This document shows positions 1 through 64,000 of a DNA stretch of 64,000 nucleotides, piece by piece (the stretch's first letter is position 1; every line of letters starts with the position of its first letter). The position numbers and the translations under genes are program-made. The notes beneath the pieces are model-generated. The model saw only the letters and a list, made by a program, of their open reading frames with translations. It was not told the origin of the DNA and did no database searches. Source of the DNA: Halorussus salinisoli (GTDB lineage Archaea; Halobacteriota; Halobacteria; Halobacteriales; Haladaptataceae); the NCBI GenBank assembly GCA_005239435.1, contig SZNP01000004.1:496001-560000 (forward strand). Reading direction: 5' to 3'.

Positions 1-305
1 GAGCCTCGTACCTGCTCGGCGGCGTCGCTGTCGGTGCAGGTGCATTTCTGCTACTGATCGTCGGCGTTCTCGGGTTCTTGGACGCCCGTCGGTTCGAGTG
101 GCCGTGGACGCCGAGGGTCGTCCACGCGTTCACGTACGGGGCGTTTGTATTCGGGACGATCCACGCCGCAGCAGTCGGTACCGACCTCGTCGGACTTCTC
201 CGACCGGGTCTGATCGCGGGAGTAGTCTTCCTCGTGTACGTCCTGCTGTTGAGAACACTGGCCCGTCTTGGGATAGTTTCGACCGCCGACGGCGTAAGTT
301 CCTGA
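1..305 (+). CDS. C-terminal part of an integral membrane protein (5' truncated by window edge)
   Basis: The reading frame is open from base 3 to a TGA at 303-305, so only the C-terminal ~100 residues are present. They contain about three hydrophobic segments (SYLLGGVAVGAG onward, a central AFTYGAFVFGTIHAAAVG segment, and a final GVVFLVYVLLLR helix). The central segment has two histidines about 13 residues apart (VVHAF and TIHAAA). That spacing is seen in heme-binding membrane domains of the ferric-reductase/cytochrome b type, so this is a possible but unproven assignment. A short hydrophilic tail follows the last helix. The gene converges with the winged-helix gene that ends at 456. Confidence 0.6.
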   Translation, partial: ASYLLGGVAVGAGAFLLLIVGVLGFLDARRFEWPWTPRVVHAFTYGAFVFGTIHAAAVGTDLVGLLRPGLIAGVVFLVYVLLLRTLARLGIVSTADGVSS

Positions 306-455
306 CTCGGGCGAGTGACCTAGACTGCTGCCCCAACAAGCTGACCTGTACTCGAAGTTCTCACCGTAATCGAGTGGCCCGGACATCGAGTTCTCCCCTC
401 GGCCGCTCGCGGTTCAGTTGGAGTCCCCCGACCTGCGTTTCTGCACCGACGTCGG

Positions 456-971
456 TCAGTAGGACTCCCAGAGACCGAGGAGTCGGTCGACGAGTCTGTC
501 CGTGAAGCTCTGGCGGTGTATCGTGTAGAGGTATCTCGCTCGTTCTGAATCCGTGAGCGTGTAATAGACTGCGACCCCATCGCGTTCTTTCGTGACGAGA
601 TCCGCGTCGGTGAGTTTCGACAGGTGCCACGATATGGTCGAGTTGGACTTCTCGAGACGGTCGCTTAGGTCGGAGGTGGTGAGCGGACCGTCCGCAAGGA
701 GGTGAGCGATGATGTGCCGGGAGTACTTCCGACGGAGCGCGTTCATCACGATCTGGTCGCTCTCGCTGAACTCACCGGCCGGATAGTACCGGGTGTACTT
801 TCCATCGTCGGAGGACTCGACGAGTCCGTCGTCGATCAATTGCCGCAGATTGTATTGGAGAGTCCCCTGTGCGTAGTCGAGTTGCTCGAGGAGGTGTCGA
901 AAGTGGGTTCCCGGGTTCTCCTCGACGAGTCCGTATATCTCGCGGCGCGATTCGAGGTCTGGCTCCTCCAT
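456..971 (-). CDS. Two-domain winged-helix transcriptional regulator
   Basis: This 171-residue protein has two consecutive winged-helix units. The first (about residues 1-65) reads as a wHTH with HFRHLLEQLDYAQGTLQYNLRQL as its recognition region. The second (about 75-150) is an ArsR/MarR-like wHTH with TTSDLSDRLEKSNSTISWHLSKL followed by a wing (ERDGVAVYYTL). No metal-binding cysteines are visible, so a metal-sensor role is not indicated. The small membrane protein at 976-1272 lies 4 bp upstream on the same strand and is probably co-transcribed. This pairing suggests a membrane-linked regulatory unit, but the signal is unknown. Confidence 0.85.
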   Translation of the reverse strand: MEEPDLESRREIYGLVEENPGTHFRHLLEQLDYAQGTLQYNLRQLIDDGLVESSDDGKYTRYYPAGEFSESDQIVMNALRRKYSRHIIAHLLADGPLTTSDLSDRLEKSNSTISWHLSKLTDADLVTKERDGVAVYYTLTDSERARYLYTIHRQSFTDRLVDRLLGLWESY

Positions 972-975
972 CGTA

Positions 976-1272
976 CTACTCCCGACTGATAGCGGTGAAG
1001 AACGCGAGCAGGCCGAACAGGACGAGAAACGCCGAAGCGTGTTCGATCAGTTCGACCTGCGCGAACGGGAGCAGTCCGTACTCGAGGACGAAATACTCCG
1101 CGAACACGACGAATCCGTGTATCGCGAACAGACCGTAGGCGACGCTCACGATAAGCATTCGGCGGTCCCGCTCCCGTCGCCACGCGAGGAGGCTTAACGA
1201 CAAGAGTGCGACTGCGACGACGAGGATTCCGAGACCAGCGAGTTGTTCGAGCTGTTGAGCGAGCGTAGCCAT
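976..1272 (-). CDS. Small three-helix membrane protein
   Basis: The protein has 98 residues and three hydrophobic segments (LAGLGILVVAVALLSLSLLAW, MLIVSVAYGLFAIHGFVVFA and ASAFLVLFGLLAFFTAI) separated by a basic loop (RRERDRR). ATG at 1270-1272 is preferred over the GTG three bases upstream. It is followed 4 bp later by a two-domain winged-helix regulator on the same strand, so the two are probably one transcript. No enzyme motif is visible. Such membrane/wHTH pairs recur in haloarchaea, but this family has no function that can be recognised here. Confidence 0.75.
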   Translation of the reverse strand: MATLAQQLEQLAGLGILVVAVALLSLSLLAWRRERDRRMLIVSVAYGLFAIHGFVVFAEYFVLEYGLLPFAQVELIEHASAFLVLFGLLAFFTAISRE

Positions 1273-1469
1273 CACTCACCACCCCCAAAGGAGACTCGTG
1301 ATGTGGGTTTTAGCATATACGCTACTCGGTAGTCGTCGAAAAAGTGTCTTCGCGTCCAGTTATCGAATTCGACGGTCGTTTCGATTGAGAACCCCAGTAC
1401 CATCCCAGGTACCATAAGTAAAGTTCCGAGAAGGTGTGGTACGGTCACGACGGTGGTGAGTGACTTCCG

Positions 1470-2012
1470 CTACTCGTCGCCGCCGAGCACGTCCCGTGCA
1501 TGCGCCCTGACGAACGCCCGCCTCAGGACAGTCAGCAGGAGGAACGTCTCGTACTTCTGGGTCCGACAGTGCTCGCACGGACTCATCTCCCCCGAAATCG
1601 CCCGCAACGTCTCGCCGAACTCGTCTTCGAGCACGGCGACAAGTTCCGCCACGTCGGGCTGGATTCGGTCGACCATCTCGTCGACGGCCGCCTCGTGCTC
1701 CTCGGGGACGGAGTACGACAACAGGATGGTGTTGGCGCGATAGTACTTCGTAGTTCCTCCGCGACGCTCCTCCAGTTGTGTGACTTCGACGAGCCCCACG
1801 TCGCGGAGTTCGTTGACGTGGTGGCGGACGGTGTTCTCCGTGCGGTCGTACCCGCGGTCGGCCAACTCGCTGTGGACCTGCCGGATCGTCATGTCGCGTT
1901 CGGCGAGCATGTCGAGGATCATCGCTCGAACCGGCTCGTCGACGGCCGACGAGATACGCGGGTCGCGTACCGCGACGTCCTCGAGCGAGACGTCGGTCGA
2001 GAATTCGGCCAT
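1470..2012 (-). CDS. ArsR-like winged-helix regulator of the adjacent metal ATPase cassette
   Basis: This 180-residue protein has an N-terminal winged helix (about residues 20-95, AMILDMLAERDMTIRQVHSEL, recognition helix TENTVRHHVNELRDVGLV) with a wing ending TTKYYRAN. The C-terminal half is helical and carries a CEHC motif (MSPCEHCRTQKYE), a plausible metal-sensing pair. The gene is divergent from the HMA chaperone (2203) and P-type ATPase (2514) genes across about 190 bp. This is the usual layout for a local metal-efflux regulator. The metal is not known, and regulation of the ATPase is inferred only from position. Confidence 0.85.
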   Translation of the reverse strand: MAEFSTDVSLEDVAVRDPRISSAVDEPVRAMILDMLAERDMTIRQVHSELADRGYDRTENTVRHHVNELRDVGLVEVTQLEERRGGTTKYYRANTILLSYSVPEEHEAAVDEMVDRIQPDVAELVAVLEDEFGETLRAISGEMSPCEHCRTQKYETFLLLTVLRRAFVRAHARDVLGGDE

Positions 2013-2202
2013 GGTTCTACTGCTACTTGGGTCAGGACGTACAAAGGTGTTCAGAAGTCGTCGGGAGGCCCTAAACGACCGATTGGAACGGTCGAATCCC
2101 TGGTCGAAACGCGTATACCGGAGCTGGACCCGCCCAAACTTATCATTTGAGCAATACCTTTAGTAGCGTGGTTCGTAGGTGAGAGTGGAGACGACACAGA
2201 CG

Positions 2203-2418
2203 ATGACAGAAACGACTCAATTCCGCGTGATGGATTTCGACTGCCCGACGTGTGCGAACAACGTCGAACGAGCACTGAAGCAGACGACCGGCGTCGAGTC
2301 CGTCGAGGTTCACTACACGACCGGCCGGGTAGAAGTCGAGTACGACGACGCGACCGCCGACCCGACCGAATTCGAACGGGCAATCGAGAACCAGGGTTAC
2401 ACGCCCCAGCCCGCGTAA
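2203..2418 (+). CDS. Heavy-metal-associated (HMA) domain metallochaperone
   Basis: The product is a 71-residue single HMA fold: MTETTQFRVMDFDCPTCANNVERALKQ, then a beta strand (VESVEVHYTTGRVEVEYD) and the closing helix. The metal-binding loop is DFDCPTC, a C-P-T-C version of the usual M-x-C-x-x-C. ATG at 2203 is preferred to the GTG at 2179, because the TATA-like sequence (about 2159-2166) would place transcription start near 2188. It precedes the P-type ATPase by 95 bp. The ATPase itself lacks an N-terminal HMA domain, so this protein probably delivers metal to it. Confidence 0.88.
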   Translation: MTETTQFRVMDFDCPTCANNVERALKQTTGVESVEVHYTTGRVEVEYDDATADPTEFERAIENQGYTPQPA

Positions 2419-2431
2419 CCTCCTATCTACT

Positions 2432-2468
2432 GCTTACCCACCCCTACCCACCGCTTACCCACCCTACC
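2432..2468. repeat. Imperfect 21-nt-period direct repeat, C-rich; possible quadruplex on the minus strand
   Basis: GCTTACCCACCCC-TACC (2432-2448) is repeated as GCTTACCCACCC-TACC (2453-2468) in the 95-bp gap between the HMA gene and the ATPase gene. The plus strand has five runs of three or more C (2437, 2441, 2447, 2458 and 2462), so the minus strand has five matching G runs with loops of 1, 2, 8 and 1 nt. That fits the pattern of a quadruplex-forming sequence. Any regulatory role is inference. Confidence 0.6.
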
Positions 2469-2513
2469 TACGTCCCAACTCACGTTCTGTACCTATACCC
2501 GAGGTGAACACGA

Positions 2514-4469
2514 GTGAACTGGAAACGATACTTCCGCAAACACAGAAAGGGAATCGTCGCCGGCACCAGCGGCCTGCTGTACGCAGGCGGCTGGGCCATC
2601 GGCGAGTTCTCCGCCTACGACACCGTCAGCACGGTCGTCCTCGTGCTCGCGGCCGTGGTGGGCGGCTACGACATCGCGAAGAAGGCGTATCACACGCTCG
2701 AGAACGGGTCGGTCGGCATCAACACGCTAGTCACGCTGGCCGCACTCGGTGCGATAGCCATCGGCGAGTACTGGGAGGCCGCCGCCGTGGTCTTCCTGTT
2801 CGCGCTCGGCGGCTACCTCGAAGGCCGGACGATGCGTAAGACCCGCAACGCGCTCCAGGAACTGCTGGAGATGACGCCGGACACGGCGGTCGTCCGCCGC
2901 GACGGCGAGCAGGTCGAGGTGCCGGCCCACGAGGTCGACGAGGGCGAGACGGTCATCGTCAAGCCCGGGGACAAGGTCCCCGTCGACGGCGAGGTGATCG
3001 ACGGCGAGAGCGCCATCGACCAGGCACCGGTGACCGGCGAGAGCGCGCCCGTCCACAAGGCCGATGGCGACGAGGTGTACGCCGGGACCATCAACCAGGA
3101 GGGTGCTCTCGAGGTCACCGCGACCAGCACTGGGACCGACACCACCCTCCAGCGCATAATCCAGCGCGTCGAGGAGGCCCAGGAGGCCAAAGCACCGACG
3201 GAGACGCTCATCGAGCGATTCTCCACGTACTACACGCCTGCCATCATCCTGCTCGCCGTCGTCGCGTACGCGGTCACTCGGAACGAGATGATGGCACTCA
3301 CGCTGCTGGTCATCGGCTGTCCCGGCGCGCTGGTCATCGGCCCGCCGGTCAGCATCGTGAGCGCCATCGGCAACGCCGCGCGCAAGGGCGTCTTGATGAA
3401 GGGCGGCGAACACCTCGAGACGGCGGGCAAAATCGACGTAGTCGCCTTCGACAAGACCGGCACCCTCACGAAGGGCGAGACAGCCGTCTCGGCGGTCGAG
3501 GGCTTCGACTACGACGCCGCGGAGGCGCTCCGACTGGCCGCCGTCGCCGAGAAGAAGAGCGAACACCACCTCGCGCAGGCCGTCCTCGACGCGGTCGACG
3601 ACTTCGACGTCCGGGAGCCGGGCGGCGACGTCGCCGCAGATGGCGGTGAGCCGACCGACGGACGGCGACCCTCGTCGGACCTGCGGTCAGACGGCGGTGC
3701 GGTGGCGCAGGCGGTAACCGTTCCGGACCCCGACGACTTCGACGTCGTCGCCGGGAAGGGCGTCATCGCGCACCACGACGGGCGCGAGATCACCGTCGGG
3801 AATCGCGCATTATTCGACGAGCGCGACATCCCGATTCCGGACGACGTAGCGACGTACGTCCGGCAGCGCGAGCAGCGCGGCGAGACCGCGGTACACGTCG
3901 CTCTCGACGGTGACGTCATCGGCGTCATCGCCATGCGCGACGAACTCCGCGAAGCGGCGCCCGGCGTCGTCTCGCAACTCGAGGACGCGGGCGTCCAGAC
4001 GGTGATGCTGACCGGCGACAACGAGCGGACCGCGGCCGCCGTCGCCGAGGAGGTGGGAATCGACGACTACCGTGCCGAGCTCCTGCCCGAGGACAAGCAG
4101 ACCGCCATCCGGTCGTTCATGGACGGGGGCGACGTGGTCGCGATGGTCGGCGACGGCATCAACGACGCGCCCTCGCTGGCGACCGCCGACGTGGGCATCG
4201 CGATGGGTGCGGCCGGGACCGACACGGCCATCGAGACTGCCGACATGGCGCTGATGGCCGACGACCTCGAACGCATCCCCTACGCAGTGAAACTGAGCAA
4301 GGCGACCCGCTGGAACATCTACGAGAACGTCGGCCTCGCCGTCGTCACCGTGGCGCTCCTGCTCGCGGGCGTGCTGACGAGTTACGTCCACCTCGCGGGG
4401 GGGATGCTCGTCCACGAGGGCAGCGTCCTGCTGGTCATCTTGAACGGGATGCGCCTGCTACGCTACTGA
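2514..4469 (+). CDS. P1B-type heavy-metal-translocating ATPase with CPG motif
   Basis: This 651-residue P-type ATPase has an actuator TGES motif (about residue 181), a phosphorylation site DKTGTLT with Asp at 313, and a hinge (GDGINDAPSL). It has about six to eight membrane segments. Two family hallmarks are altered. The intramembrane CPC is CPG (Cys 269, ICGPGALVI-like context), and the nucleotide-domain HP motif is HH (SEHHLAQA, His 351-352). A hydrophilic insertion (about residues 370-400, rich in D, G and P) sits in the nucleotide domain. There is no N-terminal HMA domain; the chaperone is the separate upstream gene. GTG at 2514 is the start, supported by GAGGTGA at 2501-2507. Metal efflux is likely, but the metal cannot be assigned from the CPG variant. 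Confidence 0.93.
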   Translation: MNWKRYFRKHRKGIVAGTSGLLYAGGWAIGEFSAYDTVSTVVLVLAAVVGGYDIAKKAYHTLENGSVGINTLVTLAALGAIAIGEYWEAAAVVFLFALGGYLEGRTMRKTRNALQELLEMTPDTAVVRRDGEQVEVPAHEVDEGETVIVKPGDKVPVDGEVIDGESAIDQAPVTGESAPVHKADGDEVYAGTINQEGALEVTATSTGTDTTLQRIIQRVEEAQEAKAPTETLIERFSTYYTPAIILLAVVAYAVTRNEMMALTLLVIGCPGALVIGPPVSIVSAIGNAARKGVLMKGGEHLETAGKIDVVAFDKTGTLTKGETAVSAVEGFDYDAAEALRLAAVAEKKSEHHLAQAVLDAVDDFDVREPGGDVAADGGEPTDGRRPSSDLRSDGGAVAQAVTVPDPDDFDVVAGKGVIAHHDGREITVGNRALFDERDIPIPDDVATYVRQREQRGETAVHVALDGDVIGVIAMRDELREAAPGVVSQLEDAGVQTVMLTGDNERTAAAVAEEVGIDDYRAELLPEDKQTAIRSFMDGGDVVAMVGDGINDAPSLATADVGIAMGAAGTDTAIETADMALMADDLERIPYAVKLSKATRWNIYENVGLAVVTVALLLAGVLTSYVHLAGGMLVHEGSVLLVILNGMRLLRY

Positions 4470-4523
4470 TCGAATCGTTACGCTACCGACCGAAACCAAT
4501 CCCAACGACTTAGCACCCGAACC

Positions 4524-5180
4524 ATGAGTGAATCCATAGCAACCGACGCAGCCGAACGGACGAATTGGACTGTCGACTACGCAGACACGGACCCGATCGA
4601 GATACGGGACCCGGTCGCGGAGGCGCTCGCCGTCCTCGACCCAGGCGTTCCGTTCGTCGTCACGTACGCCGACGCGGTCAAGGCCGTCGGCCACTCCTGT
4701 CCGACCGCCGCGGGCGCGTTCCGTATCGCACAGGTGGGTCTCGACGCACTCTACCCGGACGAGTACCCCGTCCGGGGCGACATCGAGGTCCTCGCGGGCG
4801 GTCCAAAGGAGGACGCGACGTACGGCGTCATGTCGAGGCTAATTTCCTACGTCACGGGGGCGTCGGAAGCGGACGGGTTCGGCGGTCTCGCCGGCGGTCA
4901 CGGCGACCGCAAGCAGAGGCTGTCGTTCGGCGATTTCGGTGCCGACGAGCCAACGTTCGCGTTCCGCCGGCGGGACACCGGTGGTATCGTGGAGGTGACC
5001 TACCACGTCGGCAACATCCCCGAGGCGGGCGCGGCGACGCAGTACCTCCCGAAACTCATCGACGGCGAAGCGTCAGACGACGAGCGCGAGGCGTTCCGGG
5101 AGGCGTGGCACGACCGCGTCCGGTCGGTGCTCACCGACGACGATCTCTTCACGGTCTGGGAGACCGACAAGGAGTTCTGA
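4524..5180 (+). CDS. FmdE-like protein
   Basis: The 218-residue protein contains KAVGHSCPTAAGAFRIAQ (His 57, Cys 59), the signature of the FmdE domain first described in formylmethanofuran dehydrogenase subunit E. No other methanogenesis gene is nearby, so a methanofuran role is unlikely. Stand-alone FmdE proteins are thought to bind metal. The gene follows the metal-ATPase gene by 54 bp and could share its transcript, which favours a metal-related role. The C-terminal half (YHVGNIPEAG..., acidic helix) matches nothing I recognise. Confidence 0.8.
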   Translation: MSESIATDAAERTNWTVDYADTDPIEIRDPVAEALAVLDPGVPFVVTYADAVKAVGHSCPTAAGAFRIAQVGLDALYPDEYPVRGDIEVLAGGPKEDATYGVMSRLISYVTGASEADGFGGLAGGHGDRKQRLSFGDFGADEPTFAFRRRDTGGIVEVTYHVGNIPEAGAATQYLPKLIDGEASDDEREAFREAWHDRVRSVLTDDDLFTVWETDKEF

Positions 5181-5310
5181 CGGTCGTTGTAGTCGCAGTG
5201 ACTGTCGATATCTCTGGCCGTGACGGATTGCCACTCCACAGCACGTCGTCCATCTTCGCCGATGTGCATCGACGTGACACCAGATGTGGAGGAACACGTT
5301 CGGGAATACG

Positions 5311-5344
5311 TTTTATACTCTCTCTGATTTAGGTTAGCCTAAAA
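5311..5344 (+). promoter_or_regulatory. TATA-like box plus DtxR-type operator overlapping a leaderless start
   Basis: A TATA-like TTTTATAC lies at 5311-5318, about 28 nt before the ATG at 5344, so transcription should begin at or next to the start codon. Between them is TTTAGGTTAGCCTAAAA (5328-5344). This contains the dyad TTAGGTT/AGCCTAA (one mismatch) and matches the core of the DtxR/IdeR-family box as known from actinobacteria and haloarchaeal iron/manganese regulators. The last base of the site is the A of the start codon. A bound repressor would cover the transcription start. Confidence 0.7.
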
Positions 5345-6003
5345 TGGTTCGAGCATCACTCACTCTCACGATTCCCGAGCGCACCTGGATCGGAAACGTC
5401 TCGCGACAGTTCCCGGAGGCGAAATTCCAGGTACGGTCGGCCCAATCGTGCAACGGAATCGGGGTCGGGTTCGTCGAACTCGTCGCGTCGGATCCGACCG
5501 AAGTCGCCGAGGAGATCGAACGATACGACGCCGTTCACACGGTAGAAGTGTTCCAGCAGAGAGACGGACGAGCGCTCGTCCAGATCGAGGCGGAAGAACC
5601 GATACTGCTAACGCTACTCGACAAAACGGGTGTCCCGGTCGAGATGCCCTTCGAAATCGCTGACGGCCAAGTCCGCTGGGAACTGACGACGACCCGAACG
5701 CGCCTGTCGACGCTCGCGACGGAGTTGGAACAGTCCGACCTCGGATACATGGTCGAACACATCTGGGACAGTGCGCAGTTCGGTCAGATACTGACCGACC
5801 GCCAGCAGGACGTCATCGGAACCGCGCTCGAACGGGGCTACTACGATTCCCCGCGGGAGTGTACGCAGGAAGACCTCGCTACCGAACTCGATATGGCCAA
5901 GTCGACGTGCAGTGAAATACTGCATCGGGCGGAAGAGCAGATCATCAAGCAATTCGAAGACGGGAACCAACCTGTGTTCACGCAACCGAAGCAGTACGCG
6001 TAG
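5344..6003 (+). CDS. HTH_10 (Bat-type) transcriptional regulator
   Basis: The 219-residue protein has an N-terminal sensor-like domain (about 1-150) of alternating strands without recognisable cofactor residues. A C-terminal HTH_10 domain follows: LTDRQQDVIGTALERGYYDSPRECTQEDLATELDMAKSTCSEILHRAEEQIIKQF. This is the bacterio-opsin-activator-type HTH that is abundant in haloarchaea. The start at 5344 is leaderless and lies under a DtxR-type box, so its expression probably responds to iron or manganese. It precedes a peroxiredoxin and a NifU-like gene, plausible oxidative-stress/Fe-S targets, but that link is inference. Confidence 0.9.
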   Translation: MVRASLTLTIPERTWIGNVSRQFPEAKFQVRSAQSCNGIGVGFVELVASDPTEVAEEIERYDAVHTVEVFQQRDGRALVQIEAEEPILLTLLDKTGVPVEMPFEIADGQVRWELTTTRTRLSTLATELEQSDLGYMVEHIWDSAQFGQILTDRQQDVIGTALERGYYDSPRECTQEDLATELDMAKSTCSEILHRAEEQIIKQFEDGNQPVFTQPKQYA

Positions 6004-6081
6004 CGGACCTGTTCGTACCGAACGAGCCGTCGACTATATTCGCGGAATTCTTTATTTGTCTGACAGTCGTATCCGAACTCG

Positions 6082-6555
6082 ATGCTGTCCACTGGAGATA
6101 CTGCACCGACCTTCTCGGCGACTATCGGGACCAGCGACCACGAATCGTTCGACCTCGAAGACCACCTCGGAAGCGGTCCGGTCGTCCTCGCGTTCTTTCC
6201 GGGCGCGTTCACGCCGCCGTGTACGAACGAGATGATCGCACTTCGGGATAGACACGACGAGTTCCGAGATGCTGGTGCGACCGTTCTCGGGGTGAGTGCA
6301 GACTCGCCGTTCTCGCTCGGTGCGTTCCGCGAGCAACACGGGATCGAATTCGACCTCGTGAGCGACATGGACCGGGAAGCGATTCGGGAGTACGATATCG
6401 AGATCGACATCCCGGAACTCGGGCTCTACGGTATCGCCAACCGCGCCGTCTTCGTCCTCGACGGGGACGGCACAGTGACGTACGACTGGATTGCCGACGA
6501 TCCCACCAACGAACCGCCATACGTCGAACTCCTGAACGAGGTCGAAGCGGCGTAG
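6082..6555 (+). CDS. Peroxiredoxin, 1-Cys (AhpE/BCP-like)
   Basis: This thioredoxin-fold peroxidase of 157 residues has the peroxidatic loop FFPGAFTPPCTNEM, with Thr 44 and Cys 47. No second cysteine occurs anywhere in the protein, so the resolving thiol must come from another molecule, as in AhpE-type enzymes. It would reduce hydrogen peroxide or organic peroxides in the cytoplasm. A TATA-like TTTATT at about 6051-6056 lies some 28 nt before the ATG, again implying a leaderless transcript of its own. Upstream is the HTH_10 regulator (78 bp) and downstream a NifU-like protein. Confidence 0.93.
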   Translation: MLSTGDTAPTFSATIGTSDHESFDLEDHLGSGPVVLAFFPGAFTPPCTNEMIALRDRHDEFRDAGATVLGVSADSPFSLGAFREQHGIEFDLVSDMDREAIREYDIEIDIPELGLYGIANRAVFVLDGDGTVTYDWIADDPTNEPPYVELLNEVEAA

Positions 6556-6641
6556 CGAGCGATACACGGTCGAGTGCGAGTACTGCTCGATTGAACGTAT
6601 TCGGGTAAAGTAGTACGACACTCGCCACCGATACTGTCTGT

Positions 6642-6923
6642 ATGAGCGCAGACGACCGGAACGAACCGGAACCGCCCGAAAACGACGGCGAGATGCTCGC
6701 GAACGACGTCGCCGCGTTTCTCCGGCGGAACTTCCCCCAGATTGCGATGCACGGCGGGAGCGCCGCGATACAGGACGTCGATACCGAGACCGGTGCAGTG
6801 TGGATTCGACTCTCGGGGACGTGTGGCGATTGCGGGATTTCTCCGATGACGACGCGAGCGATTCAGAACCGCCTACCGATGGAAATCGACGGAATAAGGA
6901 AAGTACACGTCGAAACGACGTGA
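6642..6923 (+). CDS. NifU C-terminal-domain-like Fe-S scaffold protein
   Basis: A 93-residue protein. After an acidic leader it has LANDVAAFLRRNFPQIAMHGGSAAIQDV, then VWIRLSGTCGDCGISPMTTRAIQNRL with Cys 61 and Cys 64. This is the NifU/Nfu C-terminal domain (C-x-x-C), which binds a labile [4Fe-4S] cluster between two subunits and passes it to apo-proteins. The region around the cysteines is CGDC-GIS rather than the more usual CxxCPxS. It lies downstream of a peroxiredoxin and upstream of a molybdopterin-type protein. Confidence 0.88.
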   Translation: MSADDRNEPEPPENDGEMLANDVAAFLRRNFPQIAMHGGSAAIQDVDTETGAVWIRLSGTCGDCGISPMTTRAIQNRLPMEIDGIRKVHVETT

Positions 6924-6987
6924 TAGCCGACGGTACGACTCGTATCGAGTCACTCGATGCACACCATCCGAATCCAACTCGCAGACG

Positions 6988-7488
6988 ATGAACCACCTCA
7001 AACGCCACGAAATCCCACACGGTGTCGATACGACCGACTGGAACCTCCGCGTCACCGGCACGGTCGAACGACCGCTCCGACTCACCGAGAGCGACCTCTC
7101 GTCACTTCCCCTCGAAACGTTCACCGACGACTTCGAATGCGTGGAAGGGTGGGTCGCGGAGGACCTCTCGTGGCGCGGCGTCCGCGCCGAGACCGTACTG
7201 GACAGCGCGAACCCGACGGCCGGGAGCGAGTACGCGCTCGTTCGCGCGATGGACGGCGACTACGCGTGCTCGTTTCGGCTAGACCGACTCTCCGAGTCGA
7301 TTCTCGCGGTCGAACTCGACGGCGACCCCCTACCGGCCGAACACGGCGGGCCGGCGCGCCTGATTCCAGGTGACGGCGAGTCCGATTGCTGGGAGAGCGT
7401 CAAGTGGGTGTCAGAGATCGAACTCACGGAGACCCAACCGGCGGAAGGGGACACCGCCAAAGAGACTGCACTATCCCGAATCGGGTGA
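6988..7488 (+). CDS. Molybdopterin-dependent oxidoreductase-like protein (sulfite oxidase/YedY fold)
   Basis: The 166-residue protein corresponds to the Moco-binding domain of the sulfite oxidase family: WNLRVTGTVERPLRLTESDLSSLPLETFTDDFECVEGW, with Cys 51 as the expected molybdenum ligand, then HGGPARLIPG and a CWESVKWVSEIEL ending. There is no signal peptide, heme domain or dimerisation domain, so it is a short cytoplasmic single-domain member. Its stop is 8 bp before the methyltransferase start, so the two are probably co-translated. The substrate is unknown. Confidence 0.85.
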   Translation: MNHLKRHEIPHGVDTTDWNLRVTGTVERPLRLTESDLSSLPLETFTDDFECVEGWVAEDLSWRGVRAETVLDSANPTAGSEYALVRAMDGDYACSFRLDRLSESILAVELDGDPLPAEHGGPARLIPGDGESDCWESVKWVSEIELTETQPAEGDTAKETALSRIG

Positions 7489-7496
7489 GCCAAACG

Positions 7497-8111
7497 ATGC
7501 CAACGTGGGACGAACGCTTTCGAGACGGGGACTATCCACGGGACCCCGACCCGTCGCCGGTTCTCCGCAGGTACGTCGACGCCTTCCCCGACGGCCGGGC
7601 GCTCGACATTGCGACGGGGACCGGCCGTAACGCCGTCTTCCTCGCCGAAGAGGGTTATCAGGTCGACGCCATCGACCAGTCCAGCGAGGGATTACGGATC
7701 GCACGGCAGAATGCAATCGATCGCGGCGTCGACGAGCGGACCAACTGGATTCGAGCGGACGTTCCGACGTACGCGTTCCCCGAATCGACCTACGACGTCG
7801 TCACTATCAGCTTTTACCGCGCGGTGGATCGCTTTCCGGACATCAAAGAGGCGCTAACGACCGGTGGCGTGCTCTTCGTCCAGCATCACCTCCGGTCGTC
7901 GGACTCCCTCCAGTCGGGCCCGAGTGGCGACCGATATCGGTTCGCCGCCAACGAACTCCTCCACGCCTGTCTCGACCTGACGGTCCTCTACTACGACGAG
8001 CGCACGGAGACCCGGGACGACGGACGCTCCGGTGCCGTGGTCCGAATCGTCGCGCGGAACTCGTCGGGTCACCACCAGTCGTATCCACGGATCGATTCCG
8101 AAGAGAACTGA
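7497..8111 (+). CDS. Class I SAM-dependent methyltransferase (TehB-like)
   Basis: The protein of 204 residues starts at the ATG 8 bp after the preceding stop (MPTWDERFRDGDYPRDPDPS). Motif I is RALDIATGTGRNAVFLAEEGYQVDAIDQS. An acidic post-motif (IRADVPTYAFPESTYDVVTISF) and a final strand also fit a Rossmann methyltransferase. The WDERF...GDYP opening is shared with TehB/thiopurine-type small-molecule methyltransferases that act on oxyanions or thiols. An upstream in-frame ATG at 7386 is rejected because it lies inside the previous gene. Confidence 0.88.
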   Translation: MPTWDERFRDGDYPRDPDPSPVLRRYVDAFPDGRALDIATGTGRNAVFLAEEGYQVDAIDQSSEGLRIARQNAIDRGVDERTNWIRADVPTYAFPESTYDVVTISFYRAVDRFPDIKEALTTGGVLFVQHHLRSSDSLQSGPSGDRYRFAANELLHACLDLTVLYYDERTETRDDGRSGAVVRIVARNSSGHHQSYPRIDSEEN

Positions 8112-8143
8112 AATCACCCCGCGTACGCGAAAAGATAAGATCC

Positions 8144-8449
8144 CTATTTCGTCGGATCACGTTCGACCGCGACGTCGTGAACTTCGATTTCGTTCGGCGC
8201 TTCGAAGACGTCCTCGGCGGACCGGTCCTCGTGGGCCCGCTCGAACGTTTCGCCCTCTCGCCACGCCTCGTAGTCGTCGAGTGACTCCCAGAAGGTCATC
8301 GTAACGTGGTGTTCGGCCTCGATCGGGGTGAGCACTTTCAGACCGAGGAACCCGTCTCGATCTTCGATACCGTAGCTGTTCCGCAGCCGCTCGACGAACG
8401 TATCGGTGCGTTCGTCCGGGATTCGAACGCGATTCGAAACGGCGATCAT
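8144..8449 (-). CDS. ABM-fold monooxygenase (possible IsdG-like heme oxygenase)
   Basis: The 101-residue protein reads as a dimeric ferredoxin-like ABM domain: IAVSNRVRIPDERTDTFVERLRNSYGIEDRDGFLGLKVLTP, then HHVTMTFWESLDDYEAWREGETFERAHE. The W-E-S-L-D-D-Y-E-A-W segment and the following helix with His are typical of antibiotic-biosynthesis monooxygenase and heme-degrading HmoB/IsdG proteins. It could free iron from heme, but the key residues cannot be verified without a structure model. It overlaps the upstream gene (8446-8733) by 4 bp. Confidence 0.82.
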   Translation of the reverse strand: MIAVSNRVRIPDERTDTFVERLRNSYGIEDRDGFLGLKVLTPIEAEHHVTMTFWESLDDYEAWREGETFERAHEDRSAEDVFEAPNEIEVHDVAVERDPTK

Positions 8450-8733
8450 CGGTCCTCACACTCGTACGTTTGCATGTAGGCGTCGGCGAGTTCCGTCGCT
8501 TCGTCGAGCATTTCGACGAGTCCCAGTTCGCCTGCGTCAGAGCCGACCGTCCAGACCACATAACCCCAACCACCGAGCGAATTGGACCCCTGAACGGTTG
8601 CGATTCGGACTACCGTCCCGTCGCTTGCGGTGTACGTGATCCGCGTGAACTCCCTCTCCATGATGCTGTCGTAGGTAGCGTCTCTAGCGAGTTGCCACCC
8701 TTCCGGAACTGTCGCGGGTCGAGTCGAGGCCAT
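8446..8733 (-). CDS. Conserved haloarchaeal protein of unknown function
   Basis: The protein has 95 residues: MASTRPATVPEGWQLARDATYDSIMEREFTRITY at the N-terminus, strands around TVVRIATVQGSNSLGGWGYVVW, then an acidic helix ending in MQTYECEDR. It has no signal peptide or membrane segment. Overlap by ATGA with the ABM-fold gene shows that the two are translated together, and a shared role is likely. I do not recognise the family. Confidence 0.7.
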   Translation of the reverse strand: MASTRPATVPEGWQLARDATYDSIMEREFTRITYTASDGTVVRIATVQGSNSLGGWGYVVWTVGSDAGELGLVEMLDEATELADAYMQTYECEDR

Positions 8734-8879
8734 ACGTAGTTCGTTGGTCGCTGAATGGATAGCCGTTGAGACGAATATATTCCTGCGACGATAGAGTTGC
8801 CAAGTCCCAACGTGACGGGAACGTTCGTGCGAACGTCATCGGGAGAACGTATAGTTACTACGTCCGCGTACTCGTCTGC

Positions 8880-9116
8880 ATGAGCCTCGAAGAGCCGGAA
8901 AAGGCGGACAAGAGTCTCGACGTCCGAGAGATCGACGGTGAACCGTTCGAGGATATTATGGCCGCCCTCGAAGATCTCTCGACCGACGAGTCGCTGCTAC
9001 TCGTGAACAGTTTCGAGCCCGAACCGCTGTACGACGTGCTCACCCAGCGCGGATTCGAATACGAGACGACCAATCCGAAGCCCGACGAGTGGCACGTCGA
9101 AATCGAACGCGCCTGA
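8880..9116 (+). CDS. Single-domain DUF2249 protein
   Basis: The 78-residue protein has LDVREIDGEPFEDIMAALEDLSTDESLLLVNSFEPEPLYDVLTQRGFEYETTNPKPDEWHVEIE. This is the DUF2249 pattern (LDVRE... LVN.hePePLY.vL... W.v.i). Similar domains recur four times in the opposite-strand gene at 9478-10516. DUF2249 proteins are often found with nitrogen-oxide and heme/copper enzymes; the molecular function is not established. ATG at 8880 is chosen because the conserved domain begins shortly after it. Confidence 0.85.
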   Translation: MSLEEPEKADKSLDVREIDGEPFEDIMAALEDLSTDESLLLVNSFEPEPLYDVLTQRGFEYETTNPKPDEWHVEIERA

Positions 9117-9140
9117 GGCGAGCCACCGTATCCGTCGCTG

Positions 9141-9185
9141 GGCCGGAGTGAGCCGCCTCGGGGTCAAACCCCGAGGCACTCGGCC
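9141..9185. mobile_element. Orphan hairpin resembling an IS200/IS605 (TnpB-type) element end
   Basis: A perfect 9-bp stem GCCTCGGGG (9155-9163) and CCCCGAGGC (9169-9177) encloses the loop TCAAA. It is extended outward by partial pairing of GCCGGAGT with ACTCGGC. It resembles my recollection of the right-end/guide-RNA scaffold palindrome of haloarchaeal IS1341-type tnpB elements. No tnpA or tnpB is present. The remaining 9117-9477 holds only a short open minus-strand stretch (about 9190-9330) without a credible start. Confidence 0.45.
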
Positions 9186-9477
9186 TGCTCCGCCTGTAGA
9201 GGACCGATCGAGCCAGTTTCCGACGAATATCGAAACGACGAGTTCGTACGTGTGGAACATCGCGCGTCCGAGCATCACGAACGCGGTGAGCGCACAGTCG
9301 TTCCGATCTCTGGTCGAGTTATCGACCGGTTCCCAAAGAATCTACTTCTCTTCGCGTCTGTCGGACGACGGCCGCCTTCTGGAGCAGGACCTACAGGCGT
9401 CCCCGTACCAACCGAGGACTTCGCGGTGGGAGGTGACCGCGACGTCAGATTCGGAAACGGGTCTGGGTGTCCGTGGG

Positions 9478-10516
9478 TTAGAACGGGGTTTCAGTACTGC
9501 CAGTCGACGTGGACTCGGACTCGGTAACCGCGGTCTTTCCGATCCGTACTCGAAACTCTCCAGGGTCCTTCAGGCGGTAGTTCCAGCGGAATTCGGGGCC
9601 TGTTTCGGCCTCGAACTGGTGGTAGAGTGGCTCTGGATCGTGATCGTTTACCAGTACGAACGCCTCACCGCTCTCTAACTGTTCGTAGGCTTCGAATATC
9701 TGCTCGTGGCGTTGGGCGGGCGGGAGGTCACGTACGTCCAGTTCGGTCGTGACTTCCAGCGTATCGTCGCTGCCGTCGTCCGTCTGGTCTGCCGGCCCTG
9801 ATTCTTTGGTAATTCGGACTCGGCACCGGCCGGCCGCCCGTTCGCGGACGTCCCACGAAAACGAATCACCGTATTGTTGGCGGAACTCCTGATGCAGCGG
9901 TCGGGGCTCGTGGGGTGCGATCAGTTCCATCGTCTCGCCCCCGTCCGAGATTCCCGTATCGATGGTGAATCGTCGGGTGACGGTCCTTCTTCGGAATCTC
10001 GCGAACGTCGAACGTCGCTTCGACGTCGCTTTCCACGTCAGTTGTGCTCGTATCCGTCTTGACGATCTCGACGCGCCACTCGCTCGGGTCCCGGCTCGCG
10101 TACTCCCAGTCGATTACGTCCCCGTGTGTCGACCGGAGTTCGTGGTACAGCGGTTTCGGGTCGTGGTCGTTGACGAGTACGAACCCCTCGTCGGGGTCGA
10201 GTTGCTCGAACGTGTCGGTGAGTACCGTGTGTCGCCGCTGAGGCGGCATTTCTCGAACGTCGAACTCCGGTAGCCCCGGGCCGGGGGAGGCTTCCGTTTT
10301 CGTCACGCGAGTTCCCCAACTGTCGGGTCCCGTCTGTTCGGTTTGCCAGTCGAGTTCGGTGTCGCGTTTGATGCGGTACTGGCAGAGTGAAGGGTAGACG
10401 TCTCTGTCAGCAGTGAAGACTACAGTTTCGTCGGGGTCAGCCTCGTCGAGATGGTCGAACACGTGTTCTCGCCGTTGGGCGTAAGACTGGTCGGAGACAT
10501 CGATGTTGGACTCCAT
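9478..10516 (-). pseudogene. Four-domain DUF2249 protein interrupted by a frameshift
   Basis: Reading starts at ATG 10514-10516 (MESNIDVSDQSYAQRREHV). Four DUF2249 units follow in order: one beginning at NIDVSD, one at FDVREMPPQRRH, one at FDVREIPKKDRH and one at LDVRDLPPAQRH. Each ends in a W-x-v-x-I strand. The third unit is broken: after RYGNLGRG the frame shifts, and the homologous continuation (GETMELIAPHEPRPLHQEF) is in another frame. Removing one base from the five-C run at 9934-9938 restores one continuous protein of about 345 residues. The downstream part also has its own ATG at 9930. It may be a genuine mutation, programmed slippage or an assembly error. Confidence 0.8.
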
Positions 10517-10739
10517 CACTACGAAACTGGCGTATCTCCCCCCATAGGTACTCGGGCGAACTAATTCGGGCAGGGCCGGTTGGTGAGTGTATTTTTGCCC
10601 TATTACTCCGTCCTTCGTTACTTGTAGCGGAGCGGGCTTCACCCGGCTTCGGTAGTTGTCCAGCACTGTCCTGTCGCTCCGCCACGGCCTCTATTTACGC
10701 AGGCAAACAATATCGGTAATCCTAGATGTCTATAGTGAC

Positions 10740-11257
10740 ATGATCACAACTGTCCGGACGCTCGTCACCGGTGGGACGGGGACGCTTGGCCAGACGCTGT
10801 TGTCTAGATTGCGGGACGAGAATCACGAGGTCCTCGCCACGAGTCGCTCGCCACCGACGGGCGACGAGGTGGAGTGGAGACGGATGGATTTAGCAGACGG
10901 GACTGGTGTCCAAGAGGCCCTCACGGACGTCGACGTCGTCATTCATACTGCCAGTTCGCCACTCGGTGATACCGAGGCAGTCGACGTGGACGGAACAAAC
11001 CGACCGCTCGACGCAGCGGCCGACGCCAGCGTCTCGAACTTCGTCTACATTTCCATCGTCGGTATCGAGGACATTCCGTACTCGTACTACGAACACGAAC
11101 TGACCGCGGAGCGGGCAGTGGAGGAGAGCGACGTTCCGTCGACGAATACAACCTCCTCGAGGCGGAGGAGACGCATCAACGGATCTACGAGACTATCTCT
11201 GACAACCCCAAGAAGATGGTCGAGTACGAGAACGCACCGCGTCCCGGCAATACGTAA
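10740..11257 (+). pseudogene. Truncated SDR/NmrA-like oxidoreductase joined to a foreign C-terminal fragment
   Basis: MITTVRTLVTGGTGTLGQTLLSRLRDENHEVLATSR (start at 10740) is the N-terminal Rossmann fold of an atypical SDR (GGTGTLG nucleotide motif). It continues through YISIVGIEDIPYSYYEHELTAERAVEESDVPST and then loses similarity at about 11140. From 11141, another frame reads DEYNLLEAEETHQRIYETIS and onward to a TAA at 11255-11257, which looks like the C-terminus of an unrelated protein. The junction therefore looks like a deletion scar. The SDR lacks its C-terminal half and is probably inactive. Confidence 0.75.
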
Positions 11258-11312
11258 CCCTCACGGGGAGTCGGTCGGCGAAACTCGTACACGTACCAGT
11301 GCGGAGTTCGAG

Positions 11313-12086
11313 CTACTGGTCGGGCATGAAGTTCTGCTCTACCTCTCCACTGAACTCTTTTGCGACGAACTCGTTGCGGAGCGTGCCGATTCCTTCAATT
11401 TCGACCTCGATGACGTCGCCGTCGCTTATTGGACCGACGCCCGACGTGGTTCCCGTCGCGATGACGTCACCACGTTCGAGCGTGACGAGTTTCGTGATTT
11501 CTGCGACGAGTTCTGGGACGGAGAAGATGAGGTTGTCGATAGTCGAATGCTGTTTGCGTTCGCCGTTTTGACGCAGTTCGATCGAGGCGTCATCCGGAAC
11601 CCGGTCGGGCGACGCAACGACGGGGCCTATCGGTGCGGCGTTGTCGAACGACTTCCCGCGGACCCAGTTTTGCTCCTGGCGCTGGTCGTCCCGATTCGAC
11701 AGGTCGTTGACGCACGTGTATCCCGCGATGACCTCGTCGGCTCGGTCGGCCGGAACGTTCCGGCACTGCTCGCCGATGACGACGCCCAGTTCGGCTTCGT
11801 GATCGATTCGTTCTTTGTCCTGTGGAAGCGTAATCGTATCGCCGTGACCGGCGAGTGTGTTGGGCGCTTTGAGGAACAGCAGCGGACGGTCGGGGATTTC
11901 GGAATCGGTCTCTTCGGCGTGGTCGGCATAGTTCAGCCCGATGCAGACGATTTTGCTCGGTTCCACTGGGGGCAGTATCGTCACGTCGTCGACGCCGTAT
12001 CGTCGGTTCGAGAACACGACCTCCCCGTCCCTCCACTCTCCGAGACGGACCGAACCGGCAGGGTCCCGGAATCGAACTCGTTGCAT
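11313..12086 (-). CDS. Fumarylacetoacetate hydrolase family enzyme
   Basis: The 257-residue protein has the FAH fold. After a ~45-residue N-terminal domain it has PSKIVCIGLNYADHAEE, then RPLLFLKAPNTLAGHGDTI, IDHEAELGVVIG with the metal-binding acidic residues, GYTCVNDLSNRDDQ, and FDNAAPIGPVV. It ends with RGDVIATGTTSGVGP. Members hydrolyse or decarboxylate acylpyruvates and 2-keto-3-deoxy sugar acids. The gene is divergent from an HpaI-family aldolase (12247), which fits a pathway for keto-deoxy acids. The exact substrate cannot be read from sequence. Confidence 0.92.
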   Translation of the reverse strand: MQRVRFRDPAGSVRLGEWRDGEVVFSNRRYGVDDVTILPPVEPSKIVCIGLNYADHAEETDSEIPDRPLLFLKAPNTLAGHGDTITLPQDKERIDHEAELGVVIGEQCRNVPADRADEVIAGYTCVNDLSNRDDQRQEQNWVRGKSFDNAAPIGPVVASPDRVPDDASIELRQNGERKQHSTIDNLIFSVPELVAEITKLVTLERGDVIATGTTSGVGPISDGDVIEVEIEGIGTLRNEFVAKEFSGEVEQNFMPDQ

Positions 12087-12167
12087 GGCGAGGTGATACT
12101 CTGACTGATTCGGCTAAAAAGATTAGTAACCCGGTAAATTCCGCAGTCTTGGCTCCTTAGACGTATT

Positions 12168-12182
12168 TGTTAGGTAATAACA
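12168..12182. promoter_or_regulatory. Candidate operator dyad between divergent genes
   Basis: TGTTA-GGTAA-TAACA is a perfect 5-bp inverted repeat with a 5-nt spacer. It lies midway in the 160-bp gap between the FAH-type and aldolase genes. It could coordinate both, but a 5-bp dyad in an AT-rich gap may arise by chance, and I did not find a second copy. Confidence 0.3.
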
Positions 12183-12246
12183 CACATATTCGGCCTGCGG
12201 ACCGACTGTCCCCAATATTGAATACTCTATCCGGATTGATGGGGCT

Positions 12247-13035
12247 ATGGGTGAACGCCGACATCTCGGCGACCTCCTCGACGAGGAGCGAGCCGTGCTA
12301 GGTGCCAGAGTCTCGACGACGGATCCCGCGATCGTCGAAGTGTACGGGGGCCTGGGACTGGATTTCGCGTGGATAGACCTCGAGCATACGGGCCGGAGTC
12401 CGTACGACAGCCGATATCTCGAAGAGCTAACGCGGGCGGCCGACGCGTCGGGAATCGACCTCCTCGTTCGACTTCCGTCCGGCGAACCGCCTGTCGTTCG
12501 CAAAGTGCTCGACGCTGGCGTCAAGACGATCCTGATTCCTCGCATCGAATCGCCGTCAGACGTCCGTCGAGCGGTTCGGGCATCACGGTTCGTCTACGAG
12601 GACGAACCGGGGACGTACGGCGGCGGCGCGGGAAGAGACAGCTCGTGGGGCGACGTCTCGACCGTCGACCCTTCGGACCACGACGAAACGGTGTCCGTCG
12701 GGTGCATGATAGAGACGAAGTCCGCGGTCGACAACGTCGACGAGGTAGTGGCGGTACCCGGACTCGACTTCGCTTTCGTCGGTCCCGCGGACCTCTCGAT
12801 CTCGCTCGGCCACTCCCTAGAGAAGGATCACCCGGACGTTCGACGGGCGATGGAGAAGGCCCGAGACGCGTGTCTCGACGCGGGCGTCACCGCGGGATGG
12901 GTTACCGACGACACCTCCGACGCCGAATCTGCGATCGAAGCGGGGTACCGACTGCTGCGTATCGGTGACGAGATTGCGTCTGTGCGGACAGTCCTTGGGT
13001 CGCGGTACGAGAAGCTACGCGCGAACTCGGACTGA
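12247..13035 (+). CDS. HpcH/HpaI-type class II aldolase
   Basis: This 262-residue TIM-barrel aldolase has the family blocks in order: DFAWIDLEHTGRSPYDSR, LLVRLPSGEPPVVRKVLDAGVKTILIPRIESPSDVRRAVRA, CMIETKSAVDNVDEVVAVPGLDFAFVGPADLSISLG and AGWVTDDTSDAESAIEAGYRLL. The E of IET and D of GPADL are the usual divalent-metal ligands. Such enzymes cleave 2-keto-3-deoxy or 4-hydroxy-2-oxo acids to pyruvate and an aldehyde. A TATA-like AATACTC about 25 nt upstream suggests a leaderless start. The neighbours are a FAH-fold enzyme and, further on, an ABC importer. Confidence 0.93.
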   Translation: MGERRHLGDLLDEERAVLGARVSTTDPAIVEVYGGLGLDFAWIDLEHTGRSPYDSRYLEELTRAADASGIDLLVRLPSGEPPVVRKVLDAGVKTILIPRIESPSDVRRAVRASRFVYEDEPGTYGGGAGRDSSWGDVSTVDPSDHDETVSVGCMIETKSAVDNVDEVVAVPGLDFAFVGPADLSISLGHSLEKDHPDVRRAMEKARDACLDAGVTAGWVTDDTSDAESAIEAGYRLLRIGDEIASVRTVLGSRYEKLRANSD

Positions 13036-13189
13036 GTCCACGTGATCGCTTCCCGGCAGTCAGAACACGGTCCGAGTCTACCTGACGAACCTCGGTGATG
13101 GTATTCTAGGCGTTAGTGGGTGTTTCGCGAACGCTCCGAGAGCTACTCCATCGATAATCCTTTTGTCGGCATCCGTGGTGTTGAGTGGC

Positions 13190-13855
13190 ATGGGAAGCGA
13201 CCAGGGGGCCGAACTGCTTTTCTCCAGTGGGATACTCGTAGAAGCGGGCGACACCGTGTCGCTGTCTCCATCGTTCGAGTCGTCGGTGGACGACTATCGG
13301 GGGGAGATAGCGGACTCGTCTCGGGAGGAACTCGCTCGTCTCGTTAGTGAGTACGTCGACGAGGAGCGAGTCGTCGAGCCGCTCGTTCGACTCGGAGAGA
13401 AAGATCCACGGACAGTTGCAGAACTGCGTGCTCTCCGCGACCACCTGAACACACGATCGAAAGCGGACGAGCTAACGCTGCTCCCCGTACTACGACTCTT
13501 TCGAGCGAACGACGTCGACACCGACGGGAGTCCGGAGTCGTTCGTGCCGGTACCCGGCGACCAACTGCCAGAGCTCGCAGTGATCTATTCACCGGTTCTC
13601 GTGTACGTCTGGCTCGACGACTGTCCACCGTGCGACACGCTGAAGCGCCGACTCGAGTCGATATTCGACCACACGAAAGGGGTACTGCCGCTCTCCGTTT
13701 ACGGTCCGGACCACCAAGCGTTTCTGGCTCGGGAGTACGACGTGACTGCCGGACCAGCGATGCTCTTTATGGTCGACGGGAGGGTCGAGACGAGGCTCTA
13801 CGGCGCACACGATACGGACGTCATTACGACCGAGCTCGGTCGAATTCGTGAGTGA
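13190..13855 (+). CDS. Thioredoxin-like protein with CPPC site
   Basis: The 221-residue protein has a unique ~115-residue N-terminal helical/acidic domain followed by a thioredoxin-like domain: AVIYSPVLVYVWLDDCPPCDTLKRRLESIF (Cys 145 and 148), then a central strand LPLSVYG and a cis-Pro-type loop DVTAGPAMLFMVDGR. It is likely a disulfide reductase or thiol-based sensor. ATG at 13190 is chosen over the upstream GTG at 13163 because a TATA-like TTTTGT sits about 27 nt before it. No signal peptide is seen, so it is cytoplasmic. Confidence 0.82.
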   Translation: MGSDQGAELLFSSGILVEAGDTVSLSPSFESSVDDYRGEIADSSREELARLVSEYVDEERVVEPLVRLGEKDPRTVAELRALRDHLNTRSKADELTLLPVLRLFRANDVDTDGSPESFVPVPGDQLPELAVIYSPVLVYVWLDDCPPCDTLKRRLESIFDHTKGVLPLSVYGPDHQAFLAREYDVTAGPAMLFMVDGRVETRLYGAHDTDVITTELGRIRE

Positions 13856-14051
13856 GCTTCGGAACTGATTATCGAACTTCTGACGATCCGGCGGTCTAGT
13901 CGTAAATCTCAGAGAACGAGGTCGTCTGCACCGAAAATCTTAATAATATGCGTGAATTGTTATCACCTCACACATAAGGGGGTCGGTGGTGAAATTCCAG
14001 ACGCGTTCCGTGAACGGGGAAACGGATAACGAGTGCGAACAAAAGTTATAG

Positions 14052-14957
14052 ATGAGTGTAACAAGCAGAATAGCTAGCGTTACAGAAAGCGATTTTGGAA
14101 CTATCGTCACGAACACTCTCAAGCGGTTACTGCGGGAGCGAATCACCAAGTTCGCCTTCGTCGTGTTACTCTTTATACTTCTCCTGGGAATCGTCGGTCC
14201 GGAACTGGCCCCGTATCAGTACAACGTCCAGCAACGCACTGCAGATGGCGAGCTAAAACGCTACGCGCAACCATCTCTGGAACACCCGTTGGGAACCAAC
14301 AATCGCGGTGAAGACGTACTCTCTCGGCTGATGACCGGCGCGCGATACACCGTCGTCACCGGCCTCCTCGCAGGTTCGATCATGCTCTCTATCGGCGTCT
14401 TCGTCGGAGTGACTGCCGGATACGTAGGGGGGAAGACCGAGAGTTTACTCATGCGGTTCGTCGACTTCATGTACGGAATCCCGTTCATCCCCTTCGCCAT
14501 CGTCCTCATCACGTTCTTCGGTACGGGGTTCTACACTACGATAGCCGTGCTCGGACTGGTGTTGTGGCGATTTATCGCACGCGTGCTCCGCTCGCAGGTG
14601 TTACAGATAAAACAGCGACCCTACATCATGGCGGCCAAGGCATCGGGCGCAAGCACGAGGTGGATCATCACGAAACACATCCTCCCGAACATCGCGAACA
14701 TGGCGGCCCTGTTCTTTGCCATGGGTGTGGGCTTAGCGATCATCGAACAGGCCGGACTCTCGTTCATCGGCGTGACGGATCCGTTCATTCCGTCGTGGGG
14801 GATCATGCTCAGGAACGTTCACAACTCCGGACGCATAGCCGACGCCTGGTGGTGGTCGTTGCCGCCGGGAATCATGATTTCACTGACCGTTCTGTCACTG
14901 TATCTTCTCGGACGAGGCTACGAACAGACGAGCGGTGACGACGACGTGGTGGTGTAA
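14052..14957 (+). CDS. Dipeptide/oligopeptide-family ABC transporter permease (DppC-like)
   Basis: The 301-residue permease has one N-terminal helix (FAFVVLLFILLLGIVGPELAPY), a periplasmic-type loop (LEHPLGTNNRGEDVLSRLMTGAR, typical of DppC/OppC) and five further helices. The coupling (EAA) loop is AAKASGASTRWIITKHILPN. It is the first gene of a five-gene cluster arranged C-D-F-B-A. The 195 bp upstream is AT-rich (about 13930-13990) and probably holds the operon promoter. The next gene starts 3 bp after its stop. Confidence 0.93.
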   Translation: MSVTSRIASVTESDFGTIVTNTLKRLLRERITKFAFVVLLFILLLGIVGPELAPYQYNVQQRTADGELKRYAQPSLEHPLGTNNRGEDVLSRLMTGARYTVVTGLLAGSIMLSIGVFVGVTAGYVGGKTESLLMRFVDFMYGIPFIPFAIVLITFFGTGFYTTIAVLGLVLWRFIARVLRSQVLQIKQRPYIMAAKASGASTRWIITKHILPNIANMAALFFAMGVGLAIIEQAGLSFIGVTDPFIPSWGIMLRNVHNSGRIADAWWWSLPPGIMISLTVLSLYLLGRGYEQTSGDDDVVV

Positions 14958-14960
14958 CCA

Positions 14961-16004
14961 ATGACCGAACCTATCCTCGAATTCGAGGACGTGAGCATAA
15001 AGTACCGGACGCGGGGAGACGAAGACGTCCACGCGGTCAACGACGCGACGTTCTCCATCGAAGAACACGATTACTTCGGACTCGTCGGGGAGAGCGGATG
15101 CGGGAAGAGCACGATCGCTGACGCCATCGTGGGCGGGTTAGACGACAACGGAGAAGTCGTTTCCGGCACGATAACGTTCGAAGGACAGGAAATACAGAAC
15201 TTCTCCGAGTCCCAGTTCAACGAGGAACTCCGGTGGAAAGAGGTCTCGGTCATTCCCCAGTCGTCGATGAACAGCTTGGACCCCGTTATGAAACTGAGCG
15301 ATCAGGCCATCGAAATGGCGAAGTACCACACGGATCTGGGGAAAACGGAAGCCGTGGACCGACTCCGTGAACTGTTCGACGTTGTCGGGATTCCGGAGTC
15401 GCGGATTCACGACTATCCCCATCAGTTCTCCGGCGGAATGCAACAGCGGACCATCATCGCGTTCGCCCTCTTTCTGCGTCCGAGTTTGATAATCGCCGAC
15501 GAGCCGACGACCGCGCTCGACGTAATCATGCAAGACCAGATTCTGGATCACATCAATCGACTGAAAGACGACTGGGACATCAGTATGCTCCTCATCACGC
15601 ACGACATCTCGGTCGTGTTCGAGAACTGTGATTCGATGGCCGTGATGCACGGTGGCCAGATCGCGGAAGCGGGCAGCGTCACCGACGTCTTCGACCGACC
15701 GAGACACCCGTACGCGATTCTGTTGCAGAACGCCTTTCCAGATATCCGGTATCCGGATCGTGAACTTGCTATCATCGAGGGTCATCCTCCACAGCTCACG
15801 GAGAAGCCGGACTACTGTACCTTCGCCGATCGTTGTCCGTGGGCCATCTCGGATTGCTACGCGGGTGCACCACCGGCGAAGACGATCGACGGAAACGAGG
15901 CCCATCGTGCGTGGTGCATTCGAGCCGACGAGATGGACGAGCTCGCGTCTGACCACCTCGAATCGACCGCCGACGTATCGAACGTACTGGAGGATGGTCT
16001 ATGA
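14961..16004 (+). CDS. Oligopeptide-family ABC transporter ATPase (DppD-like)
   Basis: The 347-residue ATPase has Walker A GESGCGKST, signature FSGGMQQR, Walker B LIIADEPTTALD and a switch His (LITHDISVV). The C-terminal cysteine region (CTFADRCPWAISDCY ... AWC) is the Opp/Dpp-type extension. It overlaps the next ATPase gene by 4 bp. With that protein it would form the heterodimeric nucleotide-binding unit of the importer whose permeases are at 14052 and 17196. Confidence 0.94.
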   Translation: MTEPILEFEDVSIKYRTRGDEDVHAVNDATFSIEEHDYFGLVGESGCGKSTIADAIVGGLDDNGEVVSGTITFEGQEIQNFSESQFNEELRWKEVSVIPQSSMNSLDPVMKLSDQAIEMAKYHTDLGKTEAVDRLRELFDVVGIPESRIHDYPHQFSGGMQQRTIIAFALFLRPSLIIADEPTTALDVIMQDQILDHINRLKDDWDISMLLITHDISVVFENCDSMAVMHGGQIAEAGSVTDVFDRPRHPYAILLQNAFPDIRYPDRELAIIEGHPPQLTEKPDYCTFADRCPWAISDCYAGAPPAKTIDGNEAHRAWCIRADEMDELASDHLESTADVSNVLEDGL

Positions 16005-17062
16005 GCAACCCTGAAGGACGGTCGATAAGTGACACCGAGGAAGAGACCACGAGTAGACAGACGCCTGTGCTGGAACTCCGGTCGCTGGAGAAACACTTCG
16101 ACACGTCGACGGGAATCTACGACACGCTCAAACGTACGTTACTGGGCGAGGGACCGTCCTTGGTCCGGGCTGTCGACGACGTGAATCTCGAACTCGAAGA
16201 GAATCAGGTCCAAGGAGTTATCGGTGAAAGTGGATGCGGAAAGACGACGCTCCTTCGCACCATAATCGGTCTCTACAGACCGACCGATGGAGGAATTTTC
16301 TTCCGCGGTCAGCCGATTTCGGAGTTCACCGACGAAGACTGGAAGGACTTTCGGCGACACGTCCAGATCGTCTTCCAGGACCCGTTCAATTCGCTCGATC
16401 CGAAGTTTAGCGTCCGTCGAGCGGTGTCCGAACCGCTCGAGATTCACGACATTGCGTACGACGACGAGCGAATCGAGGAGATGCTAGACACCGTCGGGTT
16501 GACTCCGCCCGAGAAGTACCTCGACCGATTCCCGGACCAACTCTCCGGGGGTGAAAAACAGCGAGTATCGATAGCGAGAGCACTCGTTACCGAACCGGAC
16601 GTCATACTCGCGGACGAACCCGCATCGATGCTGGACGTCTCGACGCAGGCGGAGATACTGCGGCTCCTGAACGAACTCACGGACGACTTCGGCGTGTCGA
16701 TCATCTACATCTCCCACGACCTCTCGACGGTGTCCTACGTCTGTGACAAAGTCAACGTGATGTATCTCGGTCGTATCATCGAACAGGCACCGACGAAGGA
16801 GCTCATCAGGAACCCGAAACACCCGTACACGCAGGCGTTGATACAGTCGATTCCGATACCGGACCCGCACTACGAGCGGGAACGAACTCGACTGAAGGGA
16901 GAGCCGGGAGACCCGATCAACATGCCCGAGGGCTGTCGATTCAAGACTCGGTGTCCGGAGCGAATGGACGTCTGCGACGAACGGCCGTACGACATCGACC
17001 TGGAAGATCGAGGAGACCACACGGTCGCCTGTCATCTGTACTACGATCATCCGACGGAGTAA
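16001..17062 (+). CDS. Oligopeptide-family ABC transporter ATPase (DppF-like)
   Basis: The 353-residue ATPase has Walker A GESGCGKTT, Q-loop FQDPFNSLDP, signature LSGGEKQR, Walker B VILADEPASMLD and the Opp/Dpp C-terminal cysteine cluster (CRFKTRCPERMDVC ... VAC). The start ATG overlaps the DppD stop (ATGA), so the two are translationally coupled. It pairs with the 14961 product. Confidence 0.94.
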   Translation: MSNPEGRSISDTEEETTSRQTPVLELRSLEKHFDTSTGIYDTLKRTLLGEGPSLVRAVDDVNLELEENQVQGVIGESGCGKTTLLRTIIGLYRPTDGGIFFRGQPISEFTDEDWKDFRRHVQIVFQDPFNSLDPKFSVRRAVSEPLEIHDIAYDDERIEEMLDTVGLTPPEKYLDRFPDQLSGGEKQRVSIARALVTEPDVILADEPASMLDVSTQAEILRLLNELTDDFGVSIIYISHDLSTVSYVCDKVNVMYLGRIIEQAPTKELIRNPKHPYTQALIQSIPIPDPHYERERTRLKGEPGDPINMPEGCRFKTRCPERMDVCDERPYDIDLEDRGDHTVACHLYYDHPTE

Positions 17063-17067
17063 GCACA

Positions 17068-17199
17068 ATGAGAACAATTACCACGAAAACGATGGCCGGC
17101 GGGGTGAACCGCCGAGGAGACGCCGATTCGGATTCGAAACGAGCACGCTGTACGCACTCGCCACTCGCGGTACGAGTCACGGACGGTGACGCCCCATGA
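17068..17199 (+). CDS. Possible 43-residue ORF in the ABC operon
   Basis: The 133-bp gap between the DppF and DppB genes is filled by an open frame beginning MRTITTKTMAGGVNRRG and ending at a TGA that overlaps the DppB start codon (ATGA). The exact fit and overlap suggest translational coupling. The product is basic and polar with no recognisable fold, so it may be a coupling leader rather than a functional protein. Confidence 0.3.
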   Translation: MRTITTKTMAGGVNRRGDADSDSKRARCTHSPLAVRVTDGDAP

Positions 17200-18194
17200 G
17201 TCGACTCCGGTACTTCGCCAAGCGGACGGTCGTCACCGTCGTGTTGATATTCCTCGTCGCGTCGGGCCTGTTCCTCTTCTTTCGAGCCATGCCTGGTGAC
17301 TACACGTCGCTACTCGTACAACAGGGGATGGACCAAGAACAGATAGCGGTGCTACACGAGAAGTGGGGGTTGAACGCACCGCTGTACGAACAGTACTTCA
17401 GATACATCCAGAACCTCCTGACGGCGGACGTGGGCGAGTCGTTCAGGTTCGGTCAGGACGTCTGGGAACTCGTTCGGCCCCGTATCATCCACTCGTTCAT
17501 ACTCGTCGCGCCAGCGATCACCGCGACGTACATCATCGGAACCGTGTTAGGAGCGGTAATCGGGAAGCGCCGCGGCGGCCCGCTGGAGAAATCGAGCATC
17601 ATCGGGGTGTCGATATTCCACTCGGTTCCCGAGTTCTTTCTTGGAATCTTGTTGATCGCGGGGTTCTCCCAGACCCTGCACATCTTCCCCACGTCGGGGA
17701 TGCTGTCTACCCAAACGTCGATTCTCATGCAGGACGAGCCGACTTGGAAGATGTTCTTTTTGAAGGAGTTCTGGATGCACTACGCGCTCCCCTTCACGAC
17801 GATAACGCTGTACTTCATGCAGTATCCGACTCTCATCATGCGCAACAGCGTCGTGGAAGTCAGCGGTCAGGATTTCCTCCACTATCATCGACTGAAAGGA
17901 CTGCCGAAATTGGCGCTACTGCGGAAGCTGATTCGGCATGCGTGTCTCCCCGTTGTCACGCTCTACCCCATATCACTGGCCACTGCGGTTAGCGGACTCG
18001 TACTGGTCGAGATCGTGTTCAACTGGCCCGGTATCGGGCGGCTCCTCGTGGACTCCGTCCTCGCGCGCGACTTCCCGGTTATCCAGTTCGTCTTCCTGGT
18101 CGCGGCGATTTGGATCATCCTCGGGAACTTCCTCGTGGACCTCCTCTACGGAGTTATCGATCCGCGAGTCTCAGTCGAGGGCGAAAAGGAGTAG
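17196..18194 (+). CDS. Oligopeptide-family ABC transporter permease (DppB-like)
   Basis: The 332-residue permease has an N-terminal helix (TVVTVVLIFLVASGLFLFFRAMPGDYTS) with the DppB/OppB MPGD motif, a large extracytoplasmic loop and five more helices. It ends with NWPGIGRLLVDSVLARDFPVIQ, another family signature. An insertion (IFPTSGMLSTQTSILMQDEPTWKMFFLKEF) before helix 4 matches the loop found in longer DppB proteins. It partners with the DppC-like protein. Confidence 0.93.
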   Translation: MSRLRYFAKRTVVTVVLIFLVASGLFLFFRAMPGDYTSLLVQQGMDQEQIAVLHEKWGLNAPLYEQYFRYIQNLLTADVGESFRFGQDVWELVRPRIIHSFILVAPAITATYIIGTVLGAVIGKRRGGPLEKSSIIGVSIFHSVPEFFLGILLIAGFSQTLHIFPTSGMLSTQTSILMQDEPTWKMFFLKEFWMHYALPFTTITLYFMQYPTLIMRNSVVEVSGQDFLHYHRLKGLPKLALLRKLIRHACLPVVTLYPISLATAVSGLVLVEIVFNWPGIGRLLVDSVLARDFPVIQFVFLVAAIWIILGNFLVDLLYGVIDPRVSVEGEKE

Positions 18195-18221
18195 CCGAGA
18201 CGAAACTCGAAACAGAGTTTA

Positions 18222-18231
18222 GGAATATTCC
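18222..18231. promoter_or_regulatory. Palindrome upstream of the substrate-binding protein gene
   Basis: GGAATATTCC is a perfect 10-bp palindrome in the 148-bp gap between the DppB-like gene and the binding-protein gene, about 15 bp before a TATA-like GTTTTATATTCC (18240-18251). It may mark an internal promoter that lets the binding protein be made in excess. The site is short, so confidence is low. Confidence 0.3.
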
Positions 18232-18342
18232 ACCGATAGCGTTTTATATTCCATTCTTATTGCGTTGAAGGATTAGTTTTTCACCGAATGTCATCCGACC
18301 GGAACAGCTTTGCTGACCTGAGTGGTCAAATAACCTTGGTAT

Positions 18343-20163
18343 ATGGCAACAAATGACAAACAACGGTCGTCGAGCGTCAACAGACGTCGGGTGTTACAGA
18401 CCATCGGGGTCGCGACGACCGCGGGGCTAGCGGGGTACAGCAAAGGGGGGATGGCCGAGGACACCGGCGCAGTCGAGCGGGAGGCGCAAGAACTCGGTGA
18501 ACGGGTTCCGACGCTCACGTTCCAGTACTGGTCGGATCAGGGCCCACCGACGGTGTTGTTCGAGGAGACGATCGCGAACATCCAGGCCAACAGCGGCGAA
18601 CTCGGGTTCCAGATGGAGACCGAGCCGATGACGACCGGTGAAGGAATCGACGAGGTCTCGAACGACACGCGCGCGTTCCACATCGCAGTCAACAGCCACG
18701 GGCCCTCGCCCGGTCGGCTGGATCCAGACGAACTCCTGCAAAGCTACAGCATCGAGAACGCCGGGGCCAACGGTCGGTATAATATGTCTAACTACGCCAA
18801 CTGCGAGTTCTCCGAACTCGCTGACGAACAGGCGACGATCGGCGATCGGGAAGAACGCCAAGCCGTGGTCGACGAGGCGATGTCGGTGTTCTCCGAGGAC
18901 GCACCGTTCGTCCCCACCATCGAACGGCCGACGACGGCCGCCATCAACACCGATCAGCTCGAACCGATCGAGACCGGAGCGGCAGGGTTGAGTGACACTC
19001 ACTGGCCCGCACTTGTCGAAGCAGGAGTGAACACGACGAGCGGGACGGACGCGGTCGTCGCGAACTTACCGTCCGAGCATCTGACCAGTAGCTTCTACCC
19101 GACCGTTTCGGACACGGACTCGTTCAACCTGTACACGAGTCTGACCCACTCTCCGCTGCTCATGTACAACTCCGACTGGGAGTTGATACCGGTACTGGCA
19201 GAAGACTGGGAAACGTCGGACGACGGGACGACCACGACGTTCAATCTGCGCGAGGCGACCTTCCACAACGGCGACCCGGTCACGCCGGAGGATGTGAAGT
19301 GGACGTACGAGTTCCTGCGCGAGCAGTTCCACGCGGGGAACTACCAGTTGACGTCGCTTCCGGAGAGCCTGACCGTCGAGATCGTCGACGATAGCACCGT
19401 CGCCTTCAACACCGACGACCCGGCCCCGACGCTGCTGACGGCGAGCCTCTCGATTTACGGTGTCCTGCCGAGAGCCCCGTACGTCGAAGCCGGGATCGAA
19501 GAGAACCCGACGGACTTCGACGACCCGATGATCGGGGCCGGGCCGTACCGAATCACGTCGTACACCAACCAGGAGAACATGGCGCTGGAGCCCCACGACG
19601 GCCATCCCGTCTTCAGCCCCAACGCGCAGATTCTCTTCCAGTTGTTCGAGAGCACCGACACCGTCGTTCGGGCGTTCGAGGAGGGAGAACTCAACCTCGC
19701 GGTGGCGCTTCATCCCGAAGCGGGCCAGCAACTGGAGGAGAGCATGGGGGACAGCGTCCAGATTATCACCGGGAAGGCACACCTCCCGTTCGGTGTCATG
19801 CCGCAGGCGTCCTACGGACCGGGACAGTTCCACGAGTTCCGGCTGGCACTGTCTCACCTCATCGATCGGCAGGCGCTGAACGAGACGTACGCCTTCGGGG
19901 AGTCAGAGATCGTTACGCAAGCGACCTTCAACTCGAACGACCATCCGTGGCACAACCCGGACGTGCTAACGCAAGTCGGAGAAGAGTCAGCAAACGTCGA
20001 ACGCGCGAGACAACTTCTGGAGGAAGCGGGTTGGGGTTGGGACGACAACGGCAACCTTCACTATCCACCGGACGCCGCGTTGGAAGCGTGGCCGCAGGGA
20101 GAGACGCCGAGCCCGGAGGACTTTCCCTGCCTCCAAGAGGAGACGACTACGAACGAATCGTAA
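18343..20163 (+). CDS. ABC substrate-binding protein, family 5, apparently circularly permuted
   Basis: The 606-residue protein has a Tat-type leader (NRRRVLQTIGVATTAGLAGY). The position normally held by the lipobox cysteine is Tyr 32. Residues about 55-200 resemble what is usually the C-terminal lobe of SBP_bac_5 proteins (LTFQYWSDQG..., FHIAVNSHG..., NMSNYANCEFSELADEQATIGDREERQAVVDEAMSVFSEDAPFVP). Residues about 245-545 are the usual N-terminal lobe (SLTHSPLLMY, LAEDWETSDDGTTTTFNLREATFHNGDPVTPEDVKWTYEF). The protein ends at the hinge region ERARQLLEEAGWGWDDNGN. The order is therefore swapped. It should capture substrate for the importer encoded upstream; the ligand may be a peptide or a sugar-related molecule. 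Confidence 0.88.
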   Translation: MATNDKQRSSSVNRRRVLQTIGVATTAGLAGYSKGGMAEDTGAVEREAQELGERVPTLTFQYWSDQGPPTVLFEETIANIQANSGELGFQMETEPMTTGEGIDEVSNDTRAFHIAVNSHGPSPGRLDPDELLQSYSIENAGANGRYNMSNYANCEFSELADEQATIGDREERQAVVDEAMSVFSEDAPFVPTIERPTTAAINTDQLEPIETGAAGLSDTHWPALVEAGVNTTSGTDAVVANLPSEHLTSSFYPTVSDTDSFNLYTSLTHSPLLMYNSDWELIPVLAEDWETSDDGTTTTFNLREATFHNGDPVTPEDVKWTYEFLREQFHAGNYQLTSLPESLTVEIVDDSTVAFNTDDPAPTLLTASLSIYGVLPRAPYVEAGIEENPTDFDDPMIGAGPYRITSYTNQENMALEPHDGHPVFSPNAQILFQLFESTDTVVRAFEEGELNLAVALHPEAGQQLEESMGDSVQIITGKAHLPFGVMPQASYGPGQFHEFRLALSHLIDRQALNETYAFGESEIVTQATFNSNDHPWHNPDVLTQVGEESANVERARQLLEEAGWGWDDNGNLHYPPDAALEAWPQGETPSPEDFPCLQEETTTNES

Positions 20164-20245
20164 CGGTATCTGATCGGTAGATACCGTCACGTCACTTCCG
20201 CACCCGCAATCTTTTTTCGATGTGTTACTGATTGACTAGGCAGGT

Positions 20246-21070
20246 ATGGTGGGGGGAGAACCTATCGACGTCCCAGATCTCGGCCTCGGCACGTACCGGA
20301 ACGACGACTGGGATCAGTGTACCGAGAGCGTACAGACGGCCCTGGAGGTGGGGTATCGACACGTAGACACCGCGGAAGCGTACGGGAACGAGGAGGCAGT
20401 CGGTGAGAGCATAGCCGCCAGTAGCATCCCGCGCGAGGACGTCTTCCTCGCGACGAAAGTCCTGCATCCGAAGTTCACCGACGACTACGCGACCGAGAGC
20501 ATCGTCCAGAACGGACGCGCCTGCTTGGAACGCCTCGGCGTCGACTCGGTGGATCTCTTTTACGGCGTCCACTGGCCAGGCGGAGAGTACGACCCTGCGG
20601 AGACCTTCGAGGCCTGTGAGCGCCTCGACGAAGAAGGAGCGTTCGACCACCTCGGCGTTTGCAACATGACCCCGGAGTTGATCGACGAGGCCCGTGACGT
20701 GTCTGACGTGCCGATTTCGGCCGTCCAGGTCGAGATGCACCCACTACTTCAGCAGGAGGAACTGCGAGAATACTGCGAGCGACACGGGATGGATCTAGTC
20801 GCCTACGCTCCGCTCGGTAACGGTCGGATGTTCGAAGTCCCCGAGTTACAGGAGATCGCCGACAAACACGGCGTGAGCGCGGCCCGAGTGAGTCTCGCCT
20901 GGTTACGGGAAAAAGGGGTGTCTTCGATTCCGAAAGCCGCGAGCGAAGACCACATCCGCGACAACTGGCAGTCGCTCGAACTGGCTCTAGACGACGAAGA
21001 CGTGCGTAAAATCGACTCGATAGACCGCGAAGAACGCCAGTACGACAACCCGTATGCGCCGGATTGGTAA
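20246..21070 (+). CDS. Aldo/keto reductase
   Basis: This 274-residue (alpha/beta)8 reductase has the AKR tetrad: Asp and Tyr in GYRHVDTAEAYGNEEAVG, Lys in FLATKVLHP and His in LFYGVHWPG. NADPH-binding end motifs are VSSIPKAASEDHIRDNWQSLELALDDEDV. It would interconvert a carbonyl and an alcohol, often on sugars. It follows the binding-protein gene by 82 bp on the same strand. Together with the FAH-type and aldolase genes it hints at sugar or sugar-acid catabolism. A TATA-like CTTTTTTC lies about 35 nt before the ATG. Confidence 0.94.
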   Translation: MVGGEPIDVPDLGLGTYRNDDWDQCTESVQTALEVGYRHVDTAEAYGNEEAVGESIAASSIPREDVFLATKVLHPKFTDDYATESIVQNGRACLERLGVDSVDLFYGVHWPGGEYDPAETFEACERLDEEGAFDHLGVCNMTPELIDEARDVSDVPISAVQVEMHPLLQQEELREYCERHGMDLVAYAPLGNGRMFEVPELQEIADKHGVSAARVSLAWLREKGVSSIPKAASEDHIRDNWQSLELALDDEDVRKIDSIDREERQYDNPYAPDW

Positions 21071-21078
21071 GCCCTCGG

Positions 21079-21100
21079 GTCGTCGGGTCAGACCGACGAC
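21079..21100 (+). terminator. Possible hairpin after the aldo/keto reductase gene
   Basis: GTCGTCGG (21079-21086) and CCGACGAC (21093-21100) form an 8-bp stem with a 6-nt loop starting 9 bp after the stop codon. No T run follows, so it may stabilise the mRNA end or be a chance pairing. The rest of 21101-21294 holds nothing recognisable. Confidence 0.3.
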
Positions 21101-21294
21101 GAGCGAGGAGTCGTGGCGGCAGTCGACCACGTTGCACTTCTCCCGAGATTGTTACTTTCCTCAGTTGTCGCTTCAACCTGCCACTGACTCTGAAACCCAT
21201 CACGGGTCGAGGGTTTCGACGGAGTCATCGTTGGTGGGTGGCACGGCCTACGTTGCGAGTGGGGACGGTACCCAGTATATGGTCTCGTAATTTG

Positions 21295-21302
21295 TCTTAC
21301 TC
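21295..21302. repeat. Left copy of 8-bp direct repeat (target-site duplication)
   Basis: TCTTACTC lies immediately outside the left inverted repeat. The identical 8 bases occur at 23300-23307, immediately outside the right inverted repeat. Eight-bp duplications are known for the ISH1 group of the IS5 family. Confidence 0.85.
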
Positions 21303-21319
21303 GGCTCTGTTGAAACCCT
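21303..21319 (+). repeat. Left terminal inverted repeat of the IS5-type unit
   Basis: GGCTCTGTTGAAACCCT is a perfect 17-bp match to the reverse complement of 23283-23299. The next ~12 bp (CTTCTTGAGACA) match the internal terminus at 22691-22719 rather than the right end. This left end therefore corresponds to the transposase 3' end of the IS. Confidence 0.88.
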
Positions 21320-21442
21320 CTTCTTGAGACAGCTATTCCAGTAGAACAGCCGGCCACTACAGAGGCGTCCCTACCATTCCTTCTTGGCCATACCATTCAA
21401 GCGAATCGAGATTCCAGTGGTACAGTAGAGTTCAAATACTTC

Positions 21443-22687
21443 ATGGTCGAGACAACCGCTGTCGTCTTGGGGGTGCTTGTCTCCTTCGCCATTGCTATCG
21501 GCGTTCGGGTTCTGGCAAACCGAACCTTGCTCCCATACACCGTTTTACTTGTCACAGTCGGATTCATGTTGTCGGTTTTTCCTCTTCAGACGTACCTCGG
21601 GTTCAACCTCGACCCCCTCTTTACGCATGACGCGATTCTGTTCATATTTCTGCCCGCGATCGTGTTCCTTGGCGCTGCGGAGATTGACCACGAGAGATTT
21701 CGACAAAATTTTCTGATCACTGTCATAACCGTTCTTGTCGGGCTCCCCGTCGCCATCACAGCGATCGGCTGGCTCGGGACGAAGCTCTTCGAAATGCCGC
21801 TGTTAATCATGCTCCTGTTCGGAGCGATGGCCTATCCGATCGATCCCGTTGCTGTCCTCTCACTGTTTGAGGAAGCGGGAGTTCCACCACGACTGGCGGT
21901 TCTTGTCGAGGGAGAGAGCCTTCTCGATGATGGTCTTGCGATCGTTGTGTTCTCGGCGTTGTTAGCACTCGTACGAGATGCTAGCCCCACGGAACTTACC
22001 GGAACGGGACTCTTCTCGTTAGACCAGGTGGGGGCGTTCGTGATCGATTTCCTCATTGTGAGTCTCGGCGGAACTCTCGTCGGAATCGGTATTGGATACG
22101 CCACGTACCGAATGCAACGGGCAACGAATGACCAAGCGAATCTTTTCATGATATCGTTCATGGCGGTCTACGGGGGTTTTTACGTCGCGGAACACGTGCT
22201 TCACGTAAGTGGCATTCTCGCCACGGTAGTTACAGGCCTCATCTTGGGGACGTTGTCCAGAAAGTACGCACTGACCGAGGAGAATCTTGAGTTTCTGGTG
22301 GGGATTTGGGAGAGCATCGTCTTCCTGCTCGAAACGATGTTGTTCGTCGCCATCGGCATCGAGGTATCGTCGAGACAAGTGCTCAGTACTCTTCCAATCG
22401 TGCTAACTACGTTAGTCCTCCTGATCGGTGTCCGTGCTGGCGTAATCTACGGAATCATGAATCTCCTGAACCAAGTGATCGAGGACCCCGTTCCCGTAAG
22501 CTACCAGCACGTTATAATCTGGGGTGGAATGCACGGCGTGATACCGATCGCCCTCGCGCTCAGTCTCGGACCGGCCATCCCCTTCGGAGGTCAGCTCAGA
22601 ACGGCGGTGTTTGGTGTTGTCGTCGCAAGCATGATCCTCCAGGGACTGTCGATAACAAGCGTGCTCGAAGCGACCGGTGTAACCTAA
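21443..22687 (+). CDS. Na+/H+ antiporter, CPA1/NhaP-like
   Basis: The 414-residue protein has about 12 membrane helices and CPA1 motifs: FIFLPAIVFLGAAEIDHERFRQNF, then AYPIDPVAVLSLFEEAGVPPRLAVLVEGESLLDDGLAIVVFSALL. Asp of PIDPVAV and the D-D of ESLLDDG are the usual ion-binding region (ESLLNDG in most members). The end AIPFGGQLRTAVFGVVVASMILQGLSI is also typical. It would export Na+ in exchange for protons. It lies alone on the plus strand inside an IS-bounded unit, with 123 bp between the left repeat and its ATG. Its base use looks less GC-rich than its neighbours, which fits transfer. Confidence 0.93.
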   Translation: MVETTAVVLGVLVSFAIAIGVRVLANRTLLPYTVLLVTVGFMLSVFPLQTYLGFNLDPLFTHDAILFIFLPAIVFLGAAEIDHERFRQNFLITVITVLVGLPVAITAIGWLGTKLFEMPLLIMLLFGAMAYPIDPVAVLSLFEEAGVPPRLAVLVEGESLLDDGLAIVVFSALLALVRDASPTELTGTGLFSLDQVGAFVIDFLIVSLGGTLVGIGIGYATYRMQRATNDQANLFMISFMAVYGGFYVAEHVLHVSGILATVVTGLILGTLSRKYALTEENLEFLVGIWESIVFLLETMLFVAIGIEVSSRQVLSTLPIVLTTLVLLIGVRAGVIYGIMNLLNQVIEDPVPVSYQHVIIWGGMHGVIPIALALSLGPAIPFGGQLRTAVFGVVVASMILQGLSITSVLEATGVT

Positions 22688-22690
22688 TCC

Positions 22691-22719
22691 GGCTCTGTTT
22701 ATATCCTCTTATTCAGACA
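22691..22719. repeat. Internal degenerate copy of the IS terminus
   Basis: This 29-bp stretch matches the left end (21303-21331) at 24 of 29 positions by direct comparison, starting GGCTCTGTT. It abuts the transposase remnant. It probably is the original 3' terminus of a deleted IS copy, so the larger unit could have arisen from two IS copies around the antiporter gene. Confidence 0.75.
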
Positions 22720-23247
22720 TGCGTTGCGGTTGATGAGCGATGGTGCGAACTGCGTATCGTGTTTTCGGGTCGTTGTAATGTGGAGATCGAAGATCGCGTT
22801 TGCTTTCGTATCGACTAAGAGCGCGACTTACAGTTGCTGAATCGTCAGTTTCGCCCGTTTCGTGTAGTGCTTCGAGGCGTGACTTCGGTCGAAGCCCGAG
22901 GCGTCGATCCCCGCAACACCGTAGGTCGGGAGCAACGAAACGGAGAGATTGAGCAACACTCGCCAGACGGCCATATCGAGTCTATCGAACGCTTTGCACA
23001 GCGTTGACGGGGCAGGAAGTTCGGTCAGGTTGATCGCATTCCGAACGCGGGGCATCTCGATGAGTTCGTCGAGGAGTGTTCGATAAGTCGTGTCCTTCCG
23101 AACTTTGAGACACATGAGAACGATGTGCTGATGGAGCGTGTAGCGTTGTTTCGAGAACTTCGAGGAGTAGCGAGCCAAAGCACGTTGTGCTAACTGAAAT
23201 GCTTCCTCGACAAATCCGAGTAACCGTGACTTCGGGAGAGTCCGCAT
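22699..23247 (-). pseudogene. Decayed IS5-family transposase
   Basis: From ATG at 23245-23247 (MRTLPKSRLLGFVEEAFQL) 139 residues are open, including YGVAGIDASGFDRSHASKHYTKRAKLTIQQL with the first catalytic Asp of the DDE set. A TAA at 22828-22830 then stops translation. The same frame continues with homologous sequence (VALLVDTKANAIFDLHITTTRKHDTQFAPSLINRNA). It then runs at about 22720 into the element terminus, so roughly the last third with the remaining catalytic residues is deleted. The encoded protein cannot be an active transposase. Confidence 0.9.
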
Positions 23248-23282
23248 TCGGTTACACTACTGTCCAAACGTGTAACTACTCA

Positions 23283-23299
23283 AGGGTTTCAACAGAGCC
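23283..23299 (-). repeat. Right terminal inverted repeat of the IS5-type unit
   Basis: AGGGTTTCAACAGAGCC is the exact reverse complement of 21303-21319. It lies 35 bp upstream of the transposase start and is followed directly by TCTTACTC (23300-23307). The 160 bp beyond that, to 23471, is AT-rich and has no credible gene. Confidence 0.88.
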
Positions 23300-23307
23300 T
23301 CTTACTC
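23300..23307. repeat. Right copy of 8-bp direct repeat (target-site duplication)
   Basis: TCTTACTC is identical to 21295-21302 and lies immediately outside the right inverted repeat. Confidence 0.85.
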
Positions 23308-23471
23308 ACACATTTTCCCTCAGCGTCGGCCTCGACGCGCAGGCAGTATTCAGATTAGCGGGAGAGTACTATCACCCACCTATATCCACTTTATAGGAAT
23401 ATTTTTAATTGTTAAAACACGATTCTTATAGCTATTCGAGTTATAGATATTATTACAAAAACGTCAGATGT

Positions 23472-23792
23472 TTACTCCGCCGGTGAGTCTTCGAGCATCG
23501 CTGCCTGCTGGGCGATGATGTCTTCCGTGGGGGCAGCTGGCGCCGTCTTCGTCTCCTCGAAGAACGCGGAGGTCCCGGCCGCGGTACGCCACATATTTAG
23601 TGCGTTGTTTACGGCCGCAAAATCGTCGGCCTCCATGAGCGCGATGCCCCACCCATCAGGTGTCCCGTCCCACCGAACGAGTTCGACACCGTCCGGCGGG
23701 AACTGCTGCTCTCGAGTGAGTTCCATGGCAATCTCGTTGCGGTCTTCGACCGGCATACTCTCGTTGACCTTCCAATACGTGAGGAACAACAT
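23472..23792 (-). CDS. DUF3303 family protein
   Basis: The 106-residue protein begins MLFLTYWKVNESMPVEDRNEIAMEL and continues FPPDGVELVRWDGTPDGWGIALMEADDFAAVNNALNMWR. This matches the small ferredoxin-like DUF3303 family (MLFMvtW.f ... G.... e.dd...l...l..W). The C-terminal ~35 residues (TKTAPAAPTEDIIAQQAAMLED) are an acidic tail. It is cytoplasmic and its function is unknown. It stands alone between the IS-borne unit and a block of exported proteins. Confidence 0.8.
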   Translation of the reverse strand: MLFLTYWKVNESMPVEDRNEIAMELTREQQFPPDGVELVRWDGTPDGWGIALMEADDFAAVNNALNMWRTAAGTSAFFEETKTAPAAPTEDIIAQQAAMLEDSPAE

Positions 23793-23987
23793 CGGTAATG
23801 AACACCCACGCTACCGAACGACGGCCTCCGCCTTCGCGTTACCCCGCGAAGATCGTTCACGGTGTGAAGAGGAACGCGACGTGGCGCGACCGGTCAGCCA
23901 GTGAGTGATATGCGTGTTCTGCATTCAGCACGCTGTTTCCGTACTCGGAGGCACAATCTCGGGGACAGTCTAACTATCTATTAGTTA

Positions 23988-24581
23988 TCACATTTCACAG
24001 TCGGGATGATTGTGGAACGGCTTCTGCGGATTACCATCTACGAACACGCCGTCCGGATTGGGGTAGTGAACCCAGGCGTGTAAGGCCCAGACCTCGCCAA
24101 ACGGCAACTCTACGGGATGCCACTGTTCGGCGCCATCGTCGTACTCGAAGAAGTTCGGTGGTGACGTGGCGAACTCCCCTTCTCTCGGCACGACGTAATC
24201 GAGGGCCCCGAGGACGAGGGTTCCGTCGTGAACCCCGTACGCGAGTACCGGCGACGTGGTCGGGTCGGCGGTGCCGACTAACTCGAGGTTGAACAGGTGG
24301 AAGCCCTGGCCACAGACGAACTCCGCAGTTGCAACGACGTCATCGAGCGCGATCTCGGTCGGTGGGTCAGTCGAGTTGTCGAGCGCGGCCCAATCGTCCT
24401 CGTACGCAATCTCGGGGTTGGTATACTTCGCGGTCGCCGCCCGAATTTCCTCCAGTTCCTCTTCTAAACTCCCGCTGTGTGCGGCAACTGGCATCGCCAC
24501 CCCGCCTGTAAGCATTGCTGCACCAGCACCGATGGTTTTGAGGGCGGTACGCCGAGTTCCGGTTGGTTGGTGGTCGGTCAT
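23988..24581 (-). CDS. Tat-exported protein of unknown function
   Basis: The 197-residue protein has a Tat leader (TRRTALKTIGAGAAMLTGGVAMPVAAHSG, likely cleavage after VAA). The mature part contains DDVVATAEFVCGQGFHLFNLELVG, LAYGVHDGTLVLGALDYVVP, and a histidine-rich end, WALHAWVHYPNPDGVFVDGNPQKPFHNHPDCEM. The HAWVHYPNPDGVF segment suggests a metal- or ligand-binding site. I do not recognise a characterised family. Two exported peptidase genes lie upstream on the same strand. Confidence 0.72.
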   Translation of the reverse strand: MTDHQPTGTRRTALKTIGAGAAMLTGGVAMPVAAHSGSLEEELEEIRAATAKYTNPEIAYEDDWAALDNSTDPPTEIALDDVVATAEFVCGQGFHLFNLELVGTADPTTSPVLAYGVHDGTLVLGALDYVVPREGEFATSPPNFFEYDDGAEQWHPVELPFGEVWALHAWVHYPNPDGVFVDGNPQKPFHNHPDCEM

Positions 24582-24667
24582 GTGTGACCGATTAGCATTC
24601 GCCGTTTTCCCTCATAACGTCACTTCTCGAACAGCGTTCACAGGGCGACCGGAGTCGTGGGGTGAAC

Positions 24668-26008
24668 TCAGTTCGTTACAGCTCTGTACGTGTCCAGATA
24701 CCCCGAGCCGTAGTACTTTCTCTCGTACTCGTCGGGCACCTCGGCAACGCGTTCGAGGGCGTTCTTGGCCTGATTCGCGTCGAGCCGAGGCTTCGCACTC
24801 TTCACCAGTGCGACGGCACCCGCGACTTGCGGCGCAGCCATCGAAGTGCCGGCGTACCAGTCGTAGCCGTAGGTAGCGCCCAAGTACTCACCCGTCTCGT
24901 CGTCGAACTCCGGAACGGCGACCGTGTTCAGCACGTAGTCGTAGTACCACGGTTCGTCCGTTCCGATGGCGTCGAGATCAGCGTTTCCACCCGGTGCCCC
25001 GAGGTCGACGGCGTTCGTGCCGTAGTTCGTGTAGAACGCCGGTGCGTACGGCGGCTGCTCGAGTCCCTCGTCACCCCACTCGAACCCGATCGGTCCCGTC
25101 GCACTCACCGTCAGACCGCCGGCAGTCTCGGACGAGTCTCGCTGGTCTTCGTCGAACTGGAGCGTACCACCCCAGTTCCCACACGCGTGAGTGAGCACGG
25201 TTCCGTTCCGGTTCGCGTAGGTCGTCGTCCGCTGCATCGCCTTCCCCCAGAACTGGCCCCACCCATCGTCCCGGAAGCGGAACGTCCAGCCGAGGCTGAG
25301 ATTCGCCGCGTCTGCACCGAGCTCGGCACTGTACACGATGGCCGCCAAGACGTCACCCATCCACGCCGAGAACCCCGAGGAACTCACCTCGGAGAACACG
25401 CGCAGGTCGACGAGTTCCGTCCCCGGTGCGGAACCGATGACGCCCGAATCGGTCCGATCGCTCGCCGCGACACTTCCAGCGACGTGGGTTCCGTGTGCGC
25501 CGCCGTAGGGACCCGGTGCGCCCAGGGAGTCCTCGGTGAAGTTCCGCGAAAGCTCGGCGTTCACGGCGTGTCGCAGGTCCGGGTGTTCGGCTCCGATTCC
25601 GGAGTCGATAATCGCGACGCGAGTTCCCTCTCCCCGGGTCGTCTCGTGGGTCTCCGGAATCCGCTGATCCTGCTTGTCCCACTGGTACTCGAACAGGGTT
25701 TCGCCCTCTGGGGGATACTCGACGCGTGATCGGCTCGAAACCGTGTCGGGTAGTCTGGGCGAGTAACGTCCGTCAGGCGCGTACGCGACGCCCGCGTCGT
25801 CCAGTGCGTCCTCGCTCGCTTTCACCACGAGGAGGTCTACCGGACTCAGGTCGTGGACGACCTCCATCCCCCGTTCGGTCTGGAGGCCCCGTTTGTCGAC
25901 GACGAACCGCTGTGTCGAATCAGCACCAGTGGTCGACGGGCCCAACGCGAGAGCACCGAGTGACACACCTGCCGTCTTCAGGAAGTGTCGGCGGTTGTTC
26001 GCCGTCAT
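24668..26008 (-). CDS. Subtilisin-like serine protease (S8), Tat-exported
   Basis: The protein has 446 residues. A Tat leader (NRRHFLKTAGVSLGALALGPSTTGA) is followed by an inhibitor-like propeptide (about 33-90) and the catalytic domain. This has Asp 135 (VAIIDSGIGAEHPD), His 172 (GAHGTHVAGSVAA) and Ser in WYAGTSMAAPQVAGAVALV. It resembles halolysin-type secreted proteases but lacks a long C-terminal extension. Its start codon overlaps the stop of the upstream carboxypeptidase gene by 4 bp, so both exported peptidases are co-expressed and may degrade external protein together. Confidence 0.95.
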   Translation of the reverse strand: MTANNRRHFLKTAGVSLGALALGPSTTGADSTQRFVVDKRGLQTERGMEVVHDLSPVDLLVVKASEDALDDAGVAYAPDGRYSPRLPDTVSSRSRVEYPPEGETLFEYQWDKQDQRIPETHETTRGEGTRVAIIDSGIGAEHPDLRHAVNAELSRNFTEDSLGAPGPYGGAHGTHVAGSVAASDRTDSGVIGSAPGTELVDLRVFSEVSSSGFSAWMGDVLAAIVYSAELGADAANLSLGWTFRFRDDGWGQFWGKAMQRTTTYANRNGTVLTHACGNWGGTLQFDEDQRDSSETAGGLTVSATGPIGFEWGDEGLEQPPYAPAFYTNYGTNAVDLGAPGGNADLDAIGTDEPWYYDYVLNTVAVPEFDDETGEYLGATYGYDWYAGTSMAAPQVAGAVALVKSAKPRLDANQAKNALERVAEVPDEYERKYYGSGYLDTYRAVTN

Positions 26009-27324
26009 CGAAGTTGCACCTCCTCGCCGTAGAGCGGCGTATCGAAGTAGGTCTCAGTGCTGTACTCCCGGAGTTCGGGGTCGTCGGCGAGCGCGTCGAA
26101 CGACTCGAGGAATCCGACCTTCGTGAGTTCCATCTGCCGACCGATGCCCTTCTGACCCAGGTCGTCCGTCTGATAGGCCACCTCGTAGAGCATGCCTGCG
26201 GCACTGTCGCCGTCGTTGGCGAGGTTGGGGCACAGGCTGTCCAGGTACGAACCCCACAGGGGGTAGTAGCCGTAGCGGGTGATGCTGTCGAAGATGCTGT
26301 TTCCGCGCTCGGCCAGTGCGTCGATCACGAGCGAGTTCAGCTTTATCGAGCGCGTGCTGGTGTCGGAGTCGAGGAAGGGGTTGACGGCCTCCGAAACGGG
26401 CGTGTGGCCGTCGGGGAAGAACGGTGAACGGTCGAGGTAGTCCTCGCCGTACGACGCCATCACGCTCATGAGCGTCTGCTTTTTCGGCTCGTTCCCGTCG
26501 CCGGTTCCCGGATAGAGGTTTCCACCTTTGTGGTGGTGGGTGATCGCGTAGTCCGGGTCGGCATCGTTGAACGACTCGGTCACGGCTCGGACCTCCGGGG
26601 CCAGTCGGAGCCCGCTCGCGAACAGCGTGTGTCCCTCGTAGGGCATGTCCATGTACTGGCCGTCTGCCCACCAGCTCGCTTCGTCCTCGGTCCGGGGATC
26701 GAACTCCGATGGTGGACGAACGTTGAAGTCCCGGTTCATGTCGTAGCCCGGGTCCCCGGCAGGGTAGGTCGAGTGATAGTACGGTCGATACCGCGACTCG
26801 CCGGTCCAGGCTTGCGTGTTCTGACGGCGGCCTACCCACTCGTCCTCGTCGTCTCCGTCGAAGTCGTAGTGGTACATGGCACCGTCGGGGTTGACCCGCG
26901 GGACGATGGTGAACGAGAGGTTCTCGAGGATGTGGTCGACCTGCCGGGAGTTGCTCGTTCCGAGGGTCTTGATCACCTTGAGTGCGACTTCGGTCCCGAT
27001 CGCCTCGTCGCCGTGAATCTGGGTGACTAGATGAATCTCTGTGTCACCGTCACCAACCTTCACTTCCCAAATCGGGTCGTTACGTCCCGCGGAGCGGCCG
27101 ATCTCCTCGAGCGAGACACGGCCACTCTGTCGTTCGATCTTCTCGAGTTCCGTCGTAAGTTCTTCGTTCGTGTGGAACGCGTCGAGACTGATCGATTTCT
27201 GGCTGCCGAGCTTCGGGCCGCCAGGACGGTACTTGTCTCGGTCCGGGGTGGCGCTTGCAGTTCCGATCGTCACCGATCCGAACGCTGCGAGGCCGGTTGC
27301 TTTGACGAAATTTCTGCGGTTCAT
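26005..27324 (-). CDS. Zinc carboxypeptidase (M14 family), Tat-exported
   Basis: The 439-residue protein starts with a Tat leader (MNRRNFVKATGLAAFGSVTIGTASA). Zinc ligands His 104 and Glu 107 are in TQIHGDEAIGTE, and the substrate-binding RVNPDGAMYHYDFDGDDEDEW region follows. AITHHHKGGNLYPGTGDG probably supplies the third zinc His. It would trim C-terminal residues of extracellular peptides. It is the first gene of a two-gene unit with the subtilisin-like protease (ATGA overlap). Confidence 0.93.
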   Translation of the reverse strand: MNRRNFVKATGLAAFGSVTIGTASATPDRDKYRPGGPKLGSQKSISLDAFHTNEELTTELEKIERQSGRVSLEEIGRSAGRNDPIWEVKVGDGDTEIHLVTQIHGDEAIGTEVALKVIKTLGTSNSRQVDHILENLSFTIVPRVNPDGAMYHYDFDGDDEDEWVGRRQNTQAWTGESRYRPYYHSTYPAGDPGYDMNRDFNVRPPSEFDPRTEDEASWWADGQYMDMPYEGHTLFASGLRLAPEVRAVTESFNDADPDYAITHHHKGGNLYPGTGDGNEPKKQTLMSVMASYGEDYLDRSPFFPDGHTPVSEAVNPFLDSDTSTRSIKLNSLVIDALAERGNSIFDSITRYGYYPLWGSYLDSLCPNLANDGDSAAGMLYEVAYQTDDLGQKGIGRQMELTKVGFLESFDALADDPELREYSTETYFDTPLYGEEVQLR

Positions 27325-27649
27325 GGTTCTGGCTGGGTGACGGGCAATCGTTCACTCCTTGTCGAGTGTTATCACTTTCCCATCCCCGTTAGAAATAGGA
27401 GATTGTACTACTTAGTATTGTTCCACGTTTAGATTATTAAATGTTAGAATATGGCGAACTCTGTCGTGGGTCGGATGTTTCTGATCACACAAAGACCGGT
27501 GTCCCAAAATACAGCCTGGGAAGGGCTACTGCTCCCACCTGTGGGTCGTGTTTCTTGCCGGAATCCGTCCACCGACTTGCTTGCCTGCGAGCGAATCCCC
27601 CGAGCGTCTCGTGTATTCGCCACTACTGCAAGGAGTGGAATGTCCGCCC
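27325..27649. other. Intergenic region without a supported gene
   Basis: This 325-bp stretch holds an AT-rich segment at about 27400-27445, which fits the promoter of the carboxypeptidase gene. GC-rich sequence from 27500 on is open in several frames. None of the frames has a convincing start or a family I recognise. It may be the remnant of a lost gene. Confidence 0.5.
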
Positions 27650-28840
27650 TCACTCCAGTGACCGAACGCCTTCGAGACAGGCACCGATAGGATGGTAGCC
27701 GGGTTCGACCGCAACGCCGGACTGCGTCGGTACGGGTTCGTTCTCCTCGGTGACCTTGGTGTACCAGTTTCCGTACTTCAGATTCACGAGGTGTGACTTC
27801 GCGTACGTCCAGAATCGGTCGTACCAATCGAGGTACTCGGGGTTCCCCGTCCGGTCGTAGAGTGCGGCGGCCGCGCCGATGGCCTCCGCGACCTCCCAGG
27901 AGTACTTGTCGGTCACGACGGGGTCGCGGTCGAGGTCGAACGAGTAGTAAAAGCCGCCGTCGTCGGCGTCCCATCCGTACTCGATCGCGGCCGTGAACAA
28001 CTCCTCGGCGCGCGGGACGAGCCAGTCTTCGTCGCTGTGACGCGACAGTACCGCCAGCAACTTCGCCCACTCTATCTGGTGGCCGGGCTGGTAGCCCCAG
28101 GGTCTGAACGTGTGGGTTGGGTCGTCCCGATTGTACTCGAAGTCGGGCTTCCAGTCTGGAGTGTAGTGTTCCCAGATAAGCCCGTCGGTCGACTCGGGGA
28201 GTTCGACTGCGAGCGCTTCGGCGATGGCCAGGGCGCGGTCCCGGAACCGGACGTCGTCGGTCGCCTCGTACGCGGCAATCAGGGCCTCGCACATGTGCAT
28301 GTTCGCGTTCTGTCCCCTGTACGCCTCCACCTCCGACCACTCCGCGTCGTACGTACTCTTGCAAAGTCCCCGCTCGGACTCCCAGAATCGCTCGTCTATC
28401 AGGTCGTAGAGGTCGTAGAGGGAGGCCTCTGCGCGAGCGATATCGGCTTCGAACGCGCGCGCGAACGCGAGCAGTGCGAAGGCGTGGCCGTAACAGACTC
28501 GCGTGCTGTCGACCGGAGTGGTCCCCTCGACCAGCCAGTGGTATCCCCCGCGCTCGCGGTCGCGTTGCGATTCGAGGAGGAATTCGAGTCCGTGTTCGGC
28601 CGCTGACGCGCTCCAGTCCGGCCCGTCGAGCGCTGCTACGACGCTGTAGTTGACGACGAATCGGCATTGCGCGACGAGGTGTTTCGACTCTCGGTCGTAG
28701 ACGTTTCCCGTTTCCTCGTCGAACTGCGCGACGTACCCGCCGTTCTCTTCGTCGATACACTCCGGGTGGTAGAAATTCAGGATGCGCGTGGCGTACTCGG
28801 AGAGCGAGTCGAGGTCGTGTGGATCATCGGGGCCGGTCAT
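27650..28840 (-). CDS. AGE family sugar epimerase/isomerase
   Basis: The 396-residue (alpha/alpha)6-barrel protein of the N-acylglucosamine 2-epimerase family has YHPECIDEENGGYVAQFDEETG near the start, then ESKHLVAQCRFVVNYS, CYGHAFALLAFARA, NANMHMCEALIAAYEAT, and PWGYQPGHQIEWAKLLAVL with the conserved His. Family members epimerise or isomerise hexoses, including mannose/glucose and N-acetyl sugars. It is the last gene of the sugar ABC transporter cluster, 57 bp after an ATPase gene, and probably acts on the imported sugar. Confidence 0.92.
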   Translation of the reverse strand: MTGPDDPHDLDSLSEYATRILNFYHPECIDEENGGYVAQFDEETGNVYDRESKHLVAQCRFVVNYSVVAALDGPDWSASAAEHGLEFLLESQRDRERGGYHWLVEGTTPVDSTRVCYGHAFALLAFARAFEADIARAEASLYDLYDLIDERFWESERGLCKSTYDAEWSEVEAYRGQNANMHMCEALIAAYEATDDVRFRDRALAIAEALAVELPESTDGLIWEHYTPDWKPDFEYNRDDPTHTFRPWGYQPGHQIEWAKLLAVLSRHSDEDWLVPRAEELFTAAIEYGWDADDGGFYYSFDLDRDPVVTDKYSWEVAEAIGAAAALYDRTGNPEYLDWYDRFWTYAKSHLVNLKYGNWYTKVTEENEPVPTQSGVAVEPGYHPIGACLEGVRSLE

Positions 28841-28897
28841 GTTCGTCTACGTGGACTAGACGTTCTCGACGGTTTCTAGTTTGGTGTTCGTCGCTGC

Positions 28898-30013
28898 TCA
28901 GAGGGCGCGACGTTCGTCCTTTGCTCTGTCCCTCGGCGACCGAATCGCTTCGCCGGTCTCCGCGTCGAACAGATGGACGTGTTCCGGCGGAACAGTCACG
29001 CCGACCCGGTCGCCGGGATTCGACTGTACCGATGCTGGCACGACGACGGTGAACTGTCGGTCGCCGATCGAAAGCGTGAGGAAGCTGTCGCTTCCCTGAA
29101 ACTCGTTCACCACGACGGTGGCTGCGACGCTTCCCCGCTCCGGGTCGGCGTGGAACACGACGTCTTCGGGACGGACGCCGAGAACCGCCTCGCCGGACGC
29201 GTCGACCTGTTCGGACGGCAGTCGAGCGAAGTCTCGACCGTCGTATCGGCAAACGGTCCCGTCTCTGTCGACGGCGACGCGGACCTCGAACGTGTTCATC
29301 GACGGACTCCCGAGGAAGTTCGCCACGAACAGGTTCGCCGGGCGACGGTACACCTGATTTGGCGGACCGACCTGCTGGAGGCGACCGTCGTCGAGAATCG
29401 CGACGCGGTCGCCCATCGTCATCGCTTCCTTCTGGTCGTGGGTGACGTAGATCGTAGTGACGCCGAGTTCGTCTTGGATCTGCTGTAACTCGGTGCGCAT
29501 CCTGGAGCGGAGTTTGGCGTCGAGACTTGCCAGCGGTTCGTCGAGGAGGAACACCTCCGGGTCGCGTACCAGCGCCCGCCCGAGCGCGACGCGCTGTTTC
29601 TGTCCCCCGGAGAGCTCGTCCACTCCCCGGTCGAGTAACTCGGTGATATCGAACAGGTCTGCGATCTCCTGCACTTTCCGCTGGCGCTCGGTTGCCGACA
29701 GGTCGGTCGAGTGCTTGAGGCCGTAGGCCATGTTCTCCTCGACGGTCATCGTCCGATAGAGCGCGTAGTCCTGGAACACCATCGCGATGGAGCGGTCGCT
29801 GGGTGAGCGGTCGGTTATCGTCTGCCCGCCGAGCCGGATCGTCCCCTCGGTCACGGATTCGAGGCCCGCGATACACCGGAGCGTGGTGGACTTTCCGCAG
29901 CCGGACGGGCCCAACAGAACCAGTAGCTCACCGTCGACGCGCAACGATAGGTCCTCGACGGCCGTTTCGTCTCCGAATCGCTTCGTGACGTTTTTGAGCG
30001 CGAGTTCAACCAT
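28898..30013 (-). CDS. Sugar ABC transporter ATPase (MalK/UgpC type), second copy
   Basis: The 371-residue ATPase has Walker A GPSGCGKST, signature LSGGQKQR, Walker B EVFLLDEPLASLD, and the C-terminal TOBE/regulatory domain seen in carbohydrate importers (VLGVRPEDVVFHADPERG, VTVPPEHVHLFDAETGEAI). It is paralogous to the gene just upstream (30023-31183), 9 bp away. Two MalK-type genes side by side suggest that the importer uses a heterodimer of ATPases. Confidence 0.95.
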   Translation of the reverse strand: MVELALKNVTKRFGDETAVEDLSLRVDGELLVLLGPSGCGKSTTLRCIAGLESVTEGTIRLGGQTITDRSPSDRSIAMVFQDYALYRTMTVEENMAYGLKHSTDLSATERQRKVQEIADLFDITELLDRGVDELSGGQKQRVALGRALVRDPEVFLLDEPLASLDAKLRSRMRTELQQIQDELGVTTIYVTHDQKEAMTMGDRVAILDDGRLQQVGPPNQVYRRPANLFVANFLGSPSMNTFEVRVAVDRDGTVCRYDGRDFARLPSEQVDASGEAVLGVRPEDVVFHADPERGSVAATVVVNEFQGSDSFLTLSIGDRQFTVVVPASVQSNPGDRVGVTVPPEHVHLFDAETGEAIRSPRDRAKDERRAL

Positions 30014-30022
30014 GGGTGTCGG

Positions 30023-31183
30023 TCAGTCGATTGCTTCACCGCGTTCGTCGAACCAGTGTAGCCGGTCCCGGTCGAACGCCACGCGTACCGGTTCGCCTTC
30101 ACGGACGTCCGGAGGTAACTCCCGAACTCGGACCGTGAGCGATTCCTCCGCGCGGGTGACGGTGAGTTCGGTCACGCGTCCGACCGGTTCGACGACCTCC
30201 ACCTCGAAGGTGTGTGACGCACTCAGCGAGGGTTCGTGAGCGCCCGGACCCTTCTGCACGGCGGTCCGGGGGTTTCCCTTGTCGGTGATCACGTAGACGT
30301 CCTCGGGTCGGACGCCGACGCGAACCGCGTCCCTCGGTATGGAGAGGTCGGGGCACGCGAGGTCGCCGCTCAGGGTGGACCCCGGTTCGGATGCCACCAC
30401 GTCGAGGAAGTTCATCGGGGGGTCTCCGAGGAATCCGGCGACGAACTCGTTACGCGGGGACTCGTACACGTCCCGTGGCGGTCCTACTTGGACGAGGCGT
30501 CCGTCGTTCATGATCGCGATGCGGTCGGCGATACTCATCGCTTCCTCCTGGTCGTGGGTGACGTACAGCGTCGTGATACCGAGCTCCTGTTGGAGGCGTC
30601 GGATTTCGCCCCTGGTCCGTACCTGGAGCTTCGCGTCGAGGTTCGACAGCGGCTCGTCCATGCTCAGCAGCTGCGGTTCCCGGACGAGCGCCCGGCCCAC
30701 CGCGACGCGCTGGCGTTGTCCGCCGCTCAGGCTCGCGGGTTTCTTGTCCAGCAGGTCCCCGATGTCCAGCATCTCCGCGATTCGCTCGATTCGGGTGTCC
30801 CAGTCGTTCTCGTCTACGTCTGTCTTCCGAAGCGGGAACGCCATGTTCCCTCGAACCGTCTTGTGGGGATACAGCCCGTAGTTCTGGAACACCATCGCGA
30901 TGTCCCGGTCTTGCGGTGGCCGGAACGTGACGTCTACCCCGTCGAGTCGGATCTCGCCGGAACTCGGCGATTCGAGTCCGGCGATGGTGCGCAGCGTCGT
31001 CGTCTTTCCGCATCCGGACGGCCCGAGCAACACGAGTAGCTCGCCGGCTTCGACGTCGAGGTCGAACTCCTCGACGGCGACGACGTCGCCGAACCGCTTC
31101 TCCAGTCCCCGAACCGAGACGGTCGCTGCCTCCGAGGACGTCACGTCGGTCGATTCGATGTCGTCCGTGTTGAGCGAACTCAT
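30023..31183 (-). CDS. Sugar ABC transporter ATPase (MalK/UgpC type), first copy
   Basis: This 386-residue MalK-like ATPase has an extra ~20-residue N-terminus, Walker A GPSGCGKTT, signature LSGGQRQR, Walker B LLSMDEPLSNLD, the switch (VTHDQEEAMS) and a TOBE-type C-terminal domain with GVRPEDVYVI. The gene follows the permease gene by 1 bp and precedes its paralog. It powers the importer encoded by 31185-34301. Confidence 0.95.
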   Translation of the reverse strand: MSSLNTDDIESTDVTSSEAATVSVRGLEKRFGDVVAVEEFDLDVEAGELLVLLGPSGCGKTTTLRTIAGLESPSSGEIRLDGVDVTFRPPQDRDIAMVFQNYGLYPHKTVRGNMAFPLRKTDVDENDWDTRIERIAEMLDIGDLLDKKPASLSGGQRQRVAVGRALVREPQLLSMDEPLSNLDAKLQVRTRGEIRRLQQELGITTLYVTHDQEEAMSIADRIAIMNDGRLVQVGPPRDVYESPRNEFVAGFLGDPPMNFLDVVASEPGSTLSGDLACPDLSIPRDAVRVGVRPEDVYVITDKGNPRTAVQKGPGAHEPSLSASHTFEVEVVEPVGRVTELTVTRAEESLTVRVRELPPDVREGEPVRVAFDRDRLHWFDERGEAID

Positions 31184-31184
31184 G

Positions 31185-32078
31185 TTACCCCTCCACCGCT
31201 CCGGCGGTGAGTCCTTCGACCATGTACTTTTCGAGGTAGAGGAACATCACAATGATGGGCAGCGTCGTGATGATCGACGCCGCCATCACCTCGCCCCACG
31301 CGTTCTGGAACGTACTGTTCAGCGACTCGATACCAATGGGAAGCGTGTACTTCGACTGGGTTTCGAGGAAGATGCTGGCGAAGAGGTACTCGTTCCACGC
31401 GATCTTGAACGCGAACAGGAACGCGGCGATGAGGACGGGGAGGCTGACCGGAACGACCACGCGGAGGATGGTTTCGAGCCGGGAGTAGCCGTCCATCAGC
31501 GCGGCCTCTTCGATTTCGACGGGGACGCTCTGGAAGTAGTTCCAGAGCATGTACAGCGTCAACGGGAGCGTCTTGACCGTGTACGTGATGAGCAGGCTGA
31601 GTCTGGTGTTCACGAGGTTGAACCGCACGAGCATCTGGAACAGTGGCACGACGAGCGTGATCGCCGCGAGCATGTAGACGACGATGACGCCGCGGCGGAT
31701 GAGGTCGCGCCCCGGATACTCCAGGCGGGTGAAACTGTACGACCCGAGGACGCCGATGACGAGCGACACGAACGCCGTCGCGAGGGCGACGACCAGACTG
31801 TTCGTGAAGTACGTCTGCAACGGGAAAGTCCCCGGCCCGAAGACCGTCTCGTAGTGGGCCAGCGTGATGGACGACGGGAGGACCGTCGGCGGCTGGGAGT
31901 ACAGCTCCGCGTTCGACGTCAGACTCGTCAGCAGCATGACGTAGAACGGGTAGAGCGCGAACAGCAGCGTCAGCCCCGTCGCGACGTAGAACCCCACCGT
32001 GTGGAGCAGGCTGTCGGACTCCCGCTCGGCCCGGAACACGAGTTCGAACCCGCTGAGGAGGGTGCGAACGACGCTCAT
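31185..32078 (-). CDS. Sugar ABC transporter permease (MalG-like)
   Basis: The 297-residue inner-membrane subunit has six helices, the first being FYVATGLTLLFALYPFYVMLLTSL. The coupling loop is EIEEAALMDGYSRLETILRVVVPVSLP, the EAA motif of carbohydrate-importer (CUT1) permeases. The C-terminus (YLEKYMVEGLTAGAVEG) is the MalG-type ending. It overlaps the MalF-like gene by 4 bp. Confidence 0.95.
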   Translation of the reverse strand: MSVVRTLLSGFELVFRAERESDSLLHTVGFYVATGLTLLFALYPFYVMLLTSLTSNAELYSQPPTVLPSSITLAHYETVFGPGTFPLQTYFTNSLVVALATAFVSLVIGVLGSYSFTRLEYPGRDLIRRGVIVVYMLAAITLVVPLFQMLVRFNLVNTRLSLLITYTVKTLPLTLYMLWNYFQSVPVEIEEAALMDGYSRLETILRVVVPVSLPVLIAAFLFAFKIAWNEYLFASIFLETQSKYTLPIGIESLNSTFQNAWGEVMAASIITTLPIIVMFLYLEKYMVEGLTAGAVEG

Positions 32079-32992
32079 AGTTTCTCCTCCCCGATGAAAT
32101 GGATGTACAGTCCGACCAAGATCATCTGGAACGCGAACAGCAACAGCGCTATCGCGGCCCCCAGCCCCATCTCGAAGTTAGCGAACGCCGACTGGTAGGC
32201 GAAGATCGGTAGGGTCAGGAGGTTTCGCGTGAGGAGCCACACCGGCTCGAAGGCGTTGAACTCCCAGACGAATCGCAGGAGCATCGCGATGGCGATGACG
32301 CCTCGGAGTTCCGGCAGGGTGATGTCCTTGAAGCGAGCCAGCGGGCCGGCACCGTCGAGACGGGCCGCCTCGTACATCGACGCTGGAATCGCCTGTAGGC
32401 GGGCGATTATCAGCAGGAACGCGAACGGGAAGTTGCGCCACGTATCGAACAGGACGGCCATCGGCAGCGCGAACTCCCGCGTCTCCAGAAGCCCCACGTT
32501 GCCCTGATACACCCCGAGGCTCTCGAGGATGTAGGGGACCGAACCCCAGAGGGGACTCAACATGAACTGCCAGGCGAACGCGACGGCGATGATCGGCGTC
32601 ACGTGGGGTAGCAGCACTAGTCCACGAGCCAGCCGACGGCCCCTGAACGCGTGATTGAACAGGAGCGCGGTGCCGAGTCCAGCGACCGTCGAGAGGACGC
32701 TACTTCCCACCGTGAAGACGACGGTGTTGACGGTGGCGCGCCAGAACTGCCGGCTCGTGAGCAGTTGCTCGTAGTTGCTGAATCCGACCCACTCCGGCGA
32801 CAGGTCCGGATTCAACGGTACCTCCGTGAAGCTCAGGTACACGTTGTAGAACAGCGGGTAGATGATGACGGCCCCGATGAGTACGATGGCCGGTAACACG
32901 AGACCGTAACCGAGTAGCCACTGGCGTCGGTCGACCGCCTCTCGTCCGTCGTCGGGGGCTACGAACGACCGAATGTAGCCCCGTACCGACAT
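32075..32992 (-). CDS. Sugar ABC transporter permease (MalF-like)
   Basis: The 305-residue permease has an N-terminal helix (WLLGYGLVLPAIVLIGAVIIYPLFYNVYLSFTEV) with the CUT1-type P-x-F/Y ending and the loop PEWVGFSNYEQLLTSRQFWRATVNTVVF. The EAA loop is PASMYEAARLDGAGPLARFKDITLPEL. It pairs with the MalG-like subunit. The gene starts 4 bp after the binding-protein gene ends. Confidence 0.95.
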   Translation of the reverse strand: MSVRGYIRSFVAPDDGREAVDRRQWLLGYGLVLPAIVLIGAVIIYPLFYNVYLSFTEVPLNPDLSPEWVGFSNYEQLLTSRQFWRATVNTVVFTVGSSVLSTVAGLGTALLFNHAFRGRRLARGLVLLPHVTPIIAVAFAWQFMLSPLWGSVPYILESLGVYQGNVGLLETREFALPMAVLFDTWRNFPFAFLLIIARLQAIPASMYEAARLDGAGPLARFKDITLPELRGVIAIAMLLRFVWEFNAFEPVWLLTRNLLTLPIFAYQSAFANFEMGLGAAIALLLFAFQMILVGLYIHFIGEEKL

Positions 32993-32996
32993 CTGT

Positions 32997-34301
32997 CTAC
33001 AACACCTCGCGCATGCGCTGGGCTTGCTCGTTCGCGACCGTCTGGGGGTCGTCGCCCTGGATGACGACGCGATTGACCGCCTCCGAGACGAGGTTCTGGC
33101 TGATGATGTTGCCGAACTCCGGAATCAGTGTCCCTTCGACGAGGTCGAACCGCTCCATGTTGTCCATCGCGTCGGTGAACTGGCTGATGGTGTCGCTCCA
33201 CGCCGAGAGGATCTCGTTGTCCCTGTATGCCTCCGTCTCCGTGACGGAGGTGCGGGCGGGTATCATTCCGCCGGGTGCGGAGTGCGCCCAGGCGATGTAG
33301 GCGTCGCCCGAGGTCATGTGGTTGACCATCCGCTGGGCCGCCTGCCGCTTGGCCTGGTTCTTGTCGAATATCGTGTGTCCGAGCACCTGCCCGTACGTGG
33401 TTCTCCGGGTGTTCTCCGTGTACGAGCCGAACCCCGTGTCCTGAGCCATCTCCTCGCTGGCGTTGTTCAGGATGTGCCGGAGGATGTTGGTCGACCACAT
33501 CGTCATGTGGATCTGCTCGTTCTCGTACAGTTGCCGGGTGTCGTCGAAGGAGACGGCACCGGGCGTGTACTGGCCGAGGTCTTGGACGTACTGGAGCGAC
33601 TCGACCATCTCGGGTTGGTCGAACACGACCTCCTTGTCGGCGTTGAGTACGAGCGCCCCGTTCGCCCGCGCGAACTGCGTGAAACACTGACGGGCGTACG
33701 CCGTCTTCCTGTTGCCGAAGCCGATACCGTACTGGTCGTTGTCCGGGTCGTGGAACGTCTCCGCGGCCTCGAGGATGGCGTCCCACGTGAGCGGTTCGTC
33801 GAGACCTTGCTCTTCGAAGGCGCTCTTCCGGTACCAGATTCCCTGGACCCACGACGTCGACGGAACCCCGTAGTAGCCGCCTTCGGGATTACTCATGAAC
33901 TGGAGCGTGGCGTCGCGGAAGTCGTCCTCGCCGAGGTTCTGGACCACCTGCGTCGCACTTTCGGTCGAGAGCGCACCGTCGTTGCCGAGTCGCTGGACCG
34001 TCTGGACCGCGAGCAGTGCGACGTCCGGCAGACGGTTCGACGCGATGGCGCTCGATATCTGCTGTTCGATGTCGTCGTTGTCGATGAACTGGGCGTTCAC
34101 CTGGATGCCTTCGCTGTCCTGAAAGCTCTGAATCGTCGGTTCTATCGCCGACCGACGTTCGCTGGAGTTGTGTATGTTCCAGTATCGAATGCTGTTCGCC
34201 TGTGCCGCTGTGTGTCCTGATAGCCCCGCCAGCGTTGCCGCCGCCGCCCCACTCTTGATGACGTCTCGCCGGGTCAGTGACGATTTGGTACTTCCCCACA
34301 T
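32997..34301 (-). CDS. Sugar ABC transporter substrate-binding protein (family 1)
   Basis: The start is taken as ATG at 34301 (MWGSTKSSLTRRDVIKSG). A TATA-like box at 34333-34340 predicts a transcript beginning near 34310, which rules out in-frame starts at 34331 and 34382. The 434-residue protein has a Tat leader (LTRRDVIKSGAAAATLAGLSGHTAAQA). No lipobox cysteine is present; cleavage after AQA is likely. The mature part is an SBP_bac_1 protein (SIRYWNIHNSSERRSAIEPTIQSFQDSEGIQVNAQFID..., QLYENEQIHMTMWSTNILRHIL). It heads the importer operon and lies just downstream of a dyad shared with two other promoters. Confidence 0.92.
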   Translation of the reverse strand: MWGSTKSSLTRRDVIKSGAAAATLAGLSGHTAAQANSIRYWNIHNSSERRSAIEPTIQSFQDSEGIQVNAQFIDNDDIEQQISSAIASNRLPDVALLAVQTVQRLGNDGALSTESATQVVQNLGEDDFRDATLQFMSNPEGGYYGVPSTSWVQGIWYRKSAFEEQGLDEPLTWDAILEAAETFHDPDNDQYGIGFGNRKTAYARQCFTQFARANGALVLNADKEVVFDQPEMVESLQYVQDLGQYTPGAVSFDDTRQLYENEQIHMTMWSTNILRHILNNASEEMAQDTGFGSYTENTRRTTYGQVLGHTIFDKNQAKRQAAQRMVNHMTSGDAYIAWAHSAPGGMIPARTSVTETEAYRDNEILSAWSDTISQFTDAMDNMERFDLVEGTLIPEFGNIISQNLVSEAVNRVVIQGDDPQTVANEQAQRMREVL

Positions 34302-34332
34302 ACCCACGAGCGATACTTCACTATCGACCATA

Positions 34333-34370
34333 ATATATTCTTGGGCCACAACAACTACGCGGGATAGTTG
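34333..34370 (-). promoter_or_regulatory. Promoter of the sugar ABC operon: TATA-like box and candidate TrmB operator (site B)
   Basis: Plus-strand 34352-34370 reads CAACTAC-GCGGG-ATAGTTG, six of seven paired positions in a 19-bp dyad. The stem extends outward to AACAACTA/TAGTTGTT (8 bp, 7-nt spacer). A TATA-like GAATATATTA (minus strand, 34331-34340) begins 12 bp downstream of the dyad. The same arrangement recurs at 37164-37199. Confidence 0.7.
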
Positions 34371-34450
34371 TTCATCGACCACGTAACCAGGGGAACCCTG
34401 TCGCCGCCGACTCTCGTTGGCCGAGATTCACGTCGCCGAACCCCTGGCGC

Positions 34451-35980
34451 TCACGACGTATCGAGCCCCACGCGCTCGTATTCGCGTTCGGGAGCGTCCA
34501 GCGCGTCCAACGCTTCGACGAGTAACTCCTGCATCTCTCGTTCGAGGTCCGGTTCCAAGCCGACCAGATCGTCGCGCTGTCGCTCGTCGGCCGAGACGTC
34601 GAACAGTAGTGACCCGTCCTGTCGGCTGTTGGACATCCCCTCATGTCGCCAGACGGGAGTGTCCGTGTACGGGAGGTAGGTTCCGGCCTCCGCGTCCGTC
34701 GCGGGTTCCGGCGGCTGGAACACCCCGTACGGATCGAGCATTGTCGTCGAGTGCTGGTAGGTCGGGACGTCCTCGTCGCACCGACGATGGTACGTGTGCT
34801 CCCCGTCGGTGACGTTGACGTCCGACCCCCAGATACCGTAGAGCGCCCACTTCCGGATCTCTTCCGCGTCCTCGCGCAACAACGGGAGTAGGTTTCGACC
34901 GTGCGGTCCGTGGTCTTCGACGTCCCCGACGGCAGTAGCGAGCGTCGGGTGCAGGTCGACCGCGCTCGTCAGCGCTTCGACGCGCTCGACGTCGTCCGAG
35001 TGGTCCGGATGCCAAACGAGCAGCGGCGTCCGCGCGAGGGTGTCGTACAACGGACCGTCGATCTTACCGAGCCACCCGTGGTCACCGAGCGAGAACCCGT
35101 GGTCCGACGTGACGACGACGAGCGTGTCGTCCCACAGTTCGCGCCGATCCAGACGGTCGAGCAACCGGCCGAACCAGCGGTCGACCATCGTTACCTTGCC
35201 CGCGAACTGGGCCTTGACGAACGCCAGTTGGTCGGCGGAAAGTTCGCTCTGGCCCTCGTCGATACGTCCCCACCGGGGCCACACCGGCATCTCGGGGTCG
35301 GTCGGGTCCTCGTCGGTGTACATCGAGGCGTACGGTTCCGGACAGTGGAACGGTTCGTGGACGTCGAAGCTATCGACGTAGCAGAACCACTCGTCCCAGA
35401 CCTCGTTCGCTCTAAGCCATTCTATGGCGCGCGCAAAAACCCGCGGTGCGAAGAACTCCGACTCGCGCTCGGGGGTGAGCGAGGCCACGTTGCGGGCGTA
35501 CTGGGCCCGGTTCGTGAACCGCTGGGACTCGGGGTCCGACGCGCCAAGTTGGGCGGCGAACTCCGGGTCGATCTCCCGCGGTGCGGTCCGCCACGCGTCG
35601 TACTCGTGGCCGCGGACGAACTCGAAGCCGCTGAAGTCTTCGTAGTAGCCGTGACTCCCGTGCTGGAAGTAGTGGTAGTGGTCGGTGACGAGCGCCGCGG
35701 GAGTCCCCGCGCTCCGTGCGAGTCGCGGAAGGGTCTCGTCGAACGGCTCCACGGGACCCCACGTCCGCCAAAGGAACTCCCGGACGCCGGTCAACCACTC
35801 CCGACGGGCGGGCATGCAGAAGAGGCTTCCAGCGTAGTGACGGTCGAACGTGGTCGCTCGCTCGGCGAACCGGTCGAAGTTCGGCGTCTCCACCTCGTAG
35901 TCGTATCCGAGAGGCCGTTCGCGATAGGCCGAGAGGAAGTCCCAGCGCAGACTGTCGACGGAGACCAGCAGTACGTTCAT
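34451..35980 (-). CDS. Sulfatase with formylglycine-type cysteine motif
   Basis: The 509-residue alkaline-phosphatase-superfamily enzyme opens with metal-binding MNVLLVSVDSLRWD. The catalytic motif SLFCMPARREWLTG contains C55-x-P-x-R59, the consensus that is oxidised to formylglycine in true sulfatases. HGFSLGDHGWLGK supplies further metal/substrate residues. It would remove sulfate from a small molecule or sugar. There is no signal peptide, so it acts in the cytoplasm on imported material. It is the last gene of an operon with the DUF1450-like (3 bp upstream) and propeller genes, next to a sugar importer. Confidence 0.93.
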   Translation of the reverse strand: MNVLLVSVDSLRWDFLSAYRERPLGYDYEVETPNFDRFAERATTFDRHYAGSLFCMPARREWLTGVREFLWRTWGPVEPFDETLPRLARSAGTPAALVTDHYHYFQHGSHGYYEDFSGFEFVRGHEYDAWRTAPREIDPEFAAQLGASDPESQRFTNRAQYARNVASLTPERESEFFAPRVFARAIEWLRANEVWDEWFCYVDSFDVHEPFHCPEPYASMYTDEDPTDPEMPVWPRWGRIDEGQSELSADQLAFVKAQFAGKVTMVDRWFGRLLDRLDRRELWDDTLVVVTSDHGFSLGDHGWLGKIDGPLYDTLARTPLLVWHPDHSDDVERVEALTSAVDLHPTLATAVGDVEDHGPHGRNLLPLLREDAEEIRKWALYGIWGSDVNVTDGEHTYHRRCDEDVPTYQHSTTMLDPYGVFQPPEPATDAEAGTYLPYTDTPVWRHEGMSNSRQDGSLLFDVSADERQRDDLVGLEPDLEREMQELLVEALDALDAPEREYERVGLDTS

Positions 35981-35983
35981 CGG

Positions 35984-36220
35984 TCACTCCCCGGCGAGTC
36001 GGCGGACGCGTTCATCGTCGACCACGACGGTGCCGTCCAGAACGAGGAATTGACTCCGATGACACGTCCCACACCGGTCGAGACACCCGACCGACCGCGT
36101 CCGCACGTCGGCGTCGTCGAGTCGTGCTCGTTGCGATGGAGTCACGTTGGCCAGACAGTACTCGACGAGTCGCGGTCGGGCGTCGCGTTCGTCCTCCTCC
36201 GAAGGTGCGTCGTCGGTCAC
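35984..36220 (-). CDS. DUF1450-like small cysteine protein
   Basis: A 78-residue product begins at a GTG whose bases overlap the stop of the upstream gene (GTGA). It reads RPRLVEYCLANVTPSQRARL, then VRTRSVGCLDRCGTCHRSQFLVLDGTVVVDDERVRRL. This fits the DUF1450/YuzB pattern of an N-terminal EyC..N, a CL..CG.C cluster, and a FalV.G.. end, and may bind an Fe-S cluster or metal. A longer frame on this strand has a low-quality N-terminal half and was not used. It sits between the propeller protein and the sulfatase. Confidence 0.75.
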   Translation of the reverse strand: MTDDAPSEEDERDARPRLVEYCLANVTPSQRARLDDADVRTRSVGCLDRCGTCHRSQFLVLDGTVVVDDERVRRLAGE

Positions 36221-37140
36221 GGCCACGTCACCCGCCCGTATTGCAGCGCGAAGGACCCGTCCTCGCGCGCCATCTCGAAGAAGACCTCCGCCTCGTCGTC
36301 GTGTACCAACACGTCCATGTATCGGCAGGCGGCGAACTCCGTCGGTCCGACGGGATAGTCGGCGGTCGGTGCCGCGTACAGGGGACCGTCCCGAGAGACG
36401 TCGGTGACCGACTCTAGATCCGGCGAAACCCCGACGCCGGTCCGGAGGTTCCACGTACTCCCGTAGTCGCTCGTCCCCGACCCGTCGTAGAACACGAGCC
36501 AGACAGGGGCGTCCGGCGCGGGGAGGACACAGGAGATACGCGTCCGCTCGTCGTGCCAGTACTGGCTGTCGAGGACTGGTTCCGACCGTTGCGTCCAGGT
36601 CTCGCCGTCGAGGCTGGTCGCGAGGTGGGCGCGCGCCGTCCCTCCGACCGAACCGGCGTAGAACATGTAGTACCGACCTCCGACGGTCACCACGTAGGGA
36701 TCCTTGACCGTCCCGCTGTCCGTCGTTCCGGCGCGGGGCCCCAGCACAGTTCGTGCCGTGGTCGGGTCGAACTCCTCTGGCCGATCGACGTCGTCGAGCT
36801 TCACGATTCGCCAGCTGTTCCGAGCCCTGTCGATCGGAAGATACAGCTTCAGGCGCTCGGTCACCGGATCGGTGACGAGGCTCACTCGTTCGATGCTGAC
36901 CGCGTCCACGTCGCCCGCGTCTATCTCCGTTACTGGTTCGAACTCGTCGTCGCGGCGTCGATAGATCCGAACGCGGCCCCGCCGTTCGGGGTCGCGTTCA
37001 CGGACGGCCAGGTACGTCTCGCCGTCGTGAACGTGGACACAGGGTGCTCCCGCCCAGTGTCCCTCTCCCGTGGCTGGCGGCTCCATGAGCGTCGACAGCT
37101 CCCCCGTGTCGATGACGGGAGGGACCGCGTACTGTGACAT
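36217..37140 (-). CDS. Five-bladed beta-propeller glycosidase-like protein (GH43/GH130-type)
   Basis: The 307-residue protein has repeated propeller strands: HWAGAPCVHVHDGETYLAVRERD near the N-terminus, GTVKDPYVVTVGGRYYMFYAGS in the middle and AHLATSLDGETWTQRSEPVLD. The KDPYVV..G.YYMFY block is typical of GH43, GH117 and GH130-like enzymes. No signal peptide is present. The start ATG at 37140 lies about 28 nt from a TATA-like box, so it is leaderless. As first gene of an operon with the sulfatase, it probably handles a sulfated or modified sugar. The active-site acids cannot be assigned with certainty. Confidence 0.83.
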   Translation of the reverse strand: MSQYAVPPVIDTGELSTLMEPPATGEGHWAGAPCVHVHDGETYLAVRERDPERRGRVRIYRRRDDEFEPVTEIDAGDVDAVSIERVSLVTDPVTERLKLYLPIDRARNSWRIVKLDDVDRPEEFDPTTARTVLGPRAGTTDSGTVKDPYVVTVGGRYYMFYAGSVGGTARAHLATSLDGETWTQRSEPVLDSQYWHDERTRISCVLPAPDAPVWLVFYDGSGTSDYGSTWNLRTGVGVSPDLESVTDVSRDGPLYAAPTADYPVGPTEFAACRYMDVLVHDDEAEVFFEMAREDGSFALQYGRVTWP

Positions 37141-37163
37141 GAGGTACCATTCGACGAAGTTGT

Positions 37164-37199
37164 GTTTATAGCTAATGGAGCAACCACCAAGAGTAGTTG
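37164..37199 (-). promoter_or_regulatory. Promoter of the propeller/sulfatase operon with candidate TrmB operator (site C)
   Basis: Plus-strand 37181-37199 reads CAACCAC-CAAGA-GTAGTTG, six of seven paired positions in a 19-bp dyad. On the minus strand a TATA-like CTATAAAC (37164-37171) starts 10 bp downstream and is about 28 nt before the leaderless ATG at 37140. Confidence 0.72.
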
Positions 37200-37272
37200 T
37201 CGGATGTTTCTGCGGTCCGGTTGGCCATCGTCGCCGCCACTCCCTTCGAAAACGGCCCCTTCCGTACGGCGA

Positions 37273-38334
37273 TTACGCAGTTCGTTCGAGACGGATGGCC
37301 GACGCTGCGACGTCTTCGACGGCAGCCTTCCACCCGCCGACTGCGAGTATCTCGTCACCGGTATCGATGCGAAGCGTCGCCCGGACGGGAAGCGCACTGG
37401 TGAAGTCGGCCTCGACGGGACCGGCCAGTTCCGAGCCAATCACCTCACCCGTCCACTCACCGTCACGACTCTCGGCTGACCGATACCCGACGACGTGGGC
37501 CGTGAACGCCGTCTCCTCGAGTTCACTGCCGAGGTCCGTTATCACTCGCCACGGGTCGAGATACCACCGGGGGAACGCGTCGCCCGTTTGAACGACCTCC
37601 GAGGTCGACCAGAACTGCTGGAAGTAGTTCTGGAACAGGAAGACGAGGTTCGCCTCCTGAGTTACGATGTAGGGCGAGGAGTCGGCGTGTGGCAACTCGC
37701 TGCTGAAGACCCCGTAACTACGGTCGGCGACGGCCAGCGTGTCCGCGATGGACCGGCGGCGAACGTGGACGTCGGCCGGAAACGAGTCGTCCAGTTCCTC
37801 GGCCGGGGCGGTGTCGTCGTGAACTACGAGTCGGACGGTGACGCCTCGGTCGATGGCGGCTTCCACTTCGTCTGCGACCGAGTCGTAGGTCGCTCGCGGG
37901 AGCGAGAGGGCCAACCACCAGTCGGCGTCGTCGATGGCGCGGCGGATGTGGCGCCGGGCGGACTTCTCCAAACTCACCATCGAGACGAACCCATCGGTGT
38001 TCGTCTCGCGCTGGTACATCCGCGAGAGGTCAGCGGCCGCCGACTGGACCGTCGCGTTGAACTCGTCGACGTGCCGGTTTTTGAACTCCTCGAGGACCAC
38101 CCCAGGTTCCGGCGCAGAGACGACCTTCGTGCCGTCCCGAATCTGTTCCTCGACGAACCCCCGCTCGGTCAGGTCCTCGATTACGTCGTAGATGCGGGCC
38201 TGGGGTACTCCGGACTCGTCGGCGAGTTCGCCCGGCGTCGCGGTTCCGAGGCTGACGGCTGCGACGTACGCCCGCGACTGATACTCGGTCAGTCCGATGT
38301 TCTGCAACTGGTCGACGAGTTCGATTTCGCTCAT
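37273..38334 (-). CDS. TrmB-family transcriptional regulator
   Basis: The 353-residue protein has an N-terminal wHTH of the TrmB family (MSEIELVDQLQNIGLTEYQSRAYVAAVSLGTATPGELADESGVPQARIYDVIEDLTERGFVEEQ) and a phospholipase-D-like/TrmB sugar-binding C-terminal domain (WWLALSLPRATYDSVADEVEAAIDRGVTVRLVVHDD). TrmB proteins sense sugars and control sugar transport and metabolism. ATG at 38334 is chosen because the conserved domain starts there; an upstream GTG at 38484 in frame gives an atypical Pro/Ser-rich extension. It lies between the importer/sulfatase genes and a debranching-type glycosidase, all probable targets. Confidence 0.93.
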   Translation of the reverse strand: MSEIELVDQLQNIGLTEYQSRAYVAAVSLGTATPGELADESGVPQARIYDVIEDLTERGFVEEQIRDGTKVVSAPEPGVVLEEFKNRHVDEFNATVQSAAADLSRMYQRETNTDGFVSMVSLEKSARRHIRRAIDDADWWLALSLPRATYDSVADEVEAAIDRGVTVRLVVHDDTAPAEELDDSFPADVHVRRRSIADTLAVADRSYGVFSSELPHADSSPYIVTQEANLVFLFQNYFQQFWSTSEVVQTGDAFPRWYLDPWRVITDLGSELEETAFTAHVVGYRSAESRDGEWTGEVIGSELAGPVEADFTSALPVRATLRIDTGDEILAVGGWKAAVEDVAASAIRLERTA

Positions 38335-38335
38335 T

Positions 38336-38467
38336 TCACTGTGTCCGGTGTGGCGTTTTCCCGGCGAGAACGAGAAGTTGTCGGCTGGCAGTTCGGCCGC
38401 GGGCGTCGCTGGCATCGCTGACGTTGGTGACGTGCTGTAAACCGGCAGTTCCCCCGATGCTGACCAT
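38336..38467 (-). other. Possible upstream ORF in the TrmB leader
   Basis: If transcription starts about 27 nt below the TATA-like ACATTAGT (plus 38490-38498), it would begin next to an ATG at 38467. That ATG opens a 43-codon frame (MVSIGGTAGLQHVTNVSDA...) whose TGA ends one base before the TrmB ATG. The fit is neat, but the encoded peptide is not acidic and may not be functional. Confidence 0.25.
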
Positions 38468-38507
38468 ACGTAGATATCGGTCACCTCGAACTAATGTTCT
38501 TCGCTAG

Positions 38508-38526
38508 CAACTACTCTCCGTAGTGG
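38508..38526. promoter_or_regulatory. Candidate TrmB operator between divergent genes (site A)
   Basis: CAACTAC-TCTCC-GTAGTGG has six of seven paired positions and the same 5-nt spacer as sites B and C. It lies in the 331-bp gap between the TrmB gene (minus) and the debranching-type gene (plus). On the minus strand a TATA-like sequence begins about 10 bp away, as at the other two sites, so it may control TrmB itself. It could also serve the plus-strand gene. Nothing else was recognised in 38335-38665. Confidence 0.65.
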
Positions 38527-38665
38527 TGATGCCCAAAAGGCTTTGTGAGTAACCATGGTAGACAATCTATGACACTGCCCCGTACCCGTCGTCGGAGCGG
38601 TCGACAGGTTCGGTCTATGCAGATGCCAAACAGACGGCAGAACCGGTCTCGGATACGACGAAGGC

Positions 38666-40642
38666 ATGACTGAGTCGAGAGAGGTACTCATCGACGGCTA
38701 CACCTTCCTCGTGAGCACCGATACGGGGGCTATCGACGAATCGGGTGGGCTCTACCACCGCGACACCCGCCATCTGTCGGCGTTCGACGTGACGGTCGAC
38801 AACGTCTCGCTGTCGAACGTCGGAGCAGAACTCCGAACTCCCTCGGAGCGGACGCTCTACTTCGCGGACGTGTCGTCGTCGGTGAATCGACTCTCCGAGT
38901 CCGCGGCCCAGAAGCACACGGACGTCGTACTCGCTCGCGAACAGTCCCTCTCCGAAGGCGAAGGGCTCACCGAACGTGTACAGATGTACAATCACGCCGC
39001 GGCCGACCGTGAACTCACGCTCCGCGTCGCGTTCTACGCCGACTTCGCCGATCTCTTCGAGGTCCGGGGCTTCAAATCGGGAATCGACCGGACCGCCGAG
39101 TCGACTGTCGCTGCAGACCACGTGCGATACGGCTACGAGTACGACACTCCAACCGGACGACGAACCGCGGAAACGACGGTGACGTTCGACACGGAACCCG
39201 ACGCACTGACCGACGGGGAGGCTAGGTTCACCGTCGACCTCGGTTCGCAGACCGACTGGTCCGTCGAAGTGACGGTCGACCCGTCCTCGGCCGGCGGGGG
39301 TTCGGATTCGGACGCACTCCCGGAGATTCCCGTCCCGGCGACCGGCCGTGACAGCTACGACCGGACCTTCGAACAGGCCGCCGCCGATATCCGGGCCCTG
39401 ACGACTCTGACGGACCACGGTCCGGTCCCGCTGGCGGGCGTCCCGTGGTTCGCGACGGTCTTCGGCCGCGACTCGCTCGTCGCAGCCTATCAACTACTGC
39501 CGTTCGTCCCCGAAGTGGCCGAGGGGACGCTTCGATACCTCGCCGCCCAGCAGGGGACCGAGTACGACGACCGGCGCGAAGAGGCCCCTGGAAAGATTCC
39601 GCACGAACACCGACACGGCGAACTCGCGGCGAAGGGACTCGTCCCACACACACCGTACTACGGGACCATCGACGCGACGTTGCTCTGGCTCGTACTGCTC
39701 GAAGAGACGGTCCGCTGGACCGGCGACGAGGAGATACTGGCGGACCTCTGGCCGAACGCCGAAGCGGCAGTGGACTGGGTCGACACGGCCGTCGACCGAA
39801 TCGGTGACGACCCGTTCCTCTACTACACGGCGAGTCCGGAACACGGTCTCCATCACAAGGGCTGGCGGGACACGGAGGCGAGCATCCAGTTCGCGGACGG
39901 CGAGTACGCAGAAGCCCCGCTCGCGACCGCCGAAGTCCAGGGGTACGTCTACGACGCGTACCGACGCGTCGCCCGTCTCCTCGGGGACTGCGGGTCACCG
40001 GACCGCGCCCGAACCTACCGGGAGCGCGCCGAGACGCTCGCCGAGCGCTTCGACGAACGGTTCTGGTTGTCGGACCGGCGGTACTACGCCACGGCCGTGG
40101 ACGACGACGGTAGACTCGTCGACTCGCTTACGTCGAACGTCGGTCACTGTCTCTGGTCGGACGTGATACCCGAACACCGGGCGCCGGACGTCGCCGACCG
40201 GCTTCTGGGGCCGGCGTTGAACGCGGGCTGGGGCATCCGAACGATGAGTTCCGACGACGGCGGGTACAGTCCGGTCTCCTACCACGCCGGGAGTATCTGG
40301 CCCCACGACGTCTCGCTGATTGCTCTCGGACTAACGCAGTACGGGTTCCACGACGCCGCCGAGTCGGTGGCACTGGACGTCCTTGACGCGAGCACCCGTT
40401 TCGAGCAGAACCGGTTGCCGGAACTATTCTGCGGGTTCACCGACGCGGTCCGCCCGCAGGAGTACCCGGCAGCCTGCAATCCCCAGGCGTGGGGAGCTGG
40501 TGCCGCGTACCTGCTCCTGCGGGCGCTGTTCGATATCTCGGTCGGGGACGACGATACCATCCAGGTCGGCCACCGACCGAACTCGTTGTCCGAGGACGGT
40601 ATCGTCCAGTCGCTGGCGTCCAACGAATCGAGTAACCGATGA
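38666..40642 (+). CDS. Amylo-alpha-1,6-glucosidase/glycogen debranching-like enzyme
   Basis: The 658-residue protein has an N-terminal beta domain with SGGLYHRDTRHLSAFDVTVD (the GDE_N_bis signature) up to about residue 220. An (alpha/alpha)6 glycosidase barrel follows: AGVPWFATVFGRDSLVAAYQLLPF, EEAPGKIPHEHRHGELA, PYYGTIDATLLWLVLLEE, GWGIRTMSSDDGGYSPVSYHAGSIWPHDVSLIALGL. The GRDS and SIWPHD blocks carry probable catalytic acids. It is cytoplasmic and would hydrolyse alpha-linked oligosaccharides. The gene is divergent from TrmB with a shared-motif operator between them. Confidence 0.92.
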   Translation: MTESREVLIDGYTFLVSTDTGAIDESGGLYHRDTRHLSAFDVTVDNVSLSNVGAELRTPSERTLYFADVSSSVNRLSESAAQKHTDVVLAREQSLSEGEGLTERVQMYNHAAADRELTLRVAFYADFADLFEVRGFKSGIDRTAESTVAADHVRYGYEYDTPTGRRTAETTVTFDTEPDALTDGEARFTVDLGSQTDWSVEVTVDPSSAGGGSDSDALPEIPVPATGRDSYDRTFEQAAADIRALTTLTDHGPVPLAGVPWFATVFGRDSLVAAYQLLPFVPEVAEGTLRYLAAQQGTEYDDRREEAPGKIPHEHRHGELAAKGLVPHTPYYGTIDATLLWLVLLEETVRWTGDEEILADLWPNAEAAVDWVDTAVDRIGDDPFLYYTASPEHGLHHKGWRDTEASIQFADGEYAEAPLATAEVQGYVYDAYRRVARLLGDCGSPDRARTYRERAETLAERFDERFWLSDRRYYATAVDDDGRLVDSLTSNVGHCLWSDVIPEHRAPDVADRLLGPALNAGWGIRTMSSDDGGYSPVSYHAGSIWPHDVSLIALGLTQYGFHDAAESVALDVLDASTRFEQNRLPELFCGFTDAVRPQEYPAACNPQAWGAGAAYLLLRALFDISVGDDDTIQVGHRPNSLSEDGIVQSLASNESSNR

Positions 40643-40805
40643 GTTCTCTGCCGTCTTAGCGTCCTCCCCGTGTCCGCGTCTATTACGTCGTCCTCGCCTA
40701 TCACTTTTTCCCCGGTTCGACTAGATAGCGGTACGTGCGTGTTCGTCTCGACTGACACGGAAGGCATCACCAGATCGCGGCCGCGAAGGACGTAGCCGAA
40801 ATTGA

Positions 40806-41190
40806 CTATTCCGTGTCGAACGACCGTATCGGGCCATCCTGGTTTACGGTCGCGGAAAGAGAGCCGTCATCGAGGTCGACCCGGAATCGAAGTGGGTCTT
40901 CGGAGACGATAGTTTCGGCTCCAAATTGGCGGAATTCGAACTTCTAGGGCGGTGTTCGTCGAAGGTCTCTCCCACGGCCAGCGAAGAACTGGACAACTCG
41001 TGGATGAGTGGCGATACAGCCACCAACAGCTGTCATAAACGGATTCCCACAGTTTTTACACGGGGCCTTGTACAGATAGCCGCCGAGTTTCTCGGAGTAA
41101 TGTATCGTACCGTCGATTCGACCGTGGCAGGTCGGACAGACGCCGGCGACTCCGAGTAGGACTACGCCAGTGTGGCTTTCGACTGACGCT
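40806..41190 (-). pseudogene. Remnant of a zinc-containing winged-helix regulator with a nonsense mutation
   Basis: One minus-strand frame reads VCPTCHGRIDGTIHYSEKLGG, then YKAPCKNCGNPFMTA and IATHPRVVQFFAGRGRDLRRTPP. There it is cut by TAG (40944-40946) and continues KFEFRQFGAETIVSEDPLRFRVDLDDGSLS to a TAG at 40806-40808. The CxxC...CxxCG and HP..V.FF....D.R.TP pattern is that of the C-terminal half of a common haloarchaeal ArsR-like family. Trp (TGG) is expected at the stop. The N-terminal wHTH is missing. The flanks 40643-40805 and 41191-41507 hold no credible gene. Confidence 0.7.
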
Positions 41191-41507
41191 CGTTCAGGAC
41201 GGAAAGAACATCACCGTAGATCGGATCGATAGACGAATTGCCCGTAACCTCTTTTCGGACAGTCGCCTCGCCGCATTCGGTGTTCCTAATCTCGATTAAT
41301 CGTATGCATAGTGGGTATTGCGCAACAGAACGCCAGTATTTCCTAACGAATGAATCGAGTAGCTTTCTCTGGACATCTGTAATGGCAATTACGATGGAAT
41401 AACGCTACGTTGGCGATTGTAGATATCGACGGATTAGTGTTTTCTGGCCGAATACAGTCCTAACAATCTGCTATCTTTTTACGGATTAGGTTCCTATCCT
41501 GTTCAGT

Positions 41508-42740
41508 ATGAGGGGGGTCAGCAACGTCTTTCAGGGTCTTGCGGATGTCCTTGAAACGGTCGAAACTTATGGAACAAACGAAACGGGGTTCGAGATTACG
41601 TCCTTAACACCCATAAATCAGGACTTAACATCCTCAAATACTTTGGCTGTAAAACTCGAAGGGCAAATTCCACTACTGGAAAATTGTGGGAAATCTGAAC
41701 AGCAGAATATTACTGTAGAGGACGTTCAGTTGACCGACTGCGGCTCACTACAAGTAAAGTTCCATATATGTTCTTTAAACTCCGAATCGGACACGGAACT
41801 GGCCGATTCTCGATCGGAAAATAGAGACCGGTCACGATCAGATGGAGTCCCGTCGACTGCGCAATCTGACAATCAGCCGAAAACCGAACCAGACACGTCC
41901 GGTTCGGAATCAACAACTGACAGACAAACGGAGGTGCCGGCCTATCGAGATCGTGACCAACTGCGGGAGGTCTACGAAGCCCACGATACATTTAGCGAAA
42001 TGACCGACGCGCTCGACGTCGACGTCACGCCACAGACGGTGCGTCGGTACATGATCAAACACGATATTCACGAACCTGCATCAAATACCGGGTCACAGAC
42101 AGCGGAGACGTTGCGCGAGACAAATCCCGAAACCGTATCTGAATCTCGTGATGAAAAATCCCCGAAGACACTCGAATCGACCGGCGCATCTACGTCTCTA
42201 CCATCGACTCCACAGACGGTCAACGACGTCCCGGTATCAACGGACGGTCACAGTGGGACTAGCGACGAAGACGCTGAATTAGAATCCCAGGGTGAGCGTC
42301 CGACGGACATTCCAAACTCCACTGCTGGAGCTACGGCGGTAGAATCAGCGACGGGTACCGAGGATGCGTCAACAACGACGGGGGAAACCGAAAACGCATC
42401 GACCCGGGAAACGCAAACATCGACAGATGAGGACAGAGATGCGGAGCTATCGCAAGACAAAAACGACGCTATTGATACCGACATAGTCGATGAAATCGAC
42501 CTCTCGGACCATCTCACGCTTGACGACATTCGGACGACGGCCCAGAACGCTCAAACACTCTACGAGGCTCAGCAACAACTCAACCTCGACCGGGAGGATG
42601 CCCGGAAGTTACTACAGGAATTGAACCTGCTGGACCTCGTTCACGGACGTGTCGCAACGCGTGATTTGACTGGTCGGACCATCGAAGACATCAATCGCCG
42701 CCTCCACGCGGCCACGACATCCGAGTACGAACACATCTAG
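41508..42740 (+). CDS. Haloarchaeal HTH-core protein of unknown function, long paralog
   Basis: The 410-residue protein has an N-terminal domain (about 5-90, FQGLADVLETVETYGTN ... LAVKLEGQIPLLEN), a polar linker, and an HTH-like core YRDRDQLREVYEAHDTFSEMTDALDVDVTPQTVRRYMIKHDIHEPAS (about 146-192). A second long acidic Ser/Thr/Glu linker precedes a C-terminal domain (about 325-405, LDDIRTTAQNAQTLYEAQQQLNLDREDARKLLQELNLLDLVHGR), also helical/HTH-like. A TATA-like CTTTTTA about 30 nt upstream suggests a leaderless start. It shares the N-terminal domain and core with 43815-44699. It may bind DNA; the role is unknown. Confidence 0.75.
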   Translation: MRGVSNVFQGLADVLETVETYGTNETGFEITSLTPINQDLTSSNTLAVKLEGQIPLLENCGKSEQQNITVEDVQLTDCGSLQVKFHICSLNSESDTELADSRSENRDRSRSDGVPSTAQSDNQPKTEPDTSGSESTTDRQTEVPAYRDRDQLREVYEAHDTFSEMTDALDVDVTPQTVRRYMIKHDIHEPASNTGSQTAETLRETNPETVSESRDEKSPKTLESTGASTSLPSTPQTVNDVPVSTDGHSGTSDEDAELESQGERPTDIPNSTAGATAVESATGTEDASTTTGETENASTRETQTSTDEDRDAELSQDKNDAIDTDIVDEIDLSDHLTLDDIRTTAQNAQTLYEAQQQLNLDREDARKLLQELNLLDLVHGRVATRDLTGRTIEDINRRLHAATTSEYEHI

Positions 42741-42822
42741 GAGTTCCCTTGCTGCATGGTCTCGACACGTCCTCGGATACTATTTGCGGTCCGACGAGAT
42801 AGGCGGCCCGTGTCGTCTGGTA

Positions 42823-43650
42823 CTACTGTGTTCTGGCTTCAGGCCCATCCGTAATCTGTTGTGCCTGAGTTCGATAGCGCTCGAAAAGGCGGGTCCCCCA
42901 TGCGACTGCCTCAGCGGTGTCGTTCACGATGATTCCCCTGACATTTTTATTATTATCGTAGACTACGAGACAGACGTGCTCGCTCCCGTCGATAGTCGGT
43001 AGAAAGAGTCCGAACGGGACGTCGGGAGTCACGTATGCCGTATAGCAGTCGGCGTCCATCAGTGATTCGAGGATGTCTGGAGCGGTTGCTCGAAAATTCT
43101 GGTACATTCTCTCTCTGAACACTATTTCGGTGGGCATCCCCTCAGAGACGATTTGCTGTTGGAAGAGTTCCAGCGCATCCGGCGACGTATGGGCATACGC
43201 GAGACCTCGCACCTCCGAGGCTGCGTCGATGAGGTCGGCAATCCGCGACGTGGGAGCATGGAGTGCCGGCTCTTCTGCAACGAGAATCTCGGCATCGATT
43301 AGAAGGCTGACACTGAAATCGATGTCACGTGGGAGTTCAGGAAGGAGGACCTCTGCGCGCTGGACCTGCCCAACGTAATCTAAAACCAAGTTGTAAATGG
43401 CAAGGAGTGTCCCGCCATACAGCGTCGTGCGATAGCCGTCCGGGGTACGGTGGGCGAGTGCTGCGGATTCAAGATCACGGAGTGCCCGATCGACAGTCGA
43501 CCGCGAGACATCGAGCTTCTCCTCCAACGAACGTTTGTCGTACGTGTCGGTGTCGAGGACCGCCAAAAAGTCGTACCGCCGCTGAACCAACGCAATGAGC
43601 TGCGTCGGTGGTTGCTTTCGATCCACCACAAGTATCGATATCCACTCCAT
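42823..43650 (-). CDS. Winged-helix regulator with FilR1-like middle domain
   Basis: The 275-residue protein has an N-terminal wHTH (QRRYDFLAVLDTDTYDKRSLEEKLDVSRSTVDRALRDLESAALAHRTPDGYRTTLYGGTL) and a C-terminal domain typical of haloarchaeal/methanogen FilR1-type regulators (SEVRGLAYAHTSPDALELFQQQI ... YVTPDVPFGLFLPTIDGSEHVCLVVYDNNKNVRGIIVNDTAEAVAWGTRLFERYR). ATG at 43650 follows a TATA-like TTATAAG by about 20-25 nt. It lies between, and transcribed against, the two paralogous HTH-core genes and may control one or both. Confidence 0.88.
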   Translation of the reverse strand: MEWISILVVDRKQPPTQLIALVQRRYDFLAVLDTDTYDKRSLEEKLDVSRSTVDRALRDLESAALAHRTPDGYRTTLYGGTLLAIYNLVLDYVGQVQRAEVLLPELPRDIDFSVSLLIDAEILVAEEPALHAPTSRIADLIDAASEVRGLAYAHTSPDALELFQQQIVSEGMPTEIVFRERMYQNFRATAPDILESLMDADCYTAYVTPDVPFGLFLPTIDGSEHVCLVVYDNNKNVRGIIVNDTAEAVAWGTRLFERYRTQAQQITDGPEARTQ

Positions 43651-43814
43651 CAATGGGTGGCACTGCTTATAATCTTATTCGATTAGCACGTCCGGGGATG
43701 GGACGGAAGAGGAAATAACATCGCTGTGAACAGCAGATTTTTATATGAAAACACACGGACTGACGATTTCCGTAGGAGGTGACCCTATTCGAGTGGCGAG
43801 TGAGGCGGTCATCT

Positions 43815-44699
43815 ATGGAGGCACAGGAACCAGACCTAAGTCATGTCTTCCGCGAACTCGCAGATATTCTTGAACTCTTCGAAGAAACCGGGTCAGATTT
43901 CACTATTACGCACGCAACACCGAACGACCAAAACCTCCTCGATACCAATACCTTTTCCGTCGAGGTTGGAGCCCGCATTCCGTTCCTTTCACACGAACTC
44001 CCACCGTCTCGTGACGATATGGAAATCAAACTCACACCGACCGAGGCGTCTCTCAGGAGTGATGGGTCTCTCCATATCGAGATGAAAATCACCGCAGGAT
44101 ACGAGGACGAATTGGCACCCGAGGACGTCAGTGCTTCGGCAACAGACATAGACATCGACTCGGAATCGGTGTCACTAGATGGGGCCTCCGATGCAGATTC
44201 CTCGAGTAGCGACGGTGATGCCAACCCAAAACCAACAGCGACGACGGAGACGGACAACACAGATGAGAAGCGAACCCATACCCGAAGCACGGGGGCTCTC
44301 CGCGATGCGTCGACCGAACCCGAGAACGGGACACAGCAAGACGAGACCACTCCGGACCAACGGGAGAGAACTGACGAAGACCCTGGCTCCGACGCCGAAA
44401 ACCCGCCGTACCGCGACCCGGAGCGGTTGCAGGAAGTGTACGAGGAGTACGACACGTTTGACGAAATGACCGACGCGCTCGACGTCGACGTCACATCCCA
44501 GACGGTCCGTCGGTACATGATCAAACACGATATCCATACGCCAGCGTCTGAAACCGGCTCCCACGCCGCAGAAACTCTCCTCAACATGGACCCAGATGTC
44601 ATCACGCCCCAAAAGACCGATTCCGAGACGCACTCCGACGAGGACCATGGGCGAACACACCCGAACAGTCGGAAAACCCCCCTTTTCAAAAGATTGTGA
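43815..44699 (+). CDS. Haloarchaeal HTH-core protein of unknown function, short paralog
   Basis: This 294-residue paralog of 41508-42740 has the same N-terminal domain (LSHVFRELADILELFEETGSD ... FSVEVGARIPFL), a ~110-residue acidic Ser/Asp/Thr linker and the core YRDPERLQEVYEEYDTFDEMTDALDVDVTSQTVRRYMIKHDIHTPAS. It then has only a short tail and lacks the C-terminal domain. A TATA-like TTTTTATAT lies at 43738-43746, and an SD-like GGAGGTGA at 43775-43782 is poorly spaced from any start. ATG 43815 is used, but in-frame GTGs at 43779 and 43800 are possible. Its stop overlaps the next ORF (GTGA). Confidence 0.72.
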   Translation: MEAQEPDLSHVFRELADILELFEETGSDFTITHATPNDQNLLDTNTFSVEVGARIPFLSHELPPSRDDMEIKLTPTEASLRSDGSLHIEMKITAGYEDELAPEDVSASATDIDIDSESVSLDGASDADSSSSDGDANPKPTATTETDNTDEKRTHTRSTGALRDASTEPENGTQQDETTPDQRERTDEDPGSDAENPPYRDPERLQEVYEEYDTFDEMTDALDVDVTSQTVRRYMIKHDIHTPASETGSHAAETLLNMDPDVITPQKTDSETHSDEDHGRTHPNSRKTPLFKRL

Positions 44700-44914
44700 A
44701 CGCCGTCTCCCTTGGATTCCTCTTCGTCGCGACCACGGTTGGCCTGAATATTACGGTTACTGGTCCCGAGTATGATTTCCTGGCCGCTGGTGGACGTGTT
44801 ACGGCCACGATTTTTAGTGGTTTTGTGACGATTTTATCCCGAACAGAACGGACGGTCAGTAGGACGCTAAATAATCGCTCACGGGGAAACCGTGACTCGA
44901 CACAGACGAACTGA
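44696..44914 (+). CDS. Small membrane protein
   Basis: The 72-residue ORF starts at a GTG that overlaps the previous stop codon. It has one clear hydrophobic segment (VSLGFLFVATTVGLNITV) and a weaker second one (VTATIFSGFVTIL), followed by a basic tail (RTERTVSRTLNNRSRGNRD). Tight coupling to the HTH-core gene supports expression. The function is unknown. Confidence 0.55.
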   Translation: MNAVSLGFLFVATTVGLNITVTGPEYDFLAAGGRVTATIFSGFVTILSRTERTVSRTLNNRSRGNRDSTQTN

Positions 44915-44915
44915 C

Positions 44916-45044
44916 GTGCATCAAGATGGAGCAATCCACGACGAGACCTGGCGAGCGCGGTTGCTCGCCAGTGGGACGGCGGCGTTGGTACGGGGTGTAT
45001 CGACGAGTCCGCTCGTGGGGGTTCGGGAACTGAAGTTGCAATAA
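44916..45044 (+). CDS. Possible 42-residue ORF between small membrane genes
   Basis: A GTG at 44916, one base after the previous stop, opens a frame (VHQDGAIHDETWRARLLASG...) that ends at TAA 45042-45044, two bases before the DUF1616 start. It fills the gap exactly. The product has a short hydrophobic middle (TAALVRGVSTSPLVGV). A competing ORF starts at ATG 44925. Support is positional only. Confidence 0.4.
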   Translation: MHQDGAIHDETWRARLLASGTAALVRGVSTSPLVGVRELKLQ

Positions 45045-45046
45045 TC

Positions 45047-45544
45047 ATGACTAAATTCGAGTTGTCCAAACTGAAACAGTCCTTCACGCGAGCCATAACT
45101 TGGATCTTGGCCGGTGTACTAGTCTTTTCGATACTCGGCGTCGGCTATATGGCAGTCAATCCACCGGAGTTGGCAAAGCCGCTCACGGAGTTCTACATCT
45201 TGGGGCCGGATGGCAACGCAAGTAATTATCCAACGGATCTAACAGTCAACGAGTCTGCGGATTTCATCGTCGGAATCGCGAATCACGAACACAGGAATTG
45301 GACGTACACTGTCGTCGTTCAGTTGGCGTCCACGAAGGACACGAAGACCGTAGTCGTTGCAGATGGTGCAACGTGGGAGCAATCGATGACAGTGACACCG
45401 CGGACGACGGGCCGGCAAAAAGTTACTATCCACCTCTATAAAGGGTCCACTGGGACCCAGTCGAGGGATCCCTATCGACGACTACGGCTGTGGATCAACG
45501 TTTCACGACCGCAGTCGGCCGGGGCGAACATCACAGCCATTTGA
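45047..45544 (+). CDS. DUF1616-like membrane-anchored protein
   Basis: The 165-residue protein has one N-terminal membrane helix (WILAGVLVFSILGVGYMAV) followed by an extracellular domain: PLTEFYILGPDGNASNYPTDLTVNESADFIVGIANHEHRNWTYTVVVQL, ending in a strand-rich region. The F.ILG.DG.A..YPT.L..G....v.vgi.N.E pattern is that of DUF1616, common in haloarchaeal surface-polysaccharide and S-layer-linked loci. Asn-x-Thr sites (NESA, NWTY) could be glycosylated. It lies at the edge of the glycan island. Confidence 0.85.
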   Translation: MTKFELSKLKQSFTRAITWILAGVLVFSILGVGYMAVNPPELAKPLTEFYILGPDGNASNYPTDLTVNESADFIVGIANHEHRNWTYTVVVQLASTKDTKTVVVADGATWEQSMTVTPRTTGRQKVTIHLYKGSTGTQSRDPYRRLRLWINVSRPQSAGANITAI

Positions 45545-45605
45545 TTACTTCAGCAAGTCTTTTGTCTATCACGGTTAAACGAACACATAAGAGGGGGATT
45601 CACAC

Positions 45606-46022
45606 ATGGGGCTTACCGCAATCGTTTCGAGTACAGTTACTGGTGTTTCGAACGGTGTTCCGGCCGGATCGTCGGGAGTCATCTCGTCCCAAGCCTCTCC
45701 GGGTGTCACCTACCTGTTCTCGCGCTTCTCGTCGAATGCAGTCGTCTCGTCGAGTGTCTCGGCCGGGGCCTCGTCAAGTACCTCCGCGGGGGCGTCAGCG
45801 AGTGCCTCAGCGAGTGCCATTTCCCTCCTCTCACCGATTGGACTCGGGGTTGGGGGTATCTTCGTCGCTGCAACCCTCATCTTCCTCCTCGCGTACTTCG
45901 ATCTCTTCGACACGGCCGACATCACCAATCCCCAACTCCGTACGACACTCCTCGTGACGATCGTCCCGCTGTTGCTCACCTTCGCCGGCATCGTCCTGTT
46001 CCAATCACTCCAGATGGTGTAG
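45606..46022 (+). CDS. Ser/Ala-rich membrane protein
   Basis: The 138-residue protein has a hydrophobic N-terminus and then a low-complexity stretch (about 45-72, SSSVSAGASSSTSAGASASA), followed by two membrane helices (LSPIGLGVGGIFVAATLIFLLAYFDLF and TTLLVTIVPLLLTFAGIVLFQSL). The Ser/Ala-rich part could be an outward glycosylated spacer. It is in the same direction as the DUF1616 gene, 61 bp away. The family is not recognised. Confidence 0.65.
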   Translation: MGLTAIVSSTVTGVSNGVPAGSSGVISSQASPGVTYLFSRFSSNAVVSSSVSAGASSSTSAGASASASASAISLLSPIGLGVGGIFVAATLIFLLAYFDLFDTADITNPQLRTTLLVTIVPLLLTFAGIVLFQSLQMV

Positions 46023-46085
46023 GGTCCTCCTGTCGAAGTACCTTGTTCCACCGTTCTTGCCCGAGAGACGTCGGTGCTGGCTTCT

Positions 46086-46104
46086 CCCACGACGATGTCG
46101 TGGG
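46086..46104. terminator. Short hairpin in the 46023-46327 gap
   Basis: CCCACGAC (46086-46093) and GTCGTGGG (46097-46104) pair with a 3-nt loop. It may be a transcription/RNA-end structure after the membrane protein gene, or a relic of a mobile-element end. Nothing else in the 305-bp gap is recognisable. Confidence 0.3.
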
Positions 46105-46327
46105 GTTCTACTAGTCACGGACCAGCGCCCGGTCGAGCCGTGAGCGTTCTCCCTGCTTCCACTGTAATCACTGTCGCTATCCACTGCCAGGGGGATTCGG
46201 TTGTCAACTCTCAACGCCTCGGCGTCCTTCCTTCTCCCGACTAACGCGTGGGGAAATGCGGAGACGAGAAGATGATCGAATCACGAAACGATCGACTGGC
46301 GTTCGAGCACGCCACGAGAAGATCTGG

Positions 46328-47140
46328 TCAAAGTTTGGCTCCTAAGGAGCCGTGGAGGGGAAGGACAGCAAAGAGAAACACGTTGAGTAGTCCATGGATG
46401 AGCGTGATGAATCCGAGACTCTCCGTCTTGTCATAGATGAGCCCCAGCAGTAGACCGATTGCGAATGCAAAGAGGACTTCCAGCGGATGCCCGTAGCCCG
46501 AGTGCATCAATCCGAAGAGTCCGCTCGCGAGGAGAAGGCCTTGAACGCGACCGAAGCGCGTTTGGAACGTCGGTTGGAGGACACCTCGAAAGAGGAGTTC
46601 CTCTACGAAGCCGACGAAACCGACCATAACACCGCTAATGAGAGCGAGATTCAGAAGATTCCATTCGGGGATCAGTGCTACTGGCTGAATAATCCAATAC
46701 TCAATTTCGGCGAACACGAGAGCGATCCCAACGATGACAGGCAGCAGCAGAACGGTGGACTTCCAATTAATGGTAGGGTCCGCAGGATGGTGTGACCGCT
46801 TCAGTAAGTAGAGCCCCGGAATTAGGGGGCCATAAATCAGGGGAAACCAGTAGAGAGTGAGTTGAAAAAACACCGGCATTCCGAGGTTGACGAGTCTGAA
46901 AAGGGGTACCAAGAGGAGGGCCTGGAACGTGGTGGTCTCGTCTTCGATGCGTAGTGGGAGAAGGCTCGTCAACACGAGTGTCACGAAGTGTCCCCAGAGA
47001 GCGTACCCTGTGAACCCGACGAACAGCAACCCCTCACTTCCGACGATTCCGAGAATCGGTATCCAGATGGCGATTTCTGACCAGAGGTCCTGCCGCTTCC
47101 GTAACTGGTGCAGTGGGAGCCGAAACTGATCCAATTTCAT
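46328..47140 (-). CDS. CPBP-family intramembrane metalloprotease
   Basis: The 270-residue, multi-helix protein has the CPBP (Rce1/CAAX-like) motifs in order: FVEELLFRGVLQPTF (EE-x-x-x-R), FGLMHSGYGHPLEVLFAF (F-x-x-x-H) and LITLIHGLLNVFLF (H-x-x-x-N/B). In bacteria and archaea, members process membrane peptides or modify surface proteins. It is transcribed against the glycan island. The C-terminus is short. Confidence 0.9.
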   Translation of the reverse strand: MKLDQFRLPLHQLRKRQDLWSEIAIWIPILGIVGSEGLLFVGFTGYALWGHFVTLVLTSLLPLRIEDETTTFQALLLVPLFRLVNLGMPVFFQLTLYWFPLIYGPLIPGLYLLKRSHHPADPTINWKSTVLLLPVIVGIALVFAEIEYWIIQPVALIPEWNLLNLALISGVMVGFVGFVEELLFRGVLQPTFQTRFGRVQGLLLASGLFGLMHSGYGHPLEVLFAFAIGLLLGLIYDKTESLGFITLIHGLLNVFLFAVLPLHGSLGAKL

Positions 47141-47163
47141 CGGTTAACTCCGAACTGTCCTCT

Positions 47164-47334
47164 ATGACCAGTGACACCTCTATAAAGTCTCCGTTCAAAG
47201 AATTAGCTTCACTGGCTCGAGACCACGCTCGCTGGAAGCGAACCAATGACCTACTTCCTATCAGAAGCAAACGTATTTGCGTGACGTGTTGCGCCGTACT
47301 CGTCCCTGAAGAGACGAGGTTGTGCCCTAGATGA
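47164..47334 (+). pseudogene. Possible remnant of a zinc-ribbon protein
   Basis: An open frame from ATG 47164 (MTSDTSIKSPFKELASLARDH) ends SKRICVTCCAVLVPEETRLCPR and a TGA, just where the second zinc-knuckle cysteine would be expected (CxxC ... CPxC). It is therefore likely a truncated zinc-ribbon gene. The following 350 bp to the glycosyltransferase start has broken frames in which hydrophobic stretches can be read, but no whole gene. Confidence 0.35.
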
Positions 47335-47685
47335 CGGCTCGGAAACCAGGTATGTGTGGATGGCGAGCGTCGTTGTAAACGAACATTTAACTGCTGAATT
47401 CCGAGAGTGAAGAGACCTGCAACGAGTGACGTGAAGACGTTGTTCCTTGTCTTGGGGATGATGAGCCGCTGACGACCGGTAGCAAGGCCAAGAACGGCCG
47501 CTTTCGGCTTGAGAGGAGATATGGTGGATTTCCAATAGGAACGGCTCAGCAACACGGAGGAGAAACGAACTGACGATGCTTCCGATTCAGAAAGTAAGCA
47601 CGCCACAGAACTGCACACAGTGCTGCAGGGTGGGGAATTGTGCAGCGAGCAACGAACCGGCCGTTCGGACGAGGGGAGAGTACGC

Positions 47686-48921
47686 ATGGGAGTCGAGAAA
47701 TCTGAGCCAAACCGGGTGACAGACACGTCGTGGGGAGAGGGCACTACTACAGAGGAACCCGCGACGGAAGACGGGCAGCAAGTAGATACCAATCATCGGC
47801 CGATGTTAAGCGTCGTGTTACCTACACGCAACGAAGAGGACGGGATTGCGGAGTGCATCCGGCAAATCAAGCAGGCGATCGAAACACTCGACGTAACCGC
47901 CGAGATTATCGTGAGCGATAGTTCCAGCGATCGCACCCCGGCCATCGCCCAGGACTTGGGTGCGACGGTAGTGACACCCTCGGAAACGGGTTATGGGAAC
48001 GCCTACAAGGAGGCGTTCGAGCACGCTCGAGGAGAGTACATTGCAATCGGTGATGCCGACACGACGTACGATTTTACCGAACTACCAAAGTTGTTGAGGC
48101 CAGCGGTGCTCGACGAGGCAGACCTCGTCCTCGGGAGTCGATTTGCTGGCGAAATCAAACCGGGCGCGATGCCCCGCCTTCATCAGTACGTTGGCAACCC
48201 ACTGTTGACCGCCTTTCTGAATCGCTTCTACAAGGCGGGCGTCACCGATGCCCATAGCGGGTTTCGCGTCATTCGCCGTGATGCCCTCAAGCAACTTAAC
48301 TTGCAGAGTGAGGGAATGGAGTTCGCCAGCGAGATGGTCATGGATGCTGCTGAAAAGGACCTCGAGATTACGGAAGTGCCAATTACGTACTATGAACGGG
48401 TGGGAGAAGCAACGCTCGACAGCTTATACGATGGCTGGCGACACGTGAAGTTCATGTTGATAAATGCACCGACTTACGTCTTTACCCTCCCTGCGCTCGT
48501 CTGTACTCTCGTCAGTATCACGATAATCGTCCCGTCGTTGCTCTCCGTCCACACCGCGGGAGTATCATTCGGCATGCATACGATGCTCGTTGGCAGTCTT
48601 CTCCTGATTGTCGGCTACCAGATCGGAAGTCTGGGGGTGTATAGCGCGGTTGCTGCAGACCCGATAAAATCACCAGACGGCCAGATTATCGAGTGGCTGA
48701 TGGATGAATTCCGGCTCGAACACGGGGCAATAGCCGGGCTCGTCGTGTGTGGCCTTGGCGTCGTCACCGCGAGTTACATGACCTTCGAATGGCTGGTTGG
48801 TCACATTCGGACGCCGTTCATCGTCCCGAGTCTCCTCGCGTACACCGCGATTATTCTGGGTATTCAGACGATTTTCAACTCGATTTGCTTGAGCATTCTC
48901 GTCAATGGAGGGAACAGCTGA
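47686..48921 (+). CDS. Family 2 glycosyltransferase with C-terminal membrane helices
   Basis: The 411-residue protein has a GT2 domain (about 40-260): MLSVVLPTRNEEDGIAECIRQI, AEIIVSDSSSDRTPAIAQDLGATVV, and GEYIAIGDADTTYDFTELPKLL with the D-x-D. A GxRF.G.I.PGAMP..HQYVGNPLLT block follows, which is typical of dolichyl-phosphate glucosyl/mannosyltransferase-like enzymes (AglJ/DPM type). Four hydrophobic segments follow (about 265-400). It probably loads a sugar onto a lipid carrier at the membrane. ATG 47686, with the SD-like GAGGGGAG before it, is preferred to 47620. It heads the plus-strand glycan operon. Confidence 0.9.
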   Translation: MGVEKSEPNRVTDTSWGEGTTTEEPATEDGQQVDTNHRPMLSVVLPTRNEEDGIAECIRQIKQAIETLDVTAEIIVSDSSSDRTPAIAQDLGATVVTPSETGYGNAYKEAFEHARGEYIAIGDADTTYDFTELPKLLRPAVLDEADLVLGSRFAGEIKPGAMPRLHQYVGNPLLTAFLNRFYKAGVTDAHSGFRVIRRDALKQLNLQSEGMEFASEMVMDAAEKDLEITEVPITYYERVGEATLDSLYDGWRHVKFMLINAPTYVFTLPALVCTLVSITIIVPSLLSVHTAGVSFGMHTMLVGSLLLIVGYQIGSLGVYSAVAADPIKSPDGQIIEWLMDEFRLEHGAIAGLVVCGLGVVTASYMTFEWLVGHIRTPFIVPSLLAYTAIILGIQTIFNSICLSILVNGGNS

Positions 48922-49154
48922 TGACCGTCCAGGAGGACACGAAACAACTCGAAGTACCAGCACGGATCGTGTCGCAAATAGAGACTCGACTGTCACGAAC
49001 GGAGTTCGATTCGCCTGAGGAGTACATCACGTACGTCCTCGAGGAAGTGCTGTACCACCTCAACCAACAAACGGAAAACGACGAGTTCGAAGCCGTCGAC
49101 GAAGCGGAAGTAAAGGACAGACTACAAACACTTGGTTATTTGGACACCGACTGA
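48921..49154 (+). CDS. Small acidic protein with ribbon-helix-helix-like start and LGYL tail
   Basis: The 77-residue protein overlaps the GT2 stop (TGATG). Residues 9-50 (LEVPARIVSQIETRLSRTEFDSPEEYITYVLEEVLYHL) resemble a CopG/RHH-type fold, though this is uncertain. It ends VKDRLQTLGYLDTD, a tail that recurs at the end of the two AP-superfamily enzymes at 57013 and 58700. A regulatory or partner role for surface-glycan enzymes is possible; no function is known to me. Confidence 0.72.
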   Translation: MTVQEDTKQLEVPARIVSQIETRLSRTEFDSPEEYITYVLEEVLYHLNQQTENDEFEAVDEAEVKDRLQTLGYLDTD

Positions 49155-49215
49155 CCGATGTACGGACTTTATCGTTGGACACGACGTCTGATTCGATGCA
49201 TTCAGCGAGACGCTA

Positions 49216-49450
49216 GTGGATTTCCCGACGCACCTGTCGTTACCACCCACGGTCGCGTACGTCCTACGGCAGGATTTCGTCAACCCACCTGTACGTCTCG
49301 TACTCGCCTTCTTCGGAGTCGTTCCCGGCCCCGATGGGCTTCTCGGGTAGCCAAGGTTCCCGAGCGGGTACGGAATTGCGGGGACGTCAGTACTCCTGTT
49401 CGTCTATCCTGGACACCCCGAGCAATCGTACGCGACACGGGGGTGGCTGC
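49216..49450 (+). pseudogene. Possible decayed membrane-protein fragment
   Basis: In the frame opening at GTG 49216 the sequence reads as protein-like: PPTVAYVLRQDFVNPPVRLVLAFFGVVPGPDGLLG. It is stopped by TAG at 49348-49350 and then continues PRFPSGYGIAGTSVLLFVYPGHPEQSYATRGWLHEDR. This suggests a nonsense mutation (Tyr to stop) in a small membrane protein. A competing frame over 49158-49454 ends with ATGA overlapping the next gene but has Arg-rich content. Neither is firm. Confidence 0.3.
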
Positions 49451-50626
49451 ATGAAGATCGCGTACGTGTACGATGCAGTATACCCGTGGGAGAAAGGGGG
49501 TGCACAGAAGCGGGTGTGGGAGATTGCTCGACGATTGGCCGAGACGCACGACGTCCATCTGTATGGGATGCACTATTGGAACGGTCCCGACACGATCGAA
49601 CGTGACGGTGTGACGTTCCATGGGGTCTGTGACCCGAAGGACTTGTACGTGAACGGCCGACGGTCGATTCGGCAGGCACTCCACTTCGCCGTCCACGTGG
49701 CCCCACGCTTACGCGACGCCCAATTCGATATCGTAGATTGTCAGGCCTGGCCATTGTTTCCCCTCTTCCCATTGAAACTGCACGAAATCGCCCGTGAGTT
49801 GAGGCTCTGTGCTACCTGGTTTGAAGTCTGGGACCAGTACTGGTACGACTACCTGGGCTACAAGGGCGTCTTCGGACGAGCTATCGAACGCGCTAGCGTT
49901 CGATTGCCTACGGAAATCATCACCCTGTCAGACCACCTGAAGGCGGATTTAGCGACAATTGGGCGAGAGACTAACGTCTCCGTGGTTCACAACGGGGTCG
50001 ATTACGAGGGACTCCAAAACGTTCCCGTCGCCGAGCACGACTGGGACGTAATCTACGTCGGTCGGTTGGCGGAGCACAAACACGTTGACGTACTCTTGGA
50101 TGCTGTTGCTCAGGTGACCGACCAACTCGACCGCGACGTGAGTTGCGGCATCATTGGCGACGGACCGGAGCGGACCGCCTTGGAAGCGTATGCACGAGAC
50201 CGAGGGGTCACCGAGGCCGTCGAGTTCCTCGGGTTCGTCGAGGAGGACGAGACGGTCGTTGCAAATCTTAAAGCAGCAGACGTCTTCGTCTTGCCCTCGA
50301 CGCGTGAAGGCTTTCCGAATACGATTCTCGAAGCGAACGCATGTGGGACCCCGTCGATCGTCGTTGACCATCCAGATAATGGGGGAACGGCCGTTGTGAA
50401 CGATGGCGAAACGGGGTACATTACGCCGCTCTCGTCGGAGGTCATGGCTGATCGGATTACAACCGTTCTGACGGATCGAGCGACGCGAAGACGACTCCAA
50501 ACCAATGCACGTACATTCGGCAAACAGCACGATTGGGATCGGATCGTGGACGAACTCGAACAGGTGTACACAGACCTGGTTACGAATACACGCGAGGTGG
50601 AGGTGAGTCATCCCCATGCAACTTGA
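49451..50626 (+). CDS. Family 4 glycosyltransferase
   Basis: The 391-residue GT-B enzyme has an N-terminal acceptor domain MKIAYVYDAVYPWEKGGAQKRVWEIARRLAETHDV. The C-terminal donor domain has VIYVGRLAEHKHVDVLLDAV, CGIIGDGPERTALEAYARDRG, VEFLGFVEEDETVVANLKAADVFVLPSTREGFPNTILEANACGTPSIV (the E-x-x-x-x-x-x-E pair) and NGETGYI-like end blocks. It transfers a nucleotide sugar to a growing surface glycan. ATG at 49451 is chosen because the fold begins there. The gene overlaps the epimerase gene by 11 bp. Confidence 0.93.
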   Translation: MKIAYVYDAVYPWEKGGAQKRVWEIARRLAETHDVHLYGMHYWNGPDTIERDGVTFHGVCDPKDLYVNGRRSIRQALHFAVHVAPRLRDAQFDIVDCQAWPLFPLFPLKLHEIARELRLCATWFEVWDQYWYDYLGYKGVFGRAIERASVRLPTEIITLSDHLKADLATIGRETNVSVVHNGVDYEGLQNVPVAEHDWDVIYVGRLAEHKHVDVLLDAVAQVTDQLDRDVSCGIIGDGPERTALEAYARDRGVTEAVEFLGFVEEDETVVANLKAADVFVLPSTREGFPNTILEANACGTPSIVVDHPDNGGTAVVNDGETGYITPLSSEVMADRITTVLTDRATRRRLQTNARTFGKQHDWDRIVDELEQVYTDLVTNTREVEVSHPHAT

Positions 50627-51551
50627 TGGGAAACGCGTCCTCGTGACAGGGGGAGCGGGTTTTATCGGGACACATGTGACCCAGGAGTTAGTGGAGGCTG
50701 GCGCTGATGTCCACGTTATCGATAACATGTTCGCAGGTGGCGAAGCGCAACTTCCCGCGGATGCTTCCTTCACGGTACGCGATATCCGCTCGAAGGAGTT
50801 GCAGGAGGACGTCACGGAGTTTAAGCCGGATGCAATAATTCACTTGGCGGCGTTGCATTACATTCCGTACTGTAACGAGCATCCGGAAGACGCGTTCACC
50901 GTGAACGTGATGGGGACGCGCAATCTGCTGCGTGCGACCAGCGCAGTGCCGAACCTCGAATCCATCCTGTATACATCGTCGGCGGCGGTCTATCCACCGC
51001 GCGAAGGTGCCATGAGTGAGACGTCGGACGTCGGTCCGATCGACATCTACGGGCGCACGAAACTCATCGGTGAAGATCTCCTCCGGTTGTTTGCGGCCCA
51101 GGCGGACACTGCTGCGGTCACGGCGCGGCTATTCAACGTCTACGGACCGAACGACACGAACCCGCATTTGATTCCGGCGATTCTAGAGCAAGTCAGGGAT
51201 GGAGCCGAAACGATCGAACTCGGAAATCTCGCTCCTAAACGTGATTTCGTGTATGTCCGTGATGTCGCGCGAGCGTTAGTTACGCTTGTATCGAATCCAC
51301 AAGCGTCATATCGGGCCTTCAACGTCGGCACGGGGTCGACGTACTCTGTGCGAGAAGTCGTCGAGTGTGTCGGTACTGCCCTCGGTAAAGACCTCGATGT
51401 CGTCCAGGTTGCAGAACGGACACGCGAGACGGAGCGTCCCCACTTGGAGGCAGATATCGACCGTATCCGGTCGGAAACCGGATGGACACCGCAAACCGAA
51501 CTCGTCGAGGGCATTCGGCGGCAACTGAACCAGGAGCAGATATCATCATGA
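50616..51551 (+). CDS. NAD-dependent sugar epimerase/dehydratase
   Basis: The 311-residue extended SDR has GKRVLVTGGAGFIGTHVTQEL (NAD motif), VIDNMFAGG, LAALHYIPYCNEHPEDAFTVNVMGTRNLL, the catalytic SSAAVYPPREG...YGRTK (Y-x-x-x-K), and a substrate region LFNVYGPNDTNPHLIPAIL. It resembles GalE-type UDP-hexose 4-epimerases and would supply a nucleotide sugar to the neighbouring transferases. It overlaps both the upstream GT4 gene and the downstream sulfatase-fold gene (ATGA). Confidence 0.93.
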   Translation: MQLDGKRVLVTGGAGFIGTHVTQELVEAGADVHVIDNMFAGGEAQLPADASFTVRDIRSKELQEDVTEFKPDAIIHLAALHYIPYCNEHPEDAFTVNVMGTRNLLRATSAVPNLESILYTSSAAVYPPREGAMSETSDVGPIDIYGRTKLIGEDLLRLFAAQADTAAVTARLFNVYGPNDTNPHLIPAILEQVRDGAETIELGNLAPKRDFVYVRDVARALVTLVSNPQASYRAFNVGTGSTYSVREVVECVGTALGKDLDVVQVAERTRETERPHLEADIDRIRSETGWTPQTELVEGIRRQLNQEQISS

Positions 51552-52933
51552 GAAATATTGTACTCGTAACGTTCGATAGTCTGCGTGCCGATCACTGTAG
51601 TTTCATGGGCTACGAACGTGAGACGACGCCAACCCTCGATACGATGGCCGACAATGGGATCGTCTTCGAAAATGCGATTGCTCCAGCTTCACGGACGAAT
51701 CCCGCAATGGCAGGTGCGTTTACCGGGGAACCGTTGGTCGCTCACGACCGTGTTGCGAATCCCGAGCATTCACGCCGTCATCTGCGGCGTCACGGTACGC
51801 TCGCAGAAACACTGACTCGACAAGGGTATGAGGCAATTGCGTTCTGCCCGAACGCGTATGCGTCTCGCTACTACGGTTTCGACCGCGGATTTGACCGCTT
51901 CGAGGACTTTCTGTTTGACAGTAGCTGGTATCAGAAACTATTCGATAGACAACTCGCTGGTTCCAGCATCTATACGGCGTTCCGGAACCTTCGCAACTAC
52001 GTGCGGCGGCAAGAAGCGTTCAAAACGTGGGACACCTACATCGATGAAATCGAGCAGACGATTGCTGGCCGCGACACGGAAAATCCGTTTTTCCTCTGGG
52101 TGTTTTCGCTCGATACTCATTTCCCGTATCTGACGCCACGCCGGTACCGACGATGGAGTACGTGGTTCGACAACTATTATTATAATTGGCGCTGCAACCA
52201 ATTAATCGACCAGTTTAACGTCGAACTCTCGGCCTACGAACGGCAGCAGATACTTAATATCTACGACGATTCACTCGCATTCGGTGATCACCTCTTACGA
52301 GAATTACAGGACCGCTTAGCCGAGTACGATCCCGTATTCGTCGTCCATGGCGATCACGGTGAAGCGTTCGATGAACGCGGTATTTATGGCCATTTCTACC
52401 CGGAGTTGTATGAGGAGAATATTCGCGTTCCCCTCGTCGTCAGTGGGAAGGAAACCCCCTCGACGCGGGTGAACAGGCCGGTATCGCTCCTCCAACTCCC
52501 CGATCTCATTCAGGCTATGAGTACGCTCTCCGAGGAGCAAGCACTCCAACCGGAGCAGCGGCGGGCGCTCTCCGGGAACGACTGGGTGGTTGCATCCGAT
52601 TTCGATGGTCGGCGCAATCGACAGTTGACGGCTGTCCGCACGAAAAATCTCAAATACATTCTGCGGTCAGCCAACGACGAACCTCCGCAACGGGAACTCT
52701 ACGATCTGGCAGACGACCCTAACGAACAATCCAACGTGGCCGAGACCCACGCGGCAGCGGACGCGCTCCACCAACTCGCTGCGCGGCGACGCACCCACGA
52801 ACGAGAGCTTCTGACCCTCCGGCAAGCGAGTAATCAGCTCACACTCACAGCAGGCGACGGAGACCCAGTCCCGGATGGCACCCGTATCGATAGCCAGGCT
52901 CGCCAGACTAAATCCGGCATCGACAGTATTTGA
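51548..52933 (+). CDS. Sulfatase-fold enzyme lacking the sulfatase cysteine
   Basis: The 461-residue AP-superfamily protein has metal-binding Asp residues in MRNIVLVTFDSLRADH and HGDHGEAFDERGIYGHFYPELYEENIRVPLVV. Where true sulfatases have C-x-P-x-R, it has T50-N-P-A-M54 (ASRTNPAMAGAFTGE). Thr as nucleophile is found in phospho- and phosphoglycerol transferases of the superfamily, so a phosphate or phosphodiester substrate is more likely than a sulfate ester. There is no signal peptide or helix anchor. Its position in the glycan operon suggests modification of surface sugars or their lipid carriers. Confidence 0.85.
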   Translation: MRNIVLVTFDSLRADHCSFMGYERETTPTLDTMADNGIVFENAIAPASRTNPAMAGAFTGEPLVAHDRVANPEHSRRHLRRHGTLAETLTRQGYEAIAFCPNAYASRYYGFDRGFDRFEDFLFDSSWYQKLFDRQLAGSSIYTAFRNLRNYVRRQEAFKTWDTYIDEIEQTIAGRDTENPFFLWVFSLDTHFPYLTPRRYRRWSTWFDNYYYNWRCNQLIDQFNVELSAYERQQILNIYDDSLAFGDHLLRELQDRLAEYDPVFVVHGDHGEAFDERGIYGHFYPELYEENIRVPLVVSGKETPSTRVNRPVSLLQLPDLIQAMSTLSEEQALQPEQRRALSGNDWVVASDFDGRRNRQLTAVRTKNLKYILRSANDEPPQRELYDLADDPNEQSNVAETHAAADALHQLAARRRTHERELLTLRQASNQLTLTAGDGDPVPDGTRIDSQARQTKSGIDSI

Positions 52934-53025
52934 AACGACATGTGCGAAGACTGGGAAAAGATACGTAGTTACGAGCCGACTCTTCGGACGCTCGTCCAAA
53001 CTATTCGCACGACAGCGTGAATCAA

Positions 53026-54248
53026 ATGACGAAACCTAGCGAGGGGCCGAAGTGGCCGAAAAGGGAAACGGACATCGATAGAAGTGCGGCGAGTACCGAC
53101 GGGTGTGTGCTCTTTGTCTCACCGGGACCGAGTCTAGCTCAGCCTGCCAGTGGTGAAGGGACGCGACTGAAACACCTCTCACGAGAACTCGCGGCCGACT
53201 GGACGATTCTTACGTTGGTTCCAACGGCGGTCGCCGACGAGCAACCCTGTCCGGACTGGGTCAACCGCCGCTTCACCTACGACCAGTGGTCGATCCCACA
53301 CTTGACAGACTTCAATCCCGACTTTATCCGTGCGTTACGTCAAATCTTTTCGGAAATCACTGTCGACATCGTTCACCTTTCGACTGGCGTCTGCGCCGCT
53401 CGGGTCGTCGCGTCTATTACTCACGAACAGCCGACAGTGGTGTACGCGGCCCAGAATGTCGAAGCCGACCATGCGCGTGAGTTCGTTGCTTCCCAACTAC
53501 CAGCGTACAAACGAGTACTCGGCCCGCGACTTATCCCTCGGCTCGAACGCATGACCGTCGCTTGTGCCGACGCAATCACTACAGTGAGTGAGGCGGATAG
53601 AACACGCTTTCTCGACCGGTATTCGCTTCCCGAGGAGTTCGTTCGAGCGGTTCCGACCGGAAGTCCACAAATTTCCGAGTCCGATTTGCTGCCACCGGCA
53701 GTCGTCCGCGACCGCTACGGCTTAGATCAGCGGTCGATCGGTGTGTTTCACGGGAACTACGATCATCCACCGAACCGAGAGGCCGCGGACCTACTGTTGA
53801 CCAAGATAGCGCCGGTACTTCGCCAGCGAGGGGTAGACGTCCAACTCGTGCTGATGGGCAAGGGAGCGCCTGCAAGTTCGGAGCCGAACGTCCGGTCGCT
53901 TGGTTTCGTCGATGATCTCTATTCGGTGTTGAACGTAGCGGACTTCGCGGTAGTCCCGATTCTCCATGGCGGTGGCACGAAGACGAAGATCTACGATTAC
54001 GTGAGTCTCGGAGTTCCCCTCGTCGCAACCGAAAAGCCGTCACAGGGATCGAGCTTGTGGATCAAGTTCACGGGATTTTTACGGACCGAGTAAACGCCGA
54101 ATTCCTTACTGCCATCGAACGCACGGAGACGCATCCTGATCTGCGACGTAAGTTCCGACAGAATCTCCGCGCGCTCGCTCGTGATAACACGTGGCACCGA
54201 TCGGCAAAGATCCTAAACGCGTTCTATCGGGAGTGTAGAGCTGAGTGA
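53026..54248 (+). pseudogene. Family 4 glycosyltransferase interrupted by a frameshift
   Basis: From ATG 53026 (or GTG 53017) a GT4 protein reads through CVLFVSPGPSLAQPASGEGTRLKHLSRELAADW, VVYAAQNVEADHAREFV, and IGVFHGNYDHPPNREAADLL to VLNVADFAVVPILHGGGTKTKIYDYVSLGVPLVATEK. It then leaves frame and stops at 54093. The expected continuation (VTGIELVDQVHGIFTDRVNAEF... to 54248) lies in another frame. Adding one A to the A run at 54032-54035 would restore EKAVTGIELVDQ and a ~408-residue protein. It could be a mutation, phase-variation-like slippage or a sequencing error. Confidence 0.83.
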
Positions 54249-54344
54249 ATCCGCAGTTGACAACCGACCGCTTCAGGGGTTTTCCACCACGATATTTACG
54301 AAACAACCGACACGTGCGGCGATGAGTATACGGGCATTGCTTTG

Positions 54345-55307
54345 CTACCACCGTATGGCCTGCCCGATCGCACGACGGACTTGGCGTGGTAATCGGGAAT
54401 ACACCGTCGATAAGGGCCGGTCGAACAGCGCAAGCATCAACCCGATATGATAGCGAGGAACGAACGGATAGTATCGGATGGCACGGAGCGTGTACCGTCG
54501 GGCGATACCGGGCTGATCCGTCATAACCGCTATCCACCCGATCCGAAAATGGAGTTCCGCTCGCCATCGTCGCTCGAAGCGCCATCCGTACGTCGCCGCC
54601 AGACTCCCGAACTTCTCGAGTAACAGGGGTAGCGCGGTACGCTTCCGGTCAAGGCTACCGCTGACCTGTTCGTAATCCGCGTTAGCACCCCCACCGCGCT
54701 CGACAAGCGGTTCGGGGATAGAGGCAAACTCCCACGACCGCGAGAGACGGAGGAACCACTCCCAGTCGTCATCCATGGGAAACCGCGGATCTGGGAGACC
54801 GACATCCTCGATCGCTTTACGGTGGACCATCACGCTCGAATAACCACCGACAAAATTGTGAAGGAGCAGTTCTCTCGTCACGTCTCCCTCGACAGTGGGT
54901 GACCGTTCGCGCGTTTCGTTTCGATTCCTGCTACCGCAGTATGTGAGACCGACGTCTGATGACTCGGCCCGGAACAGGTTGACCTGTCGAGCTACCTTCC
55001 TTCGGAGGTAGCGGTCATCGTCGTCCAAGAATGCGACGAGATCGCCTGTCGATGCGGAGATACCGGTCGCCCTCGCCGCGTTCTGACCCTTGTTCTCCTC
55101 GTGTTCGAGGAGTCGGAAATCGAGCAAATCAGCGGTGTCAATACCGTCAAGTGACGCCTCAACACTAGTTTTCGATCCGTCATCGACCACGATCAATTCG
55201 ATCGGATCGTACGTCTGATCGAGAACGCTCTCGACGGCCGTTTTGAGAAAATCGGGGCGCTCGTACGTAGGAATTATAACACTCACCAGAGGCGTTTCCT
55301 GAACCAT
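54345..55307 (-). CDS. Family 2 glycosyltransferase
   Basis: The 320-residue GT-A enzyme has TPLVSVIIPTYERPDFLKTAVESVLDQTYDPIELIVVDDGS, then GQNAARATGISASTGDLVAFLDDDDRYLRRKVARQV (D-x-D metal site) and DPRFPMDDDWEWFLRLSR with the catalytic acidic cluster. The C-terminal ~90 residues have amphipathic segments (RYTLRAIRYYPFVPRYHIGLMLALF) that could rest on the membrane. It is on the opposite strand to the operon ending at 54248 and converges with it. Confidence 0.93.
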   Translation of the reverse strand: MVQETPLVSVIIPTYERPDFLKTAVESVLDQTYDPIELIVVDDGSKTSVEASLDGIDTADLLDFRLLEHEENKGQNAARATGISASTGDLVAFLDDDDRYLRRKVARQVNLFRAESSDVGLTYCGSRNRNETRERSPTVEGDVTRELLLHNFVGGYSSVMVHRKAIEDVGLPDPRFPMDDDWEWFLRLSRSWEFASIPEPLVERGGGANADYEQVSGSLDRKRTALPLLLEKFGSLAATYGWRFERRWRAELHFRIGWIAVMTDQPGIARRYTLRAIRYYPFVPRYHIGLMLALFDRPLSTVYSRLPRQVRRAIGQAIRW

Positions 55308-55459
55308 CCTTCCCTAAGGAGTAACCCGTTCACCACCGTTTTATAGATAAAGGAGCAAAAAGTAATATATGTGATCAATGTGTGCCGTTTAAGGTAATTG
55401 TTGGTCGAAGTAGCAGTCGGGGATTGCTACTGGATGACCGAAAGGAGAACAGGAACGTC

Positions 55460-56605
55460 TCAGGTTCCGTTGCGGACTGAGTCGTACACGTGTTCGACCC
55501 TTCGAGCAACGCTGATCCAATCTCGCTGTTTTGCTTCTCGATATGCACCGTGAGACAGATAGTGTAACTGACGCGGCTGTTTGATAAGACGAGTCACGGT
55601 TTCGGCGATGGCAGTAGCTCGTCGTGGAACGATATATCCAGATTCGCCGTCTCGAACGACGTCCGGAATGCCACCGACTGGCGGCCCCACGACTGGTGTG
55701 CCGGAGGCCATCGCCTCTAAAAATACCAGTCCGAACCCTTCGTAGTTGGATGTAAAGAGGAGAACGTCCGCTGATGCGTAGAGGAGGGGTAGATCCGCAT
55801 CAGGGACAAAGCCGAGAAACCGAACGCGGTCGGAGACACCTAATTCAGCTGCTAACTGACGTAATCGAGGCTCGCGCCGGCCAGCGCCAGCGATTAGAAG
55901 CTCGACATTATCGTACTCCATTTCACCGACGCTCCGAAGTGCTAAATCTGCCCCCTTTCGAGTGATAAGACGGCCGACAAACAGAAGCGTGAGATTCTCC
56001 TCGGACACGGCAGGGTGTGATTCAGTCCGTGGACAAAACCGGTCCGTATCCACACCGTGATGAATCAGAGTGACTTGCTCGGGGGACAGTCGGTACCGTT
56101 CGATCAACTGATCCTGCATCTCCGTACTGATTGCGATGACGTGGTCGGCCATGCGAGCCGCCACGGTGTCCATGACCGCGTTCATGGGGTGGAAAACGTA
56201 TTTCAGCAAGAAGTCAGCAGGCTGTTCGGCTGAGTGAGCCATCACTTCACTGGGCGCGAAGCTATGACTGGTCACGACGACCGGGACGTCAGTGCGCGAA
56301 AACGCCACTGTCGATGCTGGCATCAACGTGCCATGGAGTACGTCGTACTCCGAGGTATCCACTTCTCGACGCGCGACGAGATTGTAATACAAGGTCTCCA
56401 ATGTGACCAATTCGCGGTGTTCTGAAACGATATCGAACACCGTGACGTTGTCGTGTACGTCCCGCGGCACGTCGGTCGTTGATGACTGCGTGTACACGTC
56501 GACTTGATGCCCGCGCTGGCCGAGAGCGTTCGCCAGTTCGAAGACGTAGATTGCTGATCCGCCGCCTCTGGGAGGAAACATCTTCGAGAGAAACGCAATC
56601 TTCAT
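55460..56605 (-). CDS. Family 4 glycosyltransferase
   Basis: The 381-residue GT-B enzyme starts at ATG 56605 (MKIAFLSKMFPPRGGGSAIYVFELANALGQRGHQVDVYTQ), six codons inside a longer frame. The donor domain has LTLLFVGRLITRKGADLALRSVGEM, ELLIAGAGRREPRLRQLAAELG, and ADVLLFTSNYEGFGLVFLEAMASGTPVVGPPVGGIPDVV. It is probably a sugar transferase of surface glycan synthesis. About 320 bp separate it from the divergent AP-family genes. Confidence 0.93.
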   Translation of the reverse strand: MKIAFLSKMFPPRGGGSAIYVFELANALGQRGHQVDVYTQSSTTDVPRDVHDNVTVFDIVSEHRELVTLETLYYNLVARREVDTSEYDVLHGTLMPASTVAFSRTDVPVVVTSHSFAPSEVMAHSAEQPADFLLKYVFHPMNAVMDTVAARMADHVIAISTEMQDQLIERYRLSPEQVTLIHHGVDTDRFCPRTESHPAVSEENLTLLFVGRLITRKGADLALRSVGEMEYDNVELLIAGAGRREPRLRQLAAELGVSDRVRFLGFVPDADLPLLYASADVLLFTSNYEGFGLVFLEAMASGTPVVGPPVGGIPDVVRDGESGYIVPRRATAIAETVTRLIKQPRQLHYLSHGAYREAKQRDWISVARRVEHVYDSVRNGT

Positions 56606-56813
56606 TGTGGCTATCTCACACACCCGGCTTTATATCCATGACGGACACACACTCGAGTGAAGCACCGACGCCTTGAGCGATTCTGTGGAGTGTCGCCACC
56701 GAAACCGCCACTGCGTCGGCAACAAGTTCGCCCGGCGTGACTAAACCGGTCAAACAGTCTACGGGGACTTCTATTTTCAGACGGTTAAAGTAACGGTTCG
56801 AAAAATCAGTAGA

Positions 56814-56833
56814 GGTTTCGCTCGCTCGAAACC
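56814..56833. promoter_or_regulatory. Inverted repeat in the divergent intergenic region
   Basis: GGTTTCG (56814-56820) and CGAAACC (56827-56833) form a 7-bp dyad with a 6-nt spacer between the GT4 and AP-family genes. It could be an operator or a weak hairpin; no second copy was found. The rest of 56606-56929 is AT-rich. Confidence 0.3.
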
Positions 56834-56901
56834 AACACGGTTACTCTTTTATCGACCTACGGAAGGGCCACGGTACGGAGACCCTGTGTTACGAGTGGAG
56901 A

Positions 56902-57016
56902 TTTATAGGCGGTGCAGTGGCTACAAAACATGTATTCGATGAATCAAATGACCTCCGTCATTGCCAGACAGTCGGACGCTGTCACGATCGCACTACCGAC
57001 GAGGTCACACGTATGA
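56902..57016 (+). promoter_or_regulatory. TATA-like box and 28-codon leader ORF coupled to the next gene
   Basis: TTTATAG at 56902-56908 is about 25 nt before an ATG at 56930, so a leaderless transcript would begin there. That ATG opens MYSMNQMTSVIARQSDAVTI and eight more codons, and its TGA (57014-57016) overlaps the ATG of the phosphodiesterase gene (57013). The arrangement suggests translational coupling or a leader peptide. Confidence 0.5.
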
Positions 57017-58659
57017 ACGCGAGAAAAACGGTAATTTTTGGACTAGACGGAGCGTGTTTTCACTACCTTCAGCCGTGGCTCGATGAGGGAACGCTCCCCA
57101 CAATTCAGGACCTAATCGGACGCGGGGGGTGTGCGGCCCTCGAGAGTTGTGTCCCAGCCACGACTCCACCAGCGTGGACGTCGCTCACGACAGGCGTCAA
57201 TCCCGGAAAACACGGTATCTTTGGGTTCTACACCCGCCAGAAGAACACGTATCAGACTCGACCGGTATCGAACGCCGACGTCTACGCCCGTCGGCTGTGG
57301 GAGTACGCCTCGGAGGCTGGACTGACGTCGCTGGTCCTGAACGTCCCCGTCACGCATCCGCCGCGTGAAATCAGTGGAACGGTGATTCCAGGGTATATAG
57401 CCCAAGATTCACCAGAAACGTATCCTGCAGATATTCTCGACCAACTCGGACTGACGGGGTATTCTGTTTACGCCCCCTCGGAAGCGAGAGACGTTCCAAG
57501 CGACCAGCTGTTGACAGAGTGGCTCGAACTGACGGATTCGCGCCGGGAGCTCGCCTTGTCGTCGATGACTGCCTTCGATTGGGATCTGCTCTTTCTCCAG
57601 TTCCAAAAGACGGACGGAGCAGTCCACAAGTTCACCGACCGGGAAAAGATACGACGAGTGTTCGAACGCGTCGACGCGAGCATGAAGACCATCCTCGAAG
57701 CGGTGGACGGAGATCCAAACGTGTTCGTCGTGTCTGACCACGGAATTGGTCAAGAGAAGGAGTGGACCATCGCCCTGAACACCGTGCTTGCGCAAGCCGG
57801 CTACGTCGAGACCACGAAAAAACAATCGCGCGAAGAAACGTGGCTCGAACAGAATATCTTCACTTCCGACCAAACGGACGGGGCGTCAAATGGTCTCGAA
57901 CGTGTACTGCGTACGCTTGGATCGGTCGGAGTCACGAAGCAGCAGATTGAGCGCCTACTGTCGACAGTCGGGATGTACAATCTCGTGGCTAGCTACGCGC
58001 CCGCCGGATTAGGTGACTCGTTAGAAGAGGAGACTGTCGACCACGAACGAAGTACAGCGTTCTACGAAGGAATGGGCTTCAGCGGTGTTGATATCGGCGT
58101 CATCGTCAACGATGATCGGTTCTACTCCTCGGAGGTAGTCTCTGCAGAGGAATACGGCGAGGTTCGTGACGAGGTTATGCACCTACTCGAGACGCTAGAG
58201 GGACCCGCGGGAAAGCCGTTCGTAAACGTCACGCCGCGAGAAGACGTGTATCACGGGTCCCGCGTCGAGTATGCGCCCGACATTATTTTAGAGCAAGCCC
58301 CACCGTACGTCATCGGCAGCGACCAACCCCGAGGAAAGGCGTTCATTCCAACTGACGACGGTCGTATCGATCACACGCGACACGGCTTGATCGTCGCTGC
58401 TGGCCCGGACATCAGGGATGGGTGGTCACTCGAACAGACGCCGTCTATCACGGACGTGACTCCAACCGTTCTGCAACTCCTAGAGGTGCCGTTGAACAGT
58501 CGATTTGACGGGACAGTACTCGAGCCAGTATTACGAACTGATGCAGAACCATCGGTCGAGAGGTACGACGAGTACGAACCCAATAGGCGTAGTCAGCGTA
58601 CTCGGAGCGAGCAAACGAAACTGCGCGAACGCCTCCAGGGAATGGGGTATTTAGAATGA
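57013..58659 (+). CDS. AP-superfamily phosphodiesterase-like enzyme with catalytic Thr
   Basis: The 548-residue protein resembles type I phosphodiesterase/nucleotide pyrophosphatase-like enzymes: VIFGLDGACFHYLQPW (metal Asp 12), then VPATTPPAWTSLTTGVNPGKHGIFGFY with nucleophile Thr 56. VFVVSDHGIGQEKEW supplies metal ligands, and DGRIDHTRHGLIVAAGPDI the last histidines. There is no signal peptide. It ends RERLQGMGYLE. It begins a three-gene unit with a related enzyme and a flippase. The likely role is hydrolysis or transfer of a phosphodiester in glycan-lipid metabolism. An upstream GTG (56917) is rejected because the predicted transcript begins after it. Confidence 0.88.
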   Translation: MNARKTVIFGLDGACFHYLQPWLDEGTLPTIQDLIGRGGCAALESCVPATTPPAWTSLTTGVNPGKHGIFGFYTRQKNTYQTRPVSNADVYARRLWEYASEAGLTSLVLNVPVTHPPREISGTVIPGYIAQDSPETYPADILDQLGLTGYSVYAPSEARDVPSDQLLTEWLELTDSRRELALSSMTAFDWDLLFLQFQKTDGAVHKFTDREKIRRVFERVDASMKTILEAVDGDPNVFVVSDHGIGQEKEWTIALNTVLAQAGYVETTKKQSREETWLEQNIFTSDQTDGASNGLERVLRTLGSVGVTKQQIERLLSTVGMYNLVASYAPAGLGDSLEEETVDHERSTAFYEGMGFSGVDIGVIVNDDRFYSSEVVSAEEYGEVRDEVMHLLETLEGPAGKPFVNVTPREDVYHGSRVEYAPDIILEQAPPYVIGSDQPRGKAFIPTDDGRIDHTRHGLIVAAGPDIRDGWSLEQTPSITDVTPTVLQLLEVPLNSRFDGTVLEPVLRTDAEPSVERYDEYEPNRRSQRTRSEQTKLRERLQGMGYLE

Positions 58660-58699
58660 CAGTCAGACGACCACGCTCGATCGAAAACAGCATAAAAAT

Positions 58700-60232
58700 A
58701 TGACTCGCACATTCGTCCTCGGAATTGACGGCGGAAGTTGGCGGATTCTAGACGACCTCGAGTTGTCGGCATTTGAACAGCTACGCGATAAGGGTACGAC
58801 GGGAACGTTGCAGTCCACGTTACCTCCAATTACGTACCCCGCTTGGAAATGTTATTCGACCGGTAAGAATCCGGGAAAACTCGGGGTATTTGGCTTTCTT
58901 AACTTTGACCGCGAGAAACGAGCAAATCGCCAGAACGACGCGACGCACTTCGATAGTGCCGAACTCTGGGATTACTTGTCGAACGAAGGCAAGCGAGCCG
59001 GAGTCGTAAACATGCCGACGACCTCTCCCCCACACGAGATTAATGGCCTTATGATCGCGGGACCGAACAGTGACAGGTCAGGGTTCGTTACCCCAGCAAA
59101 CAGGGAGCCGGAGATCACCGAATTAGGTTATGTTCCTCTTACGAACGGATCGCGGCTCGCGATAAAGTCCGGGGACGAAAAGACGATTACAACCGTCGAG
59201 GAACTCATCGAATCACGATTCCGCGTGGCCCGGAAGCTAATAGCTGGCGAATCATTCGACTTTTTCCAACTTACCATCTATTGTACTGATCCCGTCCAAC
59301 ACCATTTCTGGGACGGTCAAGAACTCCTCGAAACGTATCAGTGTCTCAATCAGGAGTTGGAGACGTTGCTGGAGCGACTCGAGGCCGACGACGAAGAATG
59401 GAATGTAGTGGTTGTCTCTGATCACGGTTTCCAACCGATCCGAGGAACGGTGTATCTCGATACGTGGCTCGAACGAGAGGGCTTTCTTCACAGAAAAGAA
59501 GATGGTAATTCGGGGACGTCGTTGCTTCAAACTGCCGGCTTGACGAGCAACAACGCCGTTCGAATGATTCGGACACTTGGCCTCGAACGTCTCGTCGGTC
59601 GACTTCCAGATTCGATGACTAGTTCGATTGCACACCGGCTGCCATCTCGAAGTCGCCTTTCAGTCGTCGACTCCGTCGATTGGGAGCGTTCGGACGCCGT
59701 ATTCTTGATGGGGGGAATCTACATCTTGGACAAAGCCCGTCGGCAAGAGATAATCGAGGAGTTAGTAGAGTCACTTACATCATTCACTAAAAACGGGAAT
59801 CGCGTTATTGACAAAGTTCACAAAACAGACGCGGTCTACAACGGCACGTATCTCGAATCTGCTCCCGACTTGATTACAGTTTCTGATGACTACAATCTGC
59901 TCGGGTTCTCCCGTGATGGCTCGCTATTTACGTCTGAACACCCCTGGATCGCTGCCCACGAGATGGAGGGTCTATTTATCGGGACTGGCCCGGAGTTCCA
60001 GGAGAAGTCGGATGTCGGTCTGGACATCTACGACGTGGCACCAACAGTCCTCCACGCGATGGACTGTGCTGTTCCGACTGACATAGACGGATCGGTTCGG
60101 AACGATATTCTCGCAGGAGACGACGATGTTCAGAAACGCGACCCACTTACGCAACAACGCGACACTGGCTTACCCGGGGCGAATCAGGACCAGATGATGG
60201 AGAATCTCAAACAACTCGGGTATCTTGAGTGA
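58700..60232 (+). CDS. AP-superfamily enzyme with altered nucleophile position
   Basis: The 510-residue relative of the 57013 product has FVLGIDGGSWRILDDLE (metal Asp), LPPITYPAWKCYSTGKNPGKLGVFGFLNFD, VVVSDHGFQPIRGTVYLDTW and LFTSEHPWIAAHEMEGLFIGTGPEF. Where the neighbour has W-T-S, this protein has W-K50-C51, so the usual Thr/Ser nucleophile is replaced by Lys, next to a Cys. Other metal ligands look intact. It ends ENLKQLGYLE, the same kind of tail. It is 40 bp downstream of its relative and 21 bp upstream of the flippase gene. Confidence 0.85.
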   Translation: MTRTFVLGIDGGSWRILDDLELSAFEQLRDKGTTGTLQSTLPPITYPAWKCYSTGKNPGKLGVFGFLNFDREKRANRQNDATHFDSAELWDYLSNEGKRAGVVNMPTTSPPHEINGLMIAGPNSDRSGFVTPANREPEITELGYVPLTNGSRLAIKSGDEKTITTVEELIESRFRVARKLIAGESFDFFQLTIYCTDPVQHHFWDGQELLETYQCLNQELETLLERLEADDEEWNVVVVSDHGFQPIRGTVYLDTWLEREGFLHRKEDGNSGTSLLQTAGLTSNNAVRMIRTLGLERLVGRLPDSMTSSIAHRLPSRSRLSVVDSVDWERSDAVFLMGGIYILDKARRQEIIEELVESLTSFTKNGNRVIDKVHKTDAVYNGTYLESAPDLITVSDDYNLLGFSRDGSLFTSEHPWIAAHEMEGLFIGTGPEFQEKSDVGLDIYDVAPTVLHAMDCAVPTDIDGSVRNDILAGDDDVQKRDPLTQQRDTGLPGANQDQMMENLKQLGYLE

Positions 60233-60253
60233 GAGACTCCGCGCCAGCGTTCC

Positions 60254-61822
60254 ATGAGTTCTGATTCACCGATCGACCATTCCGAGATTCAATCCGCATT
60301 GGAATCGATCAGTTTGAGTGCTATCTTGATTCTGGGAGCGACGCTTCTCAGTCAAGGACTCGGGTTCGTCACGCGAATCACGATGGCTCGGTACCTCCCC
60401 GTCGATGGATACGGAAACGTCGTTCTCGGCATCGCGATGCTGAATCTTTTAGGAATCATCGTGCTTGCCGGGATGCCGCCTGCTCTGTCGAGATACATAC
60501 CCCGGTTCGAGAGCACGGGCGAGCGCCAAGAGATCGTGGTGTCTTCGTTCCACATCGTCGTGGTTTTGTCGCTGATCGTATCCGTCGTTGTCTATCTCCT
60601 AACCGTGGTGCTACCGCGTTCGTGGTTCGGTGACGTGAATTTGATTCGGATTTTCCGCATTTTTGCGCTAGTCATCCCGTTCTACGCCGTTATCAAACTC
60701 AGCATCGGTAGCTTTCGTGGATACGAAACGACGTTCCCTCAGATCATCACCGATAAGGTGTTGCTACCCGGCTCGCGGCTCGTCTTCATCGTACTGTTCG
60801 TTCTTGCTGGTTACGACACGGTCGGCATCGCACTCGCCCATGCAGTCGCCTTCCTGGTGATCGCAATCGGTTGTTTCGTCTTGGTTCATCGGGTCGGGTC
60901 GTTTTCCCTAACTGATTTCTTCCATCGAGGATCGATGAATCGTTACCGCGAACTCCTCGTTTTTTCTGCCCCACTCGCCGCCTCTGGCGGCGTCAACATC
61001 ATCGCGAAACATAGTGACGTAGTCCTGCTTGGGATTTTTAAGTCCAGCACGGAAGCCGGGACCTACGAGTTAGCATTTCGAATGTCGCTATTTCTCATTT
61101 TCTTCTTCTCACCGGCGATAGATTATCTGTTTCAGCCGATCGTGTCGCGGTTTCACTCCGAGGAACGGTTCGATGATATGGACTCTCTCTACACGTTGAC
61201 TACTCGGTGGATCGTGGTGGCAACCTTCCCCGTGTTCGTTCTCTTTTTCTTGTTCTCCGACCAGACGATGACATTTTTCTTCAGTGATAGGTATCGTGCA
61301 GGAGGGATCGCCCTCTCGATTCTCGCATTCGGCGCTATGGTTTCCCGTCTTCCGGGGCTGACCGGAAGTATTCTTATTTCCACAGGACGAACAAAAACGA
61401 TCATGTACATCTCGTTCGGAACCGCCTTTTGTAACGTCTTTCTCAATATCGTTCTCATTCCCTTCTACGGTATTACGGGGGCCGCTATGGCGACGGCAGC
61501 GACGACGGTACTGAACAACATCCTAGAAATGTACATCGTATATAATATGTACGAGATACACCCGTTCGAGAGGGAGTTCGTACTTCCGACCATGCTGATA
61601 GCTACGATATTCGGGATTATCTCCGTTTCTCCGGTTCGATTTTCGGACTTTAGCTTCCTCTACAGTGTCGTAATTGCTGGCGGATTCGGTGCAGTATACC
61701 TCTCGTTATTCCTCCTTACGCGGTCCATTTATCAAGTCGAGTTACATCTCGTAGACCAGTTGTTTCAGCGCCTTGGTTTCTCGGTTCGGGTTTCGAAAAC
61801 GTTCCAGCTATTTACGCGATAG
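60254..61822 (+). CDS. Oligosaccharide flippase (MATE/MVF superfamily, Wzx-like)
   Basis: The 522-residue protein has about 14 hydrophobic helices, starting ILILGATLLSQGLGFVTRITMARYLPVDGYGNVVLGIAML. The VTRI.MAR.L...YG pattern and AFRMSLFLIFFFSPAIDYLFQPIVSRFHSEER block are typical of polysaccharide flippases. It would move lipid-linked glycans to the outer face of the membrane. It is the third gene after two AP-superfamily enzymes, 21 bp apart. Confidence 0.92.
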   Translation: MSSDSPIDHSEIQSALESISLSAILILGATLLSQGLGFVTRITMARYLPVDGYGNVVLGIAMLNLLGIIVLAGMPPALSRYIPRFESTGERQEIVVSSFHIVVVLSLIVSVVVYLLTVVLPRSWFGDVNLIRIFRIFALVIPFYAVIKLSIGSFRGYETTFPQIITDKVLLPGSRLVFIVLFVLAGYDTVGIALAHAVAFLVIAIGCFVLVHRVGSFSLTDFFHRGSMNRYRELLVFSAPLAASGGVNIIAKHSDVVLLGIFKSSTEAGTYELAFRMSLFLIFFFSPAIDYLFQPIVSRFHSEERFDDMDSLYTLTTRWIVVATFPVFVLFFLFSDQTMTFFFSDRYRAGGIALSILAFGAMVSRLPGLTGSILISTGRTKTIMYISFGTAFCNVFLNIVLIPFYGITGAAMATAATTVLNNILEMYIVYNMYEIHPFEREFVLPTMLIATIFGIISVSPVRFSDFSFLYSVVIAGGFGAVYLSLFLLTRSIYQVELHLVDQLFQRLGFSVRVSKTFQLFTR

Positions 61823-62024
61823 ACCGCCCTAAACACGAGGGACATTCGGTAAATCTCTACTCACGTAGTATCGGTTCGTAGTATTTGTCTCAGTGAGCGA
61901 ACGCTGGCTACTGTTGTGGTGGTTTTTCAAGACAGAGGTACGGTCTGGTACGAGGAGTAGTAACCCACCGACGTTCTCCCCCTGCTACGCCAGATACGTA
62001 TAGCTCTCTCCCGATTCGTGACTC

Positions 62025-63287
62025 TCATAACGCTTCGATTACCGCCCGTACTCGGGCAGGGTCAGCAATCATGTCACTGTGACGCGGAGGGATACCATCA
62101 TCGCCGACCAAGTCACAGAGGACGAACTCGTACGAGTGACCCAGTTCGTTCGCTAGCACCAAGAAGTGTTCACTGGCACCCTCGTCCGTAAGTAGTTCGA
62201 CGACGTCTACGTCGGTGGAGTAAATGATGTTCGTCAGGCCAGCACCGTGAGGGCCGACGACGATATCCGCATTGGCGAACAACCGCACCTGATCTCTAAA
62301 CGACAACTCGCTCAGCGCGAATTTGACGAACCCCATCTTCGCGAGCGTGTTAAGCAACTCTTTTTCGTTTCGAACACGGCGATAGTCTGCGTCACTTCGG
62401 GAAATATAGATGCGATTGGGGAGGGAACGATTGCTCTCGGTCACGTTCGATAGAATCCGATTTCGGACCCATCGAAGATTGGCCGGGGAACCGGTGAATC
62501 TCGACCCACGGTTCCGGTAGGGATGCGGCGGTACGGCAAGGGTGTTCACCTCCGTTACGGAACAGTCGAGCTCGATCCACGATTCGTCGGGATATCCCAT
62601 CAACGCGAGGGAATCACGTTGCCAATCAGTGATTCCTGACGGTATCATGAGCGGAGGGGCCTGTCCAATGAGCGTACAGTATCGCTCGTACCAGCGTAGC
62701 TTAGGGAGCGTCTCGTAGAACCAGTGTGCGAACGCCAGACCCCGTTTTCCAGTCAAAAGGAACGCCCTGTCAAGCCGGCATTCGGCATCGTCGTGACCGA
62801 CGTAGTTCTGCAGGACAGTGCGAATAGAGACGTTGTCCGCCAAGCGATGGGAGTACCTCCTCTCTGATCCGACCTCCACCGGAACTATGTACCCGTAATC
62901 GATCCCCACTATCATCCCGGGGCCCAAGACGCGTGCGTTCTGGTATTCCCCGATTACGCGTTCCGGCGTTTCGATCTCGCCTTCGATATTAGCCAGGTGC
63001 CGCGGAAGCGAGTCTCGGAAAGAACCCTCATAGCTAACGGTCTTCTTCTCCGAGGACTGGACCGGTATCTGACTTTGACATTTATCGTATATTTCGTCTC
63101 CAGTGATGTGCCATGGCCTGAGTAGCTGTTGGTGCACGAACTTTCGAGACATCCGCAGTAGTGGAACTAATCCCTGGTTCCGGTATACGTGTACGGCATC
63201 ACGCGCGATTTCAACGGGAGAATTCATCTCTTTTGAAAATCGCGGAATAAGTTTGGTGAGACGGAAATCCTCGACTTTGGGTCTCAT
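62025..63287 (-). CDS. Family 61 glycosyltransferase
   Basis: The 420-residue protein contains the GT61 (DUF563) blocks: HWFYETLPKLRWYERYC, then PNRIYISRSDADYRRVRNEKELLNTLAKMGF and VRLFANADIVVGPHGAGLTNIIYSTDVDVVELLTDEG. The GPHGAGL..I.y motif is diagnostic. The N-terminal ~100 residues are helical and specific to this subgroup. It transfers a pentose or hexose to a surface glycan. The 200 bp before the flippase gene end and this stop holds nothing recognisable. Confidence 0.92.
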   Translation of the reverse strand: MRPKVEDFRLTKLIPRFSKEMNSPVEIARDAVHVYRNQGLVPLLRMSRKFVHQQLLRPWHITGDEIYDKCQSQIPVQSSEKKTVSYEGSFRDSLPRHLANIEGEIETPERVIGEYQNARVLGPGMIVGIDYGYIVPVEVGSERRYSHRLADNVSIRTVLQNYVGHDDAECRLDRAFLLTGKRGLAFAHWFYETLPKLRWYERYCTLIGQAPPLMIPSGITDWQRDSLALMGYPDESWIELDCSVTEVNTLAVPPHPYRNRGSRFTGSPANLRWVRNRILSNVTESNRSLPNRIYISRSDADYRRVRNEKELLNTLAKMGFVKFALSELSFRDQVRLFANADIVVGPHGAGLTNIIYSTDVDVVELLTDEGASEHFLVLANELGHSYEFVLCDLVGDDGIPPRHSDMIADPARVRAVIEAL

Positions 63288-63635
63288 TTTCCCTTCTCCG
63301 GAAGACAGTGACTTGACTACCGATTTGGAGCAGTCGCAAATGTACGCTCGTTTCGGGGGTTGAACATTGGTTGCTCTGACGAATCGGGAACATCTGCGAC
63401 TACGTTTGAGCTCGCCGGTTGTTGAGCGGTGGTTCGCTCACGTCGACTTGAAAGCCGTTCATCCGATAGGAGACGGTCATTCAATGTCCGGTAGCGAATA
63501 TCGCGCGTGATATCTTTATGAACTTCGGTTTAATACGTTCGAGCGTGTGTTAACCGTACTGCTGTGAAACTGTTCGCCCGTCGATTATATTAGATAAACA
63601 ATCTTATGCGGAATGCTCGCCTGTCACTGGCTTAA
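63288..63635. other. Divergent promoter region
   Basis: This 348-bp gap separates the GT61 gene (minus) from the GT4 gene (plus). AT-rich stretches at 63510-63535 and 63583-63600 (GATTATATTAGATAA) look like promoter elements for the plus-strand gene. No ORF is supported. A 9-codon frame at 63606-63635 ends directly before the ATG but may be chance. Confidence 0.45.
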
Positions 63636-64000
63636 ATGCAGTTAGCATTCGTCAATAGAACGGCGGGTTTCACTAGAGGAGGTGCGGAGATTTGGGATTT
63701 GAAGTTAGCAGAGAGTTTGAGGGATATGGGCGTCGAAGTGACGTTCTACGTGGGGAGACCTGTTTTTTCGGAACTTCCGAATCCACCAACGGAGTTCGAC
63801 TATGTCGAAGTTCCTACTCCGCAACTTCGAGATGTGGCCTTCGCTGCACCTCCTGGTATCGGTGGCCTACTCACGGACATCGATTCGTGGGTTTTCGCTC
63901 AGCGGGTACTCGATCAGATACGAGACCGGGAATACGATATCATCCAGGTGTGTAGCAGGCCGCACTTCTCCTACTTCACTTCGAAAGTCGATCCACCAGT
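63636..64000 (+). CDS. Family 4 glycosyltransferase, N-terminal part (truncated by window edge)
   Basis: From ATG 63636 the frame is open to the window end (121 codons): MQLAFVNRTAGFTRGGAEIWDLKLAESLRDMGVEVTFYVGRPVF, then VLDQIRDREYDIIQVCSRPHFSYF. A Gly-rich loop after the first strand (TRGGAEIWDLKLAESL) is typical of the acceptor domain of GT4 enzymes. The donor-binding domain lies outside the window. It continues the glycan island. Confidence 0.85.
   Translation, partial: MQLAFVNRTAGFTRGGAEIWDLKLAESLRDMGVEVTFYVGRPVFSELPNPPTEFDYVEVPTPQLRDVAFAAPPGIGGLLTDIDSWVFAQRVLDQIRDREYDIIQVCSRPHFSYFTSKVDPP

Follow-up and report, generated by a model that had tools for sequence, protein, structure and literature searches.

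Gene transfer among haloarchaea has often been described, and to our knowledge its small vehicles have rarely been identified. Within the IS5 family, elements of the ISH1 subgroup duplicate 8 bp of their target. In the passages of the literature concerned, transporter IS (tIS) are introduced as IS derivatives with passenger genes (PMC9330008), the IS5 elements of Ralstonia are given lengths of 850–1200 nt (PMC7371123), and MITEs are described in Haloquadratum (PMC3119063).

Here, a 1997-bp segment (21303–23299) of a 64-kb window (the whole stretch of DNA analysed) from a Halorussus-group genome is interpreted with a probability of about 0.87 as a transposase-defective, gene-carrying member of a tIS-like haloarchaeal clade of the IS5 family, with a Na+/H+ antiporter gene as its cargo. 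Members of this clade resemble tIS in holding one transposase gene and passengers between a single pair of IS ends and in duplicating the target. They differ in that passengers look like the rule, with 69 distinct slots among 74 duplication-bounded copies, and in that none of 14 pairs with transposase sides 96–98% identical has the same cargo. Short of evidence for a dedicated exchange process, the clade is best seen as a variant of the transporter-IS idea and not as a category of its own. Terminal inverted repeats and a match to the IS5 model NF033579 (half length and below the cut-off) are shared with the IS5 family (ISHla2-like), and a duplication of 8 bp, the length also made by the ISH1 subgroup, is present in 74 of 149 clade copies. 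In contrast to the 850–1200 nt given in the cited passage for Ralstonia, clade elements reach 5124 bp. Like a composite transposon, the window unit has IS-derived ends around a gene, but it is devoid of a second IS copy and its left side consists of an end of ~65 bp only. Six transposase-less, duplication-bounded elements liken the clade to MITEs, and the window unit is likewise non-autonomous; unlike MITEs, it keeps part of the transposase gene and a full-length host-type gene.

The family-wide cargo slot is a more surprising result than the antiporter unit itself, and a whole clade carrying varied cargo is beyond what the preliminary description of this DNA could see. A single transposase family seems to carry diverse genes from species to species, as single genes or short groups for redox proteins, methyltransferases, transporters and signalling proteins. 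The annotation records examined name the transposase and not the unit, so the carried genes look like ordinary neighbours. The ends and duplication of the clade allow genes of recent arrival to be catalogued, and with near-identical members that differ in cargo, the acquisition of passengers by an IS becomes directly testable. A literature search conducted outside ISfinder found no paper describing the cargo of this clade, and an earlier description is possible.

The antiporter unit

Positions refer to the 64-kb window, and G and L numbers denote the genomes compared and the transposase-family loci, respectively. The unit and its immediate borders are composed as follows.

21295–21302, no strand: left copy of the target duplication TCTTACTC, identical to 23300–23307
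21303–21319, plus strand: left terminal inverted repeat, 17 bp
21303–21368, plus strand: left-end module of ~60–65 bp, common to family members, inner limit approximate
21369–22690, plus strand: cargo slot, with limits taken from antiporter homology in genomes without IS ends
21443–22687, plus strand: CPA1 (NhaP-type) Na+/H+ antiporter gene, 414 aa, intact
22691–22720, plus strand: inner (third) left terminus, ~30 bp, in the orientation of the outer left end
22724–23299, minus strand: right part of the IS with the right end and the N-terminal transposase portion, together the 576 bp up to the right end
22828–23247, minus strand: truncated IS5 transposase ORF, 139 aa, 84% identity to family member L012 over its length
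23283–23299, minus strand: right terminal inverted repeat, 17 bp
23300–23307, no strand: right copy of the target duplication TCTTACTC

The perfect 17-bp terminal inverted repeats and identical flanking octamers noted in the preliminary description were confirmed, the two arms being 100% complementary and the sole perfect pair among the nine inverted repeats listed for 20800–23800. The intact NhaP-type antiporter gene was recovered as well (PF00999, 5.9e-53 in a profile search) and sits as a passenger between the IS ends at 21303 and 23299, with the duplication outside both; its reading as cargo inside an IS5-type unit is supported by the family ends and the 8-bp duplication. The transposase ORF had rightly been called defective. 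It matches NF033579, the NCBIfam model of the IS5 family, over positions 32–132 of 289 (2.1e-19, below the whole-protein cut-off). Similarity to full copies spans 22724–23299 at the DNA level, and at the protein level a residual similarity is left over 175 of 273 residues, which indicates that the C-terminal part is gone; with this part missing, the unit does not qualify as one with a functional transposase. The third terminus, also seen before, begins at 22691 and resembles the left end at 71% over 49 nt, with 3 mismatches in the first 20 nt.

Matches to the left-end module, covering query positions 9–74 or less, occur in many haloarchaeal genomes. The slot limits follow from genomes without IS ends, in which antiporter homology starts at 21364 (G017) or 21382 (G353) and stops at 22690–22692.

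No empty TCTTACTC site for the window insertion was found in 17 other genomes of the genus. The right flank gave only short matches there (105 bp or less), and the left-flank matches cover an aldo/keto reductase gene up to about query position 827 of 1049. The ~220 bp adjoining the insertion on the left are unmatched except for 63 bp (21226–21288), which are 81% identical to a stretch on another contig (C4) of the same genome. This stretch looks by eye like PQQ-repeat coding sequence and was rejected as an empty site; the unit may thus occupy a remnant of such a gene.

Antiporter DNA is rare, being found over most of its length at 84% identity or more in 5 of 392 order-level genomes, the window genome included. 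A search for the whole unit elsewhere, proposed in the preliminary description, came back empty, as both ends are present only in the window copy among these five genomes. The outcome named in the preliminary description as refuting, the same gene order with the antiporter in relatives devoid of the repeats, was not encountered: the four other genomes show other contexts, and two of the four, both of the Halorussus group, have kept the left IS end or its remnant attached to the antiporter. The match to G027 (96%) begins precisely at the left terminus, 21303, and ends at 22691; that to G012 (92%) spans 21317–22718 and includes a left end and a trace of the inner terminus, both degenerate. In G017 and G353 the match is confined to the antiporter gene. 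The G012 site is unoccupied in G026, G017 and G000 (the window's own genome), and the G027 site in G014. The insert in G027 extends ~60 bp past the left end and ~170 bp past the antiporter, and neither G027 nor G012 has a right end or a visible duplication, so neither represents the whole window unit at another location. G027 was rejected as an intact second copy, since it lacks a right end and its insert neither starts nor stops at the IS ends.

The antiporter gene is unbroken in G027, G012 and G353 and split into two pieces in G017. Judged from dN/dS values of 0.27 (G027), 0.18 (G012) and 0.22 (G353) against the window gene, the antiporter is under purifying selection. The earlier idea of a transporter IS that spreads a salt-stress gene holds in so far as the cargo lies on an IS; the claim of present spreading is limited by the rarity of the antiporter DNA and the decay of the sister copies.

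The transposase family and its cargo

A search at E of at most 1e-80 placed transposase relatives in 150 of 392 order-level genomes, belonging to 62 of 95 genera; a scan of viral contigs yielded none. Most annotated relatives listed are named "IS5 family transposase", and one plasmid copy is annotated as ISHla2 family. In total, 249 loci returned by similarity searches were taken, including 80 stretches chosen from listed family places; once duplicates, incomplete copies and those below 60% identity had been discarded, 149 distinct full-length transposase copies remained. Most of the other transposase copies listed show no internal stop.

A duplication was called when a left end (3 mismatches or fewer out of 17) was followed by the same octamer as stands before the right end. 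Of the 149 copies, 74 have both ends with such an 8-bp duplication, exact in 73 and with one mismatch in one, compared with 29 of 21608 when another copy's octamer was used as a control (one mismatch allowed). The 75 copies without a matching duplication include 18 with less than 3 kb of downstream sequence and 55 with a left end (at most 2 mismatches) minus the octamer; six copies belong to both groups and eight to neither. Additionally, 274 end pairs 150–7000 bp apart were collected from the sampled loci and the window, repeat fetches included. Identical flanking octamers were found at 86 distinct places after removal of repeats, and octamers taken 20 bp further out agreed in 0 of 274. A full transposase lies within 79 of the 86 places, a partial one in one (the window unit) and none in six. 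ISHla2-like copies of 1193 bp (L216, L217, L220 and L224–L226) have both ends and no duplication. Three of the 1193-bp ISHla2-like copies share the same sequence beyond the left end.

The 74 duplication-bounded elements measure 1160–5124 bp (median 1572.5), and none is shorter than 1160 bp. A possible cargo-less form, with a candidate left end of L063 at 950 bp, was rejected on account of 3 mismatches and the absence of an octamer. By eye, the right end, the transposase gene, typically about 15 bp past its stop, and the last ~60–65 bp at the left are alike across elements, and the sequence between these constant parts is unrelated from one element to the next; it is this segment between the transposase gene and the left end that accounts for the range of lengths. 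Among the 74 elements, 69 slots are distinct, and any slot similarity was detected in 32 of 2701 pairs, over less than 100 nt in 22 of those 32. A search for co-varying inner inverted motifs at the slot borders gave a weak result, with a same-element score of 6.13 against 5.67 across elements (6 of 5000 permutations as high, five identical copies dropped beforehand, relatedness not controlled).

The longest ORF exceeds that of shuffled sequence in 47 of the 69 distinct slots. The 95 slot ORFs chosen for annotation fall into 84 blastp clusters; 88 were scanned against Pfam, 50 singly and 38 together, and the seven left unscanned are identical or more than 92% identical to others. Singly scanned ORFs gave at least one non-transposase domain at or above the cut-off in 21 of 74 elements. 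These domains comprise thioredoxin, TehB-like methyltransferase, maltose acetyltransferase, redoxin, SnoaL, O-methyltransferase, the RibD C-terminal domain, DUF1801, DUF7344, a PLP-dependent enzyme, GNAT with SpoIIAA-like, two histidine kinases, BAT, HalOD1, alpha/beta hydrolase with HTH_10, periplasmic binding protein with flavoprotein, formate/nitrite transporter with TrkA_C, MATE with CNNM, a GST-glyoxalase-HxlR-DoxX group and amine oxidase (a marginal match). An HD-domain match in the L183 slot is below the cut-off, and another transposase is the only recognised domain in three slots (L102, L060 and L197). Among the 38 ORFs scanned together, matches were limited to two (DUF7534 and a borderline TatC). 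Judged by eye, small membrane proteins or lipoproteins are encoded in many short slots, and the shortest may be geneless. In L173 (4019 bp, exact duplication) the cargo comprises GST, glyoxalase, DoxX and a regulator of the HxlR type, which may form a detoxification group.

The six transposase-less elements with family ends and duplication measure 354–1353 bp:

L218:4364–5716: nested element, 1353 bp, exact 8-bp duplication, with a 307-aa ORF without Pfam match
L139:5935–6288: short MITE-like element bounded by a duplication
L059:1196–1557: short MITE-like element bounded by a duplication
L137:2836–3233: short MITE-like element bounded by a duplication
L233:5811–6430: short MITE-like element bounded by a duplication
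L233:4207–4853: short MITE-like element bounded by a duplication

Cargo turnover and movement of whole elements

Cargo turnover was followed in 124 copies with both ends (74 with the duplication), whose first 870 bp were compared pairwise. Where the transposase sides are at least 99.5% identical, the cargo is the same in 31 pairs and different in one; the 31 pairs represent six groups only, with as many as 21 coming from a group of seven 1193-bp copies, and the differing pairs are likewise non-independent. The corresponding counts are one same and one different at 98–99.5%, none and 14 at 96–98%, and one and 105 at 93–96%.

The one differing pair at 99.5% or above, L090 from Haloferax larsenii and L179 from Halorussus halophilus, would illustrate replacement of the slot: over the first 939 bases the two mismatch at positions 316 and 427 alone, their 60-bp left ends are identical and their slots are unrelated. 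The same pattern is seen in L062 and L174 (97%, left ends 98% alike). The pairs L105/L107 and L107/L218 have transposase sides 99.3% and 97.9% alike and different left ends, L105 being without duplication, and fit the capture of a new left end; both routes, slot replacement and new-left-end capture, may exist. It is unlikely, on our assessment, that the slot is truly exchangeable in the sense that the constant modules persist and the DNA between them is swapped in one go through a dedicated process, in which the transposase might act at inner sites. If it were, one IS lineage would successively carry unrelated genes. The pair L090/L179 is the sharpest case for such a slot and the best place to study cargo replacement.

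Whole elements have moved. The 1304-bp element L141 in the Halorussus-group genome G021, with a 90-aa cargo ORF, has flanks that abut in G015 at a single GAATCTCC, an exact empty site for the complete element from right end through transposase and cargo to left end. This 1304-bp element occurs in Halogranum rubrum (L061), G318 (L140) and G021 within three different octamers, with transposase and slot 100% identical among the copies. L194 and L195, copies from a single genome, have two octamers between them. The flanks of the L145 element lie close together in G017, where the intergenic sequence is too diverged for an octamer to be read. In G093, two 1471-bp copies (L198 and L199) show exchanged octamers, ATTCGATA/TTATAACC and the reverse, which suggests recombination between copies.

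Probable origin of the window unit

The clade transposase is taken to recognise two ends, the right end beside its own gene and the ~60–65-bp left end; the DNA between them would move along and the 8-bp target duplication would be made. The window unit would have been inserted as one piece. Its inner ~30-bp terminus probably stems from a time when a second family member was located within or next to an antiporter-carrying one, and the nearer transposase and right end may then have come to serve the outer left end, via transposition or recombination between the two transposase genes. Such a switch would leave the antiporter flanked by two left ends, one outer and one inner, as in the window. 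Growth from two IS copies, as suggested in the preliminary description, would fit the inner terminus and may have taken place. Two or more left ends of the same orientation are in reach in 21 of the 149 copies; in L223 the inner one, at 1422, looks full and the duplication lies at the outer one, at 1983, and L100 also has two left ends, the inner a weak match. In L218, the nested 1353-bp element listed above is a further example of one family element lodged inside another.

The inner left terminus in direct orientation and the loss of the transposase C-terminus at 22724 would also be left by a hybrid assembled in place. In that case an antiporter-carrying element would have occupied the TCTTACTC site, a second member would have entered next to the antiporter, and an event of recombination or deletion between the two transposase genes would have removed the first element's own transposase, the original outer duplication being kept, so that the present combination never transposed as such. 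Recombination between copies is suggested by the exchanged octamers of L198 and L199. However, the degenerate trace of the inner terminus beside the antiporter in G012, at another site, makes the arrangement seem older than the window insertion, and L223, with L100 at its weaker inner match, likewise pairs two left ends with an outer duplication; we consider assembly in place a tenable but somewhat unlikely history. A composite transposon, of which two full IS copies once surrounded the antiporter and the left one has worn away, would explain two left ends of the same orientation. It is improbable, given that the IS on the left amounts to ~65 bp, as in the 74 duplication-bounded members, that G027 has the same short left end, and that neither a second transposase copy nor a right end was found left of the antiporter in the window. 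Two unrelated IS remnants flanking an ordinary antiporter gene, with octamers that match by chance, could be imagined from the broken transposase and from antiporter homologues without IS ends (G017 and G353), but the octamer controls (0 of 274 and 29 of 21608), the junction of left end and antiporter in G027, which falls at the same base, and the family-wide cargo render such a coincidence extremely improbable.

The favoured reading remains an inserted, gene-carrying member of the clade, with the ends and the duplication observed in the window and, for the clade, family-wide cargo, an exact empty site of one other member (L141) and the same element at different sites across genomes. The slot could be mostly neutral filler picked up accidentally, with cargo genes as hitchhikers of no benefit to element or host. 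This is a possible reading, though the less probable one: only 6 of 17 slots below 400 bp have an ORF longer than in shuffles, 53 of 74 elements are without a non-transposase Pfam domain above the cut-off among singly scanned ORFs, and a transposase is all that is recognised in L102, L060 and L197, but the longest ORF exceeds the shuffles in 41 of 52 slots of at least 400 bp, and the 21 domain-bearing elements and the antiporter dN/dS of 0.18–0.27 also argue against filler.

As a transposase-defective member, the window unit would now need a family transposase in trans. Relatives of the transposase, which the preliminary description had advised looking for in the window's own genome, are indeed present there, one of them with an exact duplication and methyltransferase cargo. 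This element, L274 on contig C10, measures 1569 bp, is flanked by ATACGAAG and carries a TehB-like methyltransferase that is also found in L099 of Halostella pelagica (93% aa). On contig C3 of the same genome, L275:793–2545 has family ends with no transposase between them, adjoins a truncated family copy and contains an ORF that looks by eye like an ArsR-type regulator.
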